IMG/VR virus record: IMGVR_UViG_3300032294_000876
Coordinates: 1 to 31,722 of that record
Strand: one strand, 5' to 3'
DNA length: 31,722 nucleotides
Source of the DNA: a virus
Position numbers and translations under genes: made by a program. The number at the start of each line of letters is the position of its first letter. The stretch's first letter is position 1. Positions 1 to 31,722 of this stretch are shown piece by piece. The notes beneath the pieces are model-generated. The model was given only the letters and a program-made list of their open reading frames with translations. It did no database searches and was not told the origin of the DNA.

Positions 1-321
1 AGGAACAGATGCTTCATTAAACACAGCAGCATAACCTGCCATACGCATAGTACCGTCTTCTGCCTGTCTTGCCTCTATGTCTCTGACCGTAAAGGTACGG
101 CGTTCTGTCTTTTTCATCTTGCTCCTTGCTTTATTATTATTTGTTGAGTTAACTTCTCCACCTGGCTCTATTTCTTCTGCTATAGATATTGCTACCATTT
201 GGTCAATAGCATCTTGCTTATTATCATGGCAATTTAGAGTAGTGTATGAACCATCGTCTTCTTGCTTTACCGTTGCCCAGCCAGAGCAATCTGATTGCTT
301 ATCTGATACTAAATAAGGCAT
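1..321 (-). CDS. Prohead protease, N-terminal part (runs off the left edge)
   Basis: HK97-type capsid maturation protease, which would cleave the capsid scaffold during head assembly. Only the first 107 codons are present. Residues 1 to about 60 form a small acidic domain containing two cysteines (DCSGWATVK, LNCHD), of a kind seen in front of actinophage proteases. After an Asn-rich linker the protease fold begins with TFTVRDIEAR and MRMAGYAAVFNEAS, the typical first strands. The catalytic His and Ser lie beyond the window. The ATG overlaps the portal stop as TAATG, so translation is probably coupled. An internal ATG at the protease domain (MKKTERR) is preceded by AGGAGC and could give a shorter form. 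Identification rests on the motif and on the place after portal. Confidence 0.82.
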   Translation of the reverse strand, partial: MPYLVSDKQSDCSGWATVKQEDDGSYTTLNCHDNKQDAIDQMVAISIAEEIEPGGEVNSTNNNKARSKMKKTERRTFTVRDIEARQAEDGTMRMAGYAAVFNEASVP

Positions 322-1727
322 TATTCTTTAACCTCATCGCTGTAAGCAGCCTTTGGATCTGTTGGATCAACTAAGGATACTTGCTGTAGTTGTGCTGAAG
401 GCAATCCTGTGTGAGCCAGGTCTGTCATTTCTAGCATCTTAGCAACATCATCTGGGTTGTAGCCAACCTGTACCAAGATAGACGCAATCTCAGCCTTCAT
501 CTTATCTCCAACAAGTGGTGCCTGATTAGCATCAATGTTCTGTAGAGGAAGTCTGTATTGATCTCCTGAATCACCAAGTGATGATAGGTCTTCGTATTGG
601 CGTACATCGTTTAGTGATAAGAATCCTTCTCTTAATCCCTTTGTGTATGCATCAAAACGCTCAATTGTAGTACCACGCAAAAGTGCATCTAGATTAAAGC
701 GAATAAATCCATCTGACTCAGGAAGTAGTGGAGATAGTGCTTGCTCCAAACGCTCTAGCAATGGACGCAATGAGTGCTGAACAAATGAAAGGTTCTGTGC
801 TTCAACAGACGAGTAAGACATTGAACCAGCAACTGGGTGTCCTAGTAATGTTAGTGGAACACGGAAGATTCTTGCAATATCTTCAACATTAAACTTTCTT
901 GCTTCAAGTAGTTGTGCATCTTGTGCATTTAGCGATAGTGGCTTAAATGATGCACCACCAGAAAGAATACCAACTTTACCTGCCATATATGGACCTGAGT
1001 GTGACTCTTGCCAGTTACGAGCAATATCTCCTGCTTGTTCTGCGTTTAATTCTCCTGCAACTTCAATAACTCCACCAGGATTTGATGCGTTACCAAAATA
1101 TGATGCAGCATATGTGTCAGAAGCCTGTGCAATACCAACAGACATACGGCAAGCACCAATTGGGCTTAGTCCATAATGTGAGCCTGGTAGTCTAAATAGT
1201 GGAATATGTAGGAGTTCATTACTTGTAAGAATCTTGTCGTACATAGCATTATCTATGTCCTTGACTCTATAAACAAGTGGTTCTCCTGGGATAGGTCGTT
1301 CAATTCTTATTTCATTTGGGTTTAGTACATATAGTTCTGTTACTTCGTTGTTATCATCTCGTACCGTCAAAATAAACGCATTACCATGTAGGTGTAGAGA
1401 AGTAATTACCTGCTCAATAAATTCTAGTCTTGTTGATTCTGGGTTTGGCTTGTTTACCCATTCTGGTGTGTATCCATAAACTGATGCATAGGAAAGGCGA
1501 TTACGGCCTCTGCGGACATAAGCACCCATTGGCAATGAAGCAATAGTATCTCCAAGTAGTCTTACGCATGAATAAACGGTAGATGTACGAATAGCAGACT
1601 CTGTGTCAACATATGTACCTGTATTGGCTACACCAAACAAAGGACGAGGTGGAATCAATGGAAGGATGTACTGACTGTTCATATCTCTGGCTTCACCAGA
1701 TGCCTTTAGTCTTTTAGATAGACTCAT
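321..1727 (-). CDS. Portal protein (HK97-like)
   Basis: Forms the dodecameric ring at the capsid vertex through which DNA enters and to which the connector binds. The 468 residues match the usual length of HK97-type portals. Family features include VYSCVRLLGDTIASLP near residue 50, the HGNAFILTVRD strand near 115, a LLHIPLFRLPG segment and the LEARKFNVEDIARIFRVPLTLLG helix near 280, where DNA-contacting regions lie in this family. The C-terminus is acidic. A good ribosome site (AAGGGT) sits before the ATG. It lies between the giant fibre gene and the protease, an unusual place since terL and portal are normally adjacent. Confidence 0.93.
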   Translation of the reverse strand: MSLSKRLKASGEARDMNSQYILPLIPPRPLFGVANTGTYVDTESAIRTSTVYSCVRLLGDTIASLPMGAYVRRGRNRLSYASVYGYTPEWVNKPNPESTRLEFIEQVITSLHLHGNAFILTVRDDNNEVTELYVLNPNEIRIERPIPGEPLVYRVKDIDNAMYDKILTSNELLHIPLFRLPGSHYGLSPIGACRMSVGIAQASDTYAASYFGNASNPGGVIEVAGELNAEQAGDIARNWQESHSGPYMAGKVGILSGGASFKPLSLNAQDAQLLEARKFNVEDIARIFRVPLTLLGHPVAGSMSYSSVEAQNLSFVQHSLRPLLERLEQALSPLLPESDGFIRFNLDALLRGTTIERFDAYTKGLREGFLSLNDVRQYEDLSSLGDSGDQYRLPLQNIDANQAPLVGDKMKAEIASILVQVGYNPDDVAKMLEMTDLAHTGLPSAQLQQVSLVDPTDPKAAYSDEVKE

Positions 1728-1756
1728 ATTGATTTACCCTTTTCCCTTAGTTAATT

Positions 1757-7513
<5,757 letters not shown>

Positions 7514-7514
<1 letters not shown>

Positions 7515-7663
7515 TATTGTCTCTCCGTTGCCCAGATTAAAAATCCGCCAAGTGCGATAAAACTAATAGGAGGAAATATCAAAAATAAGCCATATGCTGC
7601 TAGTCCTACACCAATTACTTCAGTCGTTAGTGACCAATCAATGTTTGGCTTCTTTGTTTTCAT
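7514..7663 (-). CDS. Small membrane protein, 49 aa
   Basis: Begins MKTKKPNIDW with a clear AAGGAG ribosome site five bases before the ATG. Two hydrophobic stretches (about residues 16-30 and 33-45, separated by PP) predict one hairpin or two short membrane segments. It follows terL at once and ends in a TAATG overlap with the next gene. No homologue is recognised. A holin-like or superinfection role is possible but unsupported. Confidence 0.7.
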
Positions 7664-7671
7664 GTTTCTCC

Positions 7672-9189
7672 TTATAGTGAAAAGAATCTTGCTACAGGCT
7701 TTACTGGTACTGGCACTGTGGCACGATCATAAGAAAAGATTGCTGCTACGCAAGCGTCAATCTTCTTTTTGCTGTTTGCTTTTTGAATCATTAGCCCTCT
7801 TGACGATGTTTTCGTCATAGAGTTGGCTACATGTCTGTTTAATGCTTCATGACCTGAGTGAGTAAATGAGTTATTCATAACTGCCTCATAAAATTTGGCT
7901 GTTGCTGGAACCATTCGTTCTGCAGAGTTTGGATAAGAAACTACTGGCATACCTTCCTCATCAAAAAGCATAAAAGTTCTAGAATATCTGGCAGGATCAA
8001 AGACTACCTCACGAATGCTGTAATCTGGATTTCTGTATGCATCTATTATACAGGATTCTACCTCAGCAACGGGTATAAACCAGTTCTGATCTGCATCATC
8101 TGGTCTTTCCCAAATTGCTAGAATGTCTAAGTGAGGCTTTTCTCCACCTAAATACCATGCAACTATTGCTGTTGAGTCTCCATTAAAAGATCCATCAAAG
8201 CCAAGTATAACATCTTCGCCAGGTATTTGCTCTCTATTTTTAAGAGTTAAGTTGTCCCAAGCATCAGTTGGTATCCAAGTCTGAGCAGAATCAGTCCATA
8301 GATTAAGTCTTTTAGTTTTAAATTCAGCCTCTGGAGTCAAAAGTGAAGCAGATTTCATATCGTCAGCAGAGAGAATATCTCCATAAGATGGATTTGCTAA
8401 ACGCCAATTGTCTTCATCTTTGTAATTAAGTTTCTCATCACCTTGATACCAGGCGAAAAAGAAGGAAGGATCGTCAACTTCACCTTTGGATAACTGTACG
8501 CCTCTTTGGTACATTTGGTAACAGAGAGATTCTTTGCCAGAAGAGTCATACTTCACCCCTGCTGTCGTAATGGCTACAAGCATTGGCTCAAGACGAGCAC
8601 CCATAGACAGAGACATTGTGTCGTATAGTTCTCTATTTGGCTGGCTATGTAACTCGTCAAATGCCACAAATGTAGAGTTCAGACCCTCTTTGGTGAATGC
8701 TTCTGAAGATAAGGCTCTATAAACTGTGCCTGTACCTGGATTATAAATAACATCTCTGTAAGTTTCTAATACGGCTGCTAGTTCTGGTTCTAATTCAACC
8801 ATTCTCTTTACCGTTTTGAAAATAATCTTAGCCTGCTCTTTATCTGCAGCACATGAGTAGATTTGTCCACCTTTTACTCCAAGCAATAACTGCTCAAGCA
8901 CCAAAGTAGATAGAAGTGCAGATTTACCTGCTTTGCGAGGGATTCCAATCAAAGCACGACGATGTTTTAGTAGGCCAGACTCATCTTCTGCATATAAATG
9001 TAGTAAAAGTTCTTTCTGCCAGTCACGAAGGACTAGTTTATCTCCAACATTACCCGCAATAGAGTCCTCTGTAATACGACAAAGTGTCTCAGCAAAGTCA
9101 ATAACATCGTATCCACGACTATTTGCCAGTTCAATATCTGAGACAGGAGACAGATATGCTGGAGGCCAGTGTTCTATTTTAGTCTCCAT
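7672..9189 (-). CDS. terL: Terminase large subunit
   Basis: ATP-driven DNA packaging motor and nuclease, HK97/Terminase_1 type, 505 residues. Walker A is IPRKAGKS at about 83-90, Walker B VAFDE at about 175-179, and the motor coupling motif ITTAG follows near 208. The C-terminal RNase H-like nuclease begins with GFDGSFNGDST, whose two Asp residues are metal ligands. The C-terminal half keeps DPARY and the usual MTKTSSRGL end. It starts two bases after the stop of the S1-like gene. The packaging module is intact apart from the S1 gene lying between the two terminase subunits. Confidence 0.95.
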   Translation of the reverse strand: METKIEHWPPAYLSPVSDIELANSRGYDVIDFAETLCRITEDSIAGNVGDKLVLRDWQKELLLHLYAEDESGLLKHRRALIGIPRKAGKSALLSTLVLEQLLLGVKGGQIYSCAADKEQAKIIFKTVKRMVELEPELAAVLETYRDVIYNPGTGTVYRALSSEAFTKEGLNSTFVAFDELHSQPNRELYDTMSLSMGARLEPMLVAITTAGVKYDSSGKESLCYQMYQRGVQLSKGEVDDPSFFFAWYQGDEKLNYKDEDNWRLANPSYGDILSADDMKSASLLTPEAEFKTKRLNLWTDSAQTWIPTDAWDNLTLKNREQIPGEDVILGFDGSFNGDSTAIVAWYLGGEKPHLDILAIWERPDDADQNWFIPVAEVESCIIDAYRNPDYSIREVVFDPARYSRTFMLFDEEGMPVVSYPNSAERMVPATAKFYEAVMNNSFTHSGHEALNRHVANSMTKTSSRGLMIQKANSKKKIDACVAAIFSYDRATVPVPVKPVARFFSL

Positions 9190-9191
9190 GA

Positions 9192-9995
9192 TTAACCTTT
9201 AAATGCTAACGAGAGCCTGTCTTTGTCAAAATCAATCTCTAAGACTTCAACTTCTATGTCATGGCCCACCACAAATTGCTCAGGAGTCCATTTGCCCATC
9301 TTAGATTTGTGGACCAAACCAGAGACAAGGCCAAGTGAAACGAAGATTCCAAAGTTATTAATCCCTGAAACTGTGCCCACATAGGACAAGCCTTCTTTTA
9401 ACTTGCTAAAGTGAATCATCTTCTCTTGCTTGAGGTCATTCTCAATAAGTGCCTTGCGAGATATAACAATGTTACCCTTGTGTCGTTCAAACTGAATAAT
9501 CTTGGCTTCTACTGTCTGGCCAACGAATGTAGTAAAGTCTGCATCCTTATTTATGTGAGATTGTGATGAAGGTAAGAATGCTCTTACGCCAATATCTACA
9601 ATCATGCCACCCTTGACGACCTTAGTGATAACACCAGATACGACCTTATCATCAGAGTTCCAGATAGCCTCTACTTGATCCCATAGAGATTCTACTTCTG
9701 CTTCCTTCATAGACAGGACAAATTGTCCTTCTTCGTCTGTTCTGATTATGTTGGCTTGGACTGTTTTGCCAATCTCTAAAACCTCATAGATATCAAAGAT
9801 TCGTTTTGCTGATACTTCCTTCTTTGGAATAAAGGCCTCAGTCTTAGAGCCAATATCAATAAGGGCTCCATCACGATCAATCTGGACTACTGTGCCTTTG
9901 ACTAAATCGCCAACTGCGTATGTCTTCATGGATTCATCTATTGCTCTTAGGAAGTCTTCTGCTGTCCCTATGTCGTTAATTGCTATGTTGCTCAT
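9192..9995 (-). CDS. Ribosomal protein S1-like protein with three S1 domains
   Basis: RNA-binding OB-fold protein, 267 residues from the ATG that has an AGGGG ribosome site. It overlaps the end of terS by 20 nt. Three S1 repeats are visible: about 30-95 (GDLVKGTVVQIDRDGALIDIG), 115-180 (VVKGGMIVDIGVRAFLPSSQ) and 205-267 (GTVSGINNFGIFVSLG). The second repeat carries the GG-hydrophobic-D-G-RAFLP signature typical of domain 2 of bacterial S1, which with domain 1 contacts the ribosome; the third resembles RNA-binding repeats. Cellular S1 usually has four to six repeats, so this is a short form. Likely roles are steering host ribosomes to phage mRNA, or RNA protection (inference). Its location between terS and terL is unusual. 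Confidence 0.9.
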   Translation of the reverse strand: MSNIAINDIGTAEDFLRAIDESMKTYAVGDLVKGTVVQIDRDGALIDIGSKTEAFIPKKEVSAKRIFDIYEVLEIGKTVQANIIRTDEEGQFVLSMKEAEVESLWDQVEAIWNSDDKVVSGVITKVVKGGMIVDIGVRAFLPSSQSHINKDADFTTFVGQTVEAKIIQFERHKGNIVISRKALIENDLKQEKMIHFSKLKEGLSYVGTVSGINNFGIFVSLGLVSGLVHKSKMGKWTPEQFVVGHDIEVEVLEIDFDKDRLSLAFKG

Positions 9996-10494
9996 TGTCT
10001 GCCCCTTGGTTGATTGTGTCTTCGTCAAATACTATTTTAGCACGACGCTCTCTCTTCTCCAATAATTTATCAATTGAAGTTGCTGCTCGTACTTCTGCTA
10101 CACCTAAACGAGACCTGGAAACTGGATCAAAGCCCAGTGAGGTCAGAGCATCTGTGTATGCCTTGTTAATTGCCACATAAGCCTTAGCATCTGCAGGCTC
10201 TGTAGAAATCATATAACGGTCTCTTGCTGCTTCATTAGCATCAGCCAAATGCGATGCATTTTTAATAGCCTCAATATCACTAACAGGACTAAGCCAAGTA
10301 ACAGCAACGCCCCAAGCACGATTCCATAAATCTAGTCCTGATTGCTTAAGACTCTCAGGTGGTTCTGGTATTTCTCTAGCCATTGGCAAATGCGTAATCA
10401 CATTTAGATCAGGCAAAGGTCGTCCTCCAGGGTTTCCCATCACTCTTTTGAGTTCATTTGGCTTTGGAGGCCTTCCCGCAGTTGGTTGTGCCAT
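9976..10494 (-). CDS. terS: Terminase small subunit
   Basis: DNA-recognition partner of the packaging motor. From the chosen ATG it starts with the family signature GRPPKP followed by NPGGRPLP. The centre is helical (LWNRAWGVAVTWLSPVSDIEAIKNASHLAD), and the C-terminus has DALTSLGFDPVSRSRLG, typical of the P27-like small terminase family. In-frame starts up to 10545 exist; I prefer MAQPTAGRPP because the family begins there, although the nearest AAAGGA lies 12 nt away. The short HNH nuclease upstream and terL downstream support the call. Confidence 0.85.
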   Translation of the reverse strand: MAQPTAGRPPKPNELKRVMGNPGGRPLPDLNVITHLPMAREIPEPPESLKQSGLDLWNRAWGVAVTWLSPVSDIEAIKNASHLADANEAARDRYMISTEPADAKAYVAINKAYTDALTSLGFDPVSRSRLGVAEVRAATSIDKLLEKRERRAKIVFDEDTINQGADNEQHSN

Positions 10495-10582
10495 TTTTTG
10501 GTTTTTTCCTTTTCTACTAATTCCTTTTTGAAACATCGTTGACACTTTTGGGCCAAATGTCCAAAACTGACAATTTCGCTAT

Positions 10583-10611
10583 ATTATATGCGAAAGGGCA
10601 GCCAGGGTCTA
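10583..10611 (-). promoter_or_regulatory. Probable promoter of the terminase/late block
   Basis: On the minus strand TAGACC and a perfect TATAAT are separated by 17 nt. It lies just after a terminator and just before terS, so it would restart transcription for the packaging and fibre genes. The -35 matches consensus at only four of six positions. Confidence 0.5.
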
Positions 10612-10629
10612 TAAATTATTTTCAAGCAC

Positions 10630-10667
10630 AAAAAAACACCCATACCCAGGGTCTGCCAGGAGGGTGT
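10630..10667 (-). terminator. Rho-independent terminator after the HNH gene
   Basis: Minus-strand stem ACACCC/GGGTGT enclosing about 20 nt, which can itself fold, followed by TTTTTTGTG. It ends the short operon that carries the HNH gene. Confidence 0.72.
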
Positions 10668-10694
10668 GCCAGAGGGTTTCTGCTATTTGATATT

Positions 10695-10985
10695 TTATCC
10701 TTTAGAACTATTGCATTTTCTGCACAAAACAGAAATGTTGTCTAAAGTATTTAATCCTCCATTGGCTATAGATAGTATATGGTCTGCCGTCAGGTCTTTA
10801 TTTGTTCCGCATTTGGAGCACCATGGCTGGAGGGATCTTGCTAATCTTGATAATTTCTGCCATTCATAATCATATTGGTTATGTCTTCTTCTGGGATTTC
10901 TCAGAGTCTGCAGTCTTGCACATTGATCGCATCTAGATTTTCTTACCAGGATTCCACAACCAGGGCAGGGCCTATTAAATTTCAT
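10695..10985 (-). CDS. HNH endonuclease next to terminase
   Basis: A 96-residue HNH nuclease. An N-terminal CPGC/CDQC zinc knuckle (about 8-22) is followed by basic residues. The core is WCSKCG, then LTADHILSIANGG (DH catalytic pair near residue 68), and N and CRKCNSSKG close to the C-terminus. This domain layout next to small terminase is common in cos-type phages, where HNH proteins such as HK97 gp74 support terminase cleavage. A packaging role therefore fits better than a homing role, and it suggests cohesive-end packaging (inference). Confidence 0.88.
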   Translation of the reverse strand: MKFNRPCPGCGILVRKSRCDQCARLQTLRNPRRRHNQYDYEWQKLSRLARSLQPWCSKCGTNKDLTADHILSIANGGLNTLDNISVLCRKCNSSKG

Positions 10986-11022
10986 AAATATAAAACCTTT
11001 GTGTTACTGTATATATAATATG

Positions 11023-11238
11023 TTAATCTAACTCTTCATTAATATTAGAGCACTCTTCACAATCAACATCATTATCATAGTTATCATACTTGACTAGACT
11101 ACCCAAGTGGTGGTCAAATAATGTTAGGGCTGTTGCTGCTCCTCTGTTCAATAATGAATCTATTGCATCAAAGGATAATCTTTCATCTGTATCTAACTGG
11201 ACATTGACTGGACCTACTGACATGGACATATTAAACAT
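11023..11238 (-). CDS. Small acidic protein of unknown function, 71 aa
   Basis: Starts MFNMSMSVGP after a clear AAGGA site. The body is acidic and helical in the middle, and the C-terminus is strongly acidic with a CEEC pair (YDNDVDCEECSNINEE). No family is recognised. It is the first gene after the promoter at 11316-11344 and precedes the HNH gene. Confidence 0.7.
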   Translation of the reverse strand: MFNMSMSVGPVNVQLDTDERLSFDAIDSLLNRGAATALTLFDHHLGSLVKYDNYDNDVDCEECSNINEELD

Positions 11239-11315
11239 ATATATTCCTTATACTGGTTATTAGTATCTCTTTAGATCCCGTCCAACTTTTGGGGTCAGCA
11301 AACACTGTTGCTCTC

Positions 11316-11344
11316 ATTATACAGGATATTCTTAAATAAATCAA
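11316..11344 (-). promoter_or_regulatory. Promoter for the 71-aa/HNH operon
   Basis: Minus-strand TTGATT and TATAAT separated by 17 nt, five and six matches to consensus respectively. The -35 overlaps the last codons of the upstream gene. The leader to the first ATG is about 70 nt and contains an imperfect GACCCC/GGGATC hairpin. Confidence 0.75.
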
Positions 11345-12069
11345 ACTAAACTCCTTGCCTTGGCAATAGCAGAAATATCATATAGACCATTCTTTACTGG
11401 TATATCGTAATCCTTAACTATCTTATTAAGTTGTGTCTTACTTATATTCATCCATAGACAGACAGCATCTATATCTAACCAGAAGGTTCTATTAGGATTA
11501 TTCATAGCCAATGCTAATAATCTATATAGAGTCCATGAAGTCCTACATTTGTGACATGTAACACCAGCCAAGAGATTCTCTATATCAATAACTATATGAG
11601 CCTTACACTCATCAGTAGGACATGGGATTCGTCTTGGTTGTTCTATGAACTTCTTATTACATGCCATTCCTTTGGTATGGAGTTCCTTTATTAATCCCGC
11701 AAACTCCTCCACCCAATCCTGTTGGACTGTCCATTCAAGATGGGCTAAGTGGAATGAGACTGTTGCAGCAACCTCTAGTTCTACTGTGGCTTCTCTCTTC
11801 AGTAAGGCTGGTGGAGTAAGGGACCTACCTCTACGGATAAGGGCTTCATACTTATGCATGACCCCTAAGAGTTCCTTACCCATAGAATAATCTAGAGCGT
11901 TAACATTAAATCCAATAGATCTCTCTGTGCTTGGTGAGCCTGATCCTGATCTGCTTGGTGATACGAATGAGGCAGCACCTTGTTGCAACTCAGGCAACTC
12001 AGCAAGATTAGATCTTAGAGTACGATACTGACTCTTAGTTAACTTACCTTCATTCATATTGTTTTCCAT
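11341..12069 (-). CDS. Zinc-ribbon plus helix-turn-helix protein (putative regulator)
   Basis: A 242-residue protein with a low-complexity Ser-rich N-terminal part, a helical middle, a four-ligand zinc site (CPTDEC about residue 150 and CHKC about 174) and a C-terminal segment (WLDIDAVCLWMNISKTQLNKIVKDYDIP) that reads as a winged or simple helix-turn-helix. A similar arrangement occurs in a common actinophage gene of unknown role. DNA binding and regulation are inferred from the C-terminal helices. A good ribosome site (AAGGGG, five bases) supports the start. It ends the zinc-ribbon operon, and its 3' end carries the next promoter. Confidence 0.72.
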   Translation of the reverse strand: MENNMNEGKLTKSQYRTLRSNLAELPELQQGAASFVSPSRSGSGSPSTERSIGFNVNALDYSMGKELLGVMHKYEALIRRGRSLTPPALLKREATVELEVAATVSFHLAHLEWTVQQDWVEEFAGLIKELHTKGMACNKKFIEQPRRIPCPTDECKAHIVIDIENLLAGVTCHKCRTSWTLYRLLALAMNNPNRTFWLDIDAVCLWMNISKTQLNKIVKDYDIPVKNGLYDISAIAKARSLV

Positions 12070-12070
12070 G

Positions 12071-12331
12071 TTAGCCCCTTGGTGTTTCCAATTGCTTTAT
12101 AAGATCATCAACAGTGTTAACATCTTTGAACTCTTGCTTAATCACATGATCTTCTGCAAACGCTCTGAATGCTTGCTCTCGCTGTGCTATCTTTTCCATC
12201 TTCTTTGGTAAGAACAGTAAGATAAGAACAGCAAACCAACTAAATACATATGCTGCTAACATCCATCGCAGCATTCCTCTACCATTCATGTAGGCTACTA
12301 CACCTGCTCCAAACATCCAAAAGTATTGCAT
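12071..12331 (-). CDS. Small membrane protein, 86 aa
   Basis: I start it at the ATG that overlaps the previous stop (TAATG), giving MQYFWMFGAG, rather than at in-frame ATGs up to 12400 that overlap the zinc-ribbon gene. Two hydrophobic segments (about 2-16 and 23-42, ending LILLFLPKK) are followed by an amphipathic charged tail of about 40 residues. No homologue is recognised. Confidence 0.72.
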   Translation of the reverse strand: MQYFWMFGAGVVAYMNGRGMLRWMLAAYVFSWFAVLILLFLPKKMEKIAQREQAFRAFAEDHVIKQEFKDVNTVDDLIKQLETPRG

Positions 12332-12459
12332 TAGTCCTTCTCCCATTCTTCTGTTTCTACCCAACCTATTTCTTGTTGAGTTCTTCCACAAACGATACAC
12401 TCTGTCTCGTCCTTTGATGCTGCCTTACAATCTTTACAATAGTAAATCTTGTAGATCAT
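12331..12459 (-). CDS. Mini zinc-ribbon protein, 42 aa
   Basis: A short ORF with paired CxxC knuckles (YYCKDCK near residue 8 and ECIVCGR near 21) and an acidic Trp-containing tail. Its ATG overlaps the preceding stop as ATGA and its stop overlaps the next start as TAATG, so it fits the operon exactly. Rubredoxin-like zinc binding is likely; its partner is unknown. Confidence 0.72.
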   Translation of the reverse strand: MIYKIYYCKDCKAASKDETECIVCGRTQQEIGWVETEEWEKD

Positions 12460-12782
12460 TCTTCTATGCCTTCTATTTCTTTTAACTGCCGTTTTGATAT
12501 TGGTCTGCCAAATGCTTGATAATGTATGTAAGCATAAGCCTCATGCATTCTCTGTTGCTTCTCTTCTTCTGTTATTTCCTTTATTGTATACATGTGCTTG
12601 TCTCGTTTTCTATCTACTTCTTGCTCTGCTCTTTTGTTTGCCTGCCATTTGGTCATGTATGCCTTCTTGCATACTCTACATTCTGTGTGGAGTCTATGCT
12701 TATTCTTTTGCTGAGGACCAAAGAACTCTTCAGTTAATGGCTTCTCAATCTTGCATTTAGAACAGACTCTAGACTCTGGCAT
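12456..12782 (-). CDS. Zinc-finger protein, 108 aa
   Basis: The chosen start (MPESRVCSKCK) lies four bases after the upstream stop; an upstream in-frame start would overlap that gene heavily. CSKC at about 7-10 and CRVC near 35-38 form a zinc knuckle of the kind found at the N-terminus of phage HNH and endonuclease VII proteins. It is followed by a basic helix (MTKWQANKRAEQEVDRKRDK) and a C-terminal helical part. No nuclease residues follow, so it may be a degraded nuclease or a free nucleic-acid-binding module. Confidence 0.72.
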   Translation of the reverse strand: MPESRVCSKCKIEKPLTEEFFGPQQKNKHRLHTECRVCKKAYMTKWQANKRAEQEVDRKRDKHMYTIKEITEEEKQQRMHEAYAYIHYQAFGRPISKRQLKEIEGIEE

Positions 12783-12786
12783 TAAA

Positions 12787-13029
12787 TTACTCTTCTTCTG
12801 GTAGTTCCGTATTAGGCTGGCTGTACATAGTGTAGAAAGCATTTAGTCTATTGTGCATACGAAGCATATAGTCAAACTGCTCATCAGTTAGGTTAGGCCA
12901 GTCTGATCTACCTGTACCTGGAAGAATTCCAATACCTGTCTCTAGGAATTGAACAATCTTCTGTGCTTCATAAAGCATTACTCCACTTGGAAGTACTGTG
13001 CTTGGATTTGCTTGCTCTTGTTGTATCAT
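12787..13029 (-). CDS. Hypothetical protein, 80 aa
   Basis: Starts MIQQEQANPS at an ATG overlapping the preceding stop as ATGA. The central part contains GIGILPGTGRSDWPNLTDEQFDYML, predicted helical, and the end is acidic (NTELPEEE). No cysteines and no membrane segment. No family recognised. Longer upstream starts would run through the neighbouring gene. Confidence 0.7.
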   Translation of the reverse strand: MIQQEQANPSTVLPSGVMLYEAQKIVQFLETGIGILPGTGRSDWPNLTDEQFDYMLRMHNRLNAFYTMYSQPNTELPEEE

Positions 13030-13277
13030 TTGCTTTTCTTCTCTCTTCTTAGTAGTTTGTGGTAACAGCATTTGCATAGTTGACGAGCATAGTTTGGCTT
13101 GTCGCATCCGTCTGTTGTACACTTCTTCTTGTTTGTATTCCATGTTTTATATACTGATGTATTGCGACATGCCTTGCAATAGTAGTCATAGCCATCATCG
13201 TTTGGACGATATGCTTTGCTCTTGTAGTATAGACTTATGTCTTTTACTTCCTTGCACTTAACGCATGTTTTACTCAT
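13026..13277 (-). CDS. Double zinc-finger protein, 83 aa
   Basis: Three cysteine clusters: CVKC near residue 5, YYCKAC near 34, and CTTDGC/LCKCCYH near 53-73, followed by a Lys/Arg-rich C-terminus. It can hold two zinc ions and looks like a nucleic-acid-binding protein. The start overlaps the HNH stop and the stop overlaps the next start, both as ATGA. Confidence 0.75.
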   Translation of the reverse strand: MSKTCVKCKEVKDISLYYKSKAYRPNDDGYDYYCKACRNTSVYKTWNTNKKKCTTDGCDKPNYARQLCKCCYHKLLRREKKSK

Positions 13278-13654
13278 AGTTCTTGATCTACTCCAATAAG
13301 TGCTACATTTTCCAATGAGGTCATAACATTAAGATGCTTTGGGTTAACACACTTTGGATTGTTGCAAATGTGATTGATTACCTTTGTCTGTCCAGTAAAT
13401 GCATCTCCTACTTTAGGTAAAGCGTCAAAGCCGTAATGTAAAGCATAAGCAAATCTATGTGCCTTTACTGATTGTGAGTTACCTCTGCTTAAGGTAATAC
13501 GGAATGTACGATACTTATCTCTAGAGTCCCATCGTGCACCTGTAAACTCAATGCATCCTGTTGGCTTGTTGTCTAACTTAGACTTAAATCTATCTATTAC
13601 TGCATTATTTGTTATGCCAAATTGTATGGCTTTGTCTTTATTACTCATAGTCAT
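13274..13654 (-). CDS. HNH endonuclease (homing-type HNH_3)
   Basis: A 126-residue nuclease. The C-terminal core reads VINHICNNPKCVNPKHLNVMTSLEN, the usual H-N-H pattern of phage homing nucleases with the zinc-binding Cys pair and final His. The N-terminal part (CIEFTGARW, GNSQSVKAHRFAYALHYG) is the DNA-facing beta region of this family. It is free-standing within the zinc-ribbon operon, with TAATG coupling to the upstream gene. Confidence 0.88.
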   Translation of the reverse strand: MTMSNKDKAIQFGITNNAVIDRFKSKLDNKPTGCIEFTGARWDSRDKYRTFRITLSRGNSQSVKAHRFAYALHYGFDALPKVGDAFTGQTKVINHICNNPKCVNPKHLNVMTSLENVALIGVDQEL

Positions 13655-13818
13655 TATGCACTCACCAACCCGTATTCCATCAGATATTCTCCAACGGTTG
13701 TGATGCCCTTATATTCGTTACAATCTGCACAGAACTGTGTCTGGCTATAGTCTATCTTGTCTGCGATAATTGTCTCGCAAAATACACAGATGACTGCGTT
13801 CATGTTTTCCATGTTCAT
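13654..13818 (-). CDS. Zinc-ribbon protein, 54 aa, first gene of operon
   Basis: A rubredoxin-like small protein with CVFC near residue 11 and CADC near 30. A GGGAG ribosome site lies six bases before the ATG; two further in-frame ATGs follow within six codons. It is the first gene behind the strong promoter at 13870-13899, with a leader of about 45 nt, so it is expected to be well expressed. Function unknown. Confidence 0.75.
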   Translation of the reverse strand: MNMENMNAVICVFCETIIADKIDYSQTQFCADCNEYKGITTVGEYLMEYGLVSA

Positions 13819-13869
13819 TTGTTGCTCCCTTTGTTAGTAGTATTTGCAACATCTCTGCTGCATAATATA

Positions 13870-13899
13870 AGTATACCATGACCATTTGTACAATGTCAA
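13870..13899 (-). promoter_or_regulatory. Strong promoter of the zinc-ribbon/HNH operon
   Basis: Minus-strand TTGACA and TATACT separated by 18 nt, with an extended -10 (TGG just before TATACT). The same -10 context and 18-nt spacing recur at 16295-16324. Confidence 0.85.
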
Positions 13900-13935
13900 A
13901 GAAATAGCCCTTTTTAGGATATTGTTACCAAATCG

Positions 13936-15003
13936 TTATAATTGGTACCAACCTTTGTCCCATAGCGTTAATAGCCTATTAAAATATCTATCGTATTTAT
14001 ATCTAATCATATCAGTAGAGTATTTTGCATATGTGTCTGTGGCTATCTTTCTATAGTCCAGGCTCTTTACCTGTTCCGTCGCTTTTACGAACTCAGCCAG
14101 AGTATTGCATCTAAAGCCATTGAAGCCGTTCTGGACGGTTTCTGTAAATATGCCTAAGTCCGTCGTAATAACGGGCGTACCTGTCGCCATAGCCTGTATG
14201 TGGCTGTTACAGAAGGGTTCATGATAAAGGGTAGGTGAAAAGGCTGCAATTGCTCCTCCAAGGAGTTTTGCTCTATCTTCTGCTGCTACCTCTCCTATGT
14301 ATTCACCGTAAGACGGTATATATGAGCCTGATCCAGCCATGATTAGCCTTACTCCTGCTCTTTCACATGCCTGACTTGCAATGTCCACACCTTTACGCTG
14401 AGTCATTCTGCCAAAGTATAAGTAATAATCTTCTTTTTCTAACTGCCAAGGAAACTCGTCTTTATTGTAATATCCATTAACAACGCCATCATAGAAATTT
14501 ATATCTATGTCTGCTGCATTTCTATGCTGAGCATAAACTGCTGATCTCCAGGTATTGGATTCAAATACTCTGTACTTAGCAAAAGTACCTGAATAACCTA
14601 TGCCCCACTCTACTGACATATGGTCAGGAAAGGCATCTGCTACAGGCTTTTGTGCAAGACCACCAATTAGACAAATGAAGTCTTTTTGTTGAATGTGTCT
14701 TGCAATGACATTGATTGCATTGCGATTAAACTCTTTCCAATGTGGAAGGGTATTATCAAAAGATGCTGATGTGTAGTGATTATTACCTACAGCAGCAAGT
14801 CTCAAGTCTTCAGAAAGGCACGGAATAAAGTCAGTAACATTTGCATCTGTTCTATTACCAGAAGCATATAGATATACCTCATGACCCAAAGAGGTCATCA
14901 TATTACAAAAGCCAATAACCTTATCTGTATAAGCACAACTTACGAACTCTTTAGTTGCAAGTGTGTGGGGCAATGCGACTACATGAAAACGCATTTTTTC
15001 CAT
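13936..15003 (-). CDS. GT4-family glycosyltransferase
   Basis: A GT-B fold transferase of 355 residues that would transfer a sugar from an activated donor to a phage or host acceptor. The C-terminal Rossmann half shows YYLYFGRMTQRKGVDIASQA, GVRLIMAGSG and the donor-site segment LYHEPFCNSHIQAMATGTPVI. In this family the last segment normally has two Glu residues separated by seven positions; here the second is Gln. The N-terminal half (SLGHEVYLYASG) is the acceptor domain. It starts in a TAATG overlap with the endonuclease VII gene. It is far from the modification cassette at 18-21 kb and could act on the host surface, phage DNA or virions. Confidence 0.87.
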   Translation of the reverse strand: MEKMRFHVVALPHTLATKEFVSCAYTDKVIGFCNMMTSLGHEVYLYASGNRTDANVTDFIPCLSEDLRLAAVGNNHYTSASFDNTLPHWKEFNRNAINVIARHIQQKDFICLIGGLAQKPVADAFPDHMSVEWGIGYSGTFAKYRVFESNTWRSAVYAQHRNAADIDINFYDGVVNGYYNKDEFPWQLEKEDYYLYFGRMTQRKGVDIASQACERAGVRLIMAGSGSYIPSYGEYIGEVAAEDRAKLLGGAIAAFSPTLYHEPFCNSHIQAMATGTPVITTDLGIFTETVQNGFNGFRCNTLAEFVKATEQVKSLDYRKIATDTYAKYSTDMIRYKYDRYFNRLLTLWDKGWYQL

Positions 15004-15425
15004 TAAATTCCTCTTTCATCTAAATATGTTCTTGCTCTACTCATCCAGTCAGAATCTCTGGCCTCAATAATACCTAAAGCAGTGTTGCAATGAAAACATA
15101 ATACTCCTCTTGCTTTTCCAGTCTCATGATTATGATCAGCAAAGAATCTATTCCATCTACCACCAGGCTTATCTGATCCACACAAAGCACAGACATTTCC
15201 TTGAGACTCAAGCATTTCATCAAATAGTTCTGATGTAAATCCAATCTCTTTTAGTTTGGCTTCTCTCCACTTAGGTCTATAGTTATGAATGTTTTCTTTT
15301 TTATGTTTCTTAGTTCTTGCTATAGAACATTTTTTACAATTATGCTGAAGTCCATCAACAGATTTTGTTTGTTTATGAAAACTTGTTGTTGGCAAATATT
15401 CTTTGCAAGTACCACAGATCTTCAC
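15003..15425 (-). CDS. Recombination endonuclease VII-like nuclease
   Basis: A 140-residue protein. An N-terminal zinc knuckle (CGTC, CKKC; about 4-34) and a basic linker precede the endonuclease VII core: CALCGSD near 80, FADHNHETGKARGVLCFHCNTALG near 95-118. T4 endonuclease VII cuts Holliday junctions and branched DNA before packaging; free-standing members are also thought to be homing nucleases. The start is GTG, overlapping the previous stop as GTGA. Confidence 0.9.
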   Translation of the reverse strand: MKICGTCKEYLPTTSFHKQTKSVDGLQHNCKKCSIARTKKHKKENIHNYRPKWREAKLKEIGFTSELFDEMLESQGNVCALCGSDKPGGRWNRFFADHNHETGKARGVLCFHCNTALGIIEARDSDWMSRARTYLDERGI

Positions 15426-15583
15426 TTACAGCAGCCATCCTCTGTTTGCTGTTTCATTTCTTTAATAATTGCATCAAGTCTATCAATAGCAGCATTTAGT
15501 GTATCTATAGATTCTTGCACTGTATGTCTTGGAGTATATTCTCCTCGCATAAATTCTTCAGTCATATATACTGGTCCTCCCAT
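15422..15583 (-). CDS. Small coiled-coil-like protein, 53 aa
   Basis: Begins MGGPVYMTEE with a GGAG site seven bases upstream. The C-terminal half (ESIDTLNAAIDRLDAIIKEMKQQ) has a heptad-like pattern and ends in GCCK. It overlaps the endonuclease VII start as GTGA and lies one base after the preceding stop. Function unknown. Confidence 0.68.
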   Translation of the reverse strand: MGGPVYMTEEFMRGEYTPRHTVQESIDTLNAAIDRLDAIIKEMKQQTEDGCCK

Positions 15584-15584
15584 T

Positions 15585-15815
15585 TCATTTCTCCATTTTC
15601 TTGTTTCTTACCATAGCAATTGTAGCAGATGGAATCGTTGGAAGATCTTTACCTTTGTTCCTTTTTTGCCAGGAAGCAATATAGGTATCAAGATAATCGT
15701 CTATTCTTTGTATAACTTCCGCATCTTCCATAACCATCAAATCTTCCATTTTGTTCTTGCGATAGAAGTGACTAATAATTGCTGGCTCATAGTTTTTCAT
15801 TTTTGTTACTTTCAT
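15585..15815 (-). CDS. Hypothetical charged protein, 76 aa
   Basis: Lys/Glu-rich helical protein with AEVIQRIDDYLDTYIASWQKRNKG in the middle. The start is uncertain: an in-frame ATG five codons later (MKNYEP) is equally possible. It overlaps the small membrane ORF upstream by up to 29 nt. No family recognised. Confidence 0.65.
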   Translation of the reverse strand: MKVTKMKNYEPAIISHFYRKNKMEDLMVMEDAEVIQRIDDYLDTYIASWQKRNKGKDLPTIPSATIAMVRNKKMEK

Positions 15816-15915
15816 AAAGATATACTAACCAGCCAATGGATAGCCCAATGACTAGATTTCCTGTTATTAGATTTACAACACCTGCAGCAAATATGGCTTT
15901 AAATATATTATCCAA
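15787..15915 (-). CDS. Putative small membrane protein with TTG start, 42 aa
   Basis: A TTG start preceded by GAGG at nine bases opens an ORF with one clear membrane span (VVNLITGNLVIGLSIGWLVYLY, about residues 13-34). It has a charged C-terminus and overlaps the genes on both sides. The hydrophobic pattern and the ribosome site support it; the rare start and overlaps argue for caution. Confidence 0.5.
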   Translation of the reverse strand: MDNIFKAIFAAGVVNLITGNLVIGLSIGWLVYLYESNKNEKL

Positions 15916-16135
15916 TTTTTCTTACCTCAACTGGAAATACATATTGTGATTGTTCTACTCTTCGTTTTGGCATTTTCTTTCTAATACCCAAAAAGTTACA
16001 CATCTCAGGTTGATGCATTGATTCTTTTGTTTTCTTATTCCACAGGATTAATTCTCCTGTAACCATAGACCTATTACAAACATTACAGGTCTTCTTATAT
16101 TTATTGATTATAGTTAACCAATCATTATCTAACAT
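15908..16135 (-). CDS. Zinc-binding small protein, 75 aa
   Basis: First gene behind the promoter at 16295-16324. I use the ATG of MLDNDWLTI; a longer reading from 16198 adds residues with no ribosome site. CNVC near 17-20 plus His/Cys in HQPEMC near 42-47 suggest one zinc site, followed by a basic tail (KKMPKRRVEQ). A long leader of about 150 nt precedes it, suggesting regulated translation. Function unknown. Confidence 0.65.
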   Translation of the reverse strand: MLDNDWLTIINKYKKTCNVCNRSMVTGELILWNKKTKESMHQPEMCNFLGIRKKMPKRRVEQSQYVFPVEVRKIG

Positions 16136-16294
16136 ATTTATCCCATTTCTCTTATATAGTATATAGAAGATATACAGTACCATGATTTCCCTAAGCAACC
16201 GTAACCACTATTTTAATTAAAAAATAGTAGAAACAATTGTTTAGAGAAAATTATTTCCCACTGGAGAGGTACCGTAAAACTTCGCAGTGGATTC
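16136..16294 (-). promoter_or_regulatory. Long structured leader with palindromes
   Basis: No gene is supported here. Reading along the minus transcript it has a hairpin TCCACTG/CAGTGGG (about 16258-16292), a perfect 12-base palindrome AAACAATTGTTT (16231-16242) and an AT-only stem ACTATTTT/AAAATAGT with a 6-base loop (16207-16228). These may be operators or leader RNA structure controlling the downstream genes. Confidence 0.45.
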
Positions 16295-16324
16295 AGTATA
16301 CCAGCATGTTTTACAAAAAGTCAA
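16295..16324 (-). promoter_or_regulatory. Strong promoter of the endonuclease VII/GT4 operon
   Basis: Minus-strand TTGACT and TATACT separated by 18 nt, with extended -10 TGG. It begins nine bases past the T-run of the terminator, so transcription is stopped and restarted within 10 bp. Confidence 0.82.
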
Positions 16325-16332
16325 ATGGGTAC

Positions 16333-16378
16333 AAAAAAAGGCCCAATGCGGAGAACGGGAGCAATACGCACTGGGACC
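16333..16378 (-). terminator. Strong rho-independent terminator
   Basis: Minus-strand stem GGTCCCAGTGCG/CGCATTGGGCC (one bulged T, one G-T pair) with a 16-nt loop, followed directly by TTTTTTT. The strongest intrinsic terminator in the window. It ends the lysin operon and the small RNA unit. Confidence 0.9.
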
Positions 16379-16418
16379 TTATTTGTTCTATGGATTACTT
16401 GGAGGTGATCAACATAGA
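16333..16418 (-). ncRNA. Putative about 85-nt small RNA displaying an anti-Shine-Dalgarno loop
   Basis: A promoter (16424-16453) and a terminator (16333-16378) enclose a short transcript with no credible gene. Its 5' part can fold into a 7-bp stem TTCTATG/CATAGAA (16413-16419 with 16386-16392; five pairs if transcription starts at 16417) that presents a 20-nt loop containing GATCACCTCC at 16401-16410. That decamer equals the 3' end of bacterial 16S rRNA, including the anti-SD core CCUCC. The second hairpin is the terminator. The layout, C-rich loop plus terminator hairpin, is that of an antisense small RNA pairing with ribosome-binding sites. Alternative: the ATG at 16415 starts a leaderless six-codon peptide (MLITSK). 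Confidence 0.55.
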
Positions 16419-16423
16419 ATACT

Positions 16424-16453
16424 ATTGTAGCAGGGGTTATAACTTATTGTCAA
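16424..16453 (-). promoter_or_regulatory. Promoter of the small RNA
   Basis: Minus-strand perfect TTGACA and TACAAT separated by 18 nt, with extended -10 TGC. The -35 overlaps the stop codon of the 32-aa ORF. The predicted start is near 16417, about 40 nt before the terminator stem. Confidence 0.8.
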
Positions 16454-16548
16454 ACAAGCGTGACTTTAACAGGAATTCCATCTGGACCAGGAACTTCCCA
16501 TTCAATAAACTCTACTGAGTCATCTAATTCTTCTGTATGATCTGTCAT
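16450..16548 (-). CDS. Small acidic protein, 32 aa
   Basis: AAGGAG five bases before the ATG gives MTDHTEELDD followed by VEFIEWEVPGPDGIPVKVTLV. The ribosome site is among the best here and the pattern looks like a small beta protein. Last gene of the lysin operon. Function unknown. Confidence 0.62.
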   Translation of the reverse strand: MTDHTEELDDSVEFIEWEVPGPDGIPVKVTLV

Positions 16549-16557
16549 GATTTCTCC

Positions 16558-16665
16558 TTAGTATACTTTCTTAACGATTAGGTTTCCGTCTTTGTCTTCT
16601 GTAAGAACTTCAACGAAACCTAATTCTTGTATAACTTGTTCTGGTGTTGAATTTATTTCTTTCAT
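16558..16665 (-). CDS. Small protein, 35 aa
   Basis: Starts MKEINSTPEQ one base after the lysin stop with AGGTGG upstream. The sequence ends DKDGNLIVKKVY, a beta-hairpin pattern. A longer in-frame reading to 16749 overlaps the lysin domain and is rejected. Function unknown. Confidence 0.6.
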   Translation of the reverse strand: MKEINSTPEQVIQELGFVEVLTEDKDGNLIVKKVY

Positions 16666-16666
16666 T

Positions 16667-17086
16667 CTAGTACCACCTGTTCTTTTGAAAATGCTTCCAG
16701 GCTCCGCATGGAGTGGAATGCCTTCTTGAAATATAAGACAGCGTAGCAACCAATTGGGCTACTGCACTATCTGACTTCTTCATGCCAAGACTGCTTACTG
16801 TGCTGTCTAGCATCTGGCCTATTCCACTGGCCGTAGAAGTAGGGTTCTGAGCCTCTGGTTTCCAGGCTGACTCTTTCCCTATTAACTTGGTCAAACATAA
16901 AAACTGCTTGGGATCAAGCAATTCCTTTGCTATTTCTTTTGCAGATACCTGCTCTAGGATTGGCCTTGGCTCATATACTATCGTAGGTTCTGGTTTTGCT
17001 GTGTCTGTTGTAATGCTTGTTTGTAAAAATACTGCCAGTAAAGAGACTATTACGACTCTTGACCATAGATTTTTGTTTCTGTTAAT
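16667..17086 (-). CDS. Lysozyme-like lytic transglycosylase (endolysin), 5' end uncertain
   Basis: Cell-wall lysin. The conserved core runs LTKLIGKESAWKPEAQNPTSTASGIGQ, with the catalytic Glu in KES (residue 72 in this numbering), and ends TPCGAWKHFQKNRWY, the usual end of small phage transglycosylases. Upstream in frame lies a membrane anchor or signal (VVIVSLLAVFLQTSI, about 11-25) and a Pro-rich linker. No ATG, GTG or TTG opens this frame before the hydrophobic segment. The only start with a ribosome site (AAGGAG, about six bases) is ATT at 17086. A TTG at 16921 would remove the anchor. Alternatively translation begins at the ATG at 17130 and the gene carries a 1-nt deletion or frameshift in a G run (17114-17117). 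Confidence 0.75.
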   Translation of the reverse strand: MNRNKNLWSRVVIVSLLAVFLQTSITTDTAKPEPTIVYEPRPILEQVSAKEIAKELLDPKQFLCLTKLIGKESAWKPEAQNPTSTASGIGQMLDSTVSSLGMKKSDSAVAQLVATLSYISRRHSTPCGAWKHFQKNRWY

Positions 17087-17130
17087 AAATCTCTCCTTTG
17101 GTTGGTTAAACTGCCCCTACCATCGTCCAT
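17050..17130 (-). other. Short ORF with perfect ribosome site overlapping the lysin start
   Basis: AGGAGGT precedes an ATG that opens 26 codons (MDDGRGSLTNQ, ending GQES). This is the best Shine-Dalgarno of the operon, yet the peptide lacks recognisable features and overlaps the lysin frame. One extra G in the GGGG run would fuse its first six codons in frame with the lysin. It may be the original start of the lysin, or a coupling leader for the ATT start. Confidence 0.5.
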
Positions 17131-17141
17131 AGATTTACCTC

Positions 17142-17282
17142 CTATAGTTCGTTTCTTTCAATTAAATCACAAATACGCTCAATGGTCCAGGAATCTAGAC
17201 CATCTAACTCAGATAACCTCTCAACCAATTCTTCCTTGGCAAAGATATATCCGTCTGTGAAGCCTTCTTTGTACTCTGACAT
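17142..17282 (-). CDS. Small phage protein, 46 aa
   Basis: Starts MSEYKEGFTDGY and continues as an amphipathic helix (AKEELVERLSELDGLDSWTIERICDLIE). Small proteins of this type occur in several actinophage genomes without known role. A TAAACT (TANNNT-type -10) ends six bases before the ATG, so the message may be leaderless. First gene of the lysin operon, divergent from the plus-strand gene. Confidence 0.7.
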   Translation of the reverse strand: MSEYKEGFTDGYIFAKEELVERLSELDGLDSWTIERICDLIERNEL

Positions 17283-17338
17283 GACTCTAGTTTACACCAT
17301 TCTTGACAATTATGACCTGCATCGTATAGACTTTAAAT
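17283..17338. promoter_or_regulatory. Divergent promoter region, possibly leaderless in both directions
   Basis: Plus strand: TTGACA (17303-17308), 16 nt, TATAGA (17325-17330), then 8 nt to the ATG at 17339, so the start point should lie within two bases of the ATG. Minus strand: TAAACT ending six bases before the ATG at 17282, with no clear -35. Leaderless messages are common in actinobacteria. Confidence 0.68.
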
Positions 17339-17554
17339 ATGAAACTAATGAATCACTTTAATCGCTATACAGGAGAACAACTAGAAAACTCTACTCAGAT
17401 CTGCTCTGCTTGCCATTGTAATTTTTCTAGCACTAAGGCTGGTGACAAACACCGTATTGGTACCTTTGGAAAAGACCGTCGCTGTGCTGTGCCAGAAGAG
17501 ATTGGCTTAGTCAAGAATATTAACCCTTATGGAGCCATTGTCTATAGTCTCTAG
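17339..17554 (+). CDS. Cys/His zinc-finger protein, the only plus-strand gene
   Basis: A 71-residue protein with CSACHCNF near 22-29, then HRIGTFGKDRRC near 38-49 and PEEIGL. The Cys/His spacing can bind one zinc. Proteins of this type (zinc knuckle, then HR-G, RRC, P-E-E-x-GL) are common in actinophage genomes, but their function is unknown. It has no ribosome site and sits directly behind a good promoter, consistent with leaderless translation. Its opposite orientation to all other genes suggests separate, probably early or constitutive, expression. I see no clear terminator of its own on this strand. Confidence 0.82.
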   Translation: MKLMNHFNRYTGEQLENSTQICSACHCNFSSTKAGDKHRIGTFGKDRRCAVPEEIGLVKNINPYGAIVYSL

Positions 17555-17670
17555 AATGGGTCAAATCACCTGCTTCTCACGCTCAACTGACAGGCGATCC
17601 ATACCCAAGTGACCAACTATACCTAAAAGTGGCTTAAAACGGCTGCTAGGCACCTAAAACAGGCACTCTA

Positions 17671-17705
17671 GAGAAAAGGAAAAGAGCCCAGGTTTCCCCA
17701 GGCCC
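17671..17705 (-). terminator. Terminator of the tail/modification/holin block
   Basis: Minus-strand stem GGGCCTGGG/CCTGGGCTC (nine pairs, three of them G-U) with a GAAA tetraloop, followed by TTTTCCTTTTCTC. It ends the long transcript from the right. The rest of 17555-17670 holds nothing I can identify. Confidence 0.82.
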
Positions 17706-17778
17706 TTCCTATTTAGATTAATTCACAGGTGATATAAGTGTGGTGTGCTGTGATTAGTCCAATGCTTATATTGTACTC

Positions 17779-17997
17779 TTATTTCTTTGTTATGCCAAAT
17801 TCTTTTTCGTTTGGCTGTAAGGCTTTTAGTAGTGGTGCTGCGATACCTGCCAAAAATGCATTTAGTAGTACCTTTGGATCTGTAATGCCAGAAATGTAGA
17901 GGGCTAGAACTGCTGCTGCAGATGCTCTTAACCATGATTGGGCTACGGCTAGTGCTTGATCCTTTGTTGACTTTGGTGCTGGTTTCTTTGGGGCCAT
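17779..17997 (-). CDS. Holin-like membrane protein, 72 aa
   Basis: Lys/Pro-rich N-terminus (MAPKKPAPKSTKDQ), then two hydrophobic segments (about 22-38 and 45-60) joined by a short turn with SGITDP, and a charged C-terminus. Size, topology and the position at the end of the tail block near the lysin point to a holin. AAGGAG precedes the ATG. It follows a second membrane protein by two bases. Confidence 0.7.
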   Translation of the reverse strand: MAPKKPAPKSTKDQALAVAQSWLRASAAAVLALYISGITDPKVLLNAFLAGIAAPLLKALQPNEKEFGITKK

Positions 17998-17999
17998 GA

Positions 18000-18230
18000 T
18001 TACTCCTTTGGTTTTGCTTTTCTTTTAGGTCTTACATTCTCAGTCATGAGAATTATCATTATCTGCTCAACCTTATCCTCTAGTCTGTTGACCTGATCTT
18101 TTAGGCTTGAGCCAGAATTAGGCTTAAGTTCTGATAGGTAGTGTTTTACCATCCAGCGAACTGCTGTAGCCAATCCACCTGCTAATGTAAAGATGGCTAC
18201 AAAAAACGCAGCCCAGTCTTGTGGTGTCAC
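18000..18230 (-). CDS. Membrane protein with coiled coil, holin-associated
   Basis: A 76-residue protein with one transmembrane helix (WAAFFVAIFTLAGGLATAV, about 6-24), then a coiled coil (LKDQVNRLEDKVEQIMIILM) and a Lys/Arg-rich end. This matches the single-span membrane proteins found beside holins in actinophage lysis cassettes. The GTG start overlaps the epimerase stop as GTGA and has a strong AAGGAG site. Confidence 0.7.
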   Translation of the reverse strand: MTPQDWAAFFVAIFTLAGGLATAVRWMVKHYLSELKPNSGSSLKDQVNRLEDKVEQIMIILMTENVRPKRKAKPKE

Positions 18231-19021
18231 TTGCTTCTCCTTATTTCAGACTGAATAGCCTGTTTGAATGTATATGCTGGTTCCCAACCAAAGATATGTC
18301 TATTATCTAAGGTAGGGATAGTGGACACATCTTCTGTGCCCAATACTGTATATTCTATATGATGGTTATTTGCTTCGTATTCTGCTATTACATCAAGTAA
18401 TGTTCTTGATTCTCCTGTAAAAATGTCTGTTGTAAATGACTTGCCTTTTTGTAGATATTCCATGGCCATAACATTTGCCCTTGCTATATCTAAGACATGT
18501 ACATAGTCTCTTGTTGATGTGGTGCTATTTATAAATATTTCTGGCTGCCGTCTGATTATTTCAAATAGATTTGTTGAGCCAATATCTTGAACTGTGTCTG
18601 TTTTGCCCACAATATTAAAGTACCTTAAAACGGCCACTGAAGGGCAAATGAGGCCTAATAGTTTCTCTTCCACTATCTTTGCCCTGGCATAGGCTGAACG
18701 AGGCTCATACACGCTTGCGGAGGAGGCGAAAACGACTGGTGTAGACGACACCTTAGAAACAATAGCAGTAGAAAAGGTGGAAAGTATATTATTTAGGTAA
18801 TAAGCCCATGGCTTCTTCTTAGATTCTGGAATAGACTTCTTGGCTGATAGGTGAATTATGGCTATTGGATCTTGTCCAAACAAATAACTAATTAGATAGA
18901 TAGTGTTTCTGCCTATCTTCTTGTCTATCTCAATTACTTCGTACCCTGAATCTTCAAGGAGTTCTCTTGTTGCCGTTCCTACATATCCACGAGATCCTGT
19001 TAGTACTACTTTAGAACTCAT
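18227..19021 (-). CDS. NAD-dependent sugar epimerase/dehydratase (SDR, GalE-like)
   Basis: Converts a nucleotide sugar, probably by C4 epimerisation, to supply a donor. The Rossmann motif TGSRGYVG lies at 8-15, Ser-rich SSASVY near 100-105 and catalytic YARAK (Tyr111, Lys115) follow, and DYVHVLDIARANVMAM is the usual sugar-binding helix. At 264 residues it is shorter than typical GalE (about 330), with compacted loops. The ATG lies inside the last codons of the GT60 gene (11-nt overlap), so the two are coupled. It may provide UDP-GalNAc or UDP-Gal for the neighbouring transferase (inference). Confidence 0.88.
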   Translation of the reverse strand: MSSKVVLTGSRGYVGTATRELLEDSGYEVIEIDKKIGRNTIYLISYLFGQDPIAIIHLSAKKSIPESKKKPWAYYLNNILSTFSTAIVSKVSSTPVVFASSASVYEPRSAYARAKIVEEKLLGLICPSVAVLRYFNIVGKTDTVQDIGSTNLFEIIRRQPEIFINSTTSTRDYVHVLDIARANVMAMEYLQKGKSFTTDIFTGESRTLLDVIAEYEANNHHIEYTVLGTEDVSTIPTLDNRHIFGWEPAYTFKQAIQSEIRRSK

Positions 19022-19925
19022 AATAATTATCCAAAATCTCTCCATTAACAAAGTCTAGGCCACAGAACTCTCCGTATTGGGCTAATGTTCTTTCTGTTCC
19101 AAGTCTGACTTCTCCAACTAATCCATCACCAGTTAGTACAAGTTTTATCTCATTATGTGAGACTTTACCTAACTCGCTTGTTTGCTGAGGCCAATCTCCA
19201 TAAACGGTTCTTCTTTTGTTCTTTCCTTCTGAGCCATAATACAGGTGATACATAAACATCTTGCTTGGCACAAACAAGTCATACCCATTAGTGTATGCTC
19301 TTGCTGCCATAAATATTTCTTCACCATCAGCAAAGATTAATTGGTTGGGCTTTAGGAATTCGCCTTCTGTAAAGATAGATCCACCAGATACAGATATAGA
19401 AAATATATTGCCTTCTGGATTTACTACAGTTCCTTGCATTGGAGTTCTGCCATCTTTAAATCTTGCTTTGTCTTTCCAATAGAACTGCGTAACAACTTCT
19501 TCATGCTGATTTACTTTTTCTTCATCGCCCTCATACCAAAATGGTTTTGGATATTGGCTTATTAGTGGCTTCTTAAACCCGTTTGCTTTATGTGTGTTTA
19601 TTTCATTAATGAGGAATGTATCCCAGTTCTGATCAAACCTGCTGTGAGCATCTATTTGGAAATAGTAATCTTCGCCATAATAAAAGTTATGAGCCAAAGA
19701 CCTTCCAAGACCCATGCCAAGATTATCTGGTGCTTTGCTTTCAACTAACTTAACATTAGGAATGCTTCTTACTGGCTCAATCCAGGAATTGTCTTCATAG
19801 AAGATTGAGTGGACACCAAAGATTAACTCTGTTTCTCCTGATGACTTTGCTATTGCATCTCTTATAGTTTTCTCAAGTTCATAATCATGATATGAGGTTA
19901 TTTGTATAAAGATGCTCTTCTTCAT
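19011..19925 (-). CDS. GT60-type glycosyltransferase (Skp1 hydroxyproline GlcNAc-transferase family)
   Basis: A GT-A fold transferase of 304 residues. Family signatures include IFIQITSYHDYELEKTI at the N-terminus, the metal-binding DxH motif in YYFQIDAHSRF (near residue 93), and GEEIFMAARAYTNGYDLFVPS with YHLYYG near 205-235. The eukaryotic founding member adds GlcNAc to a hydroxyproline of Skp1 after a prolyl 4-hydroxylase has acted. Here a 2OG oxygenase of the prolyl hydroxylase type lies two genes upstream and an epimerase overlaps downstream. The acceptor is unknown; the Pro-Thr repeat protein and the collagen-like fibre are candidates. TAATG coupling to the radical SAM gene. Confidence 0.82.
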   Translation of the reverse strand: MKKSIFIQITSYHDYELEKTIRDAIAKSSGETELIFGVHSIFYEDNSWIEPVRSIPNVKLVESKAPDNLGMGLGRSLAHNFYYGEDYYFQIDAHSRFDQNWDTFLINEINTHKANGFKKPLISQYPKPFWYEGDEEKVNQHEEVVTQFYWKDKARFKDGRTPMQGTVVNPEGNIFSISVSGGSIFTEGEFLKPNQLIFADGEEIFMAARAYTNGYDLFVPSKMFMYHLYYGSEGKNKRRTVYGDWPQQTSELGKVSHNEIKLVLTGDGLVGEVRLGTERTLAQYGEFCGLDFVNGEILDNYYEF

Positions 19926-20860
19926 TATTCTTTCCAGATAGCGTGAATACAGGTTGTGCAGAAGTTTTCATAAGAATGCTTAATCATATCTTTACGCTCT
20001 TGGCTCTCCCATATTTGCTTTATTGGTGTATCGTTGACATTGCCAAATACCGTTTCAAAATCATAGTCATTGCAACATAAAAATACAGCCCCGTTAGCGT
20101 TTATGTGTATCCAAGTATCAGGTCTACTGCCCATATTGTTACAGCCAACGACCTTGCCCTTGCCAGTTATCTGGTTTTTCATTATTTTACGAGTATCAAG
20201 ATATCCTGCTCTATCAACTAGTGCAGTGTTTGGATTAATATTTATCTCTGGAAAGGCTTCTTTCATTTGCTTTACAGCAGTAGCCGTATCTCCAGTATTA
20301 TCATCTAAGTCTATTGCAGGAGCATTCTCTAATAACTCCATGTAGCCAAGAGATGTTTCATTTATGCCATTTACCTGCATAGAAACTCTTTCATTTGGAA
20401 AGTTATCTATTGCGTATCTTATGTTGTCCATTACCTTTTGGTGCATCTTTTCTGGCTTACCCGTCATTTTTGCCCAGGTTGCAGCATCAGCAGAAGGAGT
20501 GTTAAAGTGGATTAGGTCAACTACATCACTGTATTCCTTGATAATGTCCATCTTGTCTTTTGTTAGTGGAGAGCCATTTGTAAGAACCATTGTTCTAATT
20601 CCGTGTTCTCTAAACAACTCAAGCATCTCCTTGAAGTGCTTATAAAGCAAGACTTCGTTGTAGTGTGCTGTGTAAATAAAAGAAAATGATGGATCTACAA
20701 AGTCTCCAACGCCATCTTTGAGTTGCTCAATAACAGATCTAATTGTCTCAATAGACATTGTGTTTCTGCCAATGGCTGGATTTTCTTCATAGGCTACAGG
20801 ACAAAACCAGCAACCAAGATTACATAACCCATTAGGGTCTAGTTGAACAAGTTTTATCAT
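19925..20860 (-). CDS. Radical SAM protein with SPASM-like C-terminus
   Basis: Cys13, Cys17 and Cys20 (CNLGCWFC) bind the [4Fe-4S] cluster that cleaves S-adenosylmethionine. A TIM-barrel body follows (LFREHGIRTMVLTNG, LIHFNTP). The C-terminal part has GCNN, FLCCND and FCTTC, spacing suited to an auxiliary SPASM cluster as in peptide- or sugar-modifying enzymes. I start at ATG 20860, which overlaps the oxygenase stop as ATGA; a TTG three codons earlier also opens the frame. Between a hydroxylase and a glycosyltransferase it probably takes part in the same modification. Its chemistry (epimerisation, crosslinking, methylation, dehydration) cannot be read from the sequence. Confidence 0.87.
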   Translation of the reverse strand: MIKLVQLDPNGLCNLGCWFCPVAYEENPAIGRNTMSIETIRSVIEQLKDGVGDFVDPSFSFIYTAHYNEVLLYKHFKEMLELFREHGIRTMVLTNGSPLTKDKMDIIKEYSDVVDLIHFNTPSADAATWAKMTGKPEKMHQKVMDNIRYAIDNFPNERVSMQVNGINETSLGYMELLENAPAIDLDDNTGDTATAVKQMKEAFPEININPNTALVDRAGYLDTRKIMKNQITGKGKVVGCNNMGSRPDTWIHINANGAVFLCCNDYDFETVFGNVNDTPIKQIWESQERKDMIKHSYENFCTTCIHAIWKE

Positions 20861-21456
20861 TTCATCCAACTAACCACTGCGTATCTTTTTCCTTCAACAA
20901 CTGGAGATACTGAGTGGTTGTAGACATATGTAGAAGGAAATACAATCATCTGATTTGCCTTTGGCTTGAATGTAATTCCAAAGCGTGGGAAGTTGATTTC
21001 TCCACCTGTGTAGTTGTCGTTTAAATAATAAACTGTAGAGACTCGTCTGTGATAAGATGGGTTGTCGTCAATGTGGTTGCTAAAGAACTGACCTTCACCA
21101 TACTTTAGAATTCCGTATGTATCGTGCCAATCGCAAACAACTCCAAAAGAATTCATATAGTCTCTTTCAACTGGATCAAAATACTTAAAAAATATGTTGT
21201 TTAGATTTGCGTCTAATATTTCAGCAAATGTTCCTACTGTTGGATCTTTTAGTTGTCCTGCATATCCAACCCCAAATGTGCTTGTGTTTCTTACTCTCTT
21301 ATTTACCATTGGGTCATCTGATTCTTTGACTGATGCATCATTCCAACTTAATCCCGCAGAAACTATGCCTTCTTCAATGTCATTGTATAGATTTTCGCTA
21401 TCTGGAATAACATCGCTATATACGATTATTCCTGGTGCTATTTCTTCTTTTATCAT
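20857..21456 (-). CDS. 2-oxoglutarate/Fe(II) oxygenase, prolyl 4-hydroxylase type
   Basis: A 199-residue oxygenase. The jelly-roll core has the iron triad His128-x-Asp130 (FFSNHIDD) and His181 (YNHSVSPV), and Arg191 ten residues on would bind 2-oxoglutarate. GILKYGEGQFF before the first His and GGEINFP after it are characteristic of P4H-like enzymes. It would hydroxylate an amino-acid side chain using O2. It is followed, with overlaps, by radical SAM, GT60 and epimerase genes, and preceded by a Cys-rich small protein. Related oxygenases are common in aquatic phages with unknown substrates; the GT60 partner here suggests proline. Confidence 0.9.
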   Translation of the reverse strand: MIKEEIAPGIIVYSDVIPDSENLYNDIEEGIVSAGLSWNDASVKESDDPMVNKRVRNTSTFGVGYAGQLKDPTVGTFAEILDANLNNIFFKYFDPVERDYMNSFGVVCDWHDTYGILKYGEGQFFSNHIDDNPSYHRRVSTVYYLNDNYTGGEINFPRFGITFKPKANQMIVFPSTYVYNHSVSPVVEGKRYAVVSWMK

Positions 21457-21460
21457 TTTT

Positions 21461-21688
21461 CTACCATTTCCCTATAGGACATGCTGCCCCTTGTAGTTTT
21501 GTTTTTAGTGCCATGAAACATCCACACTTCTTGCATTGGCTAGTTAATTTTATCAGTTCTGGACAGGCTTTGCATATAGCAAGTCTTTCCTCAGATACAG
21601 ACTCATCTTCTACAAGCCTACTGTGATCAAGCAAATGCCAAGGTCTAGTTTCTCCTTGAGCCTTTTTCCATTCTTCCCATTTTGACAT
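21461..21688 (-). CDS. Cys-rich small protein (CKACP / CGCFM / CPIGKW type)
   Basis: A 75-residue protein with three cysteine clusters: CKAC near 39-42, CKKCGC near 53-58 and CPIGKW at the end. This pattern is known from small phage proteins next to modification enzymes in aquatic phages, possibly DUF6171. The clusters suit zinc or an Fe-S cluster. It has a ribosome site (AAAGGGG) and lies five bases before the oxygenase, so it may be a cofactor of the cassette. Function unknown. Confidence 0.78.
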   Translation of the reverse strand: MSKWEEWKKAQGETRPWHLLDHSRLVEDESVSEERLAICKACPELIKLTSQCKKCGCFMALKTKLQGAACPIGKW

Positions 21689-21707
21689 ATTTGCCCCTTT
21701 TGTTTTG

Positions 21708-22124
21708 TTACTGACTAATTATATTTTCGCCATCCCAGATATCTCCAACATTTGCTGTTTGGCCTTCTGGAACTTTAATCATGCTATTTTCACTTTCAAA
21801 TATTGCTGTCATCTGTAAATCAGATTCGCTATTTGGTGATGATAAGTGTATGAGGATAATTGTATCATTACAGATATATGCAAATAGGTTTAATTCCATT
21901 TCTTCTGTAATTGGAGTAGAGTCTCCACCAGTCCATTCTGTTCCGTCCCAGGTAGCACCACTTCTAATTGATGTTTTATGTTCTGTTACATTTTGTCCAG
22001 TAATGGGAAGACCACTTGCTAAGGCAGTCTCAACTCTTTCTTTTCTTTCAGGAATTGGAATGTCTGAAAGCGTAGACCAAACATCCCAAGTTTCTGCATC
22101 GTTTTTTACTATGAATGCGTACAT
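21708..22124 (-). CDS. Tail-associated hypothetical protein, 138 aa
   Basis: Starts MYAFIVKNDAETWDVWSTLSD after AAGGAG. It contains a GATWDGTEWTGGD motif near 58-70, similar to small chaperone or tail-fibre accessory proteins, and a DIWDGENI end. It is between the Pro-Thr repeat protein and the modification cassette, so a fibre assembly or attachment role is plausible but unproven. Confidence 0.65.
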   Translation of the reverse strand: MYAFIVKNDAETWDVWSTLSDIPIPERKERVETALASGLPITGQNVTEHKTSIRSGATWDGTEWTGGDSTPITEEMELNLFAYICNDTIILIHLSSPNSESDLQMTAIFESENSMIKVPEGQTANVGDIWDGENIISQ

Positions 22125-22155
22125 TGTTTCTCCTTGTTAGTATGTAATTGTATCA

Positions 22156-22950
22156 TTATGCGAAGCAACCTGTACATGGACCAAAGTCTCCTTGGCAACC
22201 AATTGTGAACGGTGTACATCCTCCTGGTGCAGGAGTTGGTGTAGGCGTTGGTGTTGGTGTAGGCGTTGGTGTAGGTGTTGGTGTAGGTGTTGGTCCTGGT
22301 GTAGGTGTAGGTGTTGGTGTAGGACCAGGAGTTGGTGTAGGTGTAGGTGTAGGACCAGGTGTTGGAGTAGGTGTTGGAGTAGGTGTTGGTCCTGGTGTAG
22401 GGGTAGGTGTAGGTGTTGGAGCAGGAGTAGAGCAAGAGTAGCATGGGCTACATGCTGGACCTGATCCACCACAACCTGGAACATTGCTTTGTAGACATGC
22501 ACCATAACCAATAAATACTGGAGATGTACAGTTTTCATAGTTTCCACTACCTGCAGGATTTTGTCTGCGTGTCACACTGTAGTTTGCCTGGTAAATATCT
22601 TCACCATTACACTGTGGTTGAGAATATGTATAAGGTTCACATGGTCCAGGTCCTGGTGTAGGTGTAGGTGTTGGGGTAGGAGTAGGCGTTGGTGTTGGAG
22701 TAGGGGTAGGCGTTGGAGTAGGTGTAGGTGTAGGGGTTGGAGTAGGACTTGGAGTAGGTGTAGGTGTTGGGGTAGGGCTTGGTGTTGGACTTGGTGTTGG
22801 GGTAGGACTTGGTGTTGGTGACGGCGTAGGTGTAGGAGAAGGTGTAGGAGAAGGAGTTGGAGTTGGCGTAGGGGTAGGAGTAGGGGTAGGTGCAATTACT
22901 TGTCTTAGTACTACACCTATTCCACTTGGACTACGAAATAACGGACTCAC
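22156..22950 (-). CDS. Pro-Thr repeat virion protein with Cys-rich modules
   Basis: A 264-residue protein of two (PT)n rods: about residues 21-98 (PTPTPTPS units) and 174-243 (PTPTPTPG units). Between them is a folded Cys-rich insert (about 100-172: [40 protein letters not shown]) and at the end a second Cys module ([18 protein letters not shown]). Poly-Pro-Thr forms extended linkers and is a classic O-glycosylation or hydroxyproline-glycosylation substrate. It lies within the minor tail genes and only two genes before the hydroxylase/GT60 cassette. The start is GTG with a strong AAGGAG site. Probably a tail fibre or tip spike (inference). Confidence 0.8.
22228..22430 (-). repeat. Pro-Thr/Gly coding tandem repeats, C-terminal rod
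   Basis: Near-perfect 6-nt units (CCTACA/CCAACA on the minus strand) encoding PT pairs, broken at roughly regular intervals by PG. Length polymorphism by slippage is expected. Confidence 0.9.
22655..22893 (-). repeat. Pro-Thr/Ser coding tandem repeats, N-terminal rod
   Basis: Same 6-nt unit, here with PS breaks in the first half. Codon choice alternates between CCT and CCA and between ACA and ACC, so this is not a simple recent expansion. Confidence 0.9.
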
Positions 22951-22972
22951 AACTTCTCCTTTTTCCTATTGA

Positions 22973-23608
22973 TTAAGCAAATCTATTTTGTGAAGCAAGA
23001 ACAGTAAATGTCGCTGCTCCAGTCTTTCTAATTGTATAAACATAAACATCTGTTGAGTTTACATTTCCTGCAGCAGGTGCTGACCCACCTAGCCATTTAA
23101 TGCTTGAAGGTGCAGACCCATCAATAGTAAGGGCTGTTGGCTTATATGCTGTAGCACCATTTGGTGTTTCAAATACTACTGAGATTTGTTCTCCAGTGGT
23201 CATTAGAGCATTAAGAGTTGTTGTTGAATTACCACGAACATTTAGCGTCCAGTCTGCTGTAGCGTTAGATGTGTAAATCAATATTGCTGATGTAGCAACA
23301 TCAAGATTTACAGTTCCTGTAGCAGGTCCTGCTGCTGTTGTATTTGTTTCTAGTGGTGAAGTCAGAGTTGAGTAGTTAAACAATCCTTCCCAGACTGTTC
23401 CATTAAAAAATGTAACAGAAGCAGTATCAGCAAGGTAAGCAAACATGCCTGCTTGACGAGTACCTGATGGTAGAGCAGCATCTCTTGCTGTAGCGTTAGC
23501 AAAGTACATTATTGTCTGATTTTGCAGGTTGTACTGTACCTGTGCTGCAGTTAGAACATCACCTGTATTAAAGGTAAGGTACCCAGCGTTTGGACTGCCT
23601 ATAGGCAT
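22973..23608 (-). CDS. Minor tail protein, 211 aa
   Basis: Begins MPIGSPNAGYLTFNTGDVLTAAQVQYNLQNQTIMYFAN, a pattern of small virion proteins that attach to the tail tip. The middle includes GTRQAGMFAYLADTASVTFFNGTVWEGLF, and the rest is beta-rich and Thr-rich (SAILIYTSNATADWTLNVRG). No catalytic motif. AAGGAG precedes the ATG. It lies between the tail hub-like protein and the Pro-Thr fibre. Confidence 0.72.
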   Translation of the reverse strand: MPIGSPNAGYLTFNTGDVLTAAQVQYNLQNQTIMYFANATARDAALPSGTRQAGMFAYLADTASVTFFNGTVWEGLFNYSTLTSPLETNTTAAGPATGTVNLDVATSAILIYTSNATADWTLNVRGNSTTTLNALMTTGEQISVVFETPNGATAYKPTALTIDGSAPSSIKWLGGSAPAAGNVNSTDVYVYTIRKTGAATFTVLASQNRFA

Positions 23609-23618
23609 TGTTTTCTCC

Positions 23619-24893
23619 TTAGTATGATAGATTGTTTAGATCAAGTATACCTTGATTTGAGGAATCAAGTATAAATGCTTGAATGATTGGCTCTGCTGTA
23701 AGCAGTTTTGTTGTCCAATTATTTGGGGTTATGTCGTGCTGAACTCCTTGAATGAACAACTCTCTTGTTACAATGCTGCCACCAGACATTGATTTTGTTA
23801 TGACCACAAGAGAATAGATATCTGAACTGAGATTAATAAGCGTTGTTTGCTCATCATTATCAGCATAAATATCTAAAGTCATGGAGTCAATTCTTAGGCT
23901 TGCGTCTTTACGGGCAGCCAACAAGGTTCTTGCCTGGTCATTTGCCTCTTGCTGTGTTTGAACCAGAATTCCTGTTCTTTGCCCTGATTTTAAGAAGTAG
24001 GTATCAATACTGAATTGATCTGTTACCTCTTCTGGAGTGCCACCTTGTGGTGTTACAATAACATCATTTAGGATTAGTTGGTCATCATAGGCAAAGTCAA
24101 TTCCAGAATACTCCAAACTTCCAGGGGCAGCAATATCAGAATAATATCTTGGAGTTGCATCTGCTGCCAGAGATACTGCTGTACGGTCTAAGAATACTGC
24201 TTTTCCAGATCTTGCCATAAAAAAGGCACCAAACTCAGATTGTTCTACTGTTTGAATAGCAGCCAATAGGGATCTTGATCCACCTGGGTCTACCTGCATT
24301 GTAGAGTCACCTGAGTTAATAATTCTCATGGATGTTGGGAAAGAAGCATAATCAAGCAAAGCATTTACTCTAGTACCAGATAACTGACCAGCAGTACATC
24401 CTGGAACTGGACCAACTGCAGGAGTAGCCACATTGTTAAGAAGTCTAAATCCATCAACACACTGCAATACAACTGTTGATGTTGTGTTTACACCTTCATA
24501 AAAACCAGTATCGTATGAAGTAATATATCCAGCAAATAGGTTAACCTGTACAATTTCTCCATTAAACTCAGTTGTTGCGTATATTCTTATCTTACGCAAT
24601 GGTAGGAGTTTTGTAAAGTATGGTGAGTCTACATTGAATGGGTTAAAGTCTGAGTTAGGATCATTTATTGTTACCGTCGCAGTTCCAGCCTCAAAGTTAG
24701 AAAGAATACGGTTACGGCCTCTACGAGTAGATACTTTTAGTACTTGGTCTGTAATATTAACAATGTCTGCAGGTACATCACCCAATGTGTTTTCATCTAA
24801 TATTCCAAACGCTGTGCTATCAAGAAGCAAAGGGTAGGAAAATGATGGACCACTGGCAAAGTCAATCTCTACATTAATTGCTGGTCTGGCCAT
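23619..24893 (-). CDS. Minor tail protein (distal tail / hub-like)
   Basis: A 424-residue beta-rich protein directly after the tape measure, the standard position of distal tail or hub proteins. Features include STRRGRNRILSNFEAGTATVTINDPNSDFNP near 55-85 and LPLRKIRIYATTEFNGEIVQVNLFAGYI near 97-124, as in baseplate-hub N-terminal domains of actinophage minor tail proteins. The C-terminal half (ELFIQGVQHDITPNNWTTKLLTAE) is the usual end of this family. No peptidase motif. The stop of the tape measure gene lies one base upstream. Confidence 0.8.
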   Translation of the reverse strand: MARPAINVEIDFASGPSFSYPLLLDSTAFGILDENTLGDVPADIVNITDQVLKVSTRRGRNRILSNFEAGTATVTINDPNSDFNPFNVDSPYFTKLLPLRKIRIYATTEFNGEIVQVNLFAGYITSYDTGFYEGVNTTSTVVLQCVDGFRLLNNVATPAVGPVPGCTAGQLSGTRVNALLDYASFPTSMRIINSGDSTMQVDPGGSRSLLAAIQTVEQSEFGAFFMARSGKAVFLDRTAVSLAADATPRYYSDIAAPGSLEYSGIDFAYDDQLILNDVIVTPQGGTPEEVTDQFSIDTYFLKSGQRTGILVQTQQEANDQARTLLAARKDASLRIDSMTLDIYADNDEQTTLINLSSDIYSLVVITKSMSGGSIVTRELFIQGVQHDITPNNWTTKLLTAEPIIQAFILDSSNQGILDLNNLSY

Positions 24894-24894
24894 C

Positions 24895-27777
24895 TTATAT
24901 CGCCTGCAATGTTAGAGTGTTACCGTTAGTCTGGCCAGCAAGTAGTCCTTGTCTTATACTAGAAACTAAATCTTGCTCAGATGTGACAGATCCTGAAACA
25001 TTAACTGTAATGTTAGTTGAACCAGAACCTGACATTCCACCAGCGATCAAACTCTTAGAATTGTCCATAGTCATTGAATTTCTGAATCTAAATCTTTCAT
25101 CATAGTCTTGTGCACCAAGCATTGCTAGGGTTGCTGCTTGATCTGCTGCTTCCTTAGCCTTAAACTGAGCCAAAGTTTCTGCATTCTTCTGTGCTATTTC
25201 TGCTGCTTTTAGTTGGGCTGCTATAGATGCTGCACCAATTGCTCCAGATTCACCCTCTGCTAAGGCACTTGGTCTTACTCCTGCTGCAGCGATTGCTGCT
25301 GCTGCATTGTCTCCTGCTGCTTTGGCTGCAGCGTATGTTGCTGCTGCAACTGCTGACTGTGCTGCCTTTGTTGTTGCTGCAGTTGTTGCTGCAGTTGTTG
25401 ATGCAGTAGATGCTGTACTTGATGAAGATGAAGATGATGATGAACTTGATGAACTAGAAGAACTTGAAGAGGTTCCCTTTCCAAGGGCTGCTTGATATGC
25501 TAGAAGTGCTGCTAAAGCGTTCTTCCAACCTATTTCTGCTGCCTTGGCAGGATCAATCAAGGTACCTGAATAAGAAACAGGAGAACCAATTTGCTTAATA
25601 TACTCTACAACTTGGTCAGTGGACATTTTCCACTTATCCATTAACTTCTGAACTTCTTTATCTTCTAACTTACCGTCGTTTACAACACCAACAAAGTCAG
25701 CATACTGACGAACTTGCTGTTCAGTCATGCTCCACTTGGTCTTTAGTTTATCTATCTCAATAGTGTCTAAAACACCATCGTTTAGGGCTACAAAGAAATC
25801 AAGATACTTTGCTGCTTGTTCTTTTGTGCTGCCCCAAGACATAGCAAGTTTAGTAACTTCATCATCAGATATCTTGCCGTCTTGAACAATCTTAAACTGA
25901 AGAATATATGCCTCAACAGCCTCAATAGTCGTGCCCCATTTTGCTGCAAGAACTGCAATTGCTGCTGGTAACTTCTCATCTGATATAGACAAAATCTTAA
26001 GGATATCGTTGTATCGTTCTGAAAGATCATTCTTTACCTTAAGTAACAATACTTCTTCTTTTAGTGTCTTAAGAAGTGACTTATTAATTAAATCTAGTTT
26101 TTCTTGTCTAGCATTAAGTGCTATAGCAGCATTAATTTGAACTAGTTTCTCATCATCGCCTGAAAGAAGTTTAACACCTGCTCTATCAGCAAGAGTCTTG
26201 TTTAACTTAGCATAATCTGCTTCAAACTTTGCTCTCTTCTTTGCTTCTCTATCAGCCTTAGCCCTTTGTGCTGCTAATAATTTTTCTTGTGCTAATTGTT
26301 CTTTAGTTTTGTTAACTGCTTTATCCTGTGTGGCTCTATAAGCATTTAAAGCATCATCCATAGATGTGGTTGCTTTATCTGCCTTCCAAAATTCATAACT
26401 AAGTTTTTGTGCTTGATCAGATAGTTTCTTTGTACCACCACTACCAGTGAGTTTGTTAATTATCCAGTCAAGTGCTTCCATTGTGGCAATAAATATAGCA
26501 ATCTGCTTAAAGTATTTTGCAAAGAATGCCATTGCTGCTTTAAGTGTTGCTCCAAGTCTAATTAAAGCAAGATTCATTAATGATACGCTGCCAGCACCTG
26601 TTTTCATAGCAACGCCTAATAATGAAGTAGAAACACTTGCTCTATATGCAGAAGTAGCAACACCCATTGCTGCTGCGGCTTTTTCTCTAAGTCTTTGGGT
26701 TACAACCGCAATTTTTTGTGCTAATATAACTTCGCCAACAGCCAATGCACCATTTGATGCAGCATTTTTAGTTGCTGCAGCACCTGCTTCAATAAGGGCT
26801 GCTGATCCCTTCTTGCTCATTGCACCAAGAAGAGTGGTTGCAACAGTCAGGGCTCCTGCTGCTCTTGCAGCAATACTTAGAGCAACACCTATTTGAATCC
26901 ATCCACCAATACCAAGTGGAAGAATATCATTAATTCCTTGAATAATATTATATATACTTTGGAAAGCACCAACGACTTCTTTTATGTTTCCAATTACTAC
27001 ATCAAGTGATGAAGCCAACTTGTATTCATTTAAGAATATCCATTGCTCAATCTGAGGAAATACTTTTGCTGTAAGATAATCAACAAACAAAATAACTGAA
27101 GGAAGTAGTGCATTTCCTAGTTTTTCTTGCAATTCTCCATAGGCCAAAGAAAGTTTAGTTAATGGGTCTGTCTTGGCTGCTGCTTCTGCTTGGCCATTAA
27201 ACTGCTTTTCAGCAAATAATAGTGCTGCACCTAAATCTTTGTTTTTAATAATGTTAGCATCTAGTGTAGGAATAATCTTTCTAAGTGCTGCAAAGTTGCC
27301 CTGCTGTGCTTTGGCAATTGCGTCGCTCACCTGGACTACATCTTTGCCCGTTCCCGCTGCAATATCAAGCGCAAGAGTTTGTTGTGCCATTGCTGACTCA
27401 ACATCTCCTGACGACATAACTAGTTTAGAAAAACTTGCTCTTAATTCTGTGTCTGACACATTTGCAAGCATTTGTTGCTTGCCAATATATTCTTCTACTG
27501 AAGCAATTACTGAATCTGTTGCTCCAACAGTTGCCTGTAATGTTTTAGCCAGTGCTGCTTGTGACTTGTTATCTTCTATTGCTGCTCTTACAGAGTCTTT
27601 TCCAAGTTTAACTGCTAACGCACCACTTGCTGCTGCTGCTACACCAAAAGACTTGGTTGCTTTGGCACCAAAAGCATCAATCTTCTTGCCAAGTTTGGCT
27701 ATATCCTTTTGAGCAGCCTTGGATCCTTTATCAGAATATTGGGAGAGAATCCGTGCTACTACTGCACCTGTTGCCAT
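24895..27777 (-). CDS. Tail tape measure protein
   Basis: Sets tail length and passes through the tail during infection. It has 960 helix-rich, Ala/Lys-rich residues. The N-terminus has the family look (GSKAAQKDIAKLGKKIDAFG, then AALAKTLQATVG and SKLVMSSGDVESAMAQQTLALDIAAGTG). A hydrophobic segment is near 285-320 (LGIGGWIQIGVALSIAARAAG). Residues about 602-729 hold four tandem repeats of about 34 residues ending in NDG. About 772-800 is poly-Ser then Ala/Thr-rich. The C-terminus contains GSGSTNITVNVSGSV, typical for tape measures. It follows the frameshifted chaperone by one gene, as expected. Confidence 0.93.
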   Translation of the reverse strand: MATGAVVARILSQYSDKGSKAAQKDIAKLGKKIDAFGAKATKSFGVAAAASGALAVKLGKDSVRAAIEDNKSQAALAKTLQATVGATDSVIASVEEYIGKQQMLANVSDTELRASFSKLVMSSGDVESAMAQQTLALDIAAGTGKDVVQVSDAIAKAQQGNFAALRKIIPTLDANIIKNKDLGAALLFAEKQFNGQAEAAAKTDPLTKLSLAYGELQEKLGNALLPSVILFVDYLTAKVFPQIEQWIFLNEYKLASSLDVVIGNIKEVVGAFQSIYNIIQGINDILPLGIGGWIQIGVALSIAARAAGALTVATTLLGAMSKKGSAALIEAGAAATKNAASNGALAVGEVILAQKIAVVTQRLREKAAAAMGVATSAYRASVSTSLLGVAMKTGAGSVSLMNLALIRLGATLKAAMAFFAKYFKQIAIFIATMEALDWIINKLTGSGGTKKLSDQAQKLSYEFWKADKATTSMDDALNAYRATQDKAVNKTKEQLAQEKLLAAQRAKADREAKKRAKFEADYAKLNKTLADRAGVKLLSGDDEKLVQINAAIALNARQEKLDLINKSLLKTLKEEVLLLKVKNDLSERYNDILKILSISDEKLPAAIAVLAAKWGTTIEAVEAYILQFKIVQDGKISDDEVTKLAMSWGSTKEQAAKYLDFFVALNDGVLDTIEIDKLKTKWSMTEQQVRQYADFVGVVNDGKLEDKEVQKLMDKWKMSTDQVVEYIKQIGSPVSYSGTLIDPAKAAEIGWKNALAALLAYQAALGKGTSSSSSSSSSSSSSSSSSSTASTASTTAATTAATTKAAQSAVAAATYAAAKAAGDNAAAAIAAAGVRPSALAEGESGAIGAASIAAQLKAAEIAQKNAETLAQFKAKEAADQAATLAMLGAQDYDERFRFRNSMTMDNSKSLIAGGMSGSGSTNITVNVSGSVTSEQDLVSSIRQGLLAGQTNGNTLTLQAI

Positions 27778-27778
27778 G

Positions 27779-28321
27779 TTATGCTCTCTCCTTTTCTAAA
27801 TTCTTTTGTAATTTTAACTTTACTTCTTGGAAAGCATCAAAAACATTCTTAACAATTCTATCTCTGTTCTTGTCTACTGACTTCCAGATAAGACGAGATG
27901 CTTGTGACTCTTTCTTCTCAAGGTTACTAATAAATGTACCAGTACCTCTGTTTGTTCTACCAGATAATTCATAGATAACACCTGCTGCAGATCTATTCTT
28001 TAATGCACCTGCAGATGTTGTGTATCCTTTACTTCTATTTACTTTACCCTCAGCCTTTGTGGATGAGATTCCTGCCCTAATTACACTTTGGTCCCAAGCA
28101 GGCCATCCTGCACCACCACGAGTACGAGGCTTTGCGGGAGGCTGTGTGTTCCACCCACTAAGAGGTGGATCACCAGCAACAAATCCTTGAGCATCTTTTT
28201 TAGCATTGTTCAGTTCAGAGTTAATAACCTTAGTGAACTCTTTAACTGCTTGTTTATCAAAAGACTCTAATGCTTTTAGTGTTTCTTTAACACCAACTAA
28301 CACCATTGCACTATCGCTCAT
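27779..28321 (-). CDS. HK97 gp10-like tail completion protein (putative)
   Basis: A 180-residue protein. The N-terminal half (LVGVKETLKALESFDKQAVKEFTKVINSELNNAKKDAQGFV) resembles HK97 gp10-family neck or tail-completion proteins. The C-terminal half is basic and ends in a helix (VKNVFDAFQEVKLKLQKNLEKE). That family is usually encoded between the head-tail connector and the tail tube; here it lies after the chaperone and before the tape measure. Its ATG follows directly on the stop of the frameshifted chaperone. The family call is tentative. Confidence 0.62.
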   Translation of the reverse strand: MSDSAMVLVGVKETLKALESFDKQAVKEFTKVINSELNNAKKDAQGFVAGDPPLSGWNTQPPAKPRTRGGAGWPAWDQSVIRAGISSTKAEGKVNRSKGYTTSAGALKNRSAAGVIYELSGRTNRGTGTFISNLEKKESQASRLIWKSVDKNRDRIVKNVFDAFQEVKLKLQKNLEKERA

Positions 28322-28480
28322 TTATTTGCCCACATTCTTGTTCTTTTCTTTTATGTAAATAACTATTGCTTCAAGAATACCATCTGGTGCTTCAAGCAAA
28401 TCGTTAGGAGATATACCAGTCTCCACAGAGATCATTGCTACCGTATAGGTTAGGCTGTCTCTGTGGATTCTGAATTTGGG
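28322..28480 (-). CDS. Tail assembly chaperone, -1 frame (T) extension
   Basis: Open in the -1 frame from 28480 to a TAA at 28322 and lacking its own ribosome site. After a shift at CCCAAAT the chaperone would read P-K, then FRIHRDSLTYTVAMISVETG, then ISPNDLLEAPDGILEAI. This segment is the conserved end of gpT-type extensions in actinophages (RxHRD, A-x-ISxxTGISPxDLxxAPDG). The full fused product spans 28728 to 28322, about 135 residues. Its stop abuts the next ATG. Confidence 0.85.
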   Translation of the reverse strand, partial: PKFRIHRDSLTYTVAMISVETGISPNDLLEAPDGILEAIVIYIKEKNKNVGK

Positions 28481-28728
28481 TCAGTTTCTAGTTCCACACT
28501 CTCTAGCGTGTCTAAGAAAGCATCGCCAAAAGGCTTTACAACCTTTCCACTGTCCTTCATTGCTGACCAAGCCAAGAAGTAGATATGTTCCATCTTCTGG
28601 TCTTCTGTTAGCAACTTAGCAAAGCCTCTGTTGTACTTGTTTTCAAATGCAACAAGAGTCTTTGGACGAAGTGAGTATACTCCTTCATCTCCGTCTGATG
28701 TTTTTACTTTTATCTTTAGTCCATCCAT
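28450..28728 (-). CDS. Tail assembly chaperone, upstream (G) product
   Basis: A 92-residue helical protein of the gpG type that coats the tape measure during tail assembly. The start MDGLKIKVK has AGGGG seven bases upstream; an in-frame ATG at 28746 has no site. Near the end it contains CCCAAAT, allowing a -1 shift into the downstream frame. Position between tail tube and tape measure and the acidic end (ELETDPNSESTETA) are standard. Confidence 0.85.
   Translation of the reverse strand: MDGLKIKVKTSDGDEGVYSLRPKTLVAFENKYNRGFAKLLTEDQKMEHIYFLAWSAMKDSGKVVKPFGDAFLDTLESVELETDPNSESTETA
28474..28480 (-). promoter_or_regulatory. Programmed -1 frameshift slippery site CCCAAAT
   Basis: In the G frame it is read GAC CCA AAT, giving C CCA AAT, an exact X XXY YYZ heptamer. 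The -1 frame has a stop three bases upstream of it (28481-28483) and the G frame stops 24 nt downstream, so the shift must occur in this interval. Confidence 0.85.
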
Positions 28729-28771
28729 TTTTTTGCCCCTTTTCATAGGTTTGGTTGTTTTATATTTAACA

Positions 28772-29230
28772 CTATGGAGTTACATCCTTAGTGATAGCCC
28801 CAGATATAGGCCAGTTCACCGTGATAGTGCTTAGGCCACCAACAGAAGCGTTAAGTGGAGTCCACTCTGTAACTAATGCTTCAAATCTATATTCTGGATT
28901 TATGTTAGATATTGGTGCGTTTAATGCTCTTACAGCACAGGAAACTTTTGTGCCTACTCTTGAGGCAACACCTGTGTATCCATTAAAGAATTCTTCAAGT
29001 GTTAAAGTTGTTCCTGTACCGTATTCTGTAGTAAGGTCTTGATAAAATTCAAAACTTACTGAGTTAGTCCCAACACCAGCAATGACTTCCTTGTAGATTG
29101 TTCCTTCTTTAACAGGAGTAACATCAAGAACATCATGTACTGTAGAAATAGTTATGCTTGAAATTAGGTCGCTGAAATCATAGACTCCTTCAAACACAAC
29201 CGTCGCATTAGTTAAGACTAGTTTTGACAT
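28772..29230 (-). CDS. Tail tube protein, second copy
   Basis: A 152-residue beta-barrel-type tail protein. It parallels the preceding gene along its whole length: LVLTNATVVFEGV, ISTVHDVLDVTPVKEG, NSVSFEFYQDL, NPEYRFEALVTEWTPLNASVGGLSTITVNWPISG. Phages usually have one major tail protein, so this is a tandem paralogue, perhaps a decoration or tail-end variant. Which of the two forms most of the tube cannot be told. Confidence 0.82.
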   Translation of the reverse strand: MSKLVLTNATVVFEGVYDFSDLISSITISTVHDVLDVTPVKEGTIYKEVIAGVGTNSVSFEFYQDLTTEYGTGTTLTLEEFFNGYTGVASRVGTKVSCAVRALNAPISNINPEYRFEALVTEWTPLNASVGGLSTITVNWPISGAITKDVTP

Positions 29231-29231
29231 A

Positions 29232-29657
29232 TTAAGGTGTTACATCCACTGCGATTGGACCTGTTATTGGCCATGTAACTGATGCAGTGGCTAGTTCGCC
29301 TACAGCACCGTTCAAGGCTGTCCACTCTGAAATCAACGCTGAAAAACTGTACTCAGGGTTCTCTGCAGAAACTGCACCGTTCACTGGTTGTACCTTAACT
29401 GTTGCTACTGTTCCTAGTAGTGGGTAAATTGTTGCGTTAACTGATCCTGCTGCGAAGTCCTGGTGGAACTCAAGTGTTACTGAGTTGTCAACAAGTCCTG
29501 CAATACGCTGTCTTGCTGCTGATGGAACATTTCCGCCCTTAAATGCAGTTGTGTCTAAAACATCATATGTGCTTCCAAGAGTTACGGATGCAATATGATC
29601 TGCGAGGCTTACGCCTCCCACTGTTACTTCAACATTGGTTAGTACTAATCTGGCCAT
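29232..29657 (-). CDS. Major tail (tube) protein
   Basis: A 141-residue protein: LVLTNVEVTVGGV, VTLGSTYDVLDTTAFKGG, NSVTLEFHQDFAAG, NPEYSFSALISEWTALNGAVGELATASVTWPITG. This is the common small tube-protein pattern of actinophage-type siphoviruses. A good AAGGAG site and its place after the tail terminator suggest the main tube subunit. It shares about half of its residues with the next gene by eye. Confidence 0.85.
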   Translation of the reverse strand: MARLVLTNVEVTVGGVSLADHIASVTLGSTYDVLDTTAFKGGNVPSAARQRIAGLVDNSVTLEFHQDFAAGSVNATIYPLLGTVATVKVQPVNGAVSAENPEYSFSALISEWTALNGAVGELATASVTWPITGPIAVDVTP

Positions 29658-29659
29658 TG

Positions 29660-29896
29660 TTATTCTTCTCCTTGTTCATTATTTACTGAGTTAAAAACAG
29701 AAACTTTTGGCTCCTGCTGTGTTGCTGGTACTTCTTTTACTGCTGGTGTTACCTTTGCTGCATTTGCGGCTACAATATGACCTGCTGCAAGAAGATGTTC
29801 AACACTTCCTCCTGCACTAAGTATATCATCTTTGGTAAGTTTTTCATCTTTTACCTTACCGCAAACTTGTGTGTTTGAGATTACTGTATATTCCAT
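29660..29896 (-). CDS. Small hypothetical protein between tail terminator and tube, 78 aa
   Basis: Starts MEYTVISNTQVCGKVKDEKL after AAGGAG at six bases; longer readings overlap the tail terminator. A folded first half (DDILSAGGSVEHLLAAGHIV) with a Pro/Lys-rich tail resembles small virion or assembly proteins found at this place in actinophages. Function unknown. Confidence 0.75.
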   Translation of the reverse strand: MEYTVISNTQVCGKVKDEKLTKDDILSAGGSVEHLLAAGHIVAANAAKVTPAVKEVPATQQEPKVSVFNSVNNEQGEE

Positions 29897-29906
29897 TGTT
29901 TTCTCC

Positions 29907-30314
29907 TTAGCCCCAGATTGTGAGGTTATAGCGATATGATAAGAAAGACTGCTCACCAGAAGTATATGTACCACTTTCTGCACTTATAACTCTGAGTGTA
30001 TCAACAAGGCCACCTAAAGATCTGTCTGACTCTAAAGCAGTTTTGATTGAACCCTTACCACTTCCAGCCAGATAATTATCAAGTTTGTCTTGTCCACTTC
30101 TTTCTGATATTCTTTGTACAATCACAAATACATCAACAGATGCTTGGTCTAAACCTCTAGCATTGTCAACATCAAATGTTATATCTAATTGTCCTACTAC
30201 TGCACATGGTGGAACAATAACATCTGGAATTAAATCATAGACTCTCAGATTTGTTATTGTCTGCAGGTTATTCTTTAAGGCATCTCGTACGCCATTGATA
30301 TCACTAATAGCCAT
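29907..30314 (-). CDS. Tail terminator / head-tail joining protein (putative)
   Basis: A 135-residue protein with the order of a tail terminator: an N-terminal helix (INGVRDALKNNLQTI), strands with VPPCAVVGQLDITFDV and SVDVFVIVQRISER, then a helix with DNYLAG and a C-terminal strand YRYNLTIWG. Position between connector and tail tube supports the call; sequence similarity is generic. Confidence 0.68.
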   Translation of the reverse strand: MAISDINGVRDALKNNLQTITNLRVYDLIPDVIVPPCAVVGQLDITFDVDNARGLDQASVDVFVIVQRISERSGQDKLDNYLAGSGKGSIKTALESDRSLGGLVDTLRVISAESGTYTSGEQSFLSYRYNLTIWG

Positions 30315-30952
30315 TAGTATGCCAATCCAAAGTTTCTTCTGTATGTCTTTAGAAGCATCTCAACATCTGGATCTAGACGAGAGTTCAAACGAACTGTTCC
30401 TAGTTCTACAGATCCTGCAATACCAAACGGAGATTGCTTTCTAACGAATAATCTTGATGCCTGAATCTTGCAGGCTAATTCTACTTCATAAGGTACTGAA
30501 GACCAGCCCCAAACTCCAGTAATCTTAACTGTTTGTGGAAAGAAGTATGGAAATACATAAGTCTGAATTGCTAATAGTCTAGTCACAGGCTTGCCTGTCT
30601 CTGGATTATTGATAGGCTCATACATAACATCTGTGTCTAAATTCCATACCTGGTTAAATGGTCCAGATTGATTTGCTCTTGATCGTATTTCTGTTGGCTC
30701 AATAAGGTCATCAATCTCTAAGTACCATGGATTTACTGGTGTGTAGTACTTGCTTACAGGTGCTGCTAATGTACCCTCTTGGTAGAAAGATCTCTGGCAG
30801 TAGTCATCAATCATACGGCTTGCAGCAAGAATGGCTGCTTGGATATCATTATCGTCAATGCTATCCTCAATCTGTAGTGCATTTCTTACATCTGCTAATG
30901 TTGTATAAACATTATCAGGCTGCACACTTTGACTAAGCGTAGGTCTGCTCAT
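30314..30952 (-). CDS. Head-tail connector protein (HK97 gp6-like)
   Basis: A 212-residue connector that would form a ring under the portal. The N-terminal part has the pattern YTTLADVRNALQIEDSIDDNDIQAAILAASRMIDDYCQRSF, characteristic of gp6/gp15-type connectors, and IQASRLFVRKQSPFGIAGS near the end. Encoded after the capsid, as in HK97-like phages. Overlaps both neighbours by 1-4 nt. Confidence 0.87.
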   Translation of the reverse strand: MSRPTLSQSVQPDNVYTTLADVRNALQIEDSIDDNDIQAAILAASRMIDDYCQRSFYQEGTLAAPVSKYYTPVNPWYLEIDDLIEPTEIRSRANQSGPFNQVWNLDTDVMYEPINNPETGKPVTRLLAIQTYVFPYFFPQTVKITGVWGWSSVPYEVELACKIQASRLFVRKQSPFGIAGSVELGTVRLNSRLDPDVEMLLKTYRRNFGLAY

Positions 30953-31053
30953 TTATTCCTCTTCTCCAATTTAGGTAACATAGCCTTCTCCATCTTAGGA
31001 GTCGCACTTGCTGTTTCCTTTTTAATTCTTAAAATGTTCTTAAGTTTTTTCAT
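30949..31053 (-). CDS. Small basic peptide, 34 aa
   Basis: MKKLKNILRIKKETASATPK and a Lys-rich remainder. It has an AAGGA site and its stop overlaps the connector ATG as ATGA. It lies directly behind the capsid gene and two hairpins. Too short to classify; the coupling to the connector supports it as a real ORF. Confidence 0.55.
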   Translation of the reverse strand: MKKLKNILRIKKETASATPKMEKAMLPKLEKRNK

Positions 31054-31073
31054 AAATTCCTTTTTTTTAATGA

Positions 31074-31133
31074 AGGACAGGCCCACCAACGGGGCAGCCA
31101 ACAGGCCTGTCCTCCACCTTAGATTACTCTAAG
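31074..31133 (-). other. Tandem RNA hairpins after the capsid gene
   Basis: Two perfect stems on the minus transcript: CTTAGA-gtaa-TCTAAG (31118-31133) and a 10-bp GC-rich AGGACAGGCC/GGCCTGTCCT stem with a 20-nt loop (31074-31113). Neither is followed by a T-run on the minus strand (TTCATTAAAAAAAA follows). They may slow transcription or protect the capsid message 3' end rather than act as a classical terminator. Confidence 0.6.
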
Positions 31134-31158
31134 TATTGCATAGAATTAACTATACAAA

Positions 31159-31722
31159 TTAGAATGTAGGTGTTACAAGACCAGTTCCTGAGATCTTTGA
31201 GAATGCTGCAGGGTAACGGCCAGCAGTTGCTGCTGCGTATCCGTATACGACTGACTTGATTGTCAAAGAACCAGCACCTGTTGCATCAAAGTTCAATGCG
31301 AATGGTGATCCAGCCTGCTCCCATAGATGGAATTCTGGTGCAGTTACGCAATAGATTTCATCCTGGTTAGTTCCAACACCTGCTGTTGTTGTAACATTTG
31401 CATCTGCAACGATTGGTAGACCCATCAATGAGTAACCTGAGTTACCGTAGAATGCCTGTCCTGCACCTGTAGCAAATGAGTTCATTGGGCCGTTTAGAGT
31501 AGGAACTACTAGTGGACGACCTGCTGTATCAACTGCTGCAAGCAAGAATGCTAGACGGCGTGGGTGCATGACCCAGTGTGTTGGGTTCATGAATGCACCA
31601 GTCTGTACCTTCTGGTATGCATCTGCTAACTTTGGATATAGTTCAGCAACTGTTGGTGATGCATCTGTGTATGTTACAGATCCAATTCCAACTGTGTTTG
31701 AAAGACCTAGGATAGAACCTGA
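31159..31722 (-). CDS. Major capsid protein, C-terminal part (runs off the right edge)
   Basis: HK97-fold shell protein; the 5' end lies beyond the window. The frame is open to base 31722, 187 codons before the stop. The characteristic segment is NPTHWVMHPRRLAFLLAAVDTAGRP, followed by LMGLPIVADANV and QDEIYCVTAPEFHLWEQ, which are the A-domain elements of this family. Encoded upstream of the connector, as expected. The start and the E-loop and N-arm are missing. Confidence 0.9.
   Translation of the reverse strand, partial: SGSILGLSNTVGIGSVTYTDASPTVAELYPKLADAYQKVQTGAFMNPTHWVMHPRRLAFLLAAVDTAGRPLVVPTLNGPMNSFATGAGQAFYGNSGYSLMGLPIVADANVTTTAGVGTNQDEIYCVTAPEFHLWEQAGSPFALNFDATGAGSLTIKSVVYGYAAATAGRYPAAFSKISGTGLVTPTF

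Follow-up and report, generated by a model that had tools for sequence, protein, structure and literature searches.

A three-domain homologue of ribosomal protein S1 encoded between the terminase genes in a lineage of small phages

The window analysed here, 31,722 nucleotides, comprises positions 1 to 31,722 of IMG/VR virus record IMGVR_UViG_3300032294_000876. A gene for a homologue of ribosomal protein S1 lies between the genes for the two terminase subunits, Table 1, as an earlier note made from the sequence had claimed, though the note gave no strand. The 20-nt overlap with terS and the three S1 domains that it described were also found, Pfam S1 (PF00575) giving three matching stretches with E 2.7e-41. 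The TerL start is 2 nt past the S1 stop. The true TerS start is probably further in than that of the longest ORF, for example at an ATG near 10494.

Table 1. The S1 gene, its domains and the adjoining terminase genes, in window positions.
Feature	Positions	Strand	Remarks
Terminase large subunit TerL	7672-9189	minus	phrog_9, E 4.7e-109
Phage S1 gene	9192-9995	minus	ATG at 9995, stop at 9192; 267 codons, 267 aa; three S1 domains equivalent to bS1 D1-D3
S1 domain 3, residues ~195-266	9198-9413	minus	protein ends here, without domain 4; boundaries approximate
S1 domain 2, residues ~115-184	9444-9653	minus	K128 (= K117) and F140 (= F130), mRNA-side contacts; boundaries approximate
S1 domain 1, residues 27-97	9705-9917	minus	holds D47 (= D39) and K51 (= K43)
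N-terminal anchor helix, residues ~10-24 (GTAEDFLRAIDESMK)	9924-9968	minus	from alignment to E. coli and actinobacterial bS1
Overlap of TerS end and S1 start, 20 nt	9976-9995	minus	
Terminase small subunit TerS (P27-like)	9976-10545	minus	phrog_83, E 3e-12; longest ORF

Just upstream of TerS is an HNH endonuclease gene (10695-10985, minus strand), kept in many relatives and weakly similar to the IscB HNH model; HNH genes beside terminases are common. Positions 1757-7165 (minus), which lie between the portal gene and a small ORF that follows TerL, encode a protein of 1802 aa with nine collagen-repeat stretches. A gene cluster at 18227-21456 (minus) contains an epimerase, a GlcNAc-type glycosyltransferase, a radical SAM/SPASM protein and a 2OG-Fe(II) oxygenase, and a further glycosyltransferase gene is at 13936-15003. 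Strong promoter-like sites with an extended -10 (11/12 matches) were seen at 16453-16424 and 13899-13870 (minus), directed toward the TerS-S1-TerL operon, and a terminator-like hairpin was seen at 17709-17680 (minus). The portal gene (1-321) and a head-tail connector gene (30952-31722) lie at opposite ends of the window and the major capsid gene was not recognised, so the record probably lacks some 2-3 kb of a genome of roughly 34 kb.

Scans of IMG/VR gave 92 distinct S1 loci in related phages. The order TerS-S1-TerL is complete in 81 of them; in the other 11 the contig end is reached first and none contradicts the order. The comparison of synteny in relatives that the earlier note proposed gave this order at every locus long enough to judge. 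Among 52 distinct junctions the TerS/S1 overlap is exactly 20 nt in 47, and TerL follows S1 after a gap of 2 nt in 38 and of 1 nt in 13. The lineage's longest records run to 32-34 kb and carry a single S1 gene each. Ten sister loci of the phiPsal1 type, with TerL 43-49% identical, have TerS abutting TerL without S1 and it is therefore simplest to suppose that the lineage's ancestor acquired S1 by insertion at the TerS/TerL junction. Values of dN/dS between close relatives are 0.11-0.16 for S1 (0.03-0.07 for TerL), so that the phage S1 is under purifying selection. These values and the 92 distinct loci without contradictory order confirm a real gene, far beyond chance. Since S1 is found between TerS and TerL in these loci without exception, and since the phage proteins form a single clade (see below), it is a true phage gene and not host contamination. 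No GenBank phage matched at the nucleotide level and PHROGs had no family for the S1 protein at E 0.001.

In one relative (L026, 601-1377) a 258-aa ORF, presumably methyltransferase-like, is inserted between TerS and S1. It starts MKQVA like S1 and has the same 20-nt overlap with TerS, an arrangement resembling a duplicated S1 start. Hits to S1 in GenBank records labelled as phages of Listeria, Enterococcus and Escherichia (H5, H7, H13, H15) were set aside as possible host DNA, as were S1 genes in unannotated gut 'Bacteriophage sp.' records (MT83xxxx), which may be bacterial contamination.

The best NCBIfam model for the protein is PRK07899, actinobacterial 30S protein S1, which scores 247.5 bits and aligns residues 2-266 with positions 9-277 of its 486; the next bS1 model scores 204.8 bits. 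The match begins at residue 2 because an N-terminal (I/V)A(I/V)NDIG..EDFL motif is common to it and actinobacterial S1. The phage protein has 267 aa, three rather than four domains, and a score well below the curated cut-off of 691 bits. It is therefore a truncated homologue and not an equivalog. Among PDB sequences the closest is M. smegmatis bS1 (8wi7, E 5e-69), followed by E. coli bS1. An AlphaFold2 model built on 12 phage sequences has three OB-type barrels and an N-terminal helix, with mean pLDDT 82.8 and a pTM of 0.51, as is to be expected where domains are flexibly linked. Over its whole length the model is matched best by chain B of 9gux, a 30S-transcription complex (Z 16.0, 252 residues, rmsd 4.8); from its length and 31% identity we take this chain to be bS1 OB1-OB3. 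The mycobacterial bS1 8wi7_b is also among the structural matches with Z 12.7. Pfam, NCBIfam, PDB, structure and alignment all give tandem S1 domains collinear with D1-D2-D3 of bS1. Judged by sequence comparison, the protein is an actinobacterial bS1 homologue that ends exactly after D3, and not a generic OB-fold protein.

Trees of D1-D3 place all phage S1 proteins in one clade (support 100/100) among Actinomycetota S1, on a long stem of 1.45-2.47 changes per site. The NDIG..EDFL motif is common to phage and actinobacterial S1 and absent in E. coli. The cellular relatives, 42-46% identical over 264 residues, are in Microbacteriaceae and Nanopelagicales. With distant outgroups the phage clade falls in an Actinomycetes polytomy and without them it falls inside Nanopelagicales (98/99 and 100/98). 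A host order was not read from the S1 tree, AU tests accepting phages with Microbacteriaceae (p 0.51), Nanopelagicales without the phages (p 0.26) and phages outside Actinomycetes (p 0.46). The host is probably an actinobacterium, given the affinity of S1 and given that the nearest cultured TerL relative belongs to a Pontimonas phage. A prophage search for TerL relatives found none in 201 Nanopelagicales genomes, though this search had no positive control and so shows little. WhiB is a common actinophage marker and was absent from nine records of the lineage. The S1 gene appears to be host-derived and to have been captured once by the ancestor of the lineage. The phylogeny suggested in the earlier note, against actinobacterial rpsA, supports descent from actinobacterial S1, and the placement with unrelated OB-fold proteins, coupled with loss of the residues contacting the 30S subunit, that would have spoken against it did not occur.

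In E. coli, bS1 contacts uS2 through F5, Q7, F9, E10, K43 and F79, and mRNA through K117, F120 and F130 (PMC10123108). The protein is anchored on the ribosome mainly by domain 1, through its N-terminal helix and loop 2, with K43 inserting into the uS2 zinc pocket and domain 2 located at the SD/anti-SD helix (PMC10123108); the earlier note had assigned the ribosome contact to domain 2. Alignment equates phage F15, I19 and D20 in the anchor helix with E. coli F5, F9 and E10, the contact roles being those of the E. coli structure (PMC10123108). F15, D47, K51, K128 and F140 are invariant in all 77 distinct phage proteins, so both elements of the uS2 anchor, F5 of the helix and the loop-2 lysine K43, are present throughout. 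The equivalent of F9 is I (once V), that of E10 is mostly D, that of F79 is E (once G) and that of F120 is M, L or F. The usual actinobacterial residues at these positions are I (also V), D or E, E, and L, respectively. With F9 replaced by I and F120 by M or L, the anchor is not identical to that of E. coli. On the other partner, uS2 residues M6, R7, H18, F32, D188, N203, D204, D205 and R208 are identical to those of E. coli in six candidate-host uS2 genes. Among conserved columns, those at contacts persist in the phages in 6 of 9 cases, against 52 of 180 for the other columns conserved in cells (Fisher p = 0.025). This enrichment may be read as modest evidence for a role at the ribosome, modest because some contact residues may also be structural.

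Across 54 loci, identity between S1 proteins tracks that of TerL and TerS (Mantel rho 0.78, a value reached by none of 500 permutations). S1 is faster-evolving, mean pairwise identity being 64% vs 83%, and pairs of phage S1 proteins fall as low as 44.5% identity. Of the columns that cellular S1 conserves, the phages keep only about 30%. Every complete phage protein found has D3, with F218 and H229 invariant; this domain is less acidic there than its cellular counterpart (mean -2.3 vs -7.0).

Shine-Dalgarno (SD) sequences of 4 nt or more precede 65% of 34 window genes, with gene starts approximate, vs 18% in random sequence and 70% in phiPsal1, which has no S1. No special initiation signal was seen in the window phage, its SD use resembling that of the S1-less phiPsal1. 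The earlier note's proposal that S1 binds a small RNA at 16.4 kb found no support: Rfam, which covers described RNA families, gave no match in the window at the gathering threshold and, below it, only two hits, to unrelated families; a search for inverted repeats at 15.8-18.0 kb was likewise negative.

Published work on E. coli bears on what a protein of this size could do. S1 cut to D1-D3 fully keeps 30S binding, suffices to form 30S initiation complexes on thrS mRNA and has roughly half activity on a structured mRNA (Duval et al., PMC3858243). When D3 is removed as well, the remaining D1-D2 is impaired, and it is lethal as sole copy; cells with D1-D3 only grow extremely slowly (PMC3858243), which argues that the phage form is not a full replacement for S1. 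The best explanation of the data, to which we give a probability of about 0.6, is a substitute S1 made late in infection that favours phage mRNA; from the comparisons above we infer ribosome binding, exchange with host S1, timing and mRNA preference. A captured host S1, trimmed to D1-D3 as the smallest active core, would be produced from the packaging operon along with TerS and TerL. It would bind the host 30S subunit at uS2 by the N-terminal helix and domain 1, replacing host S1 or alongside it, domains 2-3 would dock and unfold phage mRNA, and phage translation, probably late, would be favoured. Placement in the terminase operon suggests late synthesis by analogy with phage bS21, whose gene adjoining the large terminase reaches high expression late in infection, together with structural genes (PMC9723584). 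The reading of the protein as an S1 homologue of actinobacterial origin is supported by PRK07899, the mycobacterial bS1, the clade and the contact residues, which are consistent with the earlier note's suggestion that it may redirect initiation. Against the substitute S1 count the retention of only about 30% of cell-conserved columns and the long stem branch, which could mean new partners, as well as the differences of the anchor from that of E. coli, the slow growth of E. coli with D1-D3 only and the ordinary SD use.

The retention of D1, D2 and D3 in every complete case favours an active S1 over a simple blocker. The latter, which we consider unlikely though the strongest of the alternatives, would be a competitive inhibitor, a short S1 taking the uS2 site, displacing the four-domain host S1 and stopping host translation to the benefit of leaderless or strong-SD phage mRNAs. 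D1 or D1-D2 alone does displace native S1 in E. coli, block bulk translation and spare leaderless mRNA (Byrgazov et al., PMC3296737), and in the phages the anchor is the best-kept part and D4 is missing. However, D1 would suffice for blocking, yet D3 is kept with its two invariant residues, and in E. coli D1-D3 is active, not poisonous (PMC3858243). Host shut-off is usually early but presumed co-expression with TerS and TerL suggests a late gene, and the frequency of SD-like sequences in the window means that most genes are not obviously leaderless.

Rather less likely still is an RNA-binding protein acting off the ribosome and holding no stable role on it, which would serve phage transcripts as an RNA chaperone, an antitermination factor or a determinant of mRNA stability. 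Many RNA-binding proteins that are not ribosomal contain S1 domains, which are for this reason ambiguous, so that the 2019 census of phage ribosomal proteins omitted S1 (Mizuno et al., PMC6375957); the long stem, the lost columns and the reduced acidity of D3 would allow such a change of role. However, S1 proteins of this kind in low-GC Gram-positives lack D1 (PMC3296737), while D1 and its uS2 contacts are invariant in the phages. A packaging cofactor working with TerS and TerL, for instance by binding nucleic acid at the terminase, would account for the position in all 81 complete loci and the co-divergence with both subunits but is very improbable, since sister phages package without S1, S1 domains favour RNA and the conserved residues are ribosome contacts.

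Returning to the substitute S1, its wider form is an obligate stripped-down S1 in the packaging operon of a small-phage lineage, with ribosome re-programming and packaging co-translated and timed together; this we hold tentatively, at somewhat less than even odds. If true, no smaller natural S1 would act on ribosomes, and the protein would be a viral 'specialised ribosome' factor. The end of the phage protein coincides exactly with the limit of the minimal active core as defined by E. coli genetics, and the anchor residues are kept over wide divergence. Whether host S1 is exchanged for the phage protein, and whether mRNAs are selected in this way, becomes directly testable with a 267-aa protein, and the tight coupling of TerS, S1 and TerL gives a clear prediction of timing.

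S1 in phages is itself already known. The literature searched, largely open-access, yielded no account of an S1 gene lying between those for the terminase subunits or belonging to the core genes of small phages. Huge phages that carry rpS1 have been described, and so has the proposal that initiation is redirected (Al-Shayeb et al. 2020, PMC7162821). The window protein shares with them tandem S1 domains, but those phages have genomes >200 kb, up to six S1 domains and rare SD sequences, whereas the present lineage has genomes of about 32-34 kb, three domains, a fixed place beside the terminase and ordinary SD use; the absence of identifiable SD sequences in huge phages is not a feature of the window. 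A bS1 homologue is also carried by the Microcystis jumbo cyanophage PhiMa05/MaAM05 (PMC13157829), though it has 359 aa, lies beside ispH, bL21 and bL27, is of Vampirovibrio-like origin and is 28% identical to the window S1. Phage bS21 (Mizuno 2019, PMC6375957; Chen 2022, PMC9723584) is likewise a captured small-subunit initiation protein near terminase or structural genes and proposed to act late, but it belongs to an unrelated protein family and to Bacteroidetes phages with genomes up to 331 kb. Among cellular forms, actinobacterial bS1 (PRK07899; M. smegmatis 8wi7) shares the collinear D1-D2-D3, the NDIG..EDFL motif and the uS2-anchor residues; the phage protein differs in lacking D4 and the C-terminal tail (267 vs ~435-505 aa). 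The cyanobacterial and chloroplast S1 (PRK07400; PDB 5x8p) is a working three-domain S1, but the phage protein matches it more weakly (133.6 bits vs a cut-off of 460); the truncation is convergent and the lineage a different one. What is new here is the minimal form of S1, the small genomes and the invariant place.

Follow-up and report, generated by a model that had tools for sequence, protein, structure and literature searches.

Comparison among related phages shows selection, as far as it can be read from sequence, on a loop motif at one genomic place, where a promoter, one or two CCUCC hairpins and a terminator follow one another. On a modest balance of probability, this unit is a phage small-RNA gene whose exposed anti-Shine-Dalgarno (anti-SD) loop would occlude ribosome-binding sites in trans. 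An earlier note on the same DNA had proposed an anti-SD mimic. The loop core of that proposal is indeed conserved, with the amendment that the motif is CCUCC or CACCUCC rather than the full GATCACCTCC; that the loop pairs with Shine-Dalgarno sites, rather than acting as a decoy of 16S rRNA, is what we infer.

The phage and its probable host

The window, by which we mean the whole stretch of DNA analyzed (31,722 nucleotides), is an IMG/VR virus record of 31.7 kb and 40% GC that carries terminase, portal, tail and glycosyltransferase genes. A megablast search of INPHARED gave no match. The unit lies near a lytic transglycosylase-like (SLT) gene (16667-17008, minus strand; Pfam PF01464), delimited here by the C-terminal 113 amino acids that served as locus marker; its true start lies upstream and is uncertain. 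Because the named cellular relatives of the SLT protein are actinobacterial (60 loci) and TerL comparison gives Pontimonas phage phiPsal1 (45%) and phiC31-type phages of Streptomyces as the closest cultured phages, the phage family probably infects actinobacteria. We infer a freshwater source from the kind of phage and not from a record.

The S1-like protein mentioned in the earlier note was located at 9995-9192 (minus strand). It harbors three Pfam S1 domains and shares 42-47% identity with actinobacterial ribosomal S1, and its matches are at about equal distance to all actinobacteria sampled. Upstream of TerL, at a distance of around 1.4 kb (about 10590 in the window, minus strand), the contigs of many relatives stop, and these shared ends suggest a physical genome end there.

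A promoter-hairpin-terminator unit on the minus strand

All the parts of the promoter-hairpin-terminator unit described in the earlier note are present, and they belong to the minus strand, a detail that the note did not give. The unit is placed between the SLT (lysozyme-like) gene and the next promoter. A 31-amino-acid open reading frame (16450-16548, minus strand; MTDHTEELDD...), variable in relatives, separates the SLT gene from the RNA, and its stop codon is overlapped by the −35 box TTGACA (16448-16453), which is conserved in relatives. A scan for sigma-70-type promoters detected the −10 box TACAAT (16424-16429) with an extended TG (TGC) and a spacer of 18 nt. With 11 of 12 consensus bases, this promoter ranked first among 21 sites in the 4-kb neighborhood scanned.

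The predicted small RNA is about 85 nt long (16333-16419, minus strand), and its start can be placed near 16418 from the position of the −10 box. The anti-SD hairpin (16386-16419) has a 7-bp stem, formed by TTCTATG (16419-16413) and CATAGAA (16392-16386), and a 20-nt loop, TTGATCACCTCCAAGTAATC, inside which RNAfold predicts weak inner pairs (GAU/AUC). The loop contains at 16410-16401 (minus strand) the decamer GATCACCTCC, which equals the 3′ end of 16S rRNA as previously claimed. A strong intrinsic terminator follows (16333-16378), made of GGTCCCAGTGCG...CGCATTGGGCC and seven T, with CTCCCGTTCTC in its loop. The fold of the whole unit is well below that of shuffled sequences (z about −6), mostly by contribution of the terminator; the first hairpin alone gives z −1.1.

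A second promoter, TTGACT-18-TATACT (16295-16324, minus strand), is found directly after the terminator, and its presence there indicates that the first unit is a stand-alone transcript. The second transcript begins with a hairpin (CCACTG/CAGTGG, 16258-16290, minus strand) that has TACCTCTCC in its loop and is swapped for other modules in relatives. The RNA started by this second promoter (window 16324-16140, minus strand) is also conserved. At least four exchangeable modules of it, beginning with ACTTCAGAGCGTTTAGAGATC, ACCAAGAGGTTTTTTGGAAAGT, ACTAATGCGCTACAGACTTTAAGG and CCACTGCGAAGTTTTACGG, follow the terminator in L166, L176, L183 and L189. The first of these modules folds into stable hairpins, and none of them has a match in Rfam.

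Conservation of the unit among related phages

In a single window, the decamer is weak evidence by itself, as the earlier note had cautioned: around 0.02 exact copies are expected per strand, and 0.96 copies per window if one mismatch is allowed. The latter figure is what speaks for a match by chance, in a terminator or intergenic spacer of the usual kind. The question is settled by conservation in relatives. We retrieved 80 IMG/VR loci via the SLT protein (16667-17008); since retrieval relied on a neighboring protein, the relatives were not chosen for the RNA. The 54 closest loci were considered, 52 of which have at least 150 nt downstream of SLT. A promoter followed by CCTCC within 62 nt, at the same place and on the same strand, was found in 51 of these 52 loci. 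In the exception, L156, a similar unit is present, with CTCCC in place of CCTCC. Hence, the comparison of related phages, which the earlier note had indicated as a check on the loop, shows that the motif is kept and not the flanking genes alone.

The position of the motif is equally restricted. In the 320-nt stretches that follow SLT, there are 40 copies of CACCTCC on the sense strand and none on the opposite one; elsewhere in the SLT loci, 13 copies are found in 1.02 Mb. When both strands of 230 viral loci (3.7 Mb) were filtered for promoter, CCTCC and terminator, the 84 matches obtained, in 32 contexts, were all at the SLT-adjacent place. With the unit present in nearly every close SLT locus and its architecture absent elsewhere, a chance match is hardly credible. 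The loci share descent, and their counts are thus not independent events; the argument from conservation is based on the persistence of the motif while stems, flanks and terminators are replaced.

The 26 more distant SLT relatives (L204-L229) lack the unit altogether, and in the ones inspected by eye, SLT is directly followed by another gene. Loci of this group, which span around 154 kb, are also devoid of CCTCC/GGAGG on both strands, without exception (171 occurrences expected), this 5-mer being non-palindromic. Such absence is likely due to restriction avoidance, and total avoidance of the 5-mer means that an anti-SD loop is forbidden there as well. Strong avoidance of palindromes was seen elsewhere: the window (1-31722) has no ACGT (127 expected), AGCT (266) or TCGA (48), and CCGG, CGCG and TCGA are missing from relatives L151-L203.

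Conserved and variable parts of the predicted RNA

Among 41 distinct transcripts, 40 carry CCUCC in the 5′ hairpin part. In the predicted folds, the mean probability that CCUCC is unpaired is 0.83, compared with 0.38 for the whole 5′ region. Accessibility of the loop as a selected trait was, however, unsupported when shuffles that keep CCTCC were used for comparison (0.78 in native sequences versus 0.71 in shuffles). Hairpin energy was lower than in shuffles in 40 out of 40 cases. From these comparisons, hairpin stability counts as evidence and accessibility does not.

Around 20 different stems enclose CCUCC, including TCTATG/CATAGA, TCTATA/TATAGA, GTTGAT/ATCAAC, TGTCG/CGACA and CATCA/TGATG. 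Stem sequence, whose conservation had also been put forward as a check, thus differs among relatives while pairing as a stem is retained. The TCTATG/CATAGA stem is 100% paired in 14 relatives and includes a G-C to A-U change. The alignment of type-A RNAs has invariant CACCTCC columns and a first helix with 100% pairing, and its covariation score reaches 0.284, compared with 0.175 in shuffles.

The conserved core is CCUCC, mostly in the form CACCUCC, and the full GATCACCTCC is only one among many variants. CACCU is present in 33 of the 41 distinct RNAs; the remaining eight keep the unit with UACCUCC, UGCCUCC, CGCCUCC or CTCCC, which makes CCUCC, the pairing core, the constant part. The consensus of 30 loop contexts (GATCACCTCCt) extends the match to 16S rRNA in the 5′ direction and not into UUUCU, so that the conserved flank of the core is GAUCACCUCC. 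The GATCA signal may partly come from the stem.

Most loci have one anti-SD hairpin per transcript, and L183 and L185 have two. In nine loci with type-C RNAs (L175, L179, L182, L184, L192, L195, L196, L197 and L199), an extra first hairpin precedes the anti-SD motif, with an invariant GTTGCC loop and compensated changes in the stem. Terminators are exchanged between close relatives as at least four modules. Their loops (e.g., window 16366-16351) share a pyrimidine-rich motif, CTCCCGTTCTC/ATCCCATTCTC, that is kept where the terminators differ in other respects.

Readings of the locus as a peptide gene, ribosome site or leader

The earlier note had left room for the region encoding merely a six-codon peptide. 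Neither this peptide (MLITSK) nor another leader peptide is tenable: the frame of CCTCC relative to the ATG is 1 in 13 sequences, 0 in five and 2 in one, and the stops differ. A ribosome site on the opposite strand was likewise rejected, as most of 40 loci have no start codon 4-14 nt past GGAGG and the rest yield short, unrelated open reading frames.

A hairpin followed by a terminator is the layout of an attenuator, and genes on the same strand do follow. One might therefore view the locus as a leader acting in cis on the downstream gene. In many loci, however, a fresh promoter comes directly after the terminator, which makes a leader function unlikely. Terminators are, moreover, freely exchanged, and a conserved leader peptide is missing. 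Altogether, we consider attenuation very improbable.

Searches against Rfam gave no match at gathering score in the window or in 19 relatives, and the low-score matches (ceN125, BjrC68) look like chance. Wider IMG/VR scans for the architecture with ACCTCCT returned 83 matches, against 21 for the scrambled control ACTCCCT with the same promoter, and many of the former look like ribosome sites that serve genes on the opposite strand, as seen by eye in L084, L400 and L496. In view of the control count, such scans say little about the spread of the unit. A phage that is apparently unrelated, L355 (5197-5292; also L319 and L357), shows a TTGACA/TATAAT promoter, CCCTACCTCCTAATTA and a strong terminator, and an opposite-strand start was not found nearby. 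It is possible that these three loci represent an independent anti-SD unit.

Proposed occlusion of ribosome-binding sites and its rivals

The sequence presents the features that anti-SD small RNAs have in general, namely a promoter of their own, an intrinsic terminator and a conserved core in a hairpin loop. If the unit acts in trans as we propose, host RNA polymerase would transcribe it during infection, and the RNA would end at the U tract and display CACCUCC in its loop. Pairing of this loop with Shine-Dalgarno sites of the GGAGG(UG) type would block binding of the 30S subunit, so that host mRNAs with strong Shine-Dalgarno sequences, and perhaps a few such phage mRNAs, would be translated less. 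The effect on phage mRNAs would be smaller because most of their sites resemble AAGGAG or are weak.

Among the 37 gene starts inspected in the window, hardly any has GGAGG in its ribosome site. Shine-Dalgarno usage did not clearly separate the phage loci from an AT-rich actinobacterial genome, a comparison made with crude gene calls. A conserved target beyond the core was not found. The conserved extension of the motif is a point against occlusion: GAUCA precedes the core and no UUU follows it, while one would expect CCUCCUU in an optimal anti-SD sequence.

The same extension can be accommodated if the loop is a decoy that imitates GAUCACCUCCU, at the 3′ end of 16S rRNA. The decoy would titrate a toxin nuclease or an anti-SD-binding protein, thus protecting ribosomes that the phage needs. 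Two actinobacterial toxins give substance to this idea: at the 16S tail, MazF-mt11 cleaves no site other than C^ACCU (PMC12274833), and this bond is also the target of RelE1 and has been described as a toxin hot spot (PMC12620021). The conserved flank GAUCACCUCC covers this C^ACCU site, and most of the distinct RNAs contain CACCU. There is also a precedent in OLE RNA, which mimics the anti-SD sequence to bind bS21 (PMC12054373). Not all members have the cleavage site, however, since the eight RNAs without CACCU keep the unit; the mimic in OLE is a duplex and not an open loop; and the existence of a RelE1/MazF-mt11-type toxin in the host is a supposition. We view a decoy of the 16S tail as an unlikely explanation, and yet as the main and a serious rival of occlusion. 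Its version as anti-defense bait, in which the mimic would engage RelE1/MazF-mt11-type nucleases or a ribosomal protein and thereby keep ribosomes usable while infection proceeds, is in our opinion rather doubtful. If true, it would constitute a class of anti-defense RNA decoys without earlier description in the open papers searched, and a means of countering, at the RNA level, toxins that cleave the anti-SD sequence of the ribosome.

Another reading considers that the RNA tunes a gene of the phage itself, the likeliest being the small open reading frame and the SLT lysozyme upstream, with lysis timing as the outcome. On its coding strand, the window has a single GGAGGT (17142-17137), the ribosome site of a 26-amino-acid open reading frame located just upstream of SLT (17050-17142, minus strand), which is a possible self target in type-A phages. 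Most type-A relatives have AAGGAGGTAAATCTATG at this ribosome site, and the RNA gene always comes after SLT. Phages of types B and C, however, have the same RNA and no GGAGGT before SLT, theirs serving other genes, and complementarity stops at around six pairs, which is generic. Self-regulation thus appears improbable.

Comparison with known systems

Occlusion of ribosome-binding sites in trans, the reading that we favor, has its closest parallels in bacterial chromosomes. The alpha-r14 RNAs keep anti-SD motifs in unpaired hairpin loops while their stems diverge, and the motifs are redundant and occlude ribosome sites; NfeR1 silences mRNAs through its anti-SD motif (PMC10746234). Like these cuckoo RNAs of rhizobia, the phage RNAs keep the loop and change the stem, and sometimes have two motifs. 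In alpha-r14/NfeR1, however, the motif is CCUCCUCCC and lies in three hairpins, and the genes belong to alphaproteobacterial chromosomes, whereas the phage RNA has CACCUCC in one or two hairpins (two in L183 and L185). In the 30 distinct contexts, the base after CCTCC is T, G or A, and CCTCCTCCC does not occur.

The 6C/B11 RNAs of mycobacteria and other actinobacteria are similar in being stand-alone RNAs that direct C-rich loops to ribosome-binding sites, in the same probable host phylum, and B11 represses through such loops (PMC10470900). The difference is that 6C/B11 is a cellular gene whose loops consist of consecutive cytosines and bind runs of G, while the phage loops read CACCUCC. The Rfam covariance model of 6C/B11 gave no gathering-score match in the window or in the 19 relatives, and it is absent from the sub-threshold matches. 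Hence, the phage RNA is not a member of either alpha-r14/NfeR1 or 6C/B11, in line with its lack of Rfam matches.

OLE RNA, which is non-coding and binds bS21, resembles the phage RNA in that it reproduces the 16S anti-SD sequence perfectly (PMC12054373). It is, however, around 600 nt long, and its CCUCCU is protein-bound and forms pairs with an SD-like strand. In the phage RNA, of about 85 nt, the motif lies in an open loop, and the predicted fold leaves the core mostly unpaired.

A description of a conserved phage anti-SD small RNA was not found in the open literature, most subscription journals being outside that scope. If the proposed function is true, freshwater actinobacterial phages would steer or shut down translation by means of a ~85-nt RNA, alongside a partial phage copy of S1. 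The c4 antisense RNA of P1 and P7 is a known phage case in which RNA loops pair around a ribosome-binding site (PMC12197685), and the likeness ends there: c4 uses a dedicated sequence against one phage mRNA, while the motif found here is a generic anti-SD. As anti-SD small RNAs are known from bacterial chromosomes, a conserved phage family without an Rfam entry would represent a new variant.
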